From: Spirulina sp. CS-785/01
GTDB taxonomy: Bacteria; Cyanobacteriota; Cyanobacteriia; Cyanobacteriales; Spirulinaceae
DNA: 60,421 nt
Direction of reading: 5' to 3'
Assembly: GCF_028330525.1 (NCBI RefSeq)
Contig: NZ_JAQMSD010000120.1
Location: forward strand, 1-60,421
The position numbers and the translations under genes were made by a program. Within the stretch, counting starts at the first letter, position 1. Each line of letters begins with the position of its first letter. Shown in pieces: positions 1 through 60,421 of the stretch. The notes under the pieces are model-generated. The model did no database searches and was not told the origin of the DNA. It worked only from the letters and a program-made list of their open reading frames with translations.

Positions 1-187
1 GTTCAACTTCAACCAATCCATCCTTGACTCTCAAGGACGAGTGGTGAACACCTGGGCTGACATCCTCAACCGCGCTAACTTAGGTTTCGAGGTAATGCAC
101 GAACGGAACGCTCACAACTTCCCCTTAGACTTAGCTAGCAATGAAACCACTCCTGTGGCTCTGCAAGCTCCTTCCATCAACGGGTAA
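1..187 (+). CDS. psbA: Photosystem II D1 protein, C-terminal end (partial)
   Basis: The reading frame enters at base 2 and gives the last 61 residues of D1, the reaction-centre core subunit of photosystem II in the thylakoid membrane. Recognisable are the segment ending [18 protein letters not shown] and a C-terminal tail of 16 residues starting SNETTPVAL. In the D1 family the tail after the alanine of DLA is removed by the CtpA protease so that the free alanine carboxylate can bind the manganese cluster. The His, Glu, Asp and Ala ligand residues of this region are all present. The 5' part of the gene lies outside the window. A hairpin terminator follows about 60 bases downstream. Confidence 0.97.
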
Positions 188-245
188 GTTAAAGCGAACT
201 AAGATTTAGTTCTCCGCTAGATAACTAACCGCTAGATAACTAACA

Positions 246-275
246 CAACCCCCTCACCTCCGGGTGGGGGGGTTG
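246..275 (+). terminator. psbA rho-independent terminator
   Basis: A 13-base arm, CAACCCCCTCACC, is followed by a 4-base loop and GGTGGGGGGGTTG, pairing throughout with one G-U wobble. A T-rich stretch (TTGTTGTGT) follows. It sits about 60 bases after the psbA stop codon. Confidence 0.8.
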
Positions 276-307
276 TTGTTGTGTCTGCGAAGGTTTTAGG
301 CTTTCGG

Positions 308-351
308 GGAAGATGGGGGAGATGGGGAAGATGGGGGAGATGGGGGAGAAA
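308..351. repeat. Low-complexity GATGGGGGA tandem repeat
   Basis: About five imperfect copies of a 9-base purine-rich unit (GATGGGGGA / GATGGGGAA) lie between psbA and the convergent GTPase gene. A shorter copy occurs near 42146-42176. I see no coding potential. Confidence 0.7.
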
Positions 352-400
352 AAAGAAACAACTGTTCCCTGTTCCCTTGTTCACAAACAACCAACAACAA

Positions 401-2299
401 CTAACTAACTTGTTCTAAATAATCATGATATTTTTGGCGTAATTGCTCGATTGATAAATCCTGAGTCCAATATTCCACCAAACTATGACCAAACGCCCAC
501 GCATTTTGATCGGGAGTGGCAGGGTTTTCTAGGAGTAACGGCCAGAGACTGAGTAAATTAAATTTGCCAATATTATGATCGTCACTCAACAGGGAAAAGA
601 GGTCATAGGTCATTTGTAATTTACCGATGACGATGGGTAATTGTTCTACGGGGATTTGTTCTGCGAGGAGATAGGCCAAGGTGGGTTGTCCGGTGGTGAG
701 GGTGGAGATAAATTGCAGGACGGGACTTTTTAAGAGGGAGGTGAGTCCTTGGGTGGTGGACATTTGGAAGGTATAGCGATCGATAATTTTGGCCGCGGCA
801 TGGGTGCGAGTTTCCCGATCGCGCAAAAACCGTGCTAATCGAGATTGTTTTGCGGGTTCAAGGGTTTCTAACAGCGTCAGCGAGAGGATGTCCGCGTTCC
901 AAGGTTGGCGGTTTTCGTTGGGTTTGCGGGTGACGAGGGGTAAGATTAAGTTGCAATATTGTTCTAATTGTTCAGCCCGGTATTGGGTAGCCTCGCGGAT
1001 TGCTTTTTCTTTGGGGCGAGTGCCTTGTTTCCAGTCGTAGGGGGGTTGCCATTCCCGGACGGGCCGCAGACGGTCCACTTGGGTGACAATGGCGATCGCA
1101 GGTAAATCCGCCACTTCCTCCGTAAAATCCGCCAAAAACTCCATATCCATCTGTAAAGCCGGATCAAGGGCCGGTGTCACCAGTAGTAATAAATCGGCAT
1201 TTTGGGCATAATCTAAGACCAATTCCCGTAAATCCTCCCGATTCACCTGTTCATAACCCGGAGTATCCCACAGGGTGAGAGACTCGCCAGTGGGGGATTG
1301 CCAGTGATAATTTTGGATGCGATCGGTACTGGGTAACACATCCACTTCCGCTAAATCGGCTTGAAAGAGGGTATTAATGAGACTACTTTTCCCGGCCCCC
1401 GTTCGCCCCACCAACAGCAAATTAACGGGTTTTTCCTCAATTTTCTCTGCGGGTTCGGCATTTTCGAGAATCTCCCGCAGGGTTTGGGTTTTGGCTTGGG
1501 GTAAGGCTGACTGAGACACCTCAAAGGTAGAAGCGGGCAGAGTATCGCCACTATATAACTTAGCTGCTTGGCCGCAGAGATTCCGTAAAGCAGCTTCTCG
1601 CAGCATTTGGTTAAGGTTGCCGAGGAGTTGTTCCGTTGCGCGATCGTTACTAGGTTTACTCGCCAATCTAGCGGCTGCTGCTGCGGGATTAATAAACCAC
1701 TGCGCCCAATTCCAAACCTGCCAAAGTTTGCGGGCCGAGGGTTCAAGTTTTTGGTAGGTTTTATAGGCTTGATACCCTTGGCCAACGGTAACTTGTCCTA
1801 AAACAGGCGAAAGCTGCTGCATCCAGCGATCCATATCATCCACCGTCCCCCGAATTAACGCATAGGCTTGGGGGATGTAGATATTGAGGAGGGGGTATTC
1901 GACTTCCGGGTGATAGGTATTGGCCACCGCCAACACCACCTCTTGGCCTCGTTGCCAAAAGGTTTGCCAGTCCTCCCAAATGGGGGGATCATGGCGAGAA
2001 TCTTCAATAATTTTATTGAGGCGAGTGGTAATCGTTTCGGTAGCCTCATCGTCTCCGGTGGGGGTAGTGGTAGCCAAATCTTGGTTGACTTGGGTGATCA
2101 CATCTTCAATTTGGGCAACCGCCGGTTTTGTCCATCTCACCAGCAACCACCGCCAAGCCGCCAAGAGGAGGACAAATATCCCCCATATCCAGTTAATCCC
2201 CCAAGTATGGATTTGCAGTCCTGCTGCCACAAGGAGGAAGACGACAAGGAGTATGATGGGAGTTGCAAGGATAACCAGTTGCCAAGATTTTAAACGCAT
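401..2299 (-). CDS. Membrane-anchored Era/HSR1-like GTPase
   Basis: This 632-residue protein has two predicted N-terminal membrane helices (about residues 8-30 and 35-55), a long helical linker and a P-loop GTPase domain. The G1 motif GRTGAGKSS is at 298-306, the G3 motif DTPG at 345-348, and TQVD at 406-409 fills the G4 (NKxD) position. The C-terminal 200 residues are helical and unassigned. The architecture resembles the YeeP/DUF697-type membrane GTPases of cyanobacteria, whose cellular role is not established. It is followed on the same strand, further downstream of psbA, by no other gene; the CHAT gene lies upstream about 90 bases away. The ATG at 2297-2299 has no clear ribosome-binding site. 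Confidence 0.75.
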   Translation of the reverse strand: MRLKSWQLVILATPIILLVVFLLVAAGLQIHTWGINWIWGIFVLLLAAWRWLLVRWTKPAVAQIEDVITQVNQDLATTTPTGDDEATETITTRLNKIIEDSRHDPPIWEDWQTFWQRGQEVVLAVANTYHPEVEYPLLNIYIPQAYALIRGTVDDMDRWMQQLSPVLGQVTVGQGYQAYKTYQKLEPSARKLWQVWNWAQWFINPAAAAARLASKPSNDRATEQLLGNLNQMLREAALRNLCGQAAKLYSGDTLPASTFEVSQSALPQAKTQTLREILENAEPAEKIEEKPVNLLLVGRTGAGKSSLINTLFQADLAEVDVLPSTDRIQNYHWQSPTGESLTLWDTPGYEQVNREDLRELVLDYAQNADLLLLVTPALDPALQMDMEFLADFTEEVADLPAIAIVTQVDRLRPVREWQPPYDWKQGTRPKEKAIREATQYRAEQLEQYCNLILPLVTRKPNENRQPWNADILSLTLLETLEPAKQSRLARFLRDRETRTHAAAKIIDRYTFQMSTTQGLTSLLKSPVLQFISTLTTGQPTLAYLLAEQIPVEQLPIVIGKLQMTYDLFSLLSDDHNIGKFNLLSLWPLLLENPATPDQNAWAFGHSLVEYWTQDLSIEQLRQKYHDYLEQVS

Positions 2300-2390
2300 A
2301 GGTTTGAGGGAGTGAGAGTTTGGTTCTATTTTGACTCAATTTGGGAAGACCGTACGGTTAAGGAACAAAAGAAACCCGGTTTCTCCCTCC

Positions 2391-4586
2391 TCACCGTTTC
2401 CCCATCACCGTAAACCCCGCCCAATGTTTCGGTTCAGGATGTTCTTCTTTAATCCTCAGCATCGCCTCTCGCATCGCCTGAGCCTTATTCTGTCCATTTT
2501 GCAAATTTTCATAAAACATCGTCATTAAATCGGCTGTAGGGGCATCTGGCACATCCCAGAGGGACATGACCACCGTGGGTACACCTGCGTTAATGAAAGC
2601 GCGAGATAACCCCACAATGCCATCACTGGTGACTCGTCCCAGTCCCGTCTTACAGGCACTTAGGACAACCAGATCAGCGTTAAGCTGCATCTCGTAGATT
2701 TCTTGGGCGGTGAGGAGTCCGTCGTTGGCGGTGTTGAAGGGGTCTTGGGGGTCGTAGTTGGGGTCAGAGGCGAGGGCAACTGCTCCTAAATTATAACGGG
2801 TAATCCCTCGGAAACCATCTAGGAGGCCGTGGGTGGCGAAATGGAGGAGTTTCGCTTGGGGCATTTTTTCCGTGATGGCGGTTTCGTTGGCCGCATCTCG
2901 GAGGAGGGGAGACGTTTGCAGCAGTTGGGCGATGGTTTCCGCTTCCCGTTGACTGTGGGGGAGGGGGTCGAGGCTTTTAACTCGTCGGGCAATAAGATCG
3001 TAATAGTCCGGCATGACGGGGTTGCCGACGATGAGGGCGTTTTCCCCTTGGAGGGTGGCGAATGTTCCGGTTTTCTGTTGGTGGGTGGCCTCTAAGAGTT
3101 GGATGGAAGGGGCGGTGGAGAGCGTGTGATGGTCGATGAGGTAGTCCCCAGAGGGGGTGATGAGGGCAGGGAAGGGGACAAAAAAGAGGTCTTCGTCTGG
3201 AATAAAGATTACAGCGTCGTTGGCGGTGTTGGGGAGGAGGTCGGCTATCGGTTCAATGAGCAGGTTATGGAGTTTTTGCAGGGACTCTTTATCCCGTTGA
3301 CCGAAACTCTCTCCAAAAATATCCAAACGGCCTCGCGTTTGTCCACTGGCGGCGGCGTGGCTTTGGTTGACCAGTTGACCCAAGGGGGTTTGGGGGCTTT
3401 GGTTGTGGGCGGTTGCGCTGCGACTGGCGGTAATTTGACGGTTTTGGCTGAGGGTGAGGAAAAGTCCGGAGAAACTGGTGAGGGTGAGGAGTCCGGTAAG
3501 GGTAATGAAGCGTCGGGAGGGGCGGTTTTTGGGGTCAACATAGAAGGCATAAGCGAAAGTCATGCCACTGACTACGAGGGTGGGAAGCAGGAGAATGATG
3601 AGGAAGACGCGGTAGGGCTTGTCCCAAAGGAATTTCAGGTCAGTGGAACGAAAGGTGATTGTGCCGTCGGGTTGGATAACCCAGATGTAGAGTTCTGATT
3701 CTTTGTATTGTTCTCTCCCTTCCAGTTGGAAGTCATCGTACATCACTTTATATTCAACCACGGTGGCGTTTTGTTCTTTGGCCACTTGTTTTAAGTCTGC
3801 AACGGTGGGGAGTTTGTAGGTGATGTTCTGTTTTTGGCTGAGTTGTTCCATGAGGGAGCGAGTTCGCCCCCATTCGGATACGGCTAAGGCTTCTTCAGGT
3901 TGGTTGAGGGCAATAAGGGTTTGTTGTAATAGGCGATAGGTTACAGCTTGGGTTTCAAAAATGCTGATTCTTTGTGTATCGGGTAAGCCTTCTCGTAGTT
4001 TTTCTCGTAGTTGGATTCCTTGGCGGAGGACTGATTCCGCTTGCTTGGGTTTATTCGATTTTAGGTAAGCTAGTCCTAAATTGTTTAAAGAAGCGGCTTC
4101 ACCCCCTCTGTCCCCAATTTGGCGTTTAATTTCCAGTGATTGCTCATAGAAGGCGATCGCCTGTTGGTACTCTCCCAAGGATCGGTAAGCCAAGCCTAAA
4201 TTGCCTAAAGAAGCAGCTTCACCCTGTCTGTCCCCAATTTGGCGTGCAATTTCCAGTGATTGCTCATAGAAGGCGATCGCCTGTTGGTACTCTCCCAAGG
4301 AATCGTAAGCATTGCCTAAATTGTTTAAAGAATTAGCTTCACCCTGTCTGTCCCCAATTTGGCGTTTAATTTCCAGTGATTGCTCATAGAAGGCGATCGC
4401 CTCTTGGTACTCTCCCAAGGATCGGTAAACATTGCCTAAATTGCCTAAAGAACTAGCTTCACCCTCCTCGTCCCCAATTTGGCGTTTAATTTCCAGTGAT
4501 TGCTCATAGAAGGCGATCGCCCGTTGGTACTCTCCCAAGGATCGGTAAACACTGCCTAAATTGGTTAAAGAATCAGCTTCACCCAC
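2391..4586 (-). CDS. TPR-CHAT protease, C-terminal part after an in-frame stop
   Basis: This 731-codon frame continues the frame of 4662-5075 after a single TAA at 4662-4664. It holds four 40-residue TPR units of the kinesin-light-chain type (residues 1-190), a linker, and a CHAT caspase-like domain. The His-Cys dyad is intact: His586 in FATHG and Cys645 in LSACKTG. Residues about 325-350 and 360-380 form two hydrophobic helices between the strand ending DLKFLW and the SPQTPLG segment, where I expect no membrane helices in related cyanobacterial CHAT proteins. A GTG at 4584-4586 could start translation, but it has no good ribosome site. It could be the 3' part of a pseudogene, a stop read-through product or a separately started protein. 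Confidence 0.75.
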   Translation of the reverse strand: MGEADSLTNLGSVYRSLGEYQRAIAFYEQSLEIKRQIGDEEGEASSLGNLGNVYRSLGEYQEAIAFYEQSLEIKRQIGDRQGEANSLNNLGNAYDSLGEYQQAIAFYEQSLEIARQIGDRQGEAASLGNLGLAYRSLGEYQQAIAFYEQSLEIKRQIGDRGGEAASLNNLGLAYLKSNKPKQAESVLRQGIQLREKLREGLPDTQRISIFETQAVTYRLLQQTLIALNQPEEALAVSEWGRTRSLMEQLSQKQNITYKLPTVADLKQVAKEQNATVVEYKVMYDDFQLEGREQYKESELYIWVIQPDGTITFRSTDLKFLWDKPYRVFLIILLLPTLVVSGMTFAYAFYVDPKNRPSRRFITLTGLLTLTSFSGLFLTLSQNRQITASRSATAHNQSPQTPLGQLVNQSHAAASGQTRGRLDIFGESFGQRDKESLQKLHNLLIEPIADLLPNTANDAVIFIPDEDLFFVPFPALITPSGDYLIDHHTLSTAPSIQLLEATHQQKTGTFATLQGENALIVGNPVMPDYYDLIARRVKSLDPLPHSQREAETIAQLLQTSPLLRDAANETAITEKMPQAKLLHFATHGLLDGFRGITRYNLGAVALASDPNYDPQDPFNTANDGLLTAQEIYEMQLNADLVVLSACKTGLGRVTSDGIVGLSRAFINAGVPTVVMSLWDVPDAPTADLMTMFYENLQNGQNKAQAMREAMLRIKEEHPEPKHWAGFTVMGKR

Positions 4587-4860
4587 TGTGTCCCATATGT
4601 CTATGTCCCTAATTTGGCGTTTAATTTCCAGTGATTGCTCATAGAAGGCGATCGCCTGTTGTTACTCTCCCAAGGAATTGTAAACATTGCCTAAACCCAT
4701 TAAAGAACCAGCTTCACCCTGTCTGTCCCCAATTTGGCGTTGAATTTCCAGTGATTGCTCATAGAAGGCGATCGCCTGTTGGTACTCTCCCAAGGATCGG
4801 TAAACACCGCCTAAACCGTTTAAAGAATCAGCTACTCCCCCTCTGTCCCCAATCCTTCCA
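4081..4860 (-). repeat. 120-bp tandem repeats encoding TPR units, one HIP1 site each
   Basis: The DNA repeats with an exact 120-base period, broken once by a 15-base in-frame insertion near 4590-4610. Each unit carries the octamer GCGATCGC, read as part of the AIAF codons. About six near-identical units are present. Confidence 0.85.
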
Positions 4861-5075
4861 TAAATCTCCAATGCACGTTCCCAAGACTGCAACGCCTCCC
4901 GAAACTGACCGCCGTCATACTCCAATATCCCCCGGTGAAATAACCAATCCGCCTCCACCTTCTCTGCGGCCTCACCCTGCGCCAATAAAACCATTTCCCC
5001 CCGCACAGGAGACCCCACTTCACCCCCCATCATCCCCAACAACACCGCCAAACCCACAATCGCCAAACGTTTCAT
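4662..5075 (-). pseudogene. TPR-CHAT gene, N-terminal part ending at a premature stop
   Basis: This part encodes a signal peptide (MKRLAIVGLAVLLGMMGG at the N-terminus), a short linker and about three TPR units, then stops at TAA (4662-4664). In every neighbouring 120-base repeat the same codon is TAC (Tyr of LGEYQ), so the stop is a one-base change. Downstream codons stay in frame with 2391-4586. The ATG at 5073-5075 is preferred over the longer open frame up to 5264 because the signal peptide starts there. An AAGGAGG sequence lies about 19 bases upstream, rather far. The two parts together make a typical exported TPR-CHAT protein of about 895 codons. Confidence 0.75.
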
Positions 5076-5188
5076 CGCCCTGCTGGTAAACCGTCCTCCT
5101 TCCAATATAGCGCATTCCTCAAAGAGTGTAGAAACACCAACCCTAAAAAAATCAAAAATCCATCCCTCCAAAAACCGTTCTACCGTAG

Positions 5189-5215
5189 GTTGGGTTAGCG
5201 ACAGCGTAACCCAAC
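5189..5215. repeat. Perfect 9-bp inverted repeat between mazF and the CHAT gene
   Basis: GTTGGGTTA and TAACCCAAC flank a 9-base loop (GCGACAGCG). It lies just past the mazF stop codon. No U-run follows on either strand, so it is more likely a dispersed palindromic repeat than a classic terminator. Confidence 0.6.
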
Positions 5216-5232
5216 AAAACCAAACAAACGGA

Positions 5233-5571
5233 TTAAAGGTATAAAACTGTTCGGAGTCCTTCATCTACTTCCTCTTGTAAATCTTCAGATAATGACCCGA
5301 CATACTCCACCAAAAAACTCTTATCAATCGTCAAAATTTGCGAAACATTAATCACAGAGTTCTTAGATAAACCAGAGACCTTACGCGGCAACAAGACATT
5401 ACCCGGTGCTTCTGCTAATGACGTATTAGACGTAATGACAACCACAATAACTGTACTAATACGACTTTGATTAAACGTATCATCCTGAACAATCAAAACT
5501 GGACGACGATAACCCGGCGATGAACCCACGGGATCAGGTAAATTTGCCCACCAAATCTCTCCTCGATACAT
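5233..5571 (-). CDS. mazF: MazF/PemK-type toxin endoribonuclease
   Basis: The 112-residue product begins MYRGEIWWANLPDPVGSS and contains RRPVLIVQDD and the VVITSN segment, the conserved core of the MazF/PemK/CcdB fold that cleaves mRNA at short sites. The preferred start is the ATG at 5569-5571, whose A and T are shared with the antitoxin stop (TAATG), indicating translational coupling. An upstream TTG at 5575-5577 would add two residues. The partner antitoxin is directly upstream. The cut site cannot be predicted from sequence. Confidence 0.88.
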   Translation of the reverse strand: MYRGEIWWANLPDPVGSSPGYRRPVLIVQDDTFNQSRISTVIVVVITSNTSLAEAPGNVLLPRKVSGLSKNSVINVSQILTIDKSFLVEYVGSLSEDLQEEVDEGLRTVLYL

Positions 5572-5807
5572 TACCAATCCTCATGGGGGAGAGACATAAA
5601 CTGCATTTTCGCCATCACTGGATCGACTTCAGACGAGGCTTGAGTATAAACATGATTGAGTTGATTGAGCATCGGGGAACGATTATATTTTTCTAAATAG
5701 ACTTGCAGAGCTTTCGTATAAAGTTCACTACGCGATAACCCCAACTGTTCCGCTAACGCCTCCGCTTCTGCAAACACCGAATCAGGTAAAGAAATGGCAG
5801 TTTTCAT
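5571..5807 (-). CDS. Ribbon-helix-helix antitoxin of the MazF pair
   Basis: This 78-residue protein starts with KTAISLPDSVFAEAEALA, a ribbon-helix-helix DNA-binding N-terminus (strand followed by two helices, with LGLSRSELYTKAL). The C-terminal half is short and probably disordered until it binds toxin. Its stop overlaps the toxin ATG by one base. As in other such modules, it should bind the toxin and repress the operon promoter upstream of 5807. Confidence 0.85.
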   Translation of the reverse strand: MKTAISLPDSVFAEAEALAEQLGLSRSELYTKALQVYLEKYNRSPMLNQLNHVYTQASSEVDPVMAKMQFMSLPHEDW

Positions 5808-5882
5808 ACTTCAATGACCCATAGCTCCCGTTATTTATCCTTTAATTGTACCCATAAAAACCAACGCTTTGAACCCAAAGAC

Positions 5883-6392
5883 CTAATCCTGCTCAATCAC
5901 CGTTAACTCTAACCGAGTCCCATCATCCCCTTCACCATCAACCCTTAACTCCTGCACCGCATACTCACTAAAACTAGACTCCGGTTCAATTTGAAAAGCA
6001 TCTTCCTCAATTATCGCCTTTTGGGAATCTTCCACCTGAAACCCCGTCACAGGTTGAACAATCCAAGTTTCATCCCCCTCTCGAATAATAGGAGACCCCC
6101 CTCCTTCTGGAATATCCTCCTGTACAAACTGAACCATCTCCACCGCATCCACAGGAAAAGACTCCGATTCCCCGTTATACTCAAACGTAAACTCCTCTGC
6201 CGTCACCCCCGTTAAATAGCGTCCGTTGAGCATTTCCCCATCCGCTAATTCCACCATCACCGCAGACAGTCGCACCTCCACCGATGAAACCTCCCCCTCA
6301 GACATAACTCGCTCCGAGGGAGGAGTTTGGCAACTACTCACTCCCAAGAGGAGAAGGGAGGAAAGGAGAAAAGACGAGAATTTAGTTTTCAT
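5883..6392 (-). CDS. Small lipoprotein of unknown function
   Basis: The protein starts MKTKFSSFLLSSLLLLGVSSC, a lipoprotein signal with lipobox GVSSC, so the mature protein should be lipid-anchored at cysteine. The remaining 145 residues are acidic and contain predicted beta strands (LNGRYLTGVTAEEFTFEYNG). I do not recognise a family. The ATG at 6390-6392 is chosen; a GTG one codon earlier is possible. Confidence 0.7.
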   Translation of the reverse strand: MKTKFSSFLLSSLLLLGVSSCQTPPSERVMSEGEVSSVEVRLSAVMVELADGEMLNGRYLTGVTAEEFTFEYNGESESFPVDAVEMVQFVQEDIPEGGGSPIIREGDETWIVQPVTGFQVEDSQKAIIEEDAFQIEPESSFSEYAVQELRVDGEGDDGTRLELTVIEQD

Positions 6393-6500
6393 CACACATA
6401 AGAGGCGACACCTTATAACATTTTAACATCGAGTTCAGAGCGCAACCCTGCCCCCCACAGGAGAGAGCCAACCTAGATAGCTGAACCGAAAAATACGACT

Positions 6501-7463
6501 ATGAACAACCCAAAAACACCCAATTTATTCCAAAAATTTGCCGGACTCCTCACCCTTCTGGGGGGTGGATTATATTTCACAGGTTGGATTTATCGTTGGT
6601 CGTATTTTAGCTTCTTTCAACTAGAAATTACCACCCTAGACTTCCCCCATCAATCCTTTCTCTTTGTCCCCTTACAAGTTTTCTTTGGTAGTTTCGCAAG
6701 TTGGTTCAGTATCCTCCAAACCCTGTCTTCTATCCTACTGTTTATCCTCGTCATTTATGTAGGCATTCCCACCAGTCTCTGGCTACTCAAACAAACGAGT
6801 CGATGGATTGTAACAGGTTTAAACCGTTTAAAAATAGTCTCTCTCAATCAATATAAAAAACTGAGAAAAACTAATTCCTCTATTTCCCAAGATTCTGCAA
6901 AACCATTGCTTTTAAAACTCCAACGTTTCAGCTACTTTATCTTAAATAAAATCCTCAATCAAATCAACTTAAAACCCATCGACTATAAAACCAGTCTTTG
7001 GGATGAAATCATTATTATTTTGTGGATACTACTATTATTATTTTTCCTCGCACGTCATCAAGGGATCAGTGATGCAAGGAGAGATGCAGGAGTCAACTCC
7101 AAATTACCCAGTATCACCTTAATTACCCCTGATGATACCTTAGCCTTTGGCAACACCCCAGACAACCCCCAAACCTTAGAGGGATTTCAAATTATTGGGG
7201 ATATAAAACGCTATAGAAATATACAAAATACCCCAATCAATGATCCTGATGCGGCTAGAGTATGGCGATTATTACTCGATCATGAAGGGTTTTTCTATTT
7301 ATTTAAAAGTTTACCGAAAGATGCCAGTTTAGAACAACGTCCCATTGTGTTAGTTATTCAAGGGAGTTTAAACGGAAATCAATTGGTCATTCTCAGTCCT
7401 TCTCCCGTGGAAGCTGAGAAAGCGCAGTCGGAAGAAAATAATGAACAGTTTTCAGACGAATAA
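6501..7463 (+). CDS. Integral membrane protein of unknown function
   Basis: The 320-residue product has four hydrophobic segments: near residues 12-30, 50-68, 75-98 and 170-185. Between the third and fourth is a basic region of about 70 residues, and a soluble C-terminal domain of about 130 residues follows. I recognise no catalytic motif or family. It stands alone, divergent from the lipoprotein gene about 110 bases away, and is AT-rich compared with many neighbours. Confidence 0.7.
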   Translation: MNNPKTPNLFQKFAGLLTLLGGGLYFTGWIYRWSYFSFFQLEITTLDFPHQSFLFVPLQVFFGSFASWFSILQTLSSILLFILVIYVGIPTSLWLLKQTSRWIVTGLNRLKIVSLNQYKKLRKTNSSISQDSAKPLLLKLQRFSYFILNKILNQINLKPIDYKTSLWDEIIIILWILLLLFFLARHQGISDARRDAGVNSKLPSITLITPDDTLAFGNTPDNPQTLEGFQIIGDIKRYRNIQNTPINDPDAARVWRLLLDHEGFFYLFKSLPKDASLEQRPIVLVIQGSLNGNQLVILSPSPVEAEKAQSEENNEQFSDE

Positions 7464-7472
7464 AACAACGAT

Positions 7473-7675
7473 TTTCTCCCCCCACAAAACCCTAGCAAAA
7501 GCTAAGAAACCAGGTTTCTATGGGGGTGGAATGGTTACACAGTCCAGTTAAGACAGAAACCCAGTTTCTCCCCCCGCAAAACCCTAGTAAAAGCCAAGAA
7601 ACCGGGTTTCTATGGGGGTGGAATGGTTACACAGTCCAGTTAAGACAGAAACCCAGTTTCTCCCTCCGCAAAACC
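7473..7675. repeat. 92-bp tandem duplication with GAAACC palindromes
   Basis: Two full copies (from 7473 and from 7565) and the start of a third (from 7657) repeat with a 92-base period. Each copy carries two palindromes, AGAAACC(A/G)GGTTTCT and AGAAACCCAGTTTCT. It fills the 270-base gap between the membrane protein and the GH13 gene. Confidence 0.9.
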
Positions 7676-7735
7676 GACGACTGATCACCCCCAGTTTAAG
7701 GCCAGGTGTAGAAACCATTACACCCAACCCAGTCC

Positions 7736-9175
7736 CTAATTTGCCAGAATACAGCCACTTCTAGGGGGTAAACTCACTTGTAAGGTTTGCCCCGACTGTT
7801 GTAGAGTGGGTTGCCCAAATTTTGCGGTTAACAGAGAGGGTCCTACCTCTAGGGTTGTGGTGGCACTGTCCATCCCTGCATTGACAAACACAAACACCTC
7901 AGACCCCTCTAAAACGCGCTTAAAGCCGTACAATAGCCCCTCGGCGACTAATACCTCATATTTCCCGGTTCGTAGGGCAGTATATTGATGTCGGAGGGCA
8001 ATCAGTTGTTTGTGCATTGCTAGAGTCGGTTGATCCCAGTTTTTCTCCTTGGGAAAGGTGCGTCGAGAGTCGGGGTCTAATGCACCTGGTAAACCCACTT
8101 CATTGCCATAATAAATGCTCGGTGCGCCAGGATAGGTAAAGAGGAGGAGGGTGGCTAATTCCACACTCCCTTTATCCCCTTGTACCACCGAGAGTAACCG
8201 GGCCGTATCATGACTATCGAGGATATTCAGTTGGGTGAGTTGAATTTCCCAGGGGTACAGTTCGATTAAATCTTGGATTTTGGCTGCATATTCCTTGGCA
8301 TTGAGGGGAGGATAGGGGTAGTAGTCGGGGCCTTCTACTAGGTCGGATTTTACGCGATCGCCCCCCGTAAAAGCAATAGTCGGCCCCGTGAATAAATAAT
8401 TCATCACCCCATCAAACTGAGTCCCATCTAACCATTGTCGGGAGTCTCTCCACACCTCTCCCACAATATAAGCATCGGGGTTAATGGCTTTCACGCGATC
8501 GCGGAATTCTTGCCAAAACCCAGGAGTCTCCACTTCGTAGGGGACATCCAACCGCCACCCATCAATCCCTTGCCTGAGCCAATATTCCCCCACCCGCATG
8601 ATATACTCCCGCACATCGGGATGATCGTGGTTAAATTCCGGTAAAGCACGATTATCCACCCAACCGTCATAATTGGCAGGTTGATCCCCATCATAGGCAG
8701 ACACGGGCCATTTGTGGATTTTGAACCAATCCACCCAAGGAGAATAGGGGCCATTCTCCAAAATGTCATTAAAATAGAGAAATCCCCGACTAGCATGGTT
8801 AAATACCCCATCGAGGACTACTTTTAACCCTCGTTGGTGCGCTGCCGCTAAAAGCTCTTGTAAGGCTTCATTCCCCCCTAAAATGGGGTCAACTTGGTAA
8901 TAGTCGTGGGTGTGATAGCGATGATTACTGGCAGATTGGAAGATCGGGGTAAAATAAATCGCTGTAATGCCTAAATCTTGTAAATAATCTAACCGATCAA
9001 TGACTCCCCAAAGATTGCCTCCCTTATATCCTTGCATCGTCGGGGCTGAATCCCAAGGTTCAAAGGAAACGGTCATTTGTACCGCCTCTGGGGGACGGTC
9101 TCGTTTAGCAAAGCGATCGGGAAAAATTTGGTAAAATACTGCGTGTTTCACCCAATCGGGGGTTTGAATATCCAT
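7736..9175 (-). CDS. GH13 alpha-amylase family enzyme (neopullulanase/cyclomaltodextrinase-like)
   Basis: The 479-residue enzyme has the TIM-barrel motifs of family GH13: DGVFNH (122-127), GWRLDVPYEV with the nucleophile Asp210, VGEVW with the acid/base Glu240, and LDSHDT with Asp323. A C-terminal beta domain follows from about residue 400. There is no signal peptide, so it should act in the cytoplasm on alpha-1,4 or alpha-1,6 glucan linkages, consistent with glycogen or maltodextrin turnover. The motif set and lack of an N-terminal domain fit a short cyclomaltodextrinase/neopullulanase-like enzyme; exact specificity cannot be read from sequence. The GH57 branching enzyme at 56016 is another glucan gene but not linked. 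Confidence 0.9.
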   Translation of the reverse strand: MDIQTPDWVKHAVFYQIFPDRFAKRDRPPEAVQMTVSFEPWDSAPTMQGYKGGNLWGVIDRLDYLQDLGITAIYFTPIFQSASNHRYHTHDYYQVDPILGGNEALQELLAAAHQRGLKVVLDGVFNHASRGFLYFNDILENGPYSPWVDWFKIHKWPVSAYDGDQPANYDGWVDNRALPEFNHDHPDVREYIMRVGEYWLRQGIDGWRLDVPYEVETPGFWQEFRDRVKAINPDAYIVGEVWRDSRQWLDGTQFDGVMNYLFTGPTIAFTGGDRVKSDLVEGPDYYPYPPLNAKEYAAKIQDLIELYPWEIQLTQLNILDSHDTARLLSVVQGDKGSVELATLLLFTYPGAPSIYYGNEVGLPGALDPDSRRTFPKEKNWDQPTLAMHKQLIALRHQYTALRTGKYEVLVAEGLLYGFKRVLEGSEVFVFVNAGMDSATTTLEVGPSLLTAKFGQPTLQQSGQTLQVSLPPRSGCILAN

Positions 9176-9344
9176 CGCTCTCTGTTCAATGCTTCCTTAC
9201 GTTAGGGTAACAGGTTCATGGGACAGTGGTTGGGATTTTCTGTACAGGATAGGGGGAATTGCAGAAACAATCAACGAAAGCGGGGAAATCGGTTGAGTTG
9301 CAGGGGTCAAAACACTAGGGTTTTGTAGCTCAATTCTAATTCCT

Positions 9345-9606
9345 TTTATTGGTCTAGGCTTGAACTATCTTAAAATTCACCAAGAGAAAGAAAATATTGT
9401 CCAAGAATTGAGTCAAGCAAAGCACACCCTAACGCAACACAAAAATGGCCTAAAACAGACCATTCAAGAACAACTTAAAAACACCCCAACTAAACTGCTC
9501 CAAAGTGAAAAAATGTCAAGTTGGAGAACTTCTCGGTTTGTCTAATCCCAAAACAGGCACAGAGTTTACCATCATAATTCCCCAGAAAATTGCCAGTAAG
9601 AATTAG
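9345..9606 (+). pseudogene. Decayed sensor histidine kinase remnant
   Basis: The frame from about 9360 encodes a coiled coil ending LLQSEKMSS, which matches the segment just before the H-box in many cyanobacterial hybrid kinases (SEKMSSLGELLAGVAHEINNP type). A shift of frame then leads into GELLGLSNP and KTGTEFTIIIP, the usual last strand of a histidine kinase ATPase domain, ending at TAG 9604-9606. The H-box, dimerisation helices and ATPase core are missing. What is left is therefore an internally deleted and frameshifted fragment, not a working 61-residue gene. Confidence 0.6.
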
Positions 9607-9628
9607 ATTTCAACGCCTGAGATGAGAA

Positions 9629-9652
9629 TCTCCGGTTTTTAAACCGGAGAGA
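9629..9652. repeat. Short hairpin CTCCGG...CCGGAG
   Basis: An 8-9 base inverted repeat (CTCCGGTTT / AAACCGGAG) lies between the kinase remnant and the convergent SH3 gene. It could terminate transcription, but no strong U-run is seen. Confidence 0.5.
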
Positions 9653-9659
9653 AGGCAAC

Positions 9660-10289
9660 CTACTCGCATAAAACCAAATTACTACCCCCATCGCGGCCAC
9701 CCGATATCCAACCCGCAACAGGAGCAGAAATTTCTAACCAAATACGCTCATCCTCGTCTAGGGAAGTATTCCCGGTTAAAGTGGCGGTTCGTCCCTCTCG
9801 GACACTGCCTAATGAGGGTTCGAGTCCTGCTTCCGGTCGAGAGCGAATGGCTAAATCGGTGATTGCTCGACGACACCGGCCTTCTTTAATGTTTTCTAAT
9901 GCTTCGGGAGAACCCACCGGACGCTCTGGACTGGTCTCGTCTTCTTCTTCTGGGGTTTCTTCGGGGGTTGCGTCTGCGGTGTCGATGGGACAGGGTTTGA
10001 GGTGACGGGCAATGACATAGCCTTCGGTGGGTTGGCTAATTTGCACCCATCCAGAAGTAATTTCTCCGGTGAGAATGACTTGGACATCGGGTTTTAGGGT
10101 GGCGAGAGAGCGACTCTCAAGGTTGACAGAGGGGTTTTCAAAGACATCTAGGGTGCGGTTGGTTTGGCGACAGACTCCTTCTAAGGCGGTGTCGGTTCGG
10201 GTGGTTTGGGCATAGACTGGGGTAGCCCCTAGAATAGTGACTAGGGTGACAATTCCCAGTTGTGCGACTCTCCAAGTTAATTGTTTCAC
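9660..10289 (-). CDS. Exported protein with two bacterial SH3 domains
   Basis: The 209-residue protein starts at a GTG (10287-10289) with GGGAGG six bases upstream. A signal peptide ends near ATPVYAQ. Two SH3-like domains follow: residues about 40-100 (LDVFENPS...GWVQISQPTEGYV) and 140-205 (LAIRSRPEAG...WLEISAPVAGWI). They are separated by an acidic, proline-rich linker. Paired cysteines (CRQT/KPCP and GRCRR/LVLCE) flank each domain and may form disulfides. Bacterial SH3 domains often bind peptidoglycan, so a periplasmic wall-binding role is inferred. Confidence 0.75.
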   Translation of the reverse strand: MKQLTWRVAQLGIVTLVTILGATPVYAQTTRTDTALEGVCRQTNRTLDVFENPSVNLESRSLATLKPDVQVILTGEITSGWVQISQPTEGYVIARHLKPCPIDTADATPEETPEEEDETSPERPVGSPEALENIKEGRCRRAITDLAIRSRPEAGLEPSLGSVREGRTATLTGNTSLDEDERIWLEISAPVAGWISGGRDGGSNLVLCE

Positions 10290-10331
10290 GGCACTCCTCC
10301 CAAATAAAGATTCGTAGAGATTTAATCCGTA

Positions 10332-10919
10332 TTATAGGGTTTGCTGATACATTAATTCTTGCAGACGGGAGAGCCAGGGTTCGATGCCTTTGCGGGTGGG
10401 TTGTCCGGTGGGGGTGAAGGTCCAGAGGGCTTTTTTGTGTTGGGGCCCGTGGCTGAGATGGATGGGACGCTGGCTGCCGTAATAATAGAGGGAGTCAAAG
10501 GGGAGTTGTTGTTCTATAATCCAAGAGACGACTTGATCGCTAGATGTGCCGAGGATGGAGAAGTCACAGGCTGCCCCCCTGCGATCGCAATAATACCGAC
10601 CATTACGATTCAGTTCACAGGCCATGTGTTGATCTCGACGGGGATCAATACGCCCATTTTTTTCTCCGGTTACGGGGTCTTTTTGGTTTAAATACCGTCG
10701 CAAGTCTGCCGAACAAAACCCGTAGGTTAACTGAAAGGAGTCGCTCCCATAATGAGCAATAATGGGGTCAAGGAGATATTGATTTAAGTCCTGTAAGGCT
10801 TGAATACTGGCTTTTTGCTGTGGCCATGGATCAATTTGACTGCTGTATTTTTGATAGGTTTTGCTGCACGTACAAAACTGTTCTAGGGTTAAATATTTTC
10901 CTAAATATAAGTTTTTCAT
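10332..10919 (-). CDS. M15-like (D-Ala-D-Ala carboxypeptidase fold) protein
   Basis: The 195-residue product contains a spaced His...Asp pair (DQHMACEL to AACDF, about 19 residues apart) and a C-terminal His (IHLSHG), the arrangement of zinc ligands in family M15 peptidases. There is no signal peptide, which is unusual for a wall enzyme. Similar cyanobacterial proteins are usually left hypothetical, so the peptidase call rests on the ligand pattern only. It lies about 40 bases upstream of the SH3 gene on the same strand and may be co-transcribed with it. Confidence 0.55.
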   Translation of the reverse strand: MKNLYLGKYLTLEQFCTCSKTYQKYSSQIDPWPQQKASIQALQDLNQYLLDPIIAHYGSDSFQLTYGFCSADLRRYLNQKDPVTGEKNGRIDPRRDQHMACELNRNGRYYCDRRGAACDFSILGTSSDQVVSWIIEQQLPFDSLYYYGSQRPIHLSHGPQHKKALWTFTPTGQPTRKGIEPWLSRLQELMYQQTL

Positions 10920-10952
10920 GGGGTAAGTATTCAGAGAATGTTACCTTTATAT

Positions 10953-11002
10953 GCCTTGGGTTAAAACCCAAGGCTAATAGCTGAAACCTGTTAAAACAGG
11001 TT
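10953..11002 (+). repeat. Double-hairpin repeat element, copy A
   Basis: Two adjacent hairpins, CCTTGGGTTAAAACCCAAGG and AACCTGTTAAAACAGGTT, are separated by about 10 bases. The conserved 5' flank is ACCTTTATATG. Further copies are at 22904-22954 (inverted) and 32647-32695. In this 307-base gap (10920-11226) I see nothing else except the terminator at 11099-11131. Confidence 0.85.
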
Positions 11003-11098
11003 GATAGACGCAAGCATTTAGCCGGGGTGCGTGATGGAGTATTAGTTTTAAGAGTCGCGGAGTTAACATTGATAGTTGAATGCTTATAAACACAGCAA

Positions 11099-11131
11099 AA
11101 AGGTGAGAACTTTAAAAGTTATCTCACCTTT
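11099..11131 (-). terminator. Terminator of the 50-residue protein gene
   Basis: AAAGGTGAGA and TCTCACCTTT pair perfectly, with further pairing (ACTTT/AAAGT) in the loop. On the minus strand the stem runs into five T residues. It lies about 95 bases past the stop of the small gene. Confidence 0.75.
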
Positions 11132-11226
11132 ATTCACTGTATCTCCATTTAACCAAGACTGATTGAATCAAGGTAATAGGTTGAAAAATTTTGCGCTCAA
11201 AAAGATCGCATTCAGCATTGTTCTCT

Positions 11227-11379
11227 CTACCATTCAACCTGTTTTTTCGGATGGCCTAAGTCGCCAGAAAACGGTTGAACTCCAATGGGAGTGTAGGTGT
11301 CATCGTTGCGGCTGAAAATTCGTGCGATCGCTTCGGACAAATAATCGTTAACGTCTTCTACCCATTTAAACATATTCAT
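11227..11379 (-). CDS. Small (50-residue) cyanobacterial protein
   Basis: The ATG at 11377-11379 has an excellent ribosome site (GGAGGT, 8-base spacing). The frame runs 50 codons to TAG: it starts MNMFKWVEDVNDYLSEAIAR and has a C-terminal half with RIFSRNDDTYTPIGVQPFSG. The N-terminal half is an amphipathic helix; the rest is extended and polar. I recall short cyanobacterial proteins with a similar IFxPxDDxYPxxGVQPF motif that have no assigned function, so it is probably conserved. A good terminator follows, and a 350-base leader with tandem repeats precedes it. It stands alone between convergent or unrelated genes. Confidence 0.75.
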   Translation of the reverse strand: MNMFKWVEDVNDYLSEAIARIFSRNDDTYTPIGVQPFSGDLGHPKKQVEW

Positions 11380-11426
11380 AATGCCTAACCTCCAATAAAT
11401 CCGTATATATGCTCAGTGCTTATCAT

Positions 11427-11573
11427 TTGTGAGACTATGTTTGTGAGACTATGTGAGACTAGCTGCGAGACTAGCAATTCACCTAGCGATTCACTTAGGT
11501 CGATTCACTTAGGTCGATTCACTTAGGTCGATTCACTTAGGTCGATTTCAGGCGACCTGATTTCAGGCGACCT
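11427..11573. repeat. Tandem 14-15 bp repeats upstream of the small gene
   Basis: Three blocks: TTGTGAGACTATGT twice (11427, 11441), CGATTCACTTAGGT four times (11487-11542), and GATTTCAGGCGACCT twice (11544, 11559). They fill the 357-base gap between the small gene and pyrF-pyrE. The last 150 bases (11590-11736) are AT-rich and probably hold the small-gene promoter, which I cannot place. Confidence 0.9.
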
Positions 11574-11736
11574 GAGTTCACAACCTGAAACAACCGCTAC
11601 ACTTTCATTATTAGCAGATTTGCCCCACGAACGCCGTTATTTTAAGCAAATGCAATATTTTTTTGTATTGATTTGCATTACTTTGTTTCTATTAACATAA
11701 ATTTGTAAGAAAATGAGTCATTACGTTACAATAGTT

Positions 11737-13188
11737 CTAATGGGCAGTTAACGCTTCAAACTGGTCTTGAGCAATGCGTCCGGCTTCATACAGGGTCTGG
11801 GTCACTTCAGACAGGGTTAACACGGAATGGGCGCGATATCCTTCCTTTTGGAGACGGTCTTTCACCTCCCGTTCATGGTCGAGAAAGACGACAATATCTT
11901 CGACAACTAATCCGGCAAATTCTAGTTTTTTCGCCCCTTCTATGGCACTATTGCCACTGATGAGGATATCATCCACCACCACCACCGTTTCCCCTGGTTG
12001 AAAGTTCCCCTCAATCACCCGACGAGTCCCGTGGGCCTTGACTTCCTTCCGGGGGAAAATCATGGGATGTTCCAGACGGAGGGAGAGTCCCGTTGCAGTG
12101 GGGAGGGACCCATAGGGAATACCCGCAATGCGGTCAAAGGTGAGAGTTTGTAAAATTTCTGCATAAGCATTGAGGACTTGTTGGAAAATTTGCGGTTGGG
12201 AGATAATTTTACGCAGGTCAATGTAGTAAGAAAAAGTAGCCCCAGAGGCTTGTTGATACTCCCCAAACAAGATACAACCAATATCGTAGAGTTGTAGGAT
12301 TAAATCCTGATGGGGGTGTTTCTCCAGAAAACAGACATCGGGAGTCCAGAGGTGACAATGACTACCGGGTTGTTGTTGAATAGCAGTGCGAATGGGGTTG
12401 ATGGTGTTGTTGAGGGATTGAATGGTGGTTGCAACGGTTGTGTCCTGACTGAGTAAGTCTTGGGGGACGGGAATTAATAATCCTTCTCCGTTTTCATTGA
12501 GTCCTGCTTTAAGGAGGTTTTCGAGGTTTTCTTCCCGTTTCCAGAGACTGCGTAATAAAATTAACCGTTCTGGTGCAAGGGTCCGCACTCTTGCAAGGGT
12601 GTCTGGGGTACTGGTTCCTATTTCTAGATAAACTTGTTCTGGAGTCCCCCATCCCTGGACCTCTTGGACAACTTTTAAAAAGAGGGGACTGTCTTCATCG
12701 GGATATCCTTGGATGGCCATGGCCGCAGGGTTGGAGGTGCGACAGAGGAGAAAAATGCCGTGGTCGGGATAGACTAAAAAAGGGGCTGCTTGGTCTTGTC
12801 CTGCGTAGGGGTTTAGGGTGACTGCATCGACCTGCCACTGTTCAAAGACAGTTCGTGCGAAAATGCTACTGGTGTTTAAGTCGCCATGTTTTGCATCGAG
12901 AATGACGGGAAGATCATCAGGAATAGAGTTTAAGACTTCTGAGAGTAATTCTAACCCTGGTGCGCCTAATGATTTGTAAAAGCCGAAACTGGGTTTATAC
13001 GCACAGACGAGGGTTTGGGTGGTGGTGATGAGATGGTGTAACCAGTCGGCTAAGTCTTGTACCAGATGCTCTAGGGACTGGTCTTCTGCGGTAAAGTGGG
13101 GAAGCATTTCTGGGTTGGGGTCGAGGCCAACGACTAAGAGGCTATTATTTTTGGCGATCGCGCGATGTAATTTCTCAAAAAAGCTCAT
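11737..13188 (-). CDS. pyrFE: Bifunctional OMP decarboxylase / orotate phosphoribosyltransferase
   Basis: This 483-residue fusion performs the last two steps of UMP synthesis in reverse gene order. Residues 1-270 form an orotidine-5'-phosphate decarboxylase of the subfamily-2 type, with DAKHGD at 98-103 (catalytic Lys100). The C-terminal 200 residues form orotate phosphoribosyltransferase, with the PRPP loop VVVVDDILISG. The start is the ATG at 13186-13188, giving MSFFEKLH; the longer open frame upstream is not family-like. Fusion in this order is known in cyanobacteria. pyrC (42900) and prs (45068) of the same pathway are elsewhere in the window. folK diverges 108 bases upstream. Confidence 0.93.
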   Translation of the reverse strand: MSFFEKLHRAIAKNNSLLVVGLDPNPEMLPHFTAEDQSLEHLVQDLADWLHHLITTTQTLVCAYKPSFGFYKSLGAPGLELLSEVLNSIPDDLPVILDAKHGDLNTSSIFARTVFEQWQVDAVTLNPYAGQDQAAPFLVYPDHGIFLLCRTSNPAAMAIQGYPDEDSPLFLKVVQEVQGWGTPEQVYLEIGTSTPDTLARVRTLAPERLILLRSLWKREENLENLLKAGLNENGEGLLIPVPQDLLSQDTTVATTIQSLNNTINPIRTAIQQQPGSHCHLWTPDVCFLEKHPHQDLILQLYDIGCILFGEYQQASGATFSYYIDLRKIISQPQIFQQVLNAYAEILQTLTFDRIAGIPYGSLPTATGLSLRLEHPMIFPRKEVKAHGTRRVIEGNFQPGETVVVVDDILISGNSAIEGAKKLEFAGLVVEDIVVFLDHEREVKDRLQKEGYRAHSVLTLSEVTQTLYEAGRIAQDQFEALTAH

Positions 13189-13296
13189 CAATGACAGTCC
13201 TATGGGGTTTACGATTAGCTTAAACGAAACCCCGTTCAAGTTGGCCGTGAACCCAATGCAGATTACATCTTGCTTGTTGCTGAATACTTGTTGGTA

Positions 13297-13791
13297 ATGA
13301 CACAACACCCATCCCCAATTCCTTGTATTATCGCCCTTGGGAGTAATTTAGGAGACTCTCCAACGATTCTCCAGGGAGCATTAACTCGTTTATCCCAACA
13401 TCCCCAGATTACTTTACAACAGCAGTCTCGTTGGTATCGGACTGCTCCGGTGGGTCCCCCGCAACCGGACTATTTAAACGGTTGTGTGTTGCTTGCGGTG
13501 CAACTGTCTCCCCATGCTCTCCTGAATACCTTATTGGAGATAGAGCAAGAATTTGGTCGAGTGAGACGAGACCCCTGGGGCCCGCGATCGTTAGACTTAG
13601 ATATTATTTTCTATGGGGACACCATCCTCGAAACCCCCTCCCTCACCCTTCCCCACCCCCGAATGCAAGACCGTGCATTTGTGCTAATTCCCCTCTGTGA
13701 TATCGCTCCCCAATGGGTCGATCCCGTGACCGGAAAAACCGTCAAAGACCTCGCAAACAGGTTAGACTGTTCGGGAGTTCACCTGCAATAA
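13297..13791 (+). CDS. folK: 2-amino-4-hydroxy-6-hydroxymethyldihydropteridine pyrophosphokinase
   Basis: The 164-residue enzyme transfers pyrophosphate from ATP to the pterin precursor in folate synthesis. Diagnostic parts are IALGSNLGD near the N-terminus, RWYRTAPVG, and the RDPWGPRSLDLDI signature with the metal-binding aspartates. The ATG at 13297 is preferred over the upstream frame opening at 13270, because family members start a few residues before IALGSN. The NUDIX gene follows after 6 bases, so the two probably form an operon. Confidence 0.95.
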   Translation: MTQHPSPIPCIIALGSNLGDSPTILQGALTRLSQHPQITLQQQSRWYRTAPVGPPQPDYLNGCVLLAVQLSPHALLNTLLEIEQEFGRVRRDPWGPRSLDLDIIFYGDTILETPSLTLPHPRMQDRAFVLIPLCDIAPQWVDPVTGKTVKDLANRLDCSGVHLQ

Positions 13792-13797
13792 CAGATT

Positions 13798-14352
13798 ATG
13801 TCTTTTGGTCCCGAACCCCCCAAAGTTTTACAAAATAACCTCACCTATCAAGGCCGTAAATTTAGCTTTACCGTTGATCAACTCCGTCTCCCCAACGGTG
13901 TAGAAGGGAATTGGGAATGTATTCGTCACCCAGGGGGAGCATTGGCCGTTCCCGTCACTTCAGAGGGAAAATTTGTCTTAGTGTATCAATATCGTTTTGC
14001 AGTAGAACGTCGTCTCTTAGAATTCCCCGCCGGAACAGTAGAAGTGGGAGAAAACCCCGCAGAAACCATTAAACGAGAAATTGAGGAAGAAACAGGATAT
14101 AAAGCCAACCGTTGGCAACATTTAGGCGATTTTCCCCTTGCTCCAGGGTATTCTGATGAATATATTTACGCCTTTTTAGCCCAAGATTTAGAACAACTCC
14201 CCCACCCTCCCTATCAAGATGAAGATGAGGATATTGAGGTAGTTTTAATGACTCCAGAGGAGTTAGAAACGGTAATTCTAAAAGAAGGGACAGTGGATGC
14301 AAAGTCTGTCACCAGTTATTTCTTAGCGAAAAAGGTATTGGGGGATGGGTGA
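13798..14352 (+). CDS. NUDIX hydrolase (ADP-ribose pyrophosphatase-like)
   Basis: The 184-residue protein has a full Nudix box: G at GTVEVGE followed by REIEEETGY (GX5EX7REUXEEXGU), around residues 81-102. The EFPAG element just before it and the general length match ADP-ribose/sugar-nucleotide pyrophosphatases of the NudF type. Linked to folK by 6 bases. A role in dihydroneopterin triphosphate hydrolysis is conceivable from that context but not shown. Confidence 0.88.
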   Translation: MSFGPEPPKVLQNNLTYQGRKFSFTVDQLRLPNGVEGNWECIRHPGGALAVPVTSEGKFVLVYQYRFAVERRLLEFPAGTVEVGENPAETIKREIEEETGYKANRWQHLGDFPLAPGYSDEYIYAFLAQDLEQLPHPPYQDEDEDIEVVLMTPEELETVILKEGTVDAKSVTSYFLAKKVLGDG

Positions 14353-14652
14353 TTAGGGATTGGAAACGCATTGATTGAGCGATCGGGTCTAGAATTAATT
14401 GTTAAATAGTTACACTTCTTGTCTGACAAAGGATTTGGGATTGAACATCAACAGAACCTCGCTCCTTTGTCCTCCCCTCACCCTTGTTGGTCTTCTTTGT
14501 GCTTAACACTTTTTCATAAAAGTATAACGTGATTAACAATTCTTCATTCAATTGTAACTTTGGCAGAATCTAGGTGATGTTAGTTTTGGAAGGAAGGGTG
14601 CGAGCGGTTGCAACCAGCATTTAGGTAGGTCACTTGAACTAGGGGGAATAGC
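14353..14652. other. Gap before the giant exoprotein
   Basis: The 300-base gap is AT-rich and holds no gene. A TTAACA...TATAAC pair near 14506-14528 could be a promoter, but this is weak. AGGGGG at 14641-14646 is the ribosome site for the next gene. Confidence 0.4.
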
Positions 14653-17600
14653 ATGGCTACTTTCACAGCGAACAACGTCAATGAACTGATTAACGTAATT
14701 AACCAAGCTAATGATACTCCCGAAGCAGATACAATCAACCTGATCCCAACTACCTTTAATTTAACCAGTTCCGTTGCAGGGGATATAGAATACGAAGGAC
14801 TAACAGGACTGCCTCATATTACTAGCGAAATCACCATTAATGGGAATGGTGCAACAATTCAACGCGATCCTAGTTTACCTGATGATGATTCAAACAGTTT
14901 TCGTATTTTTTTAGTATCGGGTCCTGGAAACGGGCCGGAAGAGAATGGCAATTTAACTTTGAATGATTTGACGATCAAAAACGGTCGGGCTGTTGGTAAT
15001 AGTAACTGGGCAGTAGCAGGAGGGGGATTATTTAATTTTGGAGGGGCGGTTGCTTTAGATAATGTCAAAGTTACTGAAAATATGTCTATTTCAGGAGGGG
15101 GAATCAGTAATCAAACGCCTTTTTTGGGTGAAGATCAAGAACCAGTTCAAGCTAGTATGACTATTCGTGACAGCGAAATTACAAATAATATCGCTGGTTA
15201 TCCACAAATAGCAAGCGGTTGGGGGGGTGGCATTGAAAATAATAATTCTAGTGTCACGATTGAAGGAAAAACTGTTATATCAGGTAACTCTGCTTTAACA
15301 TTTGAAGATTCTGAAGGTTCTTATTCATGGGGATTAGGTGGAGGAATCTACAATGGTTATGAAGGAGATATCACAATTAACGCAGCGAATCCCGATGATA
15401 TTCAAATTATCAATAACAAAGCAACAGTTGAGGGATCAGCTATTTATATTACAGACGATAAAGCTGTCTTAACTGTCAATGCAGAAACTCAATCTAGTGT
15501 CAAAATAAAAGAAAATTCTTATACTTCTCCAGAGGTTTTTCCGGTATCAGCAATTTCTTTAATAGATGGAGCAACTCTTAATTTGAATGGAGAAGAAAAG
15601 GGAGCAATTTTAATAACTAATAATGGTTCTAACTCTGTAGCAAGTAATGGAAGTGGTATTAGCATAGGTGCATTTTGGGAAGATTATGAACCTGATCCTG
15701 TTTACTTAAATATCAAAAACACAATTATTAAAGGCAATAAAGGTGGATACGATACATCTGAAGTTTACAGTTCCTTCTATGTTAAATCTACAGATAATTT
15801 AAAATCTGAAGAACTAATTTTGGTTAACAACGGAGGTAATGAAATTGGATCAAATAATATTCCAGAGCTTGAAGTTCACCCAAAAGAACAATACTTTACA
15901 GGTGATTTTGGCCCAAGCAAACGGATAGGATATTACAGTCAGCCAACACCATTTAGTACATTAAAATCCCTACAATCTTTTACCGCCCCTACATTGGCTG
16001 ATGTTGACGGAGATGGTGATTTAGATGCTTTTGTTGGAAGCAGTTGGGGAACTTTAGCGTATTATCAAAACAAAGAAGATAATACATTTGAGTTTCCCAC
16101 TGCACTCAATAATGACAACTCTATATTTCCGGGATTAGTTCCTCTGAAGACTGCAACACCAGATTTTATTAAAGGAATTATCCTAGAGAGTGGGCTGAAA
16201 GCAGAAGATGTATTTGGTCAAGTTACTAAACCCAGTATTGTTGATATTGATGGTGATGGAGATTTAGATATTTTCATTGGAGAACATTTAGGATTTACTT
16301 ATTACTTTGAAAATAATGGGGATAATACATTTAAAGACCCTGTAAGTGCTGACACTATTGGTCTAGAGCAACCTACGGTTAACAGCGGAAATTTAGTTAC
16401 CCCCTTTTATTATGCGTCTCCTACGTTTGTGAATGTAGATGGCGATTCTGTAATTGAATATGCTTTTGTCGGAGGTTTGCTTGATAATGAGAATGTTACA
16501 GATATAGATAGTGTTCTCAAAGTTTACAAAAACCAAAGCAGCAATCCTGCCAATCCTCAGTTTAGCGTATTAGAAACTAACAGTTTATTTGAAAATAGCG
16601 TTGAAATCCCTGAAAACCAAGGACTCCGAATAGTTCCAGAAGTCGTTGATTTTGATTCAGATGGAGATTTTGACCTTTTCTTAGCCCAAACGATGCTAGA
16701 CGATGAGACAGGGGAAATTCGCTATTTTGAAAATATAAGAACTAATGAAAATCCTCAATTCATAGAAATCACGCTTCTAAATGATCATCCATTTGCTTAC
16801 CAGTATCTAGATACGCCAGCCAACTCTGATCCTTGGATTGGAGATTTGAATCAAGCAGTTCCTGAGATTGTAGATTTTGATAATGATGGCTTATTTGAAG
16901 TTTTTGTCGGTACACGAAATCCTCAATCTACTGCACAGTATATTCCACGCCTCAACAGTATCTTATACTTGGTACAACAAGGTGACTGGACACCGCCTCA
17001 ATCTCCTGAAATTCCTTCTCAAAACTCTGCTTTTAATTTAATCGGACTCACCCAACTCCGCCAACTCCGCAATGACCCCCAAATTAGCTGGACTATTGAT
17101 GGCACACCTAATCCCTATAACTTACTCACAGGAAGTCAACGCTTTAGTGTAGCCGTTATTGATACCGTAGTTGACCCAGAACATCCACTCCTCAGTCCCA
17201 ATTACATTACAGGAGAAACATTTGCTGGAAATGGCAATATCCCAGCAACAGTGAACAATAACACTGACTTTCAGCACGGAACTCATGTTGCTGGCACAAT
17301 TGGCGCAAATGATTCTAGTATAGGAGTCGCTCCAGGAGTTGGCTTAATTGGGTTAAATATAGCTTATCGCAAAAAAGAAACCGATGATGAAGGAAATATA
17401 ACTTATGGCTCTAAATTAAGCTCTTTAGGCATTACTAACGCTCTGAAATGGCTATCACAAAATCAAGAACAATACAACACTGTTGCTGTGAATATGTCTT
17501 TAGGCGGTGGACCTTATCTTGAAAAAAATTTACAAACATTAGAGACGACGAGCCGTTATGAATTAGTCAAAACATTAGAGAAATTAGGTGTTACTGTAAT

Positions 17601-20600
17601 CGCTACAGCAGGCAATGATTATGGAGAATTTGCTAGAGAAGATAATCCTGATATTAACGCTGAGAACAAAGGGGTAAATGCACCAGCTATATACAGTAGT
17701 TTACTCATCGGTGCAGTTTGGGGTGACGGACGATATGAGTCAACGACATGGCCAAGTTATTTTAATGCAAAAGATAATACTACAGGTGCGGATAAAGTAG
17801 TTAGTTTTAGCCAACGTCTTGACGTTCCAAATATGCTTTTTGCGCCCGGAACTTCTATCCGTAGCACAATACCAGAAAAAGAAGGGAATTTAACTATTGG
17901 AGCAAGTGGAACTAGCATGGCAGCCCCTCACGTTTCAGGTGCGGTTGCCCTCATGCAAGAAGCCTCTCTTGAACTAGGCGGACGCAAACTTGCTCCTGAA
18001 ACGGTAGTTGACTATTTTACAACCCATGCCGATCGCATTTTTGATGGGACTCCTGATGAGGCAACGCTTCAAAAATATCCAAACCTTGTAAACGATCCCG
18101 TTGAGAATACCAATGTTTTAGAAACGAATAAGACTTATAAACGCCTCAACATCTATAAATCTGTCACCGCACTCCAAGACAAATTCAACGAACTGAAAGG
18201 AACAACCCAAGATATTGACGGCACACAAAAAGGAGCAGACCTCTTTACCCCTGTTTATGCGCCCCTCTTCTTCGATAACGAACAAGGCGAACCCACTCAA
18301 TACAGCTTCCCCTTCCTGGGTAGTATCGGTATTGATGGCGTATCCAACCAAGTTGGACCCAAAGACGTTGACCTCTATCGCATTATAGTGGAAGACAGCA
18401 TAACGCAACTGAACGTTAACCTCCTTCCCCATCCCACCTACCCCACCAATGACTTCAACGCGACACTCCGCCTCTTTGACTCAACGGGAACTCCTTTAAA
18501 CAGTGAAGAACTCCCTGTCAATGGGTCATCGGTCTTTACCTACAGCAACAACTCACTCTTAGATATCAATCCCGACAACCCCACAAACTACTACATCGGC
18601 ATTAGTGGAGCAGGTAACACCACCTACGATGTAAACGAGGCAGGCAGTGGAACAGATGGCACTCAAGGAAACTACAAACTCTCCTTTAACTTCGAGATTC
18701 CCGACCCCGACGGCACAAAAGACACCGCCAGTAATGCCGAATTGACCACCGACGGAACAACCAACTCCATTCAAGGCAACATTGGTCAAGACCAAGGCAC
18801 TGATATTAACGCCTTGTCCGATGTCGATATGTATAAAGTCGTCATTCCTGATAATGGCGTAGTCTTTATTGATATCGACACTCCCAATAACAACTTTGTC
18901 CAGTCCTTCCTCCGAGTCTTTGATGAAGCGGGAAATCCAGTGGTTCTCAACGGCGGAGCAGTTGCCGAAAATGATAATGGGGCTGCCGTTGCCACAACCC
19001 CCACAGGGAATGAATTTAACTCAGAAGAAACCCCCAGTAATAACACCGATAGTTTCCTCTACTTTCAAGCCGCCAAAGGCCGAACCTACTATATCGGCAT
19101 ATCCGAAGAAGGAAAGCAAGCCTATGACTCAGAATACCTTGCTCAACGTCCAGACCCCGGAACAGGAGGGGACTATTCCCTCAACCTGACCCTCTTTAAA
19201 AATAACCCCAATAGCAACCCCCTCAATGCACCGAGCGATATTAGTGACCCTGACGGTAGTATTAGTCTTGCTCAAGGACTCGAAGCCATTTCCTTACCCA
19301 TGACCAATCAACGGGGAGAAATTGGTACAGATACCGACCCCTTCGACCAAGAAACCCTAGAGGTGGGGGAAAATGACGTTGATTTTTATAAAGTGAACTC
19401 CCCCACCTCTGGACTCCTCAAAGTTGATGCGAGTGCCTTCAATGCTTCAGAAAGTGACGACCCCCTTCAAGCTGTTCTCCTCCTCCTCACTGAAAACGGA
19501 ACTCCCATCGCATCTACTGGAAGCAGTGGACTGGATGCAGACCAACCCGTTGTCATTGACCGCAACCCTCGTATCATCTACGAAGTTGAAGCGGATACCG
19601 ATTACTATGTGGCTGTTACAGGATCAGGAAGTGAAGATTTTGACCCCGAAATTATGGGGAGTGGTTCTCCTGGGGATACAGGGGAATATGTCCTCAATAG
19701 TGAAGTTCTTGACTTGGAAGAACTAGAACGCTTCTCCGATGACAAAATTAGTAACCCGGCAGTTCAAACTATTTCCCTAGAGGAAACAATTTTTGGTGAA
19801 ATTGGCTCGGATGAAGATTTAGTTGTTGGTGCAGATGACGTTGATCTCTATCGTTTTGTCGCCACCTTTACAGGTAAACTTCGCATTCGCACCACAACCA
19901 ATAGCGCACGGAGTGCCGATACCTTCTTGCGTTTGTTTGATGCTGACGGACAGGAATTAGCTGCCAATGATGATGAAAACGAGGAAACGCGAGGTAGTTT
20001 TCTGGAGGTCGATGTTGTTCAAGGAGAAACTTATTTTGTGGGGGTGAATGGAGCGAGTGAAAACGCAGGGAATTATAATCCTGTTGCGGGAACGGGTAAA
20101 GTACCGGGAAGCGTAGGAGACTATCAACTTAGTTTAACCGGAGAAGCGACAGATAAACCCACACCACCTGAACCGACTCCCCAAAAGTCTCAGGTTCTCA
20201 ACGCAACGAGTAATAATATCTTTGTCTTAGGAGGAACACCAGGTCAAGCCATTCCGTTACAACTCTCCATTACTCAAGTGAATAGTATGAATGCGGTTCA
20301 CGAAATTGGGGTAATTAAAGTGGATGATGACCAAGGTGCGGTCGATGGTCTTCTTCCTGGTGAGAGTCAATACTTTCAAGCGGCGGCCAGTCGGACTACA
20401 ACGATCGCATCGGGATTGCCAGATACAGTATTTGAACGGTTTTCCTCCTCTCGTACTGTCAATTTTCAAGCAGGCGATCGCCTTCTATTTTATATGGTGC
20501 AAAATAGTACCAGTGACACCGTTCTCAATGCCTTAAAACAGGGACAAACACCGCCTCAAGTTTTCTTTGCCAACAATGGCAATGCGCTGCAAGTGACTTC

Positions 20601-21195
20601 ATCGGGAACGGAACAATTTACCCTGAAATGGGAGGATGGCATGGGAGGAAGTCCCGATTTTAATGATCTTGCCTTATCGCTCAGTTTCTCCCCCAATGGG
20701 AACTCCCCTCTAGGGACTGGGTTACAAGGACAACCGGAAGGAGAATTAATTGATTTACGAGGGTTGGGGGTGAAAACGGCAACTCTCGATATTCGCAGTG
20801 AGGCCCGTTATTCTAATACAGTTGGGTTCTATCGCATTGATGATGAAACGGGAGAAATTAATGGTTTAATGCCGGGGGATGAAAATTATGCTCAAGTCGC
20901 TCTTGAAGAACGTCGTGTTATGGACTTTCAAACCGGAGAAACGCCTCCGATTGATTTTGAAGGGTTACTCGCTCCCTTTATTATTGCGAATGCAACGGTG
21001 GCAGAATTCCTAGAGGAAAATGTCCGCAATTTAAGCGGAGGAGAGGCGATGGCGTATTTTCCCTTTATGGCGGCTAATCCTGATGGGGTCGATCATTTAC
21101 GGTTATTGGGAGATAATGTGTTTGGGTTTGAAGATTTACCAGGTGGGGGCGATCGGGATTATAATGATATGGTTTTCCAAGTTGAGTTTGGCTAA
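14653..21195 (+). CDS. 2180-residue mosaic exoprotein with subtilisin (S8) domain
   Basis: The domains run in this order. Residues 1-420 form a parallel beta-helix-like region rich in GGG and N-rich turns. Four FG-GAP/VCBS-like calcium repeats (DVDGDGDLDAF, DIDGDGDLDIF, DFDSDGDFDLF, DFDNDGLFEVF) span about 445-750. A subtilase domain follows with Asp837 (IDTVVD), His875 (HGTHVAG), Asn988 and Ser1088 (GTSMAAPH). Four PPC-like domains (each with DVDxYK/R) span about 1235-1830, and two DUF4114-like domains end in FNDLALSLSF and YNDMVFQVEFG. The catalytic residues are all present, so protease activity is expected. There is no N-terminal signal peptide; type I secretion is inferred. The first 2.5 kb is visibly more AT-rich than the PPC part. 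Confidence 0.9.
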   Translation: MATFTANNVNELINVINQANDTPEADTINLIPTTFNLTSSVAGDIEYEGLTGLPHITSEITINGNGATIQRDPSLPDDDSNSFRIFLVSGPGNGPEENGNLTLNDLTIKNGRAVGNSNWAVAGGGLFNFGGAVALDNVKVTENMSISGGGISNQTPFLGEDQEPVQASMTIRDSEITNNIAGYPQIASGWGGGIENNNSSVTIEGKTVISGNSALTFEDSEGSYSWGLGGGIYNGYEGDITINAANPDDIQIINNKATVEGSAIYITDDKAVLTVNAETQSSVKIKENSYTSPEVFPVSAISLIDGATLNLNGEEKGAILITNNGSNSVASNGSGISIGAFWEDYEPDPVYLNIKNTIIKGNKGGYDTSEVYSSFYVKSTDNLKSEELILVNNGGNEIGSNNIPELEVHPKEQYFTGDFGPSKRIGYYSQPTPFSTLKSLQSFTAPTLADVDGDGDLDAFVGSSWGTLAYYQNKEDNTFEFPTALNNDNSIFPGLVPLKTATPDFIKGIILESGLKAEDVFGQVTKPSIVDIDGDGDLDIFIGEHLGFTYYFENNGDNTFKDPVSADTIGLEQPTVNSGNLVTPFYYASPTFVNVDGDSVIEYAFVGGLLDNENVTDIDSVLKVYKNQSSNPANPQFSVLETNSLFENSVEIPENQGLRIVPEVVDFDSDGDFDLFLAQTMLDDETGEIRYFENIRTNENPQFIEITLLNDHPFAYQYLDTPANSDPWIGDLNQAVPEIVDFDNDGLFEVFVGTRNPQSTAQYIPRLNSILYLVQQGDWTPPQSPEIPSQNSAFNLIGLTQLRQLRNDPQISWTIDGTPNPYNLLTGSQRFSVAVIDTVVDPEHPLLSPNYITGETFAGNGNIPATVNNNTDFQHGTHVAGTIGANDSSIGVAPGVGLIGLNIAYRKKETDDEGNITYGSKLSSLGITNALKWLSQNQEQYNTVAVNMSLGGGPYLEKNLQTLETTSRYELVKTLEKLGVTVIATAGNDYGEFAREDNPDINAENKGVNAPAIYSSLLIGAVWGDGRYESTTWPSYFNAKDNTTGADKVVSFSQRLDVPNMLFAPGTSIRSTIPEKEGNLTIGASGTSMAAPHVSGAVALMQEASLELGGRKLAPETVVDYFTTHADRIFDGTPDEATLQKYPNLVNDPVENTNVLETNKTYKRLNIYKSVTALQDKFNELKGTTQDIDGTQKGADLFTPVYAPLFFDNEQGEPTQYSFPFLGSIGIDGVSNQVGPKDVDLYRIIVEDSITQLNVNLLPHPTYPTNDFNATLRLFDSTGTPLNSEELPVNGSSVFTYSNNSLLDINPDNPTNYYIGISGAGNTTYDVNEAGSGTDGTQGNYKLSFNFEIPDPDGTKDTASNAELTTDGTTNSIQGNIGQDQGTDINALSDVDMYKVVIPDNGVVFIDIDTPNNNFVQSFLRVFDEAGNPVVLNGGAVAENDNGAAVATTPTGNEFNSEETPSNNTDSFLYFQAAKGRTYYIGISEEGKQAYDSEYLAQRPDPGTGGDYSLNLTLFKNNPNSNPLNAPSDISDPDGSISLAQGLEAISLPMTNQRGEIGTDTDPFDQETLEVGENDVDFYKVNSPTSGLLKVDASAFNASESDDPLQAVLLLLTENGTPIASTGSSGLDADQPVVIDRNPRIIYEVEADTDYYVAVTGSGSEDFDPEIMGSGSPGDTGEYVLNSEVLDLEELERFSDDKISNPAVQTISLEETIFGEIGSDEDLVVGADDVDLYRFVATFTGKLRIRTTTNSARSADTFLRLFDADGQELAANDDENEETRGSFLEVDVVQGETYFVGVNGASENAGNYNPVAGTGKVPGSVGDYQLSLTGEATDKPTPPEPTPQKSQVLNATSNNIFVLGGTPGQAIPLQLSITQVNSMNAVHEIGVIKVDDDQGAVDGLLPGESQYFQAAASRTTTIASGLPDTVFERFSSSRTVNFQAGDRLLFYMVQNSTSDTVLNALKQGQTPPQVFFANNGNALQVTSSGTEQFTLKWEDGMGGSPDFNDLALSLSFSPNGNSPLGTGLQGQPEGELIDLRGLGVKTATLDIRSEARYSNTVGFYRIDDETGEINGLMPGDENYAQVALEERRVMDFQTGETPPIDFEGLLAPFIIANATVAEFLEENVRNLSGGEAMAYFPFMAANPDGVDHLRLLGDNVFGFEDLPGGGDRDYNDMVFQVEFG

Positions 21196-21366
21196 AGTGG
21201 CGTGGTCAATCGAAAAAAAATTGACAAAATGCAGAAAATATGCAGTAAGCTCCTAACCCCACAACCAGAAACGAAACCCATCAGGCAAAATTGGTAATAG
21301 AGAATTAAGACTTGGTACATTGAAGAAGGCACAATTGCCCACCTTCACCTCCCACACTCCCTGAAA

Positions 21367-22815
21367 ATGCCTGATATCAACGAATATTATGCAATATTAG
21401 AGATCAAACCTGGCACCCCTCCAGAAGAAATTAAGCTCGCTTATCGTAATCTGGTCAAAGCCTGGCATCCTGACCGCTTCGTTGATGACCCTTTACAGAA
21501 ACAACAAGCCGAAGAAAAAATCAAGAAAATTAACGAGGCTTACGAGTACCTGAAATCCTATCGGCCTAGGGGATCACCAACCGCCTCACAGACTGCTGCT
21601 TCTGCCGCTAAGACCCAATGGGATAAAGTCGAAGCCCAAGCAGAATTATACTACCATCGGGGGGTAGAACGGGCGAAACAGGAACGTTACTCAGAAGCCT
21701 TAGAAGACTTTTCCCTCGCTATTTTCCTGAAACCCGACTATGCCGACGCTTACCGTTATCGGGGTTTAGTCTATTCTATGTTAGGTCGGGAGCGTAAAGC
21801 CAACGCGGATTTGCGGCGGGTGGCTGAATTAAAGCGGAAATGGGGAAAAACGTCCAATTATTCCCGTTATGCTGCACCTCCCCGTAATCCCTACGTTGCG
21901 ACTCAATCCACTGCTCCTTGGACTTGTGTGGGGACATTACGCGGCCATAGTGATATTGTCACCTCTATTGCCATGAGTCCCGATGGCCGCACCTTTGCCA
22001 CCAGCAGTTATGATGAGACAGTGCGACTGTGGCAACTTAGTACAGGACAACAGTTGCGGGTGTTTAATGGTCATGGGGACCAAGTGTATTGTGTGGCCAT
22101 TAGTCCGGATAATCGTATGATTGCCAGTGGTGGGGCCGATCGCAATATTAAATTGTGGAATCTAGACACAGGACAACAGATCCGCACCTTGGGGGGATGG
22201 TTTATGGGTCATACGGACTCGGTGTTGTCGGTAGCTTTTCACCCCGACTCGAAGCGTTTGGCCAGTGGTGGTGCAGATCAAACGGTCCGTCTCTGGAAAT
22301 TAACGACGGGAAAGGAAATTAAAACCATTTCGGGGTATTCCAGTGCGGTGACTTCTGTGAATATTAGTCCCAATGGTCGAACGTTGGTGACGGCGGGGTT
22401 AGAAAAGGCGATAAAATTGCGTTATATGGGGAGTGGTCGCTTGATTCGGTCATTGCGCGATCGCTACAAAATTTTAGCTGTGGCCTTTGCTCCCAATGGT
22501 GCAACCTTTGCCAGTGCTGGATCAGATCATTTAATCCGTCTCTGGGAATTAAAAACCAGTCGAGTGTTAAAATTATTTCGCGGCCACACCGATCAAGTGT
22601 GTTCACTGGCTTTTACTGCCGATGGCAAGATGTTAATTAGTGGCAGTTGGGATAATACTATTAAGGTGTGGCAAGTGGCCACAGGACGAGAAATTTGTAC
22701 GTTAAATGATCACGAAAACCGAGTGTTAGCGGTGGCTGTCTGTCCTGAAGGCCGTAAATTAGTAAGTTGTAGTGCCGATAAAACCATTAAAATTTGGTGG
22801 CCTACGCAGGACTAA
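21367..22815 (+). CDS. DnaJ - TPR - WD40 protein
   Basis: The 482-residue protein begins with a J domain (residues 4-65) with the HPD tripeptide at 34-36, which stimulates DnaK-type Hsp70s. A TPR segment lies at about 95-160, and then about seven WD40 repeats form a beta propeller from 180 to the end (GH...VRLW/IKLW motifs, for example DETVRLWQL and DNTIKVWQV). The glycine-rich and zinc-finger regions of true DnaJ are absent. It is probably a specialised co-chaperone that brings clients to Hsp70 through the propeller. No operon partner is seen. Confidence 0.9.
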   Translation: MPDINEYYAILEIKPGTPPEEIKLAYRNLVKAWHPDRFVDDPLQKQQAEEKIKKINEAYEYLKSYRPRGSPTASQTAASAAKTQWDKVEAQAELYYHRGVERAKQERYSEALEDFSLAIFLKPDYADAYRYRGLVYSMLGRERKANADLRRVAELKRKWGKTSNYSRYAAPPRNPYVATQSTAPWTCVGTLRGHSDIVTSIAMSPDGRTFATSSYDETVRLWQLSTGQQLRVFNGHGDQVYCVAISPDNRMIASGGADRNIKLWNLDTGQQIRTLGGWFMGHTDSVLSVAFHPDSKRLASGGADQTVRLWKLTTGKEIKTISGYSSAVTSVNISPNGRTLVTAGLEKAIKLRYMGSGRLIRSLRDRYKILAVAFAPNGATFASAGSDHLIRLWELKTSRVLKLFRGHTDQVCSLAFTADGKMLISGSWDNTIKVWQVATGREICTLNDHENRVLAVAVCPEGRKLVSCSADKTIKIWWPTQD

Positions 22816-22903
22816 CCAAGTCACTGGACAATGATTGACATTCGTGTTGTTAACGCACCAAACCCTAATTATTCCTAAATTTTTAAATTTCTGATTAGTC
22901 TAT

Positions 22904-22954
22904 CAACCCGTTTTAACGGGTTTCAGCTATGGGCTTTGGGTTTTAACCCAAGGC
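22904..22954 (-). repeat. Double-hairpin repeat element, copy B (inverted)
   Basis: AACCCGTTTTAACGGGTT and CTTTGGGTTTTAACCCAAGG, in the reverse orientation to copy A, followed by CATATAAAGGT, the inverted 5' flank of copy A. It lies between the DnaJ-WD40 gene and hisD, which converge. Confidence 0.85.
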
Positions 22955-23023
22955 ATATAAAGGTAGCATTACCTAAAGACATACAAAACAACTAACAACC
23001 AACAACAAACAACAAATCACCAA

Positions 23024-24328
23024 TCACCCATTATCCATTTCCCGCCGTAACCGCACCGACTCGGAGTGAGAATGTAACCCCTCTGCCTTCGCTAAGGTTT
23101 CAATGGCATTAGACACCTTTTGTAACGCCGTTGGAGAATATTGAATTAAACTCGAATGCTTCATAAAGGTTTCCACCCCTAAGGCCGAAGCATACCGCGC
23201 AGCCCCCGACGTAGGTAATGTATGATTCGGCCCCGCTAAATAATCTCCTACCGCTTCTGGGGTAGAATTACCCAAGAAAATTGCTCCGGCGTGGCGAATT
23301 TGCTCTAATAAATCCCAAGGTTCAGCAATTTCTAACTCTAAATGTTCTGGAGCGAATAAATTCGATAATTCCGCCGCCCTGGAGAGAGAATCCACTACCA
23401 CAATTAAACCATAATGCGCGATCGCTTTCTCCGTTAACAACCGCCTTGGATGATTCCGTAACTGTTGCTCCACTTCCTGTTTCACCTGCTTGGCCAAAGT
23501 TTCATCCGTCGTCAGCAAAATTGCAGCCGCCATGGGATCATGTTCCGCTTGCGCCAATAAATCCGCCGCCACATGAACCGCCTTCGCCTGTTGATCTGCA
23601 ATAATTAACACCTCAGACGGGCCCGCTAGGGAATCAATCCCCACCACCCCATAAACCATCTTTTTCGCCAAGGTGACATAAATATTCCCCGGCCCCGTAA
23701 TCACATCCACCTTTGGCAGGGTCTTCGTCCCATAAGCCAACGCAGCCACCGCCTGGGCCCCACCCACGCGATAAATCTCACTCACTCCCGCTTCTTGGGC
23801 CGCCACCAACACCGCCGGATTCACCTTACCATCCTCTCCGGGGGGCGTAACCATCACAATCCTTGGCACTTGGGCCACCTGTGCCGGAATGGCATTCATT
23901 AACACCGTACTCGGATAGGCGGCCCTTCCCCCAGGCACATATAATCCTGCGCGATCGACCGCATTATAACGCTTCCCTAACACTATCTCATCCTGGCCAA
24001 ACTGCACCCAAGACTTAGGCATCCGTTGCCGATGAAACGCCTTAATTTGCCGACAGGCCAGCGTAATGGCATCCACAAACTCCCGTGACACCTGATGATA
24101 GGCCGCATCCAATTCCGAACCACTCACCCGTAATTGTTCCGCCTTCAACACCTGACCATCAAACTTGGCCGTATAATCTAACAGAGCCTCATCTCCGACT
24201 CGCTTAACCGCCTGTAAAATTTCGCGGACTGCCGCCTCTTGTTGTAGCGTCTCACCGCCCTGAGTACGCCCACTAATTCGTTCTAATTCTGTTTTTGCCT
24301 CAGTTGGCTCGGTGATAATTCGCAGCAT
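23024..24328 (-). CDS. hisD: Histidinol dehydrogenase
   Basis: The 434-residue enzyme oxidises L-histidinol to L-histidine in two NAD-dependent steps with zinc. The signature stretches GLYVPGGRAAYPSTVLMNA, AGPSEVLIIAD and LLAQAEHDP are intact, as is the C-terminal LAGPNHTLPT. Full family length. It is divergently placed from the rpsT-rpo cluster, with 711 bases between. Confidence 0.97.
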   Translation of the reverse strand: MLRIITEPTEAKTELERISGRTQGGETLQQEAAVREILQAVKRVGDEALLDYTAKFDGQVLKAEQLRVSGSELDAAYHQVSREFVDAITLACRQIKAFHRQRMPKSWVQFGQDEIVLGKRYNAVDRAGLYVPGGRAAYPSTVLMNAIPAQVAQVPRIVMVTPPGEDGKVNPAVLVAAQEAGVSEIYRVGGAQAVAALAYGTKTLPKVDVITGPGNIYVTLAKKMVYGVVGIDSLAGPSEVLIIADQQAKAVHVAADLLAQAEHDPMAAAILLTTDETLAKQVKQEVEQQLRNHPRRLLTEKAIAHYGLIVVVDSLSRAAELSNLFAPEHLELEIAEPWDLLEQIRHAGAIFLGNSTPEAVGDYLAGPNHTLPTSGAARYASALGVETFMKHSSLIQYSPTALQKVSNAIETLAKAEGLHSHSESVRLRREMDNG

Positions 24329-24601
24329 GGAGTTAAAAGCCTTCTTCTGATTGCGATCGTCATCGGGGGATATCCTCAGCAGTAACCATCCACTATCCCC
24401 TATCCCTCTCTATAGGTTAGCTTGAATTTCTCCGAGAGGGGGCTACTTGAGGGGAGGAATTTTACACTTTCCCAAGACTACTTCCAATCTCCCCCCCCCA
24501 TTCACTCTTGTCGAGTGACTCAAAACGATGTTATATTAGTATGTCCTAAGTTTACCACCCAAACCTTCTGTCGCTGACTTGCTGTTTTGGAACTCATTAC
24601 C

Positions 24602-24666
24602 GACTGTATGAACTGACTGTATGAACTGACTGTATGAACTGACTGTATGAACTGACTGTATGAACT
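24602..24666. repeat. Five tandem copies of a 13-bp unit
   Basis: GACTGTATGAACT is repeated five times without interruption. The 711-base gap between hisD and rpsT (24329-25039) holds no convincing gene. It also has pairs of short duplications: ACGTGACTCA (24745 and 24761), ACCTAGACCTGTC (24845 and 24861), TTTTCCGCGTTTT (24885 and 24899) and TAATCTTTTCTTTG (25004 and, less its final TG step, 25018). Confidence 0.95.
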
Positions 24667-25039
24667 TACTGTGTCTAACAGACACCTTATGGATTGGATG
24701 GCTTAAAATTAAAATCTTTGCCTTTCCCAGGACGTAACCGAAAAACGTGACTCAATAAAAACGTGACTCAAAAGGACGTAACCCAAGAAAATACCCTCAA
24801 CTGTAGCCCCACGGGGACTTACAGAACAGCAGACTGTCTAGAAAACCTAGACCTGTCAAAACCTAGACCTGTCAAATTGTTTTATTTTCCGCGTTTTGTT
24901 TTCCGCGTTTTATTTTTCGTGTTTTTCGCCCAAGGTTCGCGTCCCATCCGGGAAAACCTAACTAAATAAATTCTCCTAGCATTAAACTAGGGAATTGTCA
25001 ATGTAATCTTTTCTTTGTAATCTTTTCTTGAGGAAGACT

Positions 25040-25369
25040 GTGGCTAACTCAAAATCTGCAATCAAGCGTATCGAAATCGCGGAACGAAACCGCCTCCGCA
25101 ACAAAGCCTATAAATCGTCAGTAAAAACCTTAATGAAAACCTATTTTACTGCCGTCGATGAGTATGTTGCCCAACCCTCATCGGAAGCCCAAGAACGAGT
25201 GAATCAAGCACTCTCCAACGCTTACCGCAAAATCGACAAATCTGTAAAACGGGGAGTGCTGCACGCCAACAACGGTGCAAGAAAAAAAGCCCGTCTCGCC
25301 AAATATTGGCGACTTAGCACCACCAACCCGGAAACCCAAACCACCCCGGCAGCCACAGCAAGTTCCTAA
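25040..25369 (+). CDS. rpsT: 30S ribosomal protein S20
   Basis: The 109-residue basic protein starts [20 protein letters not shown], the typical S20 N-terminus that binds 16S rRNA in the small subunit. The GTG at 25040-25042 with GAGGAAG just upstream is chosen; the longer TTG frame (25028) would add non-family residues and overlap the ribosome site. The last 15 residues are a variable Thr/Ala-rich tail. It is the first gene of rpsT-tatD-rpoB-rpoC1-rpoC2. Confidence 0.96.
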
Positions 25370-25517
25370 ACTTGCCATTCTCACCCCCCACTTTGGATTT
25401 AACATCCTAGAATGAGAAAGGAGCGATCGAGCCATCTAGCTCCAGTCGCCAAGGGGGTGATTGACAGTGGCCAACACTGTATTATCCTCACAAGCAAGGC
25501 CGAACAACTGGGTTTCA

Positions 25518-26297
25518 ATGCAGTTAATTGATACGCACGTTCACATTAACTTTGATGTCTTCCAAGCTGACTTGGAAGCCTTACAACAACGCTGGAAAGA
25601 AGCAGGGGTGGTGCGTCTCGTCCATTCCTGTGTCGAACCCAGTGAATTTCCAAAAACACAAGCATTAGCTGATCGACTTCCCGAATTATCCTTTGCGGTG
25701 GGGTTACATCCCTTGGATGCCCACCAATGGACCGCCGACACCGCAGACCAAATTCGGGAATTTGCCTGTGCAGACTCCCGAGTCGTCGCCATTGGTGAAC
25801 TCGGGCTAGATTATTATAAAGCCGAAAATCAAGCACACCAGAGGGACGTTTGTCAAGCCCAACTGGAAATTGCGGCAGACCTCGACAAACCCGTCATTAT
25901 TCACTGTCGGGACGCAGCCTCAGATTTGCGCGAGCTACTCCAACAGCAAAAACAGCCCCCACGGGGCGTAATGCACTGTTGGGGCGGAACACCAGAAGAA
26001 ACCGCTTGGTTTCTCGATCTCGGCTTCTATATTAGCTTTAGTGGCATCGTCACCTTTAAAAACGCCAAAGCCGTGCAAGAATCTGCCAAAATTGTGCCAC
26101 GCGATCGCCTCCTGATCGAAACCGACTGTCCCTTTCTGGCCCCCGTCCCCAAACGAGGGAAACGCAATGAACCCGCCAACGTTCGCTATGTTGCCGAAAC
26201 CTTGGCCCAACTGCGTCAAGAAGACTTGGACACCTTAGCCCAAACCACCACGGCCAACGCTTGCCAACTCTTTGGCTTGCCGCAACCCACCCCATAA
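25518..26297 (+). CDS. tatD: TatD-family deoxyribonuclease
   Basis: The 259-residue metal-dependent hydrolase starts [11 protein letters not shown], giving the first HxH metal pair. [20 protein letters not shown] and the terminal ETDCPFLAP carry the other ligands. TatD enzymes are 3'-5' exonucleases acting on DNA or RNA. The start at ATG 25518 matches the family; a TTG at 25461 opens the same frame but adds 19 unmatched residues. The order rpsT-tatD-rpoB is common in cyanobacteria. Confidence 0.93.
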
Positions 26298-26512
26298 CAC
26301 CCCCCTAGACTCACCGAGAGAGGTAGGGTGGGGACTCCAAGGGAGAGAAAAAAAGCATTCAACCCCCTCCCCCACAGCCCCCTAGAGGGTGTCTCATTAA
26401 ACCCCTTGTCGTTTATCGGGAGTAACTCACATCCCCAGTTTAAAAAAACCGTCCGTCTAGTACGAGTGTAAACCCCGTTCATAAGTTCGTAGTAAGTCCT
26501 TGAGGGCTTACA

Positions 26513-29500
26513 ATGTCAGCCACCTTGAGCCAAAAAAACATGACTAACCTAACCTACCATCTTCTCCCCGACCTCATCGAAATTCAACGCGCCAGCTTCC
26601 GTTGGTTTCTTGAAGCCGGGTTAATCGAAGAACTGAACAGTTTCTCCCCCATCACCGACTACACAGGCAAACTCGAACTCCACTTCATCGGCGAAAAATA
26701 CACCCTCCACGCCCCCAAATACGACGTTGACGAAGCCAAACGCCGGGATGCCAGCTACAGCGTACAGATGTACGTCCCCACCCGCCTAATCAACAAAGAA
26801 ACCGGAGAAATCAAAGAACAAGAAGTCTTCATCGGCGACCTGCCCCTGATGACCGATCGCGGCACCTTCATTATTAACGGCGCAGAACGAGTCATCGTCA
26901 ACCAAATCGTTCGTAGCCCCGGCGTTTACTACAAATCCGAAACCGACAAAAACGGACGGCGCACCTACTCCGCCTCCCTCATCCCCAACCGAGGGGCCTG
27001 GCTGAAATTTGAAACCGACAAAAACGCCCTCGTCTGGGTCCGCATCGACAAAACCCGCAAACTCTCCGCCCAAGTCCTCCTCAAAGCCATCGGCCTTACC
27101 GACAACGAGATCATGGACGGCCTGCGGCATCCCGACTACTACCAAAAAACCCTCGACAAAGAAGGCAACCCCACCGAAGAAGAAGCCCTCATGGAGTTAT
27201 ACAAAAAACTCCGGCCCGGGGAACCCCCTACCGTCAACGGCGGTCGCCAACTCCTAGAGTCCCGCTTCTTCGACAACAAACGCTACGACCTCGGCAAAGT
27301 CGGCCGCTACAAACTCAACAAAAAACTACGACTCAACACCCCCGACACCACCCGCACCCTCACCCAAGAGGACATCATGGCCGCCATCAACTACCTGATC
27401 AACCTAGAATTTGACGCAGGTAGTACCGACGACATCGACCACCTCGGCAACCGTCGGGTTCGTTCCGTTGGGGAACTCCTACAAAACCAAGTGCGCGTGG
27501 GACTCAACCGCCTCGAACGCATCATCCGGGAACGGATGACCGTCTCGGAAGCCGACAGCCTCACCCCCGCCTCCCTCGTCAACCCCAAACCCCTCGTCGC
27601 CGCCATCAAAGAGTTCTTCGGGTCTTCCCAACTCTCCCAATTCATGGACCAAACCAACCCCCTCGCAGAACTCACCCACAAACGGCGACTCTCCGCCCTC
27701 GGGCCTGGGGGACTCACCCGTGAACGTGCCGGCTTTGCCGTCCGAGACATTCACCCCTCCCACTACGGACGCATTTGCCCCGTAGAAACCCCCGAAGGCC
27801 CCAACGCCGGACTCATCGGGTCACTCGCTACCTATGCCCGCGTCAACGAATACGGCTTCATCGAAACCCCCTACTATCGAGCCGAAAACGGGCGCGTTCG
27901 TTATGACCTCGACCCCGAATACCTCACCGCCGACCAAGAAGACGACCTACGGGTAGCCCCCGGTGACGTAGCCACCGACGACGACAACCACATCCTCGGA
28001 AGCCAAGTCCCCGTCCGCTATCGGCAGGAATTTTCCACCACTTCCCCCGAACAAGTGGACTACGTGGCTGTTTCCCCGATGCAAATTGTCTCCGTCGCCA
28101 CCTCCCTTATCCCCTTCCTCGAACACGACGACGCAAACCGCGCCCTCATGGGGTCAAATATGCAGCGTCAAGCCGTCCCCCTCTTAAAACCGGAACGGCC
28201 CCTCGTAGGAACAGGCTTAGAAGCCCAAGCCGCCCGCGACTCCGGAATGGTGGTCGTCTCCCGTCATCACGGCACAGTGAGTTATGTGGACGCAGAACGA
28301 GTCCGAGTCCGTGTGGAAGAACCAGTCATTCCACCTACAGATAGCGATTTACTAGATATGTTGGTTCGCTTTGTAGGTAGCCGTTTAAGCGATGTATTGG
28401 CTTACGCTATCTATGGCAAACTAATAAGTCTGACAGGGGGAGCTATTGGTGCTTCTGCTATTGGTAGTGTACTGGATCGAATTGCAGATCCTGATGTTCT
28501 GAAAACTACCATCTCTGACTCTATCAAGGAGGCAATTGCACAATTTCTTCCTGGAAAAGGCGTTCATCTTCCTAAAATAGTAGAACGCTCGATAGATTGG
28601 TTAGCTGACATTCTGGCCAATTGGTTAATGAATATTGGCATTGATTGGCTAATCAAGATGACAATAGCGAAACTACCTGCCAAATTTACTCCTAATATGT
28701 TTATTTCGCTCTTGTCAACGAACCTCAAACCTTATGTGACTCAGGCAATAGATTTCACTGCTTTATCAATTCAAGCAATTGTTAAGCAAAATGTATTCAA
28801 CAACTTTGTTCGATTGGGAGTAAATGTTAAAACAGCACTTGAGGAAGATACGATACTTCGCCGTATTCCTCAAATTCTGGGTGATGCAGTCAAAGTTTTG
28901 AGTAGTATTTTCCGGAAACAAGCAAAAGTAGAAGTTAAATTGCCTCCCAAACCTCCGGTTATTATTGATGAAATCGAATATGAACTGCAAAAATATCAAC
29001 GGTCCAACCAAGACACCTGCTTAAACCAACGGCCCCTCGTCTTCCCCGAAGAACCCGTCGTTCCTGGTCAAGTCCTCGCCGACGGGTCAGCCACCGAAGG
29101 CGGTGAAATTGCCCTCGGTCAGAATATCCTAGTGGCTTATATGCCCTGGGAAGGCTACAACTACGAGGATGCCATCCTCATCAGCGAACGACTGGTTATT
29201 GACGACGTTTACACCAGTATTCACGTCGAAAAATACGAAATCGAAGCCCGACAAACCAAACTCGGTCCCGAAGAAATCACCCGTGAAATTCCCAACGTCG
29301 GGGAAGATGCCCTCCGTCACTTAGACGAACAAGGTATTATCCGCATCGGGGCCTGGGTCGAGTCTGGCGACATCCTCGTCGGGAAAGTCACCCCCAAAGG
29401 GGAATCCGACCAACCCCCCGAAGAAAAACTCCTCCGCGCCATCTTCGGAGAAAAAGCGCGAGATGTACGGGATAACTCCCTGCGCGTCCCCAACGGAGAA

Positions 29501-30469
29501 AAAGGGCGCGTCGTCGATGTGCGCGTCTTCACCCGTGAACAAGGAGACGAACTGCCCCCCGGTGCGAACATGGTCGTTCGGGTTTACGTCGCCCAAAAAC
29601 GGAAAATCCAAGTCGGGGACAAAATGGCCGGTCGCCACGGGAACAAAGGGATTATTTCCCGTATCCTGCCCATGGAAGATATGCCCTATCTCCCCGATGG
29701 TCGCCCCGTCGATTTAGTCCTCAACCCCTTGGGAGTCCCCTCCCGGATGAACGTGGGACAAGTCTTTGAATGTCTCATTGGTTGGGCGGGGGAAAACTTA
29801 GGGGTTCGCTTTAAAGTGACTCCCTTTGACGAAATGTACGGAGAAGAACAAAGCCGGGAAACCGTCCACGGCAAACTCACAGAAGCCAGTAATAAAGCCG
29901 GACGGGATTGGGTCTTTGATGAAAATAACCCCGGTAAAATCCAAGTTTACGACGGACGCACCGGAGAAGCCTTTGACCACCCAGTAACAGTGGGTATTGC
30001 CTATATGCTGAAACTGGTTCACCTAGTTGACGATAAGATTCACGCCCGGTCCACCGGTCCTTACTCCTTGGTCACGCAGCAACCCTTGGGCGGAAAAGCG
30101 CAACAAGGCGGACAGCGTTTCGGAGAAATGGAGGTGTGGGCATTGGAAGCCTACGGGGCAGCCTATACCCTGCAAGAGTTACTGACGGTGAAATCCGACG
30201 ATATGCAGGGACGAAACGAAGCCTTAAATGCGATCGTCAAAGGCAAACCCATCCCTCGCCCCGGTACACCGGAGTCCTTCAAAGTGTTAATGCGCGAACT
30301 CCAGTCCTTGGGCTTAGACATTGCCGTTCATAAAGTCGATCCCGCCATGGATGGCACAAGCGATGATGCCGAAGTTGACCTAATGGCCGACCATGAACGC
30401 CGTCGCACTCCCTCTCGTCCCACCTATGAATCTCTCACCACCGAAGATTTACAAGAAGACGAAGTTTAG
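26513..30469 (+). CDS. rpoB: RNA polymerase beta subunit with a 217-residue insertion
   Basis: The 1318-residue protein is a complete beta subunit. The rifampicin region ([21 protein letters not shown]) is at about 27616-27680. The catalytic-region motifs [10 protein letters not shown] and [17 protein letters not shown] are intact. Between RVRVEE (ending at residue 603) and [14 protein letters not shown] (from residue 820) lies an extra segment of about 217 residues with a different base composition. Without it the protein would be about 1101 residues, the usual cyanobacterial length. The insertion is described separately. A GAGGG at 26502-26506 may be the ribosome site. tatD is 215 bases upstream. 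Confidence 0.97.
28322..28969 (+). other. In-frame AT-rich insertion domain within rpoB
   Basis: This segment encodes beta residues about 604-819. Sampled lines are about 30% G+C, against about 70% in a flanking rpoB line. There is no stop in 217 codons. Its ends are proline-rich ([11 protein letters not shown] and [11 protein letters not shown]), and the core is mostly predicted helix with a glycine-rich stretch ([16 protein letters not shown]) and Trp-rich amphipathic helices ([20 protein letters not shown]). It lacks intein hallmarks: no Cys/Ser first residue and no His-Asn plus nucleophile at the end. I recognise no family. In E. coli beta the same site is a short loop near residues 660-675, on the protein surface. 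Confidence 0.9.
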
Positions 30470-30470
30470 A

Positions 30471-30502
30471 CAGTAAACAGTAATCAGTAAACAGTAAACA
30501 GT
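30471..30502. repeat. Heptamer run (CAGTAAA)n after rpoB
   Basis: About four copies of CAGTAAA, one imperfect, begin one base after the rpoB stop codon. Confidence 0.8.
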
Positions 30503-30506
30503 GGGG

Positions 30507-30636
30507 AAGGCCATGCAGTTAGAGGATAAAACTTTCACGTCAACTACTGTTTACTGTACTGTTCCCTGTTCAAGGCCATGCAGTGAGAAGATCAAACTTT
30601 CACGTCAACTACTGTTTACTGTACTGTTCCCTGTTC
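30507..30636. repeat. 65-bp tandem duplication between rpoB and rpoC1
   Basis: AAGGCCATGCAGT...CTGTTC is repeated with a 65-base period (from 30507 and from 30572). Each copy ends in ACTGTTTACTGTACTGTTCC, complementary to the CAGTAAACAGT heptamer run at 30471-30502, so stem-loops are possible. Confidence 0.9.
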
Positions 30637-30667
30637 CCTTCCTTAACCAATCACCAATCACCCAAAT

Positions 30668-32617
30668 ATGAGCAAACAACCACAACGCTTTGATTACGTC
30701 AAAATTGGTTTAGCCTCGCCAGAACGCATTCGTCAGTGGGGAGAACGGAGTCTGCCCAATGGTCAAGTTGTTGGCGAAGTGACCAAACCCGAAACTATCA
30801 ACTACCGGACACTGAAACCGGAAATGGATGGCTTATTCTGTGAGCGAATTTTTGGCCCCGCCAAAGACTGGGAATGTCACTGCGGCAAATATAAACGGGT
30901 GCGCCATCGGGGCATTGTTTGTGAACGCTGCGGTGTAGAAGTGACCGAATCTCGCGTCCGTCGTCACCGCATGGGCTATATTAAACTGGCCGCCCCCGTC
31001 ACCCACGTTTGGTATCTCAAAGGGATTCCCAGTTATTTGAGTATTCTCTTGGATATGCCCCTGCGAGATGTGGAACAGATTGTTTATTTTAACGCCTATG
31101 TGGTTCTAGACTCCGGTAACGCCAGTAACTTGCAGTATCGCCAGTTATTGACCGAAGACCAATGGCTGGAAATTGAAGAACAGCTTTTTGTTGAAGATAC
31201 CGAGTTAATGGGAGTCGAAGTCGGCATTGGGGCTGAGGCCGTCCAGCGTTTACTCGAAGAAGTGAACCTGGAAGAAGAAGCGGAGAAACTCCGGGAAGAA
31301 ATTGCCGGGTCTAAAGGACAGAAACGTGCCAAGTTAATTAAACGCCTACGGGTCATTGATAACTTTATCGCCACTGGGTCGCGGCCAGAATGGATGGTTG
31401 TGACGGCCATTCCCGTTATTCCGCCGGATTTACGGCCAATGGTGCAGTTAGATGGGGGACGGTTTGCCACCTCGGACTTAAACGACTTGTATCGCCGGGT
31501 GATTAACCGTAATAACCGTTTGGCGCGGTTACAGGAGATTTTGGCCCCAGAAATTATTGTCCGTAATGAGAAGCGGATGCTGCAAGAAGCGGTGGACGCA
31601 TTGATTGATAATGGACGACGGGGCCGCACCGTGGTGGGGGCGAATAACCGTCCTCTCAAGTCCCTCTCGGACATTATCGAAGGGAAACAAGGGCGTTTCC
31701 GGCAAAACCTGTTAGGGAAACGGGTGGACTATTCTGGACGGTCGGTTATTGTGGTGGGGCCGAAGCTGAAGATTTATCAGTGCGGGTTGCCGCGAGAAAT
31801 GGCCATTGAGTTATTCCAACCCTTTGTCATTCACCGTCTGATTAAAAGCGGTATGGTGAATAACATTAAAGCCGCTAAAAAGCTCATTCAACGGGGCGAT
31901 GCCTCGGTTTGGGGGGTATTAGAGGAAGTCATTGCGGGACACCCCGTTATGCTCAACCGTGCGCCTACCTTGCACCGTTTGGGGATTCAAGCCTTTGAAC
32001 CGATTTTAGTAGAAGGGCGGGCTATTCAGTTACACCCGTTAGTCTGTCCGGCCTTTAATGCGGACTTTGACGGGGACCAAATGGCGGTTCATGTGCCGTT
32101 ATCCCTAGAGTCGCAAGCGGAAGCGCGGTTATTAATGTTGGCTTGTCACAACATTTTATCCCCCGCAACGGGTAAACCCATTGTCGCACCGTCTCAGGAT
32201 ATGGTGTTAGGTTGCTATTATTTGACTGCCGAAAACCCTGCACCGGATTTTCATAAAACCTTTGATTCTCAGCAAGCGGTGTTAGATACCATTAAAGCGC
32301 GTACAATTCGCCGTTTTGGGTCGATGGAAGATGCCATTAAGGCGTATGAACAAGGTCAACTGAAAACCCATGAGTTTATTTGGTTGCGTTACCCTGGCAA
32401 AGTGGATATGCAGCCGAAACAAGATGAGTTACTCCATGAGGAAAAAGAGGGCGACGCAACCCTTGAGTATTATGGTCATCGACAAGGAGAGAATGGAGAC
32501 ATTCATCCCACGCGCTTTTTACGGAAAACGCCGGATGGCCGGGAGTTTCAGTTTATTTATACGACACCAGGACGCATTATTTATAACAAGACTATTCGGG
32601 ATGCGTTGGTGAGTTAG
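30668..32617 (+). CDS. rpoC1: RNA polymerase gamma (beta' N-terminal) subunit
   Basis: The 649-residue subunit is the N-terminal half of the split cyanobacterial beta'. The zinc site [19 protein letters not shown] is near residues 70-88, and the catalytic [12 protein letters not shown] loop holds the three magnesium-binding aspartates. The C-terminus ends [15 protein letters not shown], the usual split point. It is slightly longer than the roughly 625 residues I recall for this subunit, owing to a polar stretch near residues 600-625. No Shine-Dalgarno sequence precedes the ATG. Confidence 0.97.
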
Positions 32618-32646
32618 TTGTTGGTTGTTGATTGTTGGTTGTTGAA

Positions 32647-32695
32647 CCTTGGGTTAAAACCCAAGGCTCAGAGCTAAAACCCGTTAAAACGGGTT
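32647..32695 (+). repeat. Double-hairpin repeat element, copy C
   Basis: CCTTGGGTTAAAACCCAAGG and AACCCGTTAAAACGGGTT lie in the 162-base gap between rpoC1 and rpoC2, in the same orientation as copy A. Confidence 0.88.
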
Positions 32696-32750
32696 AAGAT
32701 CAACTATAAATTGCGAACTGAACTGATTACTGGTAACAGATTACTGGTTA

Positions 32751-32776
32751 CTGATTACTGATTACTGATTACTGAT
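32751..32776. repeat. Heptamer run (TGATTAC)n before rpoC2
   Basis: Nearly four copies of CTGATTA directly precede the rpoC2 ATG (32780) and take the place of a ribosome-binding site. The same heptamer is at 42199-42223. Confidence 0.85.
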
Positions 32777-32779
32777 ACC

Positions 32780-35700
32780 ATGGCCAAAGAACCGACGTTT
32801 TATAACCGGATTGTTGATAAAGGGCAATTAAAGAAACTCATTGCTTGGGCATATACGAACTATGGGAGTGCGCGGTGTTCTCAGGTTGCTGATGAACTCA
32901 AGGCGATGGGATTTCGGTATGCGACGCAAGCTGGGGTTTCGATTAGTGTTGATGACTTGCAAATTCCGCCGATTAAGAAAAAAATGTTGGCGGAGGCGGA
33001 GTCGGAAATTCATAAAACCGAGGAACGGTATCGGACGGGCGATATTACCGAGGTTGAGCGTTTCCAAAAGGTAATTGATACGTGGAATAGTACCTCGGAA
33101 GCTCTGAAAGATGAGGTGGTGGTGAATTTTAAAGCCACGAATCCGCTTAATAGTGTTTATATGATGGCGTTTAGTGGGGCGCGGGGGAATTTATCCCAAG
33201 TCCGGCAGTTAGTGGGAATGCGGGGGTTGATGGCTGATCCCCAAGGGGAGATTATTGACTTACCCATTAAAACGAATTTCCGGGAAGGACTGACGGTGAC
33301 GGAGTATATTATCTCCTCCTACGGTGCGCGGAAAGGGTTGGTGGATACGGCATTACGGACTGCCGACTCTGGGTATTTAACCCGTCGTCTGGTGGATGTG
33401 AGTCAGGATGTGATTGTTCGGGAATTTGACTGTGGGACCGAACGGGGAGTTACGCTGACGGCCATGAAGGATGGGGAACGGACGTTGATTCCGTTGAGCG
33501 ATCGCCTCTTTGGTCGTCTCTTAGGGGAAAATGTGGTTGATCCTGAAACCGGAGAAATTATTGCCCACCGTAACCAAGAAGTCACCGATGATTTAGCCAA
33601 ACAAATTGAGGAGCGTGTGGACACAGTGAAAGTGCGATCGCCCCTCACCTGTGAAGCGGCCCGCAGCGTCTGTCAACACTGCTACGGCTGGAGTTTAGCC
33701 CACGGGAAGAAAGTGGACTTAGGGGAAGCCGTGGGCATTATCGCCGCCCAATCCATCGGTGAACCAGGAACCCAGTTAACCATGCGGACCTTCCACACCG
33801 GAGGGGTATTTACCGGGGAAGTGGCCCGTCAAGACAAAGCCAAATACTCTGGCACCATTGACTTTGACAACAAACTGAAAAGCCGCCCCGTCCGCACCCG
33901 TCACGGGGACGAACGGGAACAAGTGGAGCTTCCTGGGGATTTAATCCTCCTAGGAGACAACGGCGAACGCTTCACCTATCCCGTCACTGCCGGGTCTCTG
34001 CTCTTTGTGCATAAAGGGGATAAAGTGGAGGAAGGCCAACTGTTGGCAGAAGTCGCCCTGAAACGGCAACGGTCCACAGAAAAAGCCACCAAAGACGTGG
34101 CCTCCGACTTGGCCGGAGAAGTGCTTTTTGATCGGTTGATCAGCGAAGAAAAAACCGACCGTCAAGGGAACATCACCCATATTGCCCAACGGGGGGGACT
34201 GCTTTGGGTGCTTTCTGGGGAAGTGTATAACTTACTGCCAGGGGCCGAAGCGGTGGTACAGAACGGCGATCGCGTAACACCCGGAGATGTCCTCGCCCAA
34301 ACCCAACTGAAAACCGCCCACGGTGGGGTTGTCCGTCTCACCGCCAACAGCCGGGAAATTGAAATCATCACCGCCTCCGTCCAACTGGACCAAGCCAAAG
34401 TCCAACGGGCCGGCACCGGAGGCCGGGAACAATACATGATCGAAACCGCCAACGGTCAACGCTTCCTCCTGAAAGCCACCCCCGGCACAAAAGTCCAAAA
34501 TCATCAAGTCGTGGCCGAACTCGAAGACGACCATTATCGCACCAACACAGGCGGCGTAGTGCGCTATGCGGGGTTAGAAGTCAGTAAACAAGGGAAAAAA
34601 CAAGGCTACGAAATCACCAAAGGCGGGTCTTTAATTTGGATTCCCGAAGAATGCCACGAAGTCAATAAAGACATCTCCCTCCTAGTCGTCGAAGAAGGGC
34701 AATATGTAGAAGCCGGGGCCGAAGTCGTCAAAGACATCTTCTGTCAATCCTCCGGTATCGTGGAAATTGTCCAGAAAAACGACATTCTCCGAGAAGTCAC
34801 CGTCAAACCTGGTGACTTACACCTCTTAGACGAACCCCCCTTAGTAGATGCCGACGAACAACTGCTGCAACCCGGCACAGAAATTATCCCTGGGTTAGTC
34901 CTAGAGGAATTGAAATACGGGGAATATGTGGACACCCCCGAAGGGATGGCCTTATTACTGCGGCCTGTGGTAGAATATCCCGTGGCCGATGAACCAGATG
35001 TTCCCTCCCAAGACTCCATCAACGAAAGCAGTGGTCAACGGATTTCCCTGCGGGCCGTGCAGCGCATCGCCTATAAAGACGGAGAACGGATTAAATCAGT
35101 AGATGGGGTGGATCTCCTCAGTACCCAACTCATTTTAGAACTGGAGTCGCCTAACTTAGAAGAAAGCGATGTAGCCAGCTTAAACGCCGACATTGAGTTA
35201 GTCGCCATTGATGAAGAAGCAGACCTCCCCGAATATCAATTACAAATTGTCATTCTGGAATCTTTGGTCATTCGTCGGGATGTGGAAGCCGATGCGTTAG
35301 GCGGCGGCACGAAAACCCGCATTCTCGTAGAAGATGGGCAAGAGATTGATCAAGGTGCCGTGGTGGCCCGCACGGAAATTCAATGTCGAGAAGAAGGGGA
35401 AGTGCGCGGCATTCGCTCTGGGTTAGAGGCCATTCGCCGGGTGTTGATTGTTCGGGAGAGCGATCGCTTTACCCTAGAATTAGACAAACAACCCAACGTC
35501 CAAGTTGGGGATTTAGTGGTAGCCGGCCAAAACCTTGCCACCGGAGTCACGGCCCACAACTCCGGCCAAGTCGTGGCGGTGGAAAATAACAACGTCACCC
35601 TCCGCACCGCCCGTCCCTACCGCGTCTCCCCAGGGGCAATTTTACAAGTCAATGACGGCGACTTAGTACAACGGGGGGATAACTTGGTGTTACTGGTGTT

Positions 35701-36730
35701 TGAACGGTCAAAAACCGGGGACATCATCCAAGGTTTACCTCGGATTGAAGAACTTTTAGAAGCCCGTCGGCCCAAAGAAGGCTGTATTATTGCCCGTCGT
35801 CCTGGACAGGCCCAAGTCATTTACGGGGAAGATGAATCGGTCGAAGTGAAAGTCATTGAAGACGATGGCGTGATCACCGATTATGCCCTCAGCCCTGGGC
35901 AAAATGTCATCGTCACCGATGGACAACAAGTGGGTGTGGCTGAACCCCTCACCGACGGACTCCCCAACCCCCACGAAATCTTAGAAACCTTCTTCGAGCA
36001 TTATCAAGAAGAAATGGGGGTTTACGAGGCGGCTTTATTTGGCTTACAAAAAGCGCAAATCTTCCTTGTGGAAAGTGTCCAAGGGGTTTATCAGTCCCAA
36101 GGGATTGATATTTCCGACAAACACATTGAGGTAATTGTCCGGCAGATGACCTCGAAAGTGCGTATTGACGATGGTGGGGATACCACCATGTTGCCTGGGG
36201 AGTTGGTGGAATTACGCCAAGTTGAACAGGTGAACGAAGCCATGGGCATTACCGGGGGTGCGCCTGCGCAATATACTCCGGTGTTATTGGGGATCACCAA
36301 AGCCTCCCTGAACACCGACAGCTTCATCTCGGCGGCTTCCTTCCAAGAAACCACACGGGTTCTCACCGAGGCGGCCATTGAAGGAAAATCTGACTGGTTG
36401 CGCGGCTTGAAAGAAAACGTGATTATCGGGCGTTTGATTCCCGCCGGGACTGGGTTTAATACCCCCGAGGAGGCCATGCCCAATGGGGCGTTAGATTGGG
36501 ATGGCAATGGGTCATCTCGCGCCGGAAATGGCGACGGGGCTGCCTATGAGTCTCAGTACACCCCTGGGGGCGCGATGGATGAGTCCCATACTCTGGGAGA
36601 GGATATGGTTTTAGATGACCAAACGGCCCGGAATTACAATTTAGACTATGATCCGGAGAATCCGACGGAGAATGACCCTAGTTTTATTGAGAGTAATCCC
36701 GATGTCCTCTTAGATCACGAGGAGGAATAA
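32780..36730 (+). CDS. rpoC2: RNA polymerase beta' (C-terminal) subunit
   Basis: The 1316-residue subunit is the C-terminal part of the split beta'. The zinc motif [11 protein letters not shown] and the bridge/trigger region [29 protein letters not shown] are intact. The large middle region (about residues 360-1000, many [11 protein letters not shown]-like hairpins) is the long SI3 insertion made of repeated sandwich-barrel folds, normal for cyanobacteria. The acidic, Asn-rich tail is variable. There is no recognisable Shine-Dalgarno sequence. Confidence 0.97.
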
Positions 36731-36861
36731 CCTAGGATAAAGACTTCCGGGCGACAGATGCTCGCTACGGGAAGAAATGAGGACAATAAGAGGAGAGAGA
36801 AAGGTAATTTTCTTTGTCCTCTTTCTCTTCCTTTGATTGATTAATTCAGGAGAAACGAGCA

Positions 36862-37224
36862 TTGACACAGGTAAATTCTAATCATCCCAGTTCCCTTGAT
36901 CGATATTTAGACGAAGGGATTCCTCCTCACGATCATGATCATGGCCATAATCACGCTCATAGTGCGGAGTCAAGGCGAAAAATTGTCAATCGGCTTTCCC
37001 GGATTGAGGGGCATATTCGGGGGATTAAAACGATGGTGAGTGAAGATCGTCATTGTCCGGAGGTGTTGATCCAAGTGGCGGCGGTGCGGGGGGCCCTAGA
37101 CCGGGTGGCTCGGCTCATTTTGGATGAACATTTAAGTGAGTGTGTGGCCCGGGCCGCCCATGAGGGGAATATTGAGGCGGAGTTAGAGGAGTTAAAGGCC
37201 GCTTTGGATCGGTTTTTGCCTTAG
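36862..37224 (+). CDS. CsoR-family metal sensor (InrS-like)
   Basis: The 120-residue repressor has the all-helical CsoR/RcnR fold. Candidate metal ligands are Cys65 (DRHCPE), His90 and Cys94 (LDEHLSEC), the CsoR-type Cys-His-Cys set. A His-rich N-terminus (HDHDHGHNHAH, residues 23-33) resembles the nickel sensor InrS of Synechocystis. The start is a TTG at 36862-36864 with AGGAGA at a good distance; no ATG fits. The family releases DNA on binding metal and controls a metal exporter, which is not nearby. uppP follows 23 bases downstream. Confidence 0.85.
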   Translation: MTQVNSNHPSSLDRYLDEGIPPHDHDHGHNHAHSAESRRKIVNRLSRIEGHIRGIKTMVSEDRHCPEVLIQVAAVRGALDRVARLILDEHLSECVARAAHEGNIEAELEELKAALDRFLP

Positions 37225-37247
37225 TTGTTGTTTGTTGTTCAAATGAA

Positions 37248-38216
37248 ATGACCACAGAAAAAGTTTTTAATTGGCTGGGGGGAATGGCGATTGGGTTGGG
37301 TTGGGCGATCGCGCTTTCGGCCTTAACCACTCAACTGGCCCTGGCCCAAGATACTCCGACTCCCAGTTCTCCCGCGCAATCCCTGAATTTCCTACAAGCG
37401 GTGATCTTGGGGGCAGTTCAGGGGTTGACGGAGTTTATCCCTATTAGTAGCACGGCCCATTTGAAGGCCGTACCTGTTTTTTTGGGGTGGGGTGATCCGG
37501 GGGTGACGTTTACGGCGGTGATTCAGTTGGGGAGTATTGCGGCGGTATTATGGTATTTTTGGGCGGATATTGTTCATTTGAGTTTTGGGGCCTGGACTGC
37601 GTTACAGAAGAAGAATTACCAGGCGACGGATTTACGAATAGCGGTGGGGATAGCGGTGGGAACGTTGCCCATCGTATTTTTTGGTTTATTATTAAAGGCA
37701 TTAGTGCCGGATTTGGATAATTCACCGATTCGCAGTATGACGGCCATTGCGATCGCTTCCATTATTATGGGCTTACTGTTAGGATTTGCAGAGAAACTGG
37801 GGTCTCGGTTACGCGGGTTTGACAAACTGGGCACAAAAGACGGCATTATTATGGGAGTTGCCCAAACCTTAGCTTTAATTCCTGGGGTGTCTCGTTCCGG
37901 ATCAACCATTACCGCCGGGTTATTTTTTGGCCTTGAACGGGCCACGGCGGCGCGATTTTCCTTTCTGTTGGGGATTCCTGCCATTACGCTGGCTGGCTTG
38001 GTACAATTAAAAACCGATGTCATTGATGCGGGAGTCAGTGGCGCGAATTTAATGCCGTTAATAGTGGGGACAATTTCTTCGGCTATTTTTTCTTATTTAG
38101 CGATCGCGTGGTTAATTCGCTATTTACAACGACAAAGCACTTGGGTATTTGTCTGGTATCGGGTAATATTTGGCGTGTTCATTCTCGGTGGAGTCGGGTT
38201 AGGGTGGTTTATTTAA
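37248..38216 (+). CDS. uppP: Undecaprenyl-diphosphatase
   Basis: The 322-residue membrane enzyme recycles undecaprenyl pyrophosphate, the lipid carrier for peptidoglycan. The motifs GAVQGLTEFIPISSTAHL (about 55-72) and PGVSRSGSTI are intact, within about seven membrane segments. Unlike short family members, it has an extra 45 residues at the N-terminus: a hydrophobic segment ending ALAQ, like a signal peptide, then a Pro/Ser linker. It is 23 bases from the metal-sensor gene and 16 bases from the next gene. Confidence 0.94.
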   Translation: MTTEKVFNWLGGMAIGLGWAIALSALTTQLALAQDTPTPSSPAQSLNFLQAVILGAVQGLTEFIPISSTAHLKAVPVFLGWGDPGVTFTAVIQLGSIAAVLWYFWADIVHLSFGAWTALQKKNYQATDLRIAVGIAVGTLPIVFFGLLLKALVPDLDNSPIRSMTAIAIASIIMGLLLGFAEKLGSRLRGFDKLGTKDGIIMGVAQTLALIPGVSRSGSTITAGLFFGLERATAARFSFLLGIPAITLAGLVQLKTDVIDAGVSGANLMPLIVGTISSAIFSYLAIAWLIRYLQRQSTWVFVWYRVIFGVFILGGVGLGWFI

Positions 38217-38232
38217 CCAGAGAGAGAACATT

Positions 38233-38862
38233 ATGAGCTTTTCAGATGCCGATCAACCTCAAGAGAAACAATCTACCAATGTTTGGAAATGGATCGGAAT
38301 TGGTTGTGGGGGATGTTTTTCCCTCGTTGTGTTAGGTAGCTTGGGATTGGGGTTTTTACTCAGTCGAACCATAGATGTCTCCATTGAACCAGAAGAAGCC
38401 AAAAAGAAAGTTCAATCTCTATTTAGTTATGAGATTCCGGGGGGAGATCAAGGGTATATGACGATGACCTTGTTGGGATTTGAAATGTCTCAAGTCACTA
38501 GCACAACTGATCCGCCTAATGTGCTTTTAACGGTGAGTAAAATTCCCCAAGAGATCGAAAAAAGTCAACATCAGCAGTTGCAAGAACAATATCACCAAAC
38601 GATTGCTGCTCAAGTCGGTACAACTTATACGTTTACCACGACACGCCAGATGGACAGTACCCTTTGTGAGCAACCGGTCACCATTATCATTCAAGAAGGA
38701 ACCGTTAACGCGCCAGAATTTGCGAACCCCCAACCAGCAATCACCTATAGTACGATTTTAGATAATTACCAAGGGAGCGATCGCTATGTCTCGATTTTTA
38801 CCCATGGACAACAGCCCGAACAACTGGCACAAACCGTCTATAATTCTCTAGACTGCAAGTAA
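38233..38862 (+). CDS. Single-pass membrane protein of unknown function
   Basis: The 209-residue protein has a short polar N-terminus, one membrane helix (about residues 22-46, with a CGGC start) and an exported domain of about 160 residues. That domain has a mixed alpha/beta look and two later cysteines (LCEQ and the terminal DCK). I do not recognise the family. It overlaps no gene, but uppP ends 16 bases before and the radical-SAM gene begins 2 bases after, so an operon is likely. Confidence 0.7.
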   Translation: MSFSDADQPQEKQSTNVWKWIGIGCGGCFSLVVLGSLGLGFLLSRTIDVSIEPEEAKKKVQSLFSYEIPGGDQGYMTMTLLGFEMSQVTSTTDPPNVLLTVSKIPQEIEKSQHQQLQEQYHQTIAAQVGTTYTFTTTRQMDSTLCEQPVTIIIQEGTVNAPEFANPQPAITYSTILDNYQGSDRYVSIFTHGQQPEQLAQTVYNSLDCK

Positions 38863-38864
38863 TT

Positions 38865-40196
38865 ATGAGTCTTTCTACCCTTCGTCCGGCAAAAATTAGT
38901 AACGTTCTCCCCCAGTCCATCGCCGCAGAAATTGGCTTTGAAGTGGGAGATGCTATTATTGCGATTAATGGGACACAACCTAGAGATTTAATTGATTATC
39001 AGTATCTTTGCGCTGAGGAAATTTTAGAATTAAAAGTCCTTGACGCAAACGGAGAAATTCACGAAATTGAAATTGAAAAAGATTACGACGACGACTTAGG
39101 ATTAGAATTTGAAACCGCCTTATTTGATGGGTTAATTCAATGTAATAATCGTTGTCCCTTCTGTTTCATTGATCAACAACCCCCCGGTAAACGAGAAACC
39201 CTTTATTTAAAAGACGACGACTATCGGTTAAGTTTCCTCTACGGCAGTTATTTAACCCTCACCAACTTAACCCAAAAAGAATGGGACCGCATTGAAACCC
39301 TACGTCTCTCCCCTCTCTATGTTTCCGTCCACGCAACCGAACCAGAAATTCGCAGTCGCTTATTAAAAAATCCTCGTGCTGGACAAATTTTAGACCAGTT
39401 TCAATGGTTTCAAGAAAGACGCTTACAAATTCACGCGCAAGTCGTCGTTTGTCCTGGTATTAATGACGGAATTCACTTAGAAAAAACCCTCTTAGACTTA
39501 GCCTCCTTTCATCAAGGAGACATCCCGGCCATTATTTCTGCGGCAGTCGTCCCCGTGGGGTTAACTCGCTTTCGGCCTCAAGAAGATGAGTTAATTCCTG
39601 TAAGTCGAGAAAAAGCCAAAGAAGTCATTAACCAAGTTCAACAATTACAAACTAAATTTCAACAACAATTTGGCACAACATTTGCTTGGTTAGCGGACGA
39701 ATGGTTTTTAATTGCCCAAGAAGAATTACCCCCAGAATCCCATTATGAAGACTATCCGCAAATTGGCAACGGAGTCGGTTCAATTCGTCAATTTATTAAA
39801 CAATTTCAAGCTACCGCTAAAGCGATATTACCTGCTAAAATTGAAACCCCAAAATCTTATACATGGGTTGTCGGAAATGCCGTTGAGGTAGCATTTCAGC
39901 CCTTATTAGACCAATTAAATGCAGTGGAAGGATTAACGCTAAAAATCGCCCCATTAAATAGTCAATATTGGGGACAAGACATTACAGTAACCGGACTGTT
40001 AACCGGACAAGATTTAATCAAAGGATTAAAAGGAAAAGACTTAGGGGAAGCCATTTTATTACCTTCTGTCATGTTAAAACATGATGACACAGTATTTTTA
40101 GATGATGTCACTGTTGCCGAAGTCTCCCAACAGTTAAAAACTCCCATTATTCCAGTCATGGGAGTCGAAGCATTACTAGAAACTTGTGTAAAATAA
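38865..40196 (+). CDS. PDZ-radical SAM/DUF512 Fe-S protein
   Basis: The 443-residue protein starts with a PDZ-like domain (IAAEIGFEVGDAIIAING), then carries CNNRCPFC (Cys93, Cys97, Cys100), the spacing that binds a radical-SAM 4Fe-4S cluster, and ends with a DUF512 domain (about 230-435, with DEWFLIAQEELP). It matches the family annotated as a putative Fe-S oxidoreductase in cyanobacteria (TIGR03279) and its homologues in clostridia. Substrate unknown. Confidence 0.88.
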   Translation: MSLSTLRPAKISNVLPQSIAAEIGFEVGDAIIAINGTQPRDLIDYQYLCAEEILELKVLDANGEIHEIEIEKDYDDDLGLEFETALFDGLIQCNNRCPFCFIDQQPPGKRETLYLKDDDYRLSFLYGSYLTLTNLTQKEWDRIETLRLSPLYVSVHATEPEIRSRLLKNPRAGQILDQFQWFQERRLQIHAQVVVCPGINDGIHLEKTLLDLASFHQGDIPAIISAAVVPVGLTRFRPQEDELIPVSREKAKEVINQVQQLQTKFQQQFGTTFAWLADEWFLIAQEELPPESHYEDYPQIGNGVGSIRQFIKQFQATAKAILPAKIETPKSYTWVVGNAVEVAFQPLLDQLNAVEGLTLKIAPLNSQYWGQDITVTGLLTGQDLIKGLKGKDLGEAILLPSVMLKHDDTVFLDDVTVAEVSQQLKTPIIPVMGVEALLETCVK

Positions 40197-40233
40197 GTTT
40201 TTTATTTTGTTGTTAGTTATTGTCCAAGTAAAT

Positions 40234-40298
40234 GAGAAACCAGGTTTCTATCCAAAGTAATAATATTGGGACAAAATGGTCAACAGAAACCCAGTTTC
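40234..40298. repeat. Two GAAACC palindromes between convergent genes
   Basis: GAGAAACCAGGTTTCT (40234) and CAGAAACCCAGTTTCT (40283) belong to the dispersed palindrome family also seen at 2371, 7473-7675 and 44950-45016. Confidence 0.75.
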
Positions 40299-40321
40299 TT
40301 CCCCCCATAACCAATCACCAA

Positions 40322-42004
40322 TTATTCCTCCTTTTCTTCCGCTAAAATATCCGCCACTCGTTCCCGGATACGGGTGTGAGTTTCTACCCCTTCAAACCCA
40401 TAACGGTCATAATCATTATTTAAAATTAATGCCTCTAAATATTTAACCCGGTTGTCCGTATCTGGGTGAGTAGATAACCATTGCGGAGGAGTGGGGTGAT
40501 CTTGTTCCCCTAATGTTTCCATTAAATTCCGCATTCCATCAGACGCATAACCACTTGCAGACAAAATGCGCGTCCCAAAATAGTCCGCTTGTTGTTCCAT
40601 CTCCCGACTGTAACTAAACACCAAAACATTAGTCGCTAGGCCCCCCACATACGGCACAAACTGCACCACACTAGCAGTTAGTTGGCCTTGGGTGACTAAC
40701 TGAAACCCGTGAGATAAGACCGCATGGGAGATTTCGTGGGCTAATAACCCCGCAAACTCCGCTTCTGAGTTAGTTTCTAGAATAGCCCCCGCATTCACGA
40801 AAATTTTACCCCCAGGGAGAGCAAACGCATTGAGGTCTTCTTCTAAAATGACGTGAAACTCGTAATTAAACTCATCCCGTCCTGCCACTTCCGTGAGCTT
40901 ATTGCCCACCTCTCGAACATAATTTAACACCTCCTCATCTTCTAGGAGAGGGGCCTGGTCTAAAATCCGGTTGGTGTACACTTCCCCCACCCGGTCCTCT
41001 CCTCGCATCAATAACATACTGCTTTGTACCGCAGAAATTGGCCCTCCTAGATTCCCGGTTAACGCAAACCCGGCGGCCCCAGTGATGACATTTGCGATCG
41101 CATTTTGCGTTAATTTAGAGCGAAGATGACTCTGATACCGTTCCCAATTTTGCTCCGCCAATTGTAAAAACTCCTCAGATCGGGGATGATCAGGATTAAA
41201 CACCGCAAACTGACGAGCCGTGAGAGACGCTTCTAACCACTGTTCCGCCTCATTTTGCACCTCAACCGCCAAATCCACCAATTCTGGTTCATTGGGATAG
41301 CGCGTCGTCCCCAGCGTCACAATTTCGACAGCTTCCTCAATCCGGTTGCGATCGCGCAGTGCCTCCGCATAACTCACATACCCCGGAATAAACGCCGGTT
41401 GTTCCTCCAACAATAAATCCAAAGGCGCGAAAATCTTACTCTCTAAATTCGCCGCCAACCCCTCCTGATGATTCCGCCAATACACAGACCCGGCAGGGGA
41501 CAACTCCTCCGCCTCATAAAACGCCTTATCCAAAACCGCCAACTCCTCCTCCTCAAGACTAAACGGCGGTTTAGCCTGCCGATACTGTTCCCGCGCAGCC
41601 TCCTCCTCTCCCGCTAACCAAAGGCGATCGGCTTCCGCCAACTGCTCATTCATCGCCTCCTCGTCTGGCGTTAACTCCAATAAATCCTCACCCGTCTCCT
41701 CCGCTTCCTCCGTCTCCCCGTCCAAAGCGTCCTCGCTACCCTCTGGACTCGTCTCCTCCTCCTCCGGACTCTCTTGGGCCACCGTAAACGGTTCAGACGT
41801 AAACCCCGACAAATTAACCGTCGTAGAAACCGCCAACTCCTCCTCCTGCACCGTAAATAAAGAATCCAGCGACCCATCAGTAGGACTCATCGGAGCGACA
41901 AAAACCGCAGGAGACGGCGATTCGGTTTCCCGAGATTCGGCCAGCGCGGCAGGAGACAACACAATACCAAGAGAAACGAGAAAGCAAGAAGACACAAGTT
42001 TCAT
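40322..42004 (-). CDS. M48 family zinc metalloprotease with TPR-like N-terminal domain
   Basis: The 560-residue exported protease starts MKLVSSCFLVSLGIVLSPA, a signal peptide ending near LAESRE. An acidic Glu/Ser-rich linker is followed by a helical region with tetratricopeptide-like units (about 115-310). The peptidase domain has HEISH (His423, Glu424, His427), and the distal EMEQQADYFG supplies the third zinc ligand. It resembles the BepA/YfgC-like periplasmic proteases that act in outer-membrane quality control. The upstream open frame to 42142 is not used because the signal peptide starts at 42004. Confidence 0.88.
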   Translation of the reverse strand: MKLVSSCFLVSLGIVLSPAALAESRETESPSPAVFVAPMSPTDGSLDSLFTVQEEELAVSTTVNLSGFTSEPFTVAQESPEEEETSPEGSEDALDGETEEAEETGEDLLELTPDEEAMNEQLAEADRLWLAGEEEAAREQYRQAKPPFSLEEEELAVLDKAFYEAEELSPAGSVYWRNHQEGLAANLESKIFAPLDLLLEEQPAFIPGYVSYAEALRDRNRIEEAVEIVTLGTTRYPNEPELVDLAVEVQNEAEQWLEASLTARQFAVFNPDHPRSEEFLQLAEQNWERYQSHLRSKLTQNAIANVITGAAGFALTGNLGGPISAVQSSMLLMRGEDRVGEVYTNRILDQAPLLEDEEVLNYVREVGNKLTEVAGRDEFNYEFHVILEEDLNAFALPGGKIFVNAGAILETNSEAEFAGLLAHEISHAVLSHGFQLVTQGQLTASVVQFVPYVGGLATNVLVFSYSREMEQQADYFGTRILSASGYASDGMRNLMETLGEQDHPTPPQWLSTHPDTDNRVKYLEALILNNDYDRYGFEGVETHTRIRERVADILAEEKEE

Positions 42005-42198
42005 AACAGACCCACAGACAACCAGTTTTCCCCCCATTGTGACGCAACCCTCCCCAAGATGTTCCCCCCTTTCGGGGAGATGGGAGTTGGGAATTGAGAG
42101 TTGATAGTTGACGGTTGAACCACAAAGACACAAAGGACACAAAGGGAAGATGGGGGAGATAGGAGAGATGGGGAAGTAATACTGACTAAAATCAGTTG

Positions 42199-42223
42199 AC
42201 TGATTACTGATTACTGATTACTG
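42199..42223. repeat. Heptamer run (TGATTAC)n
   Basis: Three and a half copies of TGATTAC, the same unit as before rpoC2. Confidence 0.8.
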
Positions 42224-42290
42224 TTATATGAGAATTCTCGACAAAATCGTTACCATAAACAAGAAACTGTCGAGACTTGCAGGAGTCATC

Positions 42291-42794
42291 ATGTCAGAGT
42301 CGAACAAGCCCAACGAAACCAACCAGACTGAGACCAGAACATCGGAAATCAATCCGGAAACCAGAGCATTAGTCGATCAAAAAATGCCCAACGAATCCGA
42401 TGAAATCCGTTACCACATGATGTCACTGATCGATGCCATCAAACAACAGACCGAAGATCAACTCGAATCCGCAGGAGACATGACACGGGAAGCGTATGTC
42501 GAAGCCATGCGTCAAGCCCAAAATACCCTGCAAAATACCGGACTCTTGTTAGACGAACAACGAGAATCCCTCGAAAAGACCATCACAGGCATCGAAGACA
42601 CCGCCACCCAACAATGGGAAACCTTCGTCAATGAGTTCCAAAATTTCAGCGATCGCTTTGAACGGGCCGTAGATGCTGCGTGGAAAATCCTCACTGAACC
42701 TGAGTCCAATACCTCCTCCTCCTCTACCCCCACTTCAACTTCAACCAACACCCAGTCCTCCACCTCAGACTCTGAGCAAATCGAATCTAAATAA
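42291..42794 (+). CDS. Coiled-coil protein of unknown function
   Basis: The 167-residue acidic protein has a helical middle (about 30-145) with heptad-like patterns and a Ser/Thr-rich disordered tail. It contains DEIRYHMMSLIDAIKQQTED. ATG 42291 has a good CAGGAG site upstream; the longer frame from 42228 lacks one. I recall similar unnamed cyanobacterial proteins but no function. Confidence 0.65.
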   Translation: MSESNKPNETNQTETRTSEINPETRALVDQKMPNESDEIRYHMMSLIDAIKQQTEDQLESAGDMTREAYVEAMRQAQNTLQNTGLLLDEQRESLEKTITGIEDTATQQWETFVNEFQNFSDRFERAVDAAWKILTEPESNTSSSSTPTSTSTNTQSSTSDSEQIESK

Positions 42795-42899
42795 ATCGGG
42801 TTGACTGCATAAATCGGGCGGTACACCCAGCAACCCACCCCCCTTAATCCCTACTCCCAACCTTGGGAGAGGGAGTAAGGGGGCTATCAGTCACACAAA

Positions 42900-44234
42900 T
42901 TACCCATTGTCACTGATGCCAAACTGCAACGCCTTTCCACGCACCTCCGTATGAATGTGTCCTTTTTCATAAACCACTTGTCCCCCCACCAGGGTATATT
43001 GTGGCCAACCCGTTAACCGCCACCCCTCAAAAGGACTCCAGCCACATTTCGAGACAATTTCCTCCCGCAACACCGGACGATACTCCTGTAAATCCACCAA
43101 CACCAAATCCGCATCATATCCCGGTGCAATTAACCCCTTTTGGGCAATTTCATAGGCTTTCGCCGGAGCAGTGGACATCCAATTGGCCACCTGAGCATAA
43201 GTACACCGCCCCTCTTTCGCTTGGGTGAGCATCAACGCCAACGAAGTTTCCACCCCCGGCATTCCCGACGGAGACTGGGGATACCCCTTGCCCTTCTCCT
43301 CCAACGTATGGGGAGCATGATCTGTGGCAATAAAATCAATCACCCCATCCTGCAACGCTTGCCACAACACCGCATTATCGTCCTCCGTGCGTAACGGTGG
43401 GTTCATCTGGGCCAACGTGCCAATCTTGTCATAGGCCGACACATTCAGTAACAAATGCTGGGGAGTAACCTCCGTTGTCACCCAACTGGGTTTATCTTGC
43501 CGTAACAACTCCGCTTCCTCCCCTGTGGAGAGATGGAGAATATGTAACCGTCGTTGATACTTCTTAGACAATTTCAGGGCTAATTTCGTGGCATTGAGGG
43601 CGGCCTGTTTATCCTGAATTTGCGAGTGTATGGCCGGGTTAGTGGCCCCTTTGAACTCTTGACGACGTTGGTTGATGCGGGCTTGATCTTCCGCATGAAC
43701 GGCAATTAAGCGCGAACCTTCGGCAAAAATCGGCTCGATTTCTTCTTCCGTACTGACCAACAAATGGCCATGGGACGATCCCATAAAGATTTTAATGCCG
43801 CAACTGGGATTAGCGTCCCGTAAATCCGGCAGATTTTCCGCCGTTGCCCCCATAAAAAACCCATAGTTCACCAAACATTTCGCCGCAGCACGCTCTAATT
43901 TGTCGTTTAAGGCACTTTGAGTGGTGGTGAGGGGTTTTGTATTAGGCATCTCTAAAAAGGACGTTACGCCCCCCTTAGCGCAGGCACAGGAGGCAGTAAA
44001 GAGGTCTTCTTTATGCTCTAACCCCGGTTCGCGGAAATGCACTTGGGGATCAATGACTCCAGGCAACAAAGTGAGTCCTTCTGCGTCTATGACTTTACCG
44101 TGATCATCAATGTTGGTGTCAATAAAAGAGGCAATATCCCGGATTTTCCCATTTTTGACGAGAACATCCCCTAACAGCATTTGACCATCGGGGAGTAAAA
44201 TATGGGCTTGGCGAATCAATACATCAGTAGTCAT
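42900..44234 (-). CDS. pyrC: Dihydroorotase
   Basis: The 444-residue class I dihydroorotase closes carbamoyl-aspartate to dihydroorotate. The signature DPQVHFREPG (first metal histidines), GIKIFMGSS with the carboxylated lysine, HILHLST and the catalytic ATDHAPHT are all present. It is a full-length amidohydrolase without sign of damage. lepB diverges 120 bases upstream. Confidence 0.95.
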   Translation of the reverse strand: MTTDVLIRQAHILLPDGQMLLGDVLVKNGKIRDIASFIDTNIDDHGKVIDAEGLTLLPGVIDPQVHFREPGLEHKEDLFTASCACAKGGVTSFLEMPNTKPLTTTQSALNDKLERAAAKCLVNYGFFMGATAENLPDLRDANPSCGIKIFMGSSHGHLLVSTEEEIEPIFAEGSRLIAVHAEDQARINQRRQEFKGATNPAIHSQIQDKQAALNATKLALKLSKKYQRRLHILHLSTGEEAELLRQDKPSWVTTEVTPQHLLLNVSAYDKIGTLAQMNPPLRTEDDNAVLWQALQDGVIDFIATDHAPHTLEEKGKGYPQSPSGMPGVETSLALMLTQAKEGRCTYAQVANWMSTAPAKAYEIAQKGLIAPGYDADLVLVDLQEYRPVLREEIVSKCGWSPFEGWRLTGWPQYTLVGGQVVYEKGHIHTEVRGKALQFGISDNG

Positions 44235-44354
44235 GAAGCGTTAAAATTGAGCAACGTAATAGCTATGATAGATAAAGGTGTCCTCTATAAATACTGGTAC
44301 TACTCAAAGTTTTAGTTAAGTTTTGTGTTGTAATTTCTTTCTTTTGGTGCGATT

Positions 44355-44930
44355 ATGTCCCGGTTACAAAGCACTTCTGTTGAAGCTCTCAAAACGATCG
44401 CGCTGAGTGCGGTTCTGGCGGTTGGGATACGTCAATTTGTGGCGGAAGCTCGCTACATCCCCTCCGAGTCCATGTTACCGACTCTCGAAGTGAACGATCG
44501 CTTAATGATCGAAAAAATCTCCTATCGTTTCCATGATCCCCAACGAGGCGATATTGTGGTATTTAACCCCACCGAAGCCTTAGAACGCCGTAATTTTCGA
44601 GATGCGTTTATTAAGCGGGTAGTCGGTTTACCAGGAGAAACCGTCTCCCTCAAAGATGGCAAGGTGTATATTGATGGCGAACCCCTAAACGAAGATTATA
44701 TTGTCGAAGGCGGCAATACTGGCGTTGATGTCTGTCAACTCCAACAAGACCAACCGTATCTGGCCAATTCTGTGACCATTCCCGAAGATTCCTATTTAGT
44801 GTTAGGAGATAATCGGGAAAATAGTTACGATAGCCGATGTTGGGGCATTGTCCCCGAAGAAAAAATTATTGGACGTGCCGCCGTTCGCTTTTGGCCGTTA
44901 GGCCGCATTGGAGGAGTTAAAGAACAGTAA
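44355..44930 (+). CDS. lepB: Signal peptidase I
   Basis: The 191-residue membrane-anchored protease has one N-terminal membrane helix (about 10-28). Its catalytic dyad is Ser39 in PSESMLPTL and Lys87 in [11 protein letters not shown]; box E is [13 protein letters not shown]. It cleaves signal peptides of exported proteins at the membrane. Confidence 0.96.
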
Positions 44931-44949
44931 ATGGAAATGGCACAGGGGA

Positions 44950-45016
44950 GAAACCCGGTTTCTTAACCAAATCTTAGGGTTTCTCCCCCAGTTGGCCAGA
45001 GAAACCGGGTTTCTGG
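44950..45016. repeat. Two GAAACC palindromes after lepB
   Basis: AGAAACCCGGTTTCT (44951) and AGAAACCGGGTTTCT (45001) are separated by about 35 bases. Confidence 0.75.
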
Positions 45017-45037
45017 GACTAGGAATAGGAAAGTCAA

Positions 45038-45067
45038 AATTACCCATTACCCATTACCCATTACCCC
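45038..45067. repeat. Heptamer run (TTACCCA)n abutting the prs stop codon
   Basis: About four copies of TTACCCA end directly at the stop codon of the minus-strand prs gene. Confidence 0.85.
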
Positions 45068-46060
45068 TTATCGAAACATACTGCTCACCGAACTGTCTTC
45101 GTGAATGCGCCAAATGGTTTCCCCAATTAAATTGGCCACCGATAACACTCGTAACTGTTCAAAGTGCTGATGTTCAGGGAGAGGAATAGTATTCGTGACA
45201 ATAACTTCCTCAAAAACCCCACTAGACAGTCGTTCTAAAGCAGGAGGAGAGAAAACCGCATGGGTGGCACAAGCATAGACTTGGCGGGCCCCTTCTTCCC
45301 GTAAAAAGCGGGCCCCTTCGCAAATTGTTCCGGCAGTATCAATCATGTCATCGACTAAAACCGCCGTTTTTCCCTTGACATCGCCAATAACATTCATCAC
45401 TTCCGCGACATTATGTGCTTGACGACGTTTGTCAATAATAGCGAGGGGTGCATCATTAAGTTTTTTGGCAAAAGCTCTGGCGCGGGCCACTCCTCCGACA
45501 TCTGGAGACACCACCACTAAATCCTCTAATTGCTTACTCGCAAGATAATTGAGAATGACAGGTGAACCATAGACATGATCAAAGGGGATATCAAAATAGC
45601 CCTGAATTTGGGCCGAATGTAAATCCATAGCCACAATACGATTGGCCCCTGCTTGGGTCATCAAATTGGCCACCAGTTTAGCGGTAATGGACTCACGGCC
45701 AGCGTTTTTCCGGTCGGCCCTAGCGTAACAATAATAAGGAATCACTGCCGTAATTTGTCGGGCTGAAGCGCGACGACAGGCATCAATAATAATTAATAAT
45801 TCCATTAAATGATCATTGACCGGATGGCAGCAAGGCTGAATTAAATAGACATCACACCCCCGAATAGATTCTTGGATTTGTACATACATTTCCCCATCGG
45901 CAAACCGTTTGCGGACCATCGGGCCTAAGTCCATTCCCAAGTAGCGAGCAATTTCTTGCGCGAGGGGGGCATTGGCTGAACCCGAAAATAACCGCAAACG
46001 ATTATTATCAGAAAGAGGAGTTAGCGTTGGCTGAAGATTAAGTGTTGCAGTACGGCTCAC
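45068..46060 (-). CDS. prs: Ribose-phosphate pyrophosphokinase
   Basis: The 330-residue enzyme makes PRPP for nucleotide, histidine and tryptophan synthesis. Motifs include RLFSGSANAPLA, FADGEMYVQIQESIRG, VIPYYCYARADRK and the PRPP-binding VLVDDMIDTAGT. A short N-terminal extension of 17 residues precedes the family core. The other PRPP users in the window are pyrF-pyrE and hisD's pathway. Confidence 0.97.
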   Translation of the reverse strand: MSRTATLNLQPTLTPLSDNNRLRLFSGSANAPLAQEIARYLGMDLGPMVRKRFADGEMYVQIQESIRGCDVYLIQPCCHPVNDHLMELLIIIDACRRASARQITAVIPYYCYARADRKNAGRESITAKLVANLMTQAGANRIVAMDLHSAQIQGYFDIPFDHVYGSPVILNYLASKQLEDLVVVSPDVGGVARARAFAKKLNDAPLAIIDKRRQAHNVAEVMNVIGDVKGKTAVLVDDMIDTAGTICEGARFLREEGARQVYACATHAVFSPPALERLSSGVFEEVIVTNTIPLPEHQHFEQLRVLSVANLIGETIWRIHEDSSVSSMFR

Positions 46061-46256
46061 GGCAGATTTTTGAACCTCATCTCTTGGTCATCTTACCATT
46101 TTCACTGGGAGAGCTTGGGGAAAGACAAAAATTTAAACGCTATGATGAGCGAAAAATAATGAAGTTTTCATAATTTCAGCAAAAATACGGATGTAATTCT
46201 CCCTGGTGGGATCATTCACCAACAGTTTACTCAAGATAGATTTTGGAACGATACAA

Positions 46257-48155
46257 ATGCAACCCCCCCTGACACCAAACACGATTTTAAATCAACGGTA
46301 TCGCCTGATCCGCCTCTTGGGACAAGGGGGATTTGGACGAACTTACTTGGCGGTGGATCAAGCTCGCTTCCAAGAGCATTGTGTGTTGAAAGAGCTTGTC
46401 CCCTATGATGATTCGCCCTTTGCTTTGGAAAAATCCAAGGAACTGTTTCAACGGGAGGCGGCGGTTTTGTACCAAATTAACCATCCCCAAGTCCCCCAAT
46501 TTCAGGCGACGTTTGAGGCGGAGGGACGGTTGTTTATTGTCCAAGATTATATTGAGGGGAAGTCACTCCGGGAACATTTGCAAGAGCGTATGGTGAAGGG
46601 AGAAACCTTTGAGGAAGGGGAGGTGCGAGGGATTGTTGAGCAGTTGTTACCCTTGTTGAGTCATCTCCATAACCGCAATGTAATTCATCGGGATATTTCA
46701 CCGAGTAATGTGATGTTGCGGGAGTCGGATGGGTTGCCTGTGTTGATTGATTTTGGGGTGGTGAAGGAGTTGGCCACCCGTATTCAGTCCCCGACGGGAG
46801 AGGGGGGTACGATTGTGGGTAAGGTGGGGTATGCTCCTAGTGAGCAAATTCAAACGGGGAATGCTTATCCCAGTAGTGATTTGTATAGTTTAGCGGTGAC
46901 GGCCTTGGTGTTGTTGACGGGACAAGACCCCCAAGCGTTGTTTGATGAGGATCAGTTAGGGTGGGATTGGTCGGAGTGGGTGACGTTGAGTGAGGAGTTT
47001 GCTGAGGTTTTAGAGCGAATGTTGAGTTATCGACCGGGCGATCGCTTTTCTTCAGCAGAACAGGCGTTAAAAGCCCTACAAACCCCTCCTGCACCGCCCC
47101 AACAGCCTCAACCCTCCCCAGGTCAAGAGATGTCCCAAATGGCGACGATGGCGGTGGGACGGCGGCCAGATGCTCCCTCCCCACGACCTAATCCTCAATC
47201 CCAAAATCGCAGTCCTGTGATTCCTTTTCAACCCCCGACCGAGGAGGAGAATGTGTTGTTAAAGGTGGTGGGGTTAACGCTGTTGGTCAGTGTGTTAGCG
47301 GGGTTGGGGACTTGGGCCCTGGTGAGTTTTTTATTGCGCGATCGCGTTACCACTCAAAACCCTCCCTCTCCTTCTCCCACCCCCAGAGAAACGGTGACGT
47401 TTTCCCCGTCTCCCTCCCCTAGTCCCTCTCCCTCTCCCTCCCCCTCTCCCTCCCCCCAATTCTCGGAAAAACGCATTCAACTGGCCCCAGATGAACCGTT
47501 TGCAGAACAAGGTGAGTTATCCCCCAATGAGACTCAGCGTTATTTTTTCAATGCTGAACAAGGACAGACTTTAAATATTATTCTCGATAGCAATGGGACG
47601 GAATTCACCCTCCGTAACCCCAATGACCAAGAAATTGTCCAAGGGGTACAAACTTGGATGGGAACAGTCCCCCAAAATGGTAATTATACGGTGGAGGTTC
47701 GCTCTATATCGGGAACAGACAACGAAAGGATAGCCTATGATTTGCGCTTGTCTCTAACCCCAGACATTGACCCCTCTCCCAGTCCGTCTCCCTCTCCCAG
47801 TCCGTCTCCCACTCCATCTCCTAGTCCCAGTCCCACTGCAACAGAAACCAGCTATAATATTGAACCCTTAAGAGTGACTCCTAATGTAGAAATGCGGGAT
47901 ATTGGGGGTCATACTTCCTCAGATGTGACCCAACGATATTTGCTGTATTTAGAAAAAGGACAAGTGCTGAGTGTAGTCGTTTTATCGGGACGAGTTTCCT
48001 TAAACCTCCGGTATCCCAACGGGCAAACCGTCGGGAGAGCAAATAATGTACTGTCGTGGCAGGGAAAAGCACCGCGATCGGGAGATTATAAAATTGATGT
48101 AGTTTCGAGAGAAGATACTGATTTTAGTCTGCGTTTGGGAGTGAAAGAACAGTGA
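46257..48155 (+). CDS. Membrane-anchored Ser/Thr protein kinase with PPC-like domains
   Basis: The 632-residue kinase has the glycine loop LGQGGFGRTY (21-30), Lys45, HRD at 144-146 (IHRDISPSN) and DFG at 165-167. A proline-rich linker leads to one membrane helix (about 335-360). The outer part has two beta-sandwich, PPC-like domains separated by (PS)n tracts that are also (TCCCCC)n-like DNA repeats. It is a typical cyanobacterial PKN2/Hanks-type kinase. ATG 46257 is chosen over a GTG at 46206. Its TGA overlaps the bioD start. Confidence 0.9.
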   Translation: MQPPLTPNTILNQRYRLIRLLGQGGFGRTYLAVDQARFQEHCVLKELVPYDDSPFALEKSKELFQREAAVLYQINHPQVPQFQATFEAEGRLFIVQDYIEGKSLREHLQERMVKGETFEEGEVRGIVEQLLPLLSHLHNRNVIHRDISPSNVMLRESDGLPVLIDFGVVKELATRIQSPTGEGGTIVGKVGYAPSEQIQTGNAYPSSDLYSLAVTALVLLTGQDPQALFDEDQLGWDWSEWVTLSEEFAEVLERMLSYRPGDRFSSAEQALKALQTPPAPPQQPQPSPGQEMSQMATMAVGRRPDAPSPRPNPQSQNRSPVIPFQPPTEEENVLLKVVGLTLLVSVLAGLGTWALVSFLLRDRVTTQNPPSPSPTPRETVTFSPSPSPSPSPSPSPSPSPQFSEKRIQLAPDEPFAEQGELSPNETQRYFFNAEQGQTLNIILDSNGTEFTLRNPNDQEIVQGVQTWMGTVPQNGNYTVEVRSISGTDNERIAYDLRLSLTPDIDPSPSPSPSPSPSPTPSPSPSPTATETSYNIEPLRVTPNVEMRDIGGHTSSDVTQRYLLYLEKGQVLSVVVLSGRVSLNLRYPNGQTVGRANNVLSWQGKAPRSGDYKIDVVSREDTDFSLRLGVKEQ

Positions 48156-48826
48156 AACCCCTTTTAATTACAGGAACAGATACCGAAGTGGGTAAAACGG
48201 TACTCACCACTGCATTGGTGGCCTACTGGCAAACCTACAAAACCTTAGATCGGTTGGGGTTAATGAAATTATTACAAACGGGAGAGGGCGATCGCGAGTT
48301 ATATCAAGACCTATTTACCCTCCCCCAACCCCCAGAAACCATCGCCCCCCTAGTTTTTAAAACTCCCGTAGCCCCTCCCATTGCGGCGGAACGAGAAGGG
48401 CAAACCATTGATTTAGCCCCCATCTGGCAAACCTATCAGTACCTCCAACAAGACCGAGATTTTGTCATTGTAGAAGCATTGGGGGGGTTAGGGTCTCCCG
48501 TCACTTGGGAGTTAACAGTGGCTGAAATTGGCGCAGCGTGGCAAATGCGGACGATTTTAGTAGTTCCGGTCAAGTTAGGAGCAATTTCTCAAGTAGTGGC
48601 GAATGTCGCATTAGCACGACAGATGAAATTAGAAATTGCCGGAATTGTTTTAAATTGTGTACAAGAGGTGACTGCCGAACAACAAGCGCAATGGACTCCG
48701 ATAGAGTTAATTGAGTCGTTAACCCAAGTCCAAGTCTTAGGCACAATGCCTTATCTCGCGGATACACGGGATATTGATAAATTAGCCCAAGTTGCTGCAA
48801 ATTTAACGTTAGAGTTGATGATGTGA
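48152..48826 (+). CDS. bioD: Dethiobiotin synthetase
   Basis: The 224-residue ATP-dependent enzyme forms the ureido ring of dethiobiotin. The P-loop GTDTEVGKTV and the segment VIVEALGGLGSPV are recognisable; the GTG start overlaps the kinase stop by four bases (GTGA), implying coupled translation. No other biotin gene is in the window. Confidence 0.9.
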   Translation: MKPLLITGTDTEVGKTVLTTALVAYWQTYKTLDRLGLMKLLQTGEGDRELYQDLFTLPQPPETIAPLVFKTPVAPPIAAEREGQTIDLAPIWQTYQYLQQDRDFVIVEALGGLGSPVTWELTVAEIGAAWQMRTILVVPVKLGAISQVVANVALARQMKLEIAGIVLNCVQEVTAEQQAQWTPIELIESLTQVQVLGTMPYLADTRDIDKLAQVAANLTLELMM

Positions 48827-48840
48827 CGCTATATCACTCA

Positions 48841-49584
48841 TTACCCATTCCCCATCACCACTCCTGAAGTAGGCGTTTTAACTTGAGAGTTGACGGATAA
48901 ATAGGCAACTTTAGCTGCGGCCTGTTCTGCGGCCTTTTTAGATTGACCAATGCCTGTTCCTAAATAGCGATCGCGCAACCAAACCTCTGCCGTAAAGCGT
49001 TCCGTCGGGTTATGATTATTCTCGGTTTCATAGACCCGATATTCCGGCCTAATTTTATACTGCCCTTGACTCCATTCCTGTAGCGCATCTTTATAATTAT
49101 AAAACGCCGGGTCTTGACGGACTTTTTTGGCGTGAGACAAGAGGACAGAATCTAGCCAACTGCGAACTAAATCCATAGAATGGGTACTGAGGTAGAGTGC
49201 GCCTAAAACCGCTTCAAAGGCATCTGCAAGGCGTGATTGTCGTCCATTGCGGTCAGTGACGGCCCCTCCTGCAACTTTTAAATAACGGTCGAGGCCATAA
49301 TTGTCTCCCAAAGCTGCTAAACTGCGATCGCTCACTAAAACAGACCGAATTGCAGTAAACTCCCCCACAGGAGCATTGGGATACGTCTCCAACAACACTT
49401 CCGAGGCCGCTAAACGAACCACCGCATCCCCCACAAACTCCAACTGCTCATAATTTTGCTTCCGGTCTGCACTAGAATGAGTGAGAGCTAGATCGAGGAG
49501 TCCCCAGTCCACCGGAGAATTAGCCGGGAGTCCTAGTTTCTCAATCAAAGATTTTAGTTCTTTTTGGCGTTTTTCTGTGGTCAT
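48841..49584 (-). CDS. rnc: Ribonuclease III
   Basis: The 247-residue double-strand-specific endoribonuclease processes rRNA and antisense duplexes. The nuclease signature LEFVGDAVVRLAASE and the downstream ADAFEAVLGALY supply the metal-binding acids. A dsRNA-binding domain covers about 160-235 (ALQEWSQGQYK...AKVAYLSV). Confidence 0.95.
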   Translation of the reverse strand: MTTEKRQKELKSLIEKLGLPANSPVDWGLLDLALTHSSADRKQNYEQLEFVGDAVVRLAASEVLLETYPNAPVGEFTAIRSVLVSDRSLAALGDNYGLDRYLKVAGGAVTDRNGRQSRLADAFEAVLGALYLSTHSMDLVRSWLDSVLLSHAKKVRQDPAFYNYKDALQEWSQGQYKIRPEYRVYETENNHNPTERFTAEVWLRDRYLGTGIGQSKKAAEQAAAKVAYLSVNSQVKTPTSGVVMGNG

Positions 49585-49866
49585 GGGTCATGGTTGGTCT
49601 TTTGCTATAGGCCATTTTGTCCTATCGGGGGAGAATTGTGATAATGGATGTTGAACCACAGAGATGGGGGAGATCAGTATTCGGGGATAGTATGCACCCC
49701 TGATTGTGAGATAATGCTTGTAGTTTGGGCATCTTGCCCACTATAATGCCAAGAACCAACAACGTGGAGAGTTGATAATAAAGGATTGGTTACTGTTCCT
49801 ATTCCCAGTTCCGGAGTTCCCTGTTCCCTTTTTCAGAAATAACCAACAACAAATAACAAAACAAAA

Positions 49867-51174
49867 ATGGTTGCTACAGATATTTCTCCGACAACTCGTG
49901 AAACTGCACAACAAACCAAGGCCGCAGCGCGACAATTAGCGGTATTATCAACAGAAGATCGCAATGCAGCATTAAATGTTATTGCCGATGCTTTAACCGC
50001 AGCGAGTGAAGACATTGTAGCCGCAAACCAAACCGACTGTGCAAACGCGGAACAAGACGGCATCTCCTCTGCATTATACGCCCGTCTCAAGTTAAGCGAA
50101 ACTAAATTAAAGGCCACTATTGCCGGAGTCCGAGATGTGGCTAATTTAGCCGATCCGGTGGGTCAAATGCAAATTCATCGGGAGTTAGATGAAGGGTTAG
50201 TCCTGAAACGGGTAACTTGTCCGTTAGGGGTGTTAGGCATTATTTTTGAGGCTAGACCGGAAGCTCTTATTCAGATTACCGCATTGGCGGTTAAATCGGG
50301 CAATGGGGTGATTCTTAAAGGGGGGAAAGAGGCCATCCAGTCTTGTCAAACTTTAACCCGTGTTATCCGTGACGCATTGAGTCAGACGAATATTAATCCT
50401 AATGTTGTGCAACTTTTAACGACCCGTGAGGAAATTCGGGAGTTATTAGCATTGGATGAGGAAGTGGATTTAATTATTCCCAGAGGGTCTAATTCTTTTG
50501 TACGCTATGTACAGGAAAATACGCGCATTCCGGTGTTAGGCCATGCGGATGGTATTTGTCATGTTTATGTGGATGCGGCGGCGGATTTAAAGCAAGCGGT
50601 GGATGTTACAGTGGATGCTAAGGTGCAATATCCTGCGGCCTGTAATGCGGTGGAGACGTTGTTGGTTCATCAACAGGTGGCTGGGGAATTTTTACCTCAA
50701 GTGGCGATCGCGTTACAGGAAAATGGGGTAGAATTGCGAGGGTGCGATCGCAGTTTAGAATTCCTCTCTATCCCCCAAGCAACCCCAGAAGACTGGTCAA
50801 CGGAGTACAGTGATCTGGTTCTCTCCATTCGGGTGGTAGAATCTCTAGAGGATGCCATTGGCCATATCAACACCTACGGATCGAAACATACCGACAGCAT
50901 TATTACTCAAAACCCCGATACAGCCCACAAATTCCTCAAAAGCGTGGATGCTGCGGGAGTGTTTCATAATTGTTCTACTCGCTTTTCAGACGGGTTTCGT
51001 TACGGGTTTGGGGCCGAAGTCGGAATTAGTACCCAACAAATGCCTCCCAGAGGCCCGGTAGGATTAGAAGGGTTAGTAACATATAAATATCAGTTAGTCG
51101 GAGATGGCCACATCGCAGCTACCTATTCCGGAGAAAATGCGAAACCGTTTACCCATAGAACAATTAACAATTAA
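49867..51174 (+). CDS. proA: Gamma-glutamyl phosphate reductase
   Basis: The 435-residue NADPH enzyme makes glutamate-5-semialdehyde for proline synthesis. [16 protein letters not shown], the catalytic Cys in [11 protein letters not shown], and [17 protein letters not shown] are present. The final codons (TINN, then stop) are read from a CAATTAA heptamer run that continues past the stop, so repeat DNA has set the extreme C-terminus. Confidence 0.95.
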
Positions 51175-51188
51175 CAATTAACAATTGA
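51161..51188. repeat. Heptamer run (CAATTAA)n across the proA stop
   Basis: Nearly four copies of CAATTAA span the proA stop and the start region of folB. Confidence 0.85.
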
Positions 51189-51192
51189 TATT

Positions 51193-51600
51193 TTGAGCAA
51201 CAAACAACAACCGACAACCCACAACCAACAACCAACCCAAGATAAAATCCATGTTACTGGAATTCGGGGTTATGGGTATAGTGGGGATTTACCGGAAGAA
51301 CAGGTTTTGGGACAATGGTTTGAGGTGGATTTGATTTTGTTCTTGGACTTGACAAAAGCAGGAGAATGTGATAGTTTAGCCGCAACTTTTGATTATCGAA
51401 GCGCAATTACTATTACCCAAACCATCATTGAACAGCAAAAATATAGCCTCATTGAACGTTTGGCCACAGTAATTCTAGAGCAAATTTTAGCCTCTGATTC
51501 TCGTCTTGAACAAGTGCAAATTCGCCTCAGTAAACTAGCTGCACCAATCCCGAATTTTAGTGGCAAAATTACAGTAGAATTGAGTAGAATGCGATTATAA
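51193..51600 (+). CDS. folB: Dihydroneopterin aldolase
   Basis: The 135-residue enzyme of folate synthesis contains IHVTGIRGYGYSGDLPEE, GQWFEVDL and the YSLIERLA segment of the family. Family members normally start a few residues before IHVTGI; here the only initiation codon in frame is TTG 51193, giving 17 extra, Gln/Asn-rich residues encoded by CAACAA-type low-complexity DNA. The start is therefore uncertain. Confidence 0.88.
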   Translation: MSNKQQPTTHNQQPTQDKIHVTGIRGYGYSGDLPEEQVLGQWFEVDLILFLDLTKAGECDSLAATFDYRSAITITQTIIEQQKYSLIERLATVILEQILASDSRLEQVQIRLSKLAAPIPNFSGKITVELSRMRL

Positions 51601-51746
51601 AATGAGGAAAGGTTACTAATTTATTGTCAGTTTTTAAGCTCTAAAGAGCTGACTACGAACCTACGTAGGATGCGATTATAAAATGAGGAAAGGTTACTGA
51701 TTTATTGTCAGTTTTTAAGCTCTAAAGAGCTGACTACGAACCTATC
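51585..51746. repeat. 81-bp tandem duplication including the folB 3' end
   Basis: The 81-base unit starts in the last codons of folB and is repeated once from 51666. Each copy holds the hairpin AGCTCTAAAGAGCT. The rest of the 387-base gap (51747-51987) is AT-rich and has no other gene. Confidence 0.9.
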
Positions 51747-51987
51747 ATGATTTACCCGATTTGGTATTAGAAGTCAATTGCTGTATCTTTTCGATTTTTT
51801 GTTCCGTGTTTCCCTGCTCCCTTCTGGCTGAAATCTTAAATTGATCTTAATTACAAATGCGTATAAGCCATTACAGCATTTATTAAAGAGAGTAGGTAGA
51901 AATAAGACGACTTGAAAGAGTTTTCAATTGTTCTCAAGCACGAGGATAATTTTTTTGTATTAATGATTTCATCAAGGAGTGTCGCTG

Positions 51988-53235
51988 ATGACAATTACCT
52001 CCGATAATTCAACATTGAAAGTGTTAGGACTCCCCGCAGAGCAGGGAAGATGGCTACTCATTCCCCTCGGAATGACCATTTTACTCTGTTTGGGGACAGT
52101 TTACTCTTGGAGCATCTTTAGAAACCCCCTAGAAACACAACTGGGTTTGACTGCCACAGAAAGCCTGTTACCCTACACCGTAGCTCTTTTCTGTTACGCG
52201 CTACTGATGCCCATTGCCGGATTTTATATTCCTCGTGTTGGGACTCGTGTAATGACGGCCATTGGCGGAGTTGTGGTTGGTTTAGGCTACATTCTCTCCA
52301 ACTTTGCGGGGAATATTATGACCATGACCCTCTCCTATGGCATGATTGCAGGGATCGGAGTGGGTATTACTTATGGTGTGCCGATGGTGGTGGTTGCCCG
52401 TTGGTTTCCCGATAAAAAAGGGCTGACAGTGGGGTTAACCCTAGTGGGGTTTGGGTTATCTCCCTTAATTACTGCTCCCCTCGCTAAAAGTTTAATTGAT
52501 GCTTACGGAGTCCAATCCAGCTTATTCATTTTAGGAATTGCCTTTATCCTCATTATTCTGGCCATCGCCACCACGATGAAATTACCCCCTAAAGAATGGC
52601 AACCCTCCCAAAAGCGAACCACAACCACCGCAATTCCCGCCACAACCACCTATCCAACCAATTTGCTGAAAAGCCCCTCCTTTTACGGGTTGTGGATTTG
52701 TTATACCATCGGCACGTTTGTGGGATTGAGTGCCATTGGCATTTCTAGTCCAGTGGGTCAGGAAATTATCGAAATTGATCCCGGAGTAGCGGCGAGAAGT
52801 GTGGCGTTATTTGCCCTGTTTAATGGGGGGAGTCGTCCTTTGTTTGGCTGGCTAGCAGACCGCTTTAAACCTCGGTATGTGGTGATTGGAGCTTATACCT
52901 TGATTTTAATTGCTTGTATTTTGATGGTGAATGCAGGGGAAGGCCAAGTGGCGACCTACTTAATTGCTTTTGGTCTGTTTTGGTTTTGTTTAGGGGGCTG
53001 GTTGGCGATCGCACCCACGCTAACCCTACAATTGTTTAATCCTGAAGATTACGCCCAAAATTACGGGATTGTGTTTACGGCCTATGGGGTGGGGGCGTTA
53101 TTAGGAACGCTTGTGGCCGGACAAATGCGGGATTGGTTTGGGAGTTATACCTATGCGTTTTATCCTATGGCGGGATTGGCGATTATTGGTATTGTAGTGG
53201 CTAGTTTGATGCTGAAACGCGATCGCGCGGCGTAA
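51988..53235 (+). CDS. MFS transporter, oxalate/formate antiporter type
   Basis: The 415-residue protein has about twelve membrane helices. GTVYSWSIFRNPLE near the N-terminus and VPMVVVARWFPDKKGLTVG between helices 4 and 5 are characteristic of the OFA family, which exchanges small carboxylates. The ATG at 51988 has AAGGAG eight bases upstream. Substrate cannot be assigned. Confidence 0.88.
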   Translation: MTITSDNSTLKVLGLPAEQGRWLLIPLGMTILLCLGTVYSWSIFRNPLETQLGLTATESLLPYTVALFCYALLMPIAGFYIPRVGTRVMTAIGGVVVGLGYILSNFAGNIMTMTLSYGMIAGIGVGITYGVPMVVVARWFPDKKGLTVGLTLVGFGLSPLITAPLAKSLIDAYGVQSSLFILGIAFILIILAIATTMKLPPKEWQPSQKRTTTTAIPATTTYPTNLLKSPSFYGLWICYTIGTFVGLSAIGISSPVGQEIIEIDPGVAARSVALFALFNGGSRPLFGWLADRFKPRYVVIGAYTLILIACILMVNAGEGQVATYLIAFGLFWFCLGGWLAIAPTLTLQLFNPEDYAQNYGIVFTAYGVGALLGTLVAGQMRDWFGSYTYAFYPMAGLAIIGIVVASLMLKRDRAA

Positions 53236-53322
53236 AGCCCATCATCACCTCTAGGGTAGGCAGGTTTAGAGCATCCCTTAGCCTTGAGTAACCTGGCCCA
53301 CCCTACAGGAATCCAGTTGGAA

Positions 53323-53344
53323 TCCACGTTTTGAACAACGTGGA
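53323..53344. terminator. Hairpin between convergent genes
   Basis: TCCACGTT and AACGTGGA flank a 6-base loop, between the transporter (plus) and the DUF3386 gene (minus). It could serve either strand; no long U-run follows. Confidence 0.45.
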
Positions 53345-53354
53345 GAACTCAATC

Positions 53355-53999
53355 CTAAGACGATAATTCAATATTGGAGAACACAAACTCTTGGGTTTCT
53401 TCCCCTTTCTCCGTCTCCGTCTTCACAAAACGACGACTGAGAATAAAATAATCGCCCACCTTTTCGTAATCATCCTCAAACACGCTATGACCGCCCCGTT
53501 GTTCCCCGGTTTTGGGGTCGTGATAGACTGAATCATAACGATGGGATAAATAGCCCTCTCCCGTGTCGTGGGTGCTGAAAGTGTGAATGGTGACGACAAC
53601 CCCGTGAATGTGACGGTGAACCATGGACACCACATTATCTTTGACTTTATAGCGATCGCCTTCCGCTTTACCGCCCATAATAATCTCAACTTCCCCATTC
53701 TCATCCGTCTCCCCATAGGAAAACGTATTAGCCCCATGGGTTTGCTCAAAGTCCCGGCGGATGCGGTGAATGGCTACTTCCCAAAGTTGGTTTGCAATAG
53801 CTTTCTCGGCGGCTTCATCCTCAATTCCGGAGACTTCACCCTTTAACTCAGGAGTCACCTTTGCTTTCCCGGTGAACGTCTTGTCACCCGTCTTATAAGT
53901 AACATCTGCGGTATATCCCGGAAAACTGTGATCCCAAGTGTAGCGATTGTCATAAGCAGACCGAAAAAAGTCCCGTGCCGACGTTTGTGCAACAGTCAT
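53355..53999 (-). CDS. DUF3386 family protein
   Basis: The 214-residue soluble protein starts MTVAQTSARDFFRSAYDNRYTW and contains GYTADVTYK and FSYGETDENG. It matches the cyanobacterial DUF3386 family, whose function is unknown. No signal peptide. The fold looks like an extended beta sheet with few helices. Confidence 0.82.
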   Translation of the reverse strand: MTVAQTSARDFFRSAYDNRYTWDHSFPGYTADVTYKTGDKTFTGKAKVTPELKGEVSGIEDEAAEKAIANQLWEVAIHRIRRDFEQTHGANTFSYGETDENGEVEIIMGGKAEGDRYKVKDNVVSMVHRHIHGVVVTIHTFSTHDTGEGYLSHRYDSVYHDPKTGEQRGGHSVFEDDYEKVGDYFILSRRFVKTETEKGEETQEFVFSNIELSS

Positions 54000-54117
54000 A
54001 ATAATTTTTCCCTTATTAGTGTTTCAAGGTCTCTAGCTTACTATTTTGACGGGTTTTGAGTCATTCGTCATTATTTGGGTAATGGCTAATGGGTTATCCC
54101 CCATCTCCCCCATCTCC

Positions 54118-54178
54118 CGACTCCCAATTCCCGACTCCCAATTCCCGACTCCCCTATCAACTATCAACTATCAACTCC
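54118..54178. repeat. Tandem repeats (14-bp CCAATTCCCGACTC and heptamer TATCAAC)
   Basis: Two copies and a part of a 14-base unit (ACTCCCAATTCCCG), then three copies of CTATCAA, lie between the DUF3386 and radA genes, with no gene in the 289-base gap. Confidence 0.85.
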
Positions 54179-54288
54179 AAACACTCCCGATACTTCCAAG
54201 AAAACCTGACACTTTTTTCAGTAAATCCCACTGAACGAGAGAAAAATACGATTAAATGTAGGAAGACCTGCATATTGCCTCAATTGCT

Positions 54289-55848
54289 ATGCCGAAATCC
54301 CGCACGATTTATATCTGCAATGAATGTGGCTCGGATTCTCCCCAGTGGTTTGGGAAATGCCCCAGTTGTGGGACTTATGGCTCATTAGAAGAACAGGTGG
54401 TTCAATCAGGGGGGGTGAATAGTCGCACGGGATGGCAAGGGCAAAAACAACAGAATCAGAAAGCTGGCGGAAAGGCTGAACCTCGCGCCTCAAAACGCTT
54501 TTCAGAAATAGTCGAGGAAGCCCAACAGCGTTTTCCCTCTGGGTATGGGGAGTTAGACCGGGTGTTAGGGGGAGGGGTGGTCCCTGGGGCATTGGTGTTA
54601 ATTGGCGGTGATCCAGGGATTGGGAAATCGACTTTATTATTACAAACGGCGAACCAGTTGGCAAAACAACACCGGATGCTCTATGTGAGTGCGGAGGAGT
54701 CGGGACAACAGGTGAAGTTGCGGGCCGGACGCTTGGGGGTGGGGACGACTCCGGTTCAAGGGGCCAGTAATGGACAGTCTAATGGGAAGTCGAATTCTAA
54801 TGGCCATCATCCCTCCCCTCCAGAGCAACCAGAGGCTCTCGAATCCTTCTCCACCGATTCTAACCTCTATGTTTTGGCCGAGACGGATTTAGAGGAGATT
54901 TTACGGGAGTTGGAGTCCTTGAAACCCCATGCGGCGGTCATTGATAGTATTCAAACATTATATTTCGCTTCCTTGAGTTCGGCCCCCGGTTCGGTAGCCC
55001 AGGTGCGGGAATGTACCTCGGCCTTGATGCAGGTGGCCAAGCGAGAGAATATTACCCTGTTAATTGTGGGTCACGTGACTAAAGAGGGGGCGATCGCTGG
55101 GCCCCGTGTCCTAGAGCATTTAGTCGATACGGTATTATATTTTGAGGGCGATCGCTACGCCTCTCACCGTCTCCTCCGGTCCGTGAAAAACCGCTTCGGG
55201 GCTACCCACGAAATCGGCATTTTTGAGATGGTGGAACATGGTTTACGAGAAGTGGAAAACCCCTCTGAGTTATTCTTGGGCAATCGAGAAGACCCGGCCC
55301 CCGGTACGGCCACGGTGGTCGCTTGTGAAGGGACTCGTCCCATTGTGGTGGAGTTACAAGCCTTAGTCAGTCCCACCAGTTACACTTCCCCCCGTCGGTC
55401 CACCACGGGGGTTGATTATAGTCGTCTCCAGCAAATTTTAGCGGTTTTAGAAAAACGGGTGGGGATTCCCCTGTCTAAATTAGATGCCTATGTGGCCTCG
55501 GCAGGGGGGTTAGGGGTGAATGAACCTGCGGCTGATTTAGGGGTGGCCGTGGCCGTGGTGGCTAGTTTCCGCGATCGCATTGTGGATGCCCGGACTGTCT
55601 TAATTGGTGAGGTTGGGTTAGGGGGGCAAGTGCGTTTAGTGTCCCAAATGGAACTCCGGTTAAAAGAGGCGGCCAAACTGGGATTTAAACGGGCGATCGT
55701 TCCTAAAGGTCAAGCCTACGCGGATGATATTGGTATTGAAATTGTCGCTGTGGGCAAAGTGATTGATGCAATTATCGCTGCTATTCCCCCCCAACCCCGT
55801 TTCGGGAGTTTTGCTGAGGAGTCCAATGAGGAAGAATTGGAGAGTTGA
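54289..55848 (+). CDS. radA: DNA repair protein RadA (Sms)
   Basis: The 519-residue protein has a C4 zinc finger (Cys10, 13, 24, 27), a RecA-like ATPase with Walker A GGDPGIGKSTL (about 106-116), the RadA-specific KNRFGA and a C-terminal Lon-like domain (LDAYVASAGGLGVNEPA). It processes recombination intermediates. Between the ATPase strands is a Ser/Asn/Gly-rich insertion (about residues 150-180, SNGQSNGKSNSNGHH) that looks disordered. Confidence 0.96.
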   Translation: MPKSRTIYICNECGSDSPQWFGKCPSCGTYGSLEEQVVQSGGVNSRTGWQGQKQQNQKAGGKAEPRASKRFSEIVEEAQQRFPSGYGELDRVLGGGVVPGALVLIGGDPGIGKSTLLLQTANQLAKQHRMLYVSAEESGQQVKLRAGRLGVGTTPVQGASNGQSNGKSNSNGHHPSPPEQPEALESFSTDSNLYVLAETDLEEILRELESLKPHAAVIDSIQTLYFASLSSAPGSVAQVRECTSALMQVAKRENITLLIVGHVTKEGAIAGPRVLEHLVDTVLYFEGDRYASHRLLRSVKNRFGATHEIGIFEMVEHGLREVENPSELFLGNREDPAPGTATVVACEGTRPIVVELQALVSPTSYTSPRRSTTGVDYSRLQQILAVLEKRVGIPLSKLDAYVASAGGLGVNEPAADLGVAVAVVASFRDRIVDARTVLIGEVGLGGQVRLVSQMELRLKEAAKLGFKRAIVPKGQAYADDIGIEIVAVGKVIDAIIAAIPPQPRFGSFAEESNEEELES

Positions 55849-55881
55849 TTGGTAATTGGTAATTGGTAATTGGTAATTGGT
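55848..55881. repeat. Heptamer run (GGTAATT)n after radA
   Basis: Four copies of TTGGTAA follow the radA stop codon directly. Confidence 0.85.
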
Positions 55882-55971
55882 GAACCACCAAGACACAAAG
55901 GACACAAAGCAGCAAGTCTAGTTGAAACCCACAAAAAATAACAACCAACAACCAAGAACCAACAACAAATT

Positions 55972-56015
55972 ATTAATTGTTTATTGTTAATTGCTAATTG
56001 TTAATTGTTAATTGT
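55972..56015. repeat. Heptamer run (GTTAATT)n abutting the GH57 stop
   Basis: About five imperfect copies of TTGTTAA/TTGCTAA end at the stop codon of the minus-strand GH57 gene. Confidence 0.8.
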
Positions 56016-57611
56016 TCATGGATCAAGTGGTCGGTAGGTGCGATAGTCGAGATTGGGGAAGATATTGTCGATTAACTCCACTTTTTCTAACCAACCGGAA
56101 TCAATTTTTCCGTGACCAATATCCTCGTAGAGTTTATTAAACCGCATTAAATGCGATCGCGTGCGTCGTACTGCATAAGGAACCATTGTTCCCGTCCGCA
56201 TGATAAACGCCCAATCTGAAGATTGCGCCAATAATAACTCCCGTGCAGCCTGATTTAACGCCCGTTTCTCTAACTCATCGGTAGCCTCCCGACGACTTAA
56301 TTCGATCATCCGTTCGGTTGCTTTGTGGAGGTGGGGATAAACCCAAGCATTGGTCTCATTCATCCAAAACTCATGAAACCCTTTATATCCCCAACTGGAC
56401 TGGGCCGGATGACTCACCTGTTGGGTAGGTTCTTGTTGGAGATAGTTGGCTAAATGGATCATCCCGTAACTCTGTTGATCAAACCAACTTTTTCGGAATA
56501 GATAATCTAAAAAACGGGGCCCTTCATACCACCAATGACCAAATAACTCTGCATCGTAGGGGGACACCACCAAGGGAGGACGCTGCATGACGCTAGAGAG
56601 ATAGCGAATTTGCTGCTCTCGGTTAAAGACAAAATTCCCCGCGTGTTCGGCGGCCTTTTCCTTAGCCCAGTAGGGATCATATAAATCTTTCCGGCCTAAG
56701 TCTGCCATGCGACTGGTAATTTTGTGATATTTAATGCCCGTATTTTTCCGTTGACCGTTGGGCATAATGTAGGGTTTGATGTACTCGTATTCGGCTTCCC
56801 AGCCTAAATCTTTGTAGAATTCTCGATATACTGGGTCGCCGGGATACCCAACTTGGGACGACCACACCTGTTGAGAAGATTCCTGATCTCGCCCAAAGAC
56901 GGCCACTCCGGTTTCGGTGAAAATAGGGGCATAACTGCCAAAGCGAGGCCGCGGTCGGGCATAGAGAACCCCATGACCATCGGTGAGAAAATAACGGAGG
57001 CCGGCATCGGCTATCATCCGTTCTAAACCGTTATAATAGGCGCATTCGGGCAACCAGATGCCTTTGGGAGGGCGGCCAAAGGTGTCCTCGTAATGTTGAC
57101 ACGCGACTTCAAGTTGGGCCCAGACCGCTTGGGGGTACATTTTCATTAAGGGGAAGTAACCGTGGGTCGCACCACAGGTAATAATTTCGAGATTATTACT
57201 GTCGAGAAATTGTTTAAAGGCGGTTACTAAGTCCCCGTCGTACTTCTCCCAGGTTTGTCGGACTCCTTGAAATTCTTGGGCGTAATGTTCTGCCAGATAC
57301 TTGAGATGACCGTGATGCTTGTTGCGTTCAATTTCTTTTTCGGCGAGGTCTTGGAGAAGTTTGAGGTGTTGGTCGTAACGGTCTTGTAAGAGAGGGTCTC
57401 GAAGCATGGACACCAAGGGAGGGGTCAAACTCATGGTGATTTGGAATTCTACCCCGTCCCGCTTTAACCCCTCAAAAATTTGGATCAGGGGGACGTAGGT
57501 TTCGGTAATGGCTTCAAAGAGCCATTCTTCCTCAAGAACGTAATCACTCTCTGGGTGACGGACAAAGGGCAGATGAGCATGAAGAACAAGGGCAAGGTAG
57601 CCAAGAGCCAT
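56016..57611 (-). CDS. GH57 1,4-alpha-glucan branching enzyme
   Basis: The 531-residue enzyme begins GYLALVLHAHLPFVRHPE, a GH57 hallmark. The nucleophile Glu189 lies in GIWLPECAY and the acid Asp353 in SPYDAELFGHWWYEGP; both agree with the archaeal TK1436-type branching enzymes. It makes alpha-1,6 branches in glycogen-like glucan, alongside or instead of a GH13 GlgB. A C-terminal helical domain follows (about 420-531). sasA diverges about 245 bases upstream. Confidence 0.92.
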   Translation of the reverse strand: MALGYLALVLHAHLPFVRHPESDYVLEEEWLFEAITETYVPLIQIFEGLKRDGVEFQITMSLTPPLVSMLRDPLLQDRYDQHLKLLQDLAEKEIERNKHHGHLKYLAEHYAQEFQGVRQTWEKYDGDLVTAFKQFLDSNNLEIITCGATHGYFPLMKMYPQAVWAQLEVACQHYEDTFGRPPKGIWLPECAYYNGLERMIADAGLRYFLTDGHGVLYARPRPRFGSYAPIFTETGVAVFGRDQESSQQVWSSQVGYPGDPVYREFYKDLGWEAEYEYIKPYIMPNGQRKNTGIKYHKITSRMADLGRKDLYDPYWAKEKAAEHAGNFVFNREQQIRYLSSVMQRPPLVVSPYDAELFGHWWYEGPRFLDYLFRKSWFDQQSYGMIHLANYLQQEPTQQVSHPAQSSWGYKGFHEFWMNETNAWVYPHLHKATERMIELSRREATDELEKRALNQAARELLLAQSSDWAFIMRTGTMVPYAVRRTRSHLMRFNKLYEDIGHGKIDSGWLEKVELIDNIFPNLDYRTYRPLDP

Positions 57612-57856
57612 AATAATTCTTTGGGGTCAACAGGATGGGAAATTGAACAGATAGAAAGATGTTATCTTGCGATCGCTCGCTGGGGATACACACCTTCTCG
57701 CCAAACAAAATTTATCCTATTTTAAAGTTTAAGCGAACCTCCGAAACGCCAAAAATAGACTTCCTTCTCATTAAATGACTCCTCAGTTGCTAAAAAAGAT
57801 ATTAAGATATTATTAACTAGATATATTTTCTGGCTGTAACTCATCAGTCAATACCT

Positions 57857-59080
57857 GTGACTCCAGCAACTTCGCACCCTAGTCCCGTGCTGCAATACAA
57901 CCATGGCAACAACGGTAAATCAGTGAATCCAGAGGTTTCCCTCAATACCCCCAAAGCCTTACAGCTTTTACTATTTGTCGATGAACGCTCTCGTTCTCAG
58001 GAACAGACTCAACAAGTGGAAAGCTATCTCCAAACCCTCAAAGAGGACTATCCTTTTGAGCTTCAGATTATCGAAGTGAAAGAGCGTCCCGATTTAGTGG
58101 AGCATTTTCGCCTAGTGGCGAATCCTTCCCTAGTCAAATTGTTTCCCGAACCCAGACAGGTGTTAGTAGGAAGCAGTCTAGTGGCTCAGTTAAGACGGTT
58201 GTGGCAACAGTGGAAAGAAGAAGCTCAACGACAGCAAGAGGTTCTCGAAAAAGGGTTATCACAACCTGACAACGCTCACGATGTAGAAAACGGGAAAAAT
58301 GGTAATGGTTATTCCCCAGACAACATTTATTTAACTGAGGAAATTTTCCGCCTCAAAAAAGAAAATCAGGAGTTACGGGAGCAGTTACAGTTTAAAGACC
58401 AAGTGGTGGCCATGTTAGCCCATGACTTACGGAGTCCTCTCACTGCCGCGTCTATTGCAGTGGAGACCCTAGAACTAGCCCAAAATCAACCGGACTCGGA
58501 AAAAGCCAGCGAATTAATGGGTCAACTCTACAAGCAGGCCCGCACCCAGTTTCGGGTGATGAATCGGATGATCACGGATATTTTACAAACGGCGAAAGGG
58601 GCGAGTTCACTGAATTTAAAGTTACAAAATGTGCATTTACCTGATCTCTGTGAGGATATTTTCCAACAGTTTACCGAGTCTCTGACCACCAAAGCCCTTA
58701 ATTTCGAGAAGGATGTCCCCCAAGATATTCCCCCGGTTTATGCGGATGCAGAACTCATTCGCCAAGTTCTCACCAATTTAATCGAGAATGCGATTAAATA
58801 CACGCCGGAACAGGGAACGCTTAGTGTTTCGGTGTTGCACCGCACGACACAAAAAGTACAGATCAGTGTGTCTGATACGGGGCCAGGTATTCCAGAGGAG
58901 CAGCAAGAGCAAATTTTTGATGGCCATTTTCGCCTTAAACGGGATGAGGCGAAAGAGGGATATGGGATAGGATTATCCCTGTGTCGTCAGATTATTCAAG
59001 CCCATTATGGACAGATTTGGGTGGATAGTGTCCCCAATTTTGGCAGTTCGTTCCATTTTACGTTACCTGTCTATCGGTAG
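57857..59080 (+). CDS. sasA: Clock output histidine kinase SasA
   Basis: The 407-residue kinase has a KaiB-like thioredoxin-fold domain (about 30-120, ALQLLLFVDERSRSQEQ...) that docks on KaiC, a coiled linker, the H-box His189 (AHDLRSPLT) and an HATPase domain with NLIENAIKYTPEQ and DTGPGIPEE. It passes clock signals to RpaA; kaiABC is not in the window. The start is GTG 57857. Confidence 0.94.
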   Translation: MTPATSHPSPVLQYNHGNNGKSVNPEVSLNTPKALQLLLFVDERSRSQEQTQQVESYLQTLKEDYPFELQIIEVKERPDLVEHFRLVANPSLVKLFPEPRQVLVGSSLVAQLRRLWQQWKEEAQRQQEVLEKGLSQPDNAHDVENGKNGNGYSPDNIYLTEEIFRLKKENQELREQLQFKDQVVAMLAHDLRSPLTAASIAVETLELAQNQPDSEKASELMGQLYKQARTQFRVMNRMITDILQTAKGASSLNLKLQNVHLPDLCEDIFQQFTESLTTKALNFEKDVPQDIPPVYADAELIRQVLTNLIENAIKYTPEQGTLSVSVLHRTTQKVQISVSDTGPGIPEEQQEQIFDGHFRLKRDEAKEGYGIGLSLCRQIIQAHYGQIWVDSVPNFGSSFHFTLPVYR

Positions 59081-59085
59081 TCCCA

Positions 59086-59391
59086 TTAACACGCACCATT
59101 GACTAAACCATTAAACCCATAAACTTCCCGACTTCCTGTATAGGGAACTAACTCCACCTCCTTCTCATCCCCCGGTTCAAACCGAATGGCCGTTCCAGCA
59201 GGGATATTCAGGTGCATTCCCTTTGTCGCCTCTCGCTCAAATTGTAACGCCGAATTGGCCTCAAAAAAATGGAAATGAGACCCCACTTGAATGGGGCGAT
59301 CGCCCGTATTGGCAACAGTCACCGTCAACGTTTCTCGACCCGCATTTAACTCAATCTCTCCCTCATTAACCAACAATTCACCTGGAATCAT
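59086..59391 (-). CDS. ureB: Urease beta subunit
   Basis: The 101-residue subunit starts [19 protein letters not shown] and contains [18 protein letters not shown] and [12 protein letters not shown], matching UreB throughout. Urease needs UreA and UreC; neither is adjacent, so the urease genes are scattered here. The in-frame extension up to 59508 is low-complexity DNA and not part of the protein. Confidence 0.95.
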
Positions 59392-59521
59392 CCTTATATT
59401 CCCCTCAAATTCAAACCATAGACCCATATTAAAAGAAACCCCCCATAAAAACCACAGAGACCAAAAGACCCCTTCTCCGTGTTCTCCGTGTTCTCTGTGG
59501 TTCAACATCTCCAGACAACCC

Positions 59522-60157
59522 CTACTTATTCGGCTGAGGAGTCATCCGTAAATAAGACTTAATCTCATTCACCCCTTTGGGGAATTTCTGCTTCGCTTCT
59601 TCGGTGGGGATAGAAGGAGCAACCACACAGTCATCCCCATCTTTCCAGTTAACCGGAGTGGCCACTTGATAATTGTCCGTTAATTGTAACGAGTCAATCA
59701 CCCGCAAAATTTCTTCAAAGTTGCGGCCAGTGCTAGGGGGATAAGTAATAGTAAGACGGAGTTTTTTACTGGGATCAATGACAAACACGGTTCGCACCGT
59801 AATACTAGAGCTAATATTCGGGTGAATCATCCCATAGAGTCCAGACACCTTCTGATCTGCGTCCGCCAAGATAGGATAATTAAGGGTGGTGCTTTGGGTT
59901 TCATTGATATCATTAATCCACCCTTGGTGGGAGTCCGCATCATCCACACTCAAGGCCATGACTTTCGCATTACGCTTCTCAAATTCTGGCTTGAGTTTTG
60001 CTACTTCTCCTAATTCCGTGGTGCAAACCGGGGTGTAGTCTGCGGGGTGGGAGAATAACACCACCCAGCTATCCCCCGCCCAATCATAAAAAGAAATGTC
60101 CCCTTCGCTAGAGGACTGTTTAAAGTCGGGTACTGTATCGCCTAATTGCAGAGCCAT
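59522..60157 (-). CDS. 1-Cys peroxiredoxin
   Basis: The 211-residue peroxidase has the Prx6-type N-terminus with the peroxidatic Cys45 in PVCTTELG. The long C-terminal arm (about 160-211) holds no aligned resolving cysteine; the second cysteine (DDCVV) is a separate position. It reduces hydrogen and organic peroxides. ATG 60157 has AGGAGAG upstream at a good spacing, so the longer frame to 60214 is rejected. Confidence 0.92.
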
Positions 60158-60388
60158 AATGGATTCTCTCCTGAATCGAAATGCAATCACTAATCGTTTC
60201 TTATTGTGCCACATACTCCGGTTTTCCGGTCGAGTTTTTGGAAATTATCGAGGGATGAGCAACGGCAATAGTGTTAATACTCCCCTATTTCCCTCTCCCC
60301 ATGCTCCCCAGTCCTGTTTGTAGAGCGTCTCCGCGCTTGAGAAAGGATATCTCTCCCTGTCCCAATTTATTCAACAAAAGAGCCGCTT
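60158..60388. other. Gap after the peroxiredoxin start
   Basis: Upstream region of the peroxiredoxin gene; its promoter should lie here. I see no gene or clear motif. Confidence 0.35.
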
Positions 60389-60420
60389 TCCTCCCCCACC
60401 TCGGAACAGGTGGGGGAGGA
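60389..60420. terminator. Strong hairpin at the window end
   Basis: TCCTCCCCCACCT and AGGTGGGGGAGGA pair perfectly around a 6-base loop. The sequence ends before any U-run, so its status as a terminator is unproven. Confidence 0.5.
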
Positions 60421-60421
60421 A

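What the first reader, a model, noticed from the sequence alone, without database searches (positions are those of the whole stretch)
11227..11379. A convincing 50-residue gene easily missed by annotation
It has a strong ribosome site, an amphipathic helix, a recognisable IFSRNDDTYTPIGVQPF motif and a perfect terminator on the same strand. Small cyanobacterial proteins often regulate enzymes or complexes, so it deserves attention.
Basis: partly seen in the sequence, partly recalled or inferred. Interest (0 to 1): 0.6.

Follow-up and report, generated by a model that had tools for sequence, protein, structure and literature searches.

The report
Small ATP synthase brake gene, AtpΘ
The 50-residue reading frame is a real gene, the local copy of atpT, whose small protein is known in a related cyanobacterium to stop the ATP synthase from running backwards and wasting ATP in the dark; it is a known kind of gene that the standard family libraries did not recognise.

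Summary
Window 11227-11379 (-) is a 50-codon gene with a strong Shine-Dalgarno site and a 3' hairpin. The protein is conserved in 191 of 195 sampled genomes of the order, its own included (188 by single-sequence search; 3 of the 7 misses by profile), and its relatives evolve under strong purifying selection (dN/dS 0.06-0.12 in six close pairs). [quoted passage not shown] Promoter primers printed for Synechocystis 6803 norf1 flank the homologue in a near relative at the published 465-nt spacing, 143-nt leader and 48-residue length. Pfam, NCBIfam and PHROGs gave no match.

Two additions. (1) An 18-nt element resembling the essential 6803 promoter element lies upstream; the predicted leader, about 220 nt, holds local tandem repeats. 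(2) Outside the window, some cyanobacteria carry a second form with a Nif11 domain before the AtpΘ core. The fusions tested form one clade; in one genome the gene lies beside an alternate F1F0-ATPase operon. No paper in the open-access library holds Nif11 with AtpΘ or Norf1.

The parts
11227..11379 (-). atpT coding sequence, 50 aa, AtpΘ (Norf1) orthologue
   Evidence: ORF; match in 188 of 195 genomes of the order, own included; 17/41 identical, no gaps, to the homologue of a Synechocystis 6803 near relative; dN/dS 0.06-0.12 in six close pairs of relatives
11389..11393 (-). Shine-Dalgarno GGAGG, 9 nt before the ATG
   Evidence: direct reading; 3 of 72 comparable ORFs in the window have such a site
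11099..11131 (-). hairpin, likely intrinsic terminator, 96-128 nt after the stop codon
   Evidence: 10-bp perfect stem; inverted repeat I1; fold z = -5.9
11662..11679 (-). AATGCAAATCAATACAAA, HLR1-like upstream element found before many atpT genes
   Evidence: 15 of 18 match to the element of L016, reached in 1 of 200 resampled upstreams; probably corresponds to the element essential in 6803 (PMC9241938). HLR1 identity is inference.
11607..11612 (-). predicted -10 box AATAAT (within TAATAAT 11613-11607); start of transcription expected near 11600
   Evidence: 66 nt from the element start; 66-68 nt in L003, L006, L014, L015 and L039, other spacings or no box elsewhere. Prediction only.
11380..11600 (-). 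predicted 5' leader, about 220 nt
   Evidence: inferred from the promoter prediction; 11380-11604 folds at z = -2.2, 4 of 200 shuffles as good
11487..11542 (-). four exact copies of a 14-nt repeat in the predicted leader
   Evidence: a 16-nt probe of it occurs nowhere else in the genome at up to 1 mismatch
11544..11573 (-). two exact copies of a 15-nt repeat in the predicted leader
   Evidence: family D4
11426..11475 (-). four imperfect copies of a 12-nt repeat in the predicted leader
   Evidence: families D2 and D3

Best explanation
The ORF is atpT, encoding AtpΘ (first described as Norf1). Its N-terminal amphipathic helix and conserved FxPxDDxYPxxGVQPFSGD tail bind the thylakoid FoF1 ATP synthase and stop it hydrolysing ATP when the proton gradient is weak, above all in darkness. 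The gene stands alone, with an RpaB/cyAbrB-type promoter element, a leader and a terminator. By analogy with Synechocystis, its level is set mainly by redox-dependent mRNA stability. Shown here: gene reality, family membership, gene anatomy, and an ATP synthase γ subunit without the chloroplast redox cysteines. Predicted here: promoter and start site. Inferred from the Synechocystis work: binding, inhibition and dark induction in this organism. Which part of the protein makes contact is my guess.
For: Match in 188 of 195 genomes of the order, own included, and 3 of the 7 misses have a profile match. In a 386-genome phylum sample the profile hits 129 genomes, all in the same class but one weak hit with a stop (G444, E = 0.0097). 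Identity to norf1: in L058 the two 6803 promoter primers printed in PMC5126843 match with 1 and 2 mismatches of 21, span 465 nt (published -328 to +137), and put the ATG 143 nt after the published start site, ahead of a 48-aa ORF (published 48 aa); the two probe primers match less well (7 mismatches each) but span 144 nt, 168 with the T7 tail as published. Window versus L058: 17/41 identical, 28/41 similar, no gaps. Purifying selection among relatives. Upstream element. One canonical γ subunit in the genome, cysteines only at 48 and 90, none in the regulatory region.
Against: No expression or binding data for this organism. The 6803 genome was not read (0 of 388 genomes carried the probe primer exactly), so the link runs through close relatives; in three of the five genomes of that genus the promoter primers do not both match. 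Two conserved prolines are replaced in the window protein (R24, T30). Gene neighbours are not conserved: tblastn of three neighbours against the roughly 100 held loci, with short flanks, gave nothing. No solved chain matches, and the predicted model is of low confidence. Four genomes of the order gave no match even by profile.
Confidence: 0.9

Rival explanations
1. It belongs to the AtpΘ family by descent but has drifted, so that it no longer inhibits ATP synthase strongly or acts on another target.
For: Two substitutions at conserved prolines, R24 and T30; only 41% identity to the Synechocystis form.
Against: The GVQPFSGD tail is intact and the helix is amphipathic. It is the only copy found in the genome: the other listed hit is E = 1.02 inside a longer ORF, and the profile finds one. 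The upstream element is kept.
Confidence: 0.07
2. Chance ORF in an intergenic transcript or regulatory RNA.
For: ORFs of this length are common: 72 of 45-80 aa in the window. The leader and 3' region hold repeats and hairpins.
Against: Frame, length and residues are kept across the order; synonymous changes far exceed replacements in close pairs; no Rfam family in the window.
Confidence: 0.01
3. The coding function is ordinary, but the repeat-rich leader makes this locus a locally evolved RNA switch that controls AtpΘ by alternative pairing (AGGTCG copies with CGACCT copies).
For: Repeats lie inside the predicted leader; the leader folds somewhat better than shuffles, z = -2.2; in 6803 the native leader together with the promoter is needed for dark induction (PMC9241938).
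Against: z is modest and tandem repeats alone can give it; the unit is unique to this locus in the genome, and the six other upstreams that I printed show no such repeats by eye, so covariation cannot be tested; in 6803 mRNA stability was traced to coding sequence or 3' region, not the leader.
Confidence: 0.1

Closest known systems
AtpΘ / Norf1 (atpT) of Synechocystis sp. PCC 6803
   Same: Length (50 vs 48 aa), amphipathic helix plus GVQPF tail, stand-alone gene with leader, upstream AT-rich HLR1-like element, 3' hairpin
   Different: Two conserved prolines replaced; predicted leader about 220 nt with tandem repeats instead of 143 nt; element predicted about 80 nt before the start site, against 57 nt in the 6803 relative, so the equivalence of the elements is not certain
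IF1 (mitochondria) and ζ subunit (Paracoccus), F1 inhibitor proteins
   Same: Separate inhibitory proteins that block ATP hydrolysis by F-type ATP synthase (PMC9241938 introduction; PMC9317440 passages)
   Different: No sequence match to any solved chain; analogous function only
Nif11-domain proteins (PF07862)
   Same: A second form of the AtpΘ core in other cyanobacteria carries this domain
   Different: The window gene has no such domain

Membership tests
AtpΘ (Norf1) | Sequence homology to Synechocystis 6803 norf1/atpT | tested here: met
   6803 itself was not found in the sample; its printed promoter primers anchor the orthologue in L058 at the published spacing, to which the window protein aligns 17/41 identical without gaps
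AtpΘ (Norf1) | Small amphipathic protein of about 48-50 aa | tested here: met
   50 aa, 5.85 kDa, pI 4.7, hydrophobic moment 0.57
AtpΘ (Norf1) | Wide conservation in cyanobacteria | tested here: met
   188 of 195 genomes of the order plus 3 by profile; 129 of 386 in the phylum sample; most matching genomes with one copy, some with two or three
AtpΘ (Norf1) | Own promoter with an AT-rich HLR1-like element about 45-60 nt before the start site, leader, and 3' hairpin | tested here: inconclusive
   hairpin and a similar element are there; the start site is only predicted and would put the element about 80 nt upstream
AtpΘ (Norf1) | Binds FoF1 ATP synthase and inhibits ATP hydrolysis | not testable with these tools
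   needs biochemistry
AtpΘ (Norf1) | Transcript accumulates in darkness | not testable with these tools
   needs RNA measurement
IF1 / ζ inhibitor families | Sequence homology to solved IF1 or ζ chains | tested here: not met
   single-sequence search; the only PDB match at E <= 10 is a DARPin at E = 1.8
Chloroplast-type γ redox switch (alternative control in this genome) | Cysteine pair (EICDINGXC) in the γ subunit insert | tested here: not met
   γ has cysteines only at 48 and 90

The most novel reading that the evidence does not exclude
AtpΘ is not one protein but a family of ATP-synthase brakes with at least two branches: the short form seen in the window, and an old second branch in which a Nif11 domain is fused in front of the AtpΘ core. 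The fused branch may serve a different enzyme, the alternate (N-type) F1F0-ATPase, or a different signal. The Nif11 part would then act as a docking or sensing domain rather than as the leader of a modified peptide.
Probability: 0.25. Interest if true: 0.6.

Novelty: new member of a known kind. Interest (0 to 1): 0.38.

Why it matters
It settles that the small ORF is a gene with a named role: the night-time brake on ATP synthase. The Nif11-AtpΘ branch offers a test of whether the brake was adapted to a second ATPase or a second signal.

Tried and rejected
Pfam, NCBIfam, PHROGs and PDB sequence searches gave no usable match for the 50-aa protein. Phage records gave no match; in viral contigs 30 stretches fitted one peptide pattern but none was confirmed as a relative. 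A 6803 probe primer found no exact match in 388 genomes of the order; the promoter primers, allowing mismatches, then located the orthologue in two of five genomes of the genus of G007 (L057, L058). Synteny as support was rejected. An HLR1 consensus is not matched exactly upstream in the window; the best is 13 of 16 positions, so the element is called HLR1-like only. Of 13 dN/dS pairs, three (L057/L059, L060/L061, L013/L064) gave unrelated-looking values because I set their coordinates wrongly and were dropped; four, three of them with the window, are saturated at silent sites and give no ratio; six remain. A repeat-based RNA switch was kept only as a weak rival. A terminator scan of relatives used an ad hoc search that missed some, so I drew no count from it. 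The upstream element was chosen by eye from these sequences (its string is that of L016), so the 27 of 55 upstreams reaching P <= 0.05 (55 kept of 79 found) include L016, near relatives and some circularity; and only 6 of the 27 have a -10-like box 66-68 nt on, the others having other spacings or none.

Full report
WHAT IS THERE. GGAGG stands 9 nt before the ATG. A hairpin with a perfect 10-bp stem follows the stop codon by about 100 nt; the region folds at -24.9 kcal/mol, z = -5.9, with 0 of 200 shuffles as good. The gene stands alone, 357 nt after the stop of a pyrF-pyrE fusion gene (NCBIfam NF004034) and 307 nt before an unnamed 195-aa ORF. Length alone proves nothing: the window has 72 first-ATG ORFs of 45-80 aa, 3 of them with a strong ribosome site.

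IT IS A GENE. A search with the 50-aa protein finds it in 188 of 195 genomes of the same order, the window's own included, at E <= 0.01. A profile from 40 rows (A1) finds 3 of the 7 misses, one with a stop reported in the match (G177); 4 remain without a hit. In a phylum sample of 386 genomes the profile hits 129, of which 128 lie in the same class; the exception, G444, is weak (E = 0.0097) with a stop, and is probably chance; three of the hits within the class are also weak, E 0.0016-0.0091. F22, G33, Q35, P36 and G39 are invariant in A1. Six close pairs of relatives give dN/dS of 0.06-0.12 (of 13 pairs three were misframed by me and dropped, four are saturated). Window against L003 is saturated at silent sites (pS 0.86) with pN 0.28.

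WHICH GENE. The family is AtpΘ. PMC5126843 (passages) describes Norf1 of Synechocystis 6803: 48 aa, strongly dark-induced, detected by FLAG tag, with primers printed. PMC9241938 (abstract, introduction and three further sections read) names the gene atpT and the protein AtpΘ. It credits the inhibition of ATP hydrolysis to its reference 17 (Song et al., Curr Biol, which I did not read), and gives a 143-nt leader and a 101-nt 3' region with a terminator-like hairpin. I could not read 6803 itself: its probe primer is absent from 388 sampled genomes. Five genomes of one genus were then searched. In L058 the two promoter primers match with 1 and 2 mismatches and span 465 nt, as published; the published start site then falls 143 nt before the ATG, and the ORF has 48 codons. 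The two probe primers match less well, 7 mismatches each, but span 144 nt, which with the 24-nt T7 tail is the published 168. L057 agrees to 1 nt; in the other three genomes the promoter primers do not both match. The window protein aligns to that of L058 over residues 1-41 without gaps, 17 identical and 28 similar. It departs from the family at R24 and T30, proline in 34 and 39 of 40 rows.

HOW IT WORKS. In Synechocystis AtpΘ accumulates in darkness and prevents the ATP synthase from hydrolysing ATP; control is partly by RpaB and cyAbrB proteins at the promoter and mainly by redox-dependent mRNA stability (PMC9241938; PMC13421787 passages). The window's genome has one canonical γ subunit, with cysteines only at positions 48 and 90 and none in the region of the chloroplast redox switch. 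It therefore lacks that switch, as expected of a cyanobacterium. AlphaFold2 gives one helix, residues 3-22, and a tail without secondary structure, at low confidence.

PROMOTER AND LEADER. An element ATTGCAAATATATACAAA (the string found at L016) recurs upstream of atpT: 27 of 55 upstream regions (window and L016 included, some close relatives left in) match as well as the best 5% of resampled versions or better. In L057, a near relative of 6803, the best match, 13 of 18 and not significant on its own (P = 0.065), lies at -200 from the ATG. Taking the 143-nt leader, that is -57 to -40 from the start site, which overlaps the stretch found essential in 6803 and likened to an HLR1 site. In the window it lies at 11679-11662 (15 of 18; 1 of 200 resamplings), 66 nt before AATAAT. 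In L003, L014, L015 and L039 the spacing is 68 and in L006 66; the other 21 of the 27 have other spacings or no listed box. L014 is the contig of Spirulina subsalsa and in the window's family. The predicted start is thus near 11600 and the leader about 220 nt, against about 57-75 nt by the same reckoning in L003, L014 and L039. Three tandem repeat sets, at 11426-11475, 11487-11542 and 11544-11573, fall in this leader and account for most of the extra length. The element would lie about 80 nt before the start, further than in 6803. A 16-nt probe of the 14-nt unit occurs nowhere else in the genome at up to one mismatch. The leader folds only moderately better than shuffles (z = -2.2). I read this as a local expansion, of unknown effect.

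A SECOND BRANCH OUTSIDE THE WINDOW. Seven named loci (L050-L056: two Nodosilinea, filamentous cyanobacterium CCP5, Phormidium FACHB-1136, Vasconcelosia, a Leptolyngbyaceae MAG, Lyngbya confervoides) encode proteins of about 96 aa: a Nif11 domain, a short linker and the AtpΘ core. All 14 of the 19 such proteins that I scanned pass Pfam's Nif11 cut-off (6, 8). The cores are homologous to AtpΘ over 34 columns (hhalign probability 99, E = 7e-18). In the 386-genome sample at least 14 of the 129 genomes with a match carry this long form (match beginning at profile position 10 or later in a frame of 96 aa or more); I fetched and read 12 of them, and G112 and G240 are judged by frame alone; other long frames were not read. 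Ten of the 14 also have the short form and four do not. On a quick tree of 53 cores the 13 fusions used (of 19 read) form one side of a branch, SH-aLRT 98, but only 41 columns were available, one fusion (L094) is a long branch, and I cut the fusion cores 4 residues shorter than the others. AlphaFold2 gives the Nif11 part as helices with better confidence than the AtpΘ part, which is below pLDDT 50. In L056 the fusion gene ends 30 nt from the γ gene of an alternate F1F0-ATPase operon (γ and α above the NCBIfam cut-offs; the b fragment, cut by the locus end, below it). None of the other 18 fusion loci, with flanks of 1-3 kb, shows those genes. The alternate γ occurs in 6 of 14 fusion genomes (one, G220, truncated and below cut-off) and in 12 of the 115 other genomes with an AtpΘ match (Fisher p = 0.005). 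This is not corrected for kinship, three of the six share a genus, and in none of the six is the fusion gene near the alternate γ (other contigs, or 440 kb away). Papers holding both Nif11 and AtpΘ, or Nif11 and Norf1: 0 and 0 in the open-access PMC library (wider searches listed none either).

VERDICT. The finding is sound and the interpretation good, but the gene is a member of a described family. What is new is modest: the identification, the leader expansion, and the Nif11-AtpΘ branch as a lead.

Noticed in passing
   Followed up: partly
L056:2788-6077: In Lyngbya confervoides BDU141951 the Nif11-AtpΘ gene converges, about 30 nt apart, on the tail (b, α, γ) of an alternate F1F0-ATPase operon.
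   Followed up: partly
window 11426-11573: Three adjacent tandem repeat sets in the predicted atpT leader; the 14-nt unit was found only here in the genome.
   Followed up: partly
G104:C49:289848-290269, G121:C3:3620405-3620817, G149:C94:4744-5456: Tandem duplicates, two or three copies, of the short atpT gene in one unnamed genus (g69).
   Followed up: no
L098, L099: Two genomes of family f41 have weak profile matches (E 0.0016 and 0.0075) ending in PPAIGEQPFTGD or PPAIGEQPYSGD, possibly a diverged AtpΘ; the other f41 genomes shown have no match, and not all genomes were shown.
   Followed up: no
window 10952-11002: Two small perfect inverted repeats (AACCTG-TTTTAA-CAGGTT and GCCTTGGG-TTTTAA-CCCAAGGC) between atpT and the next gene, read directly from the sequence.
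   Followed up: no
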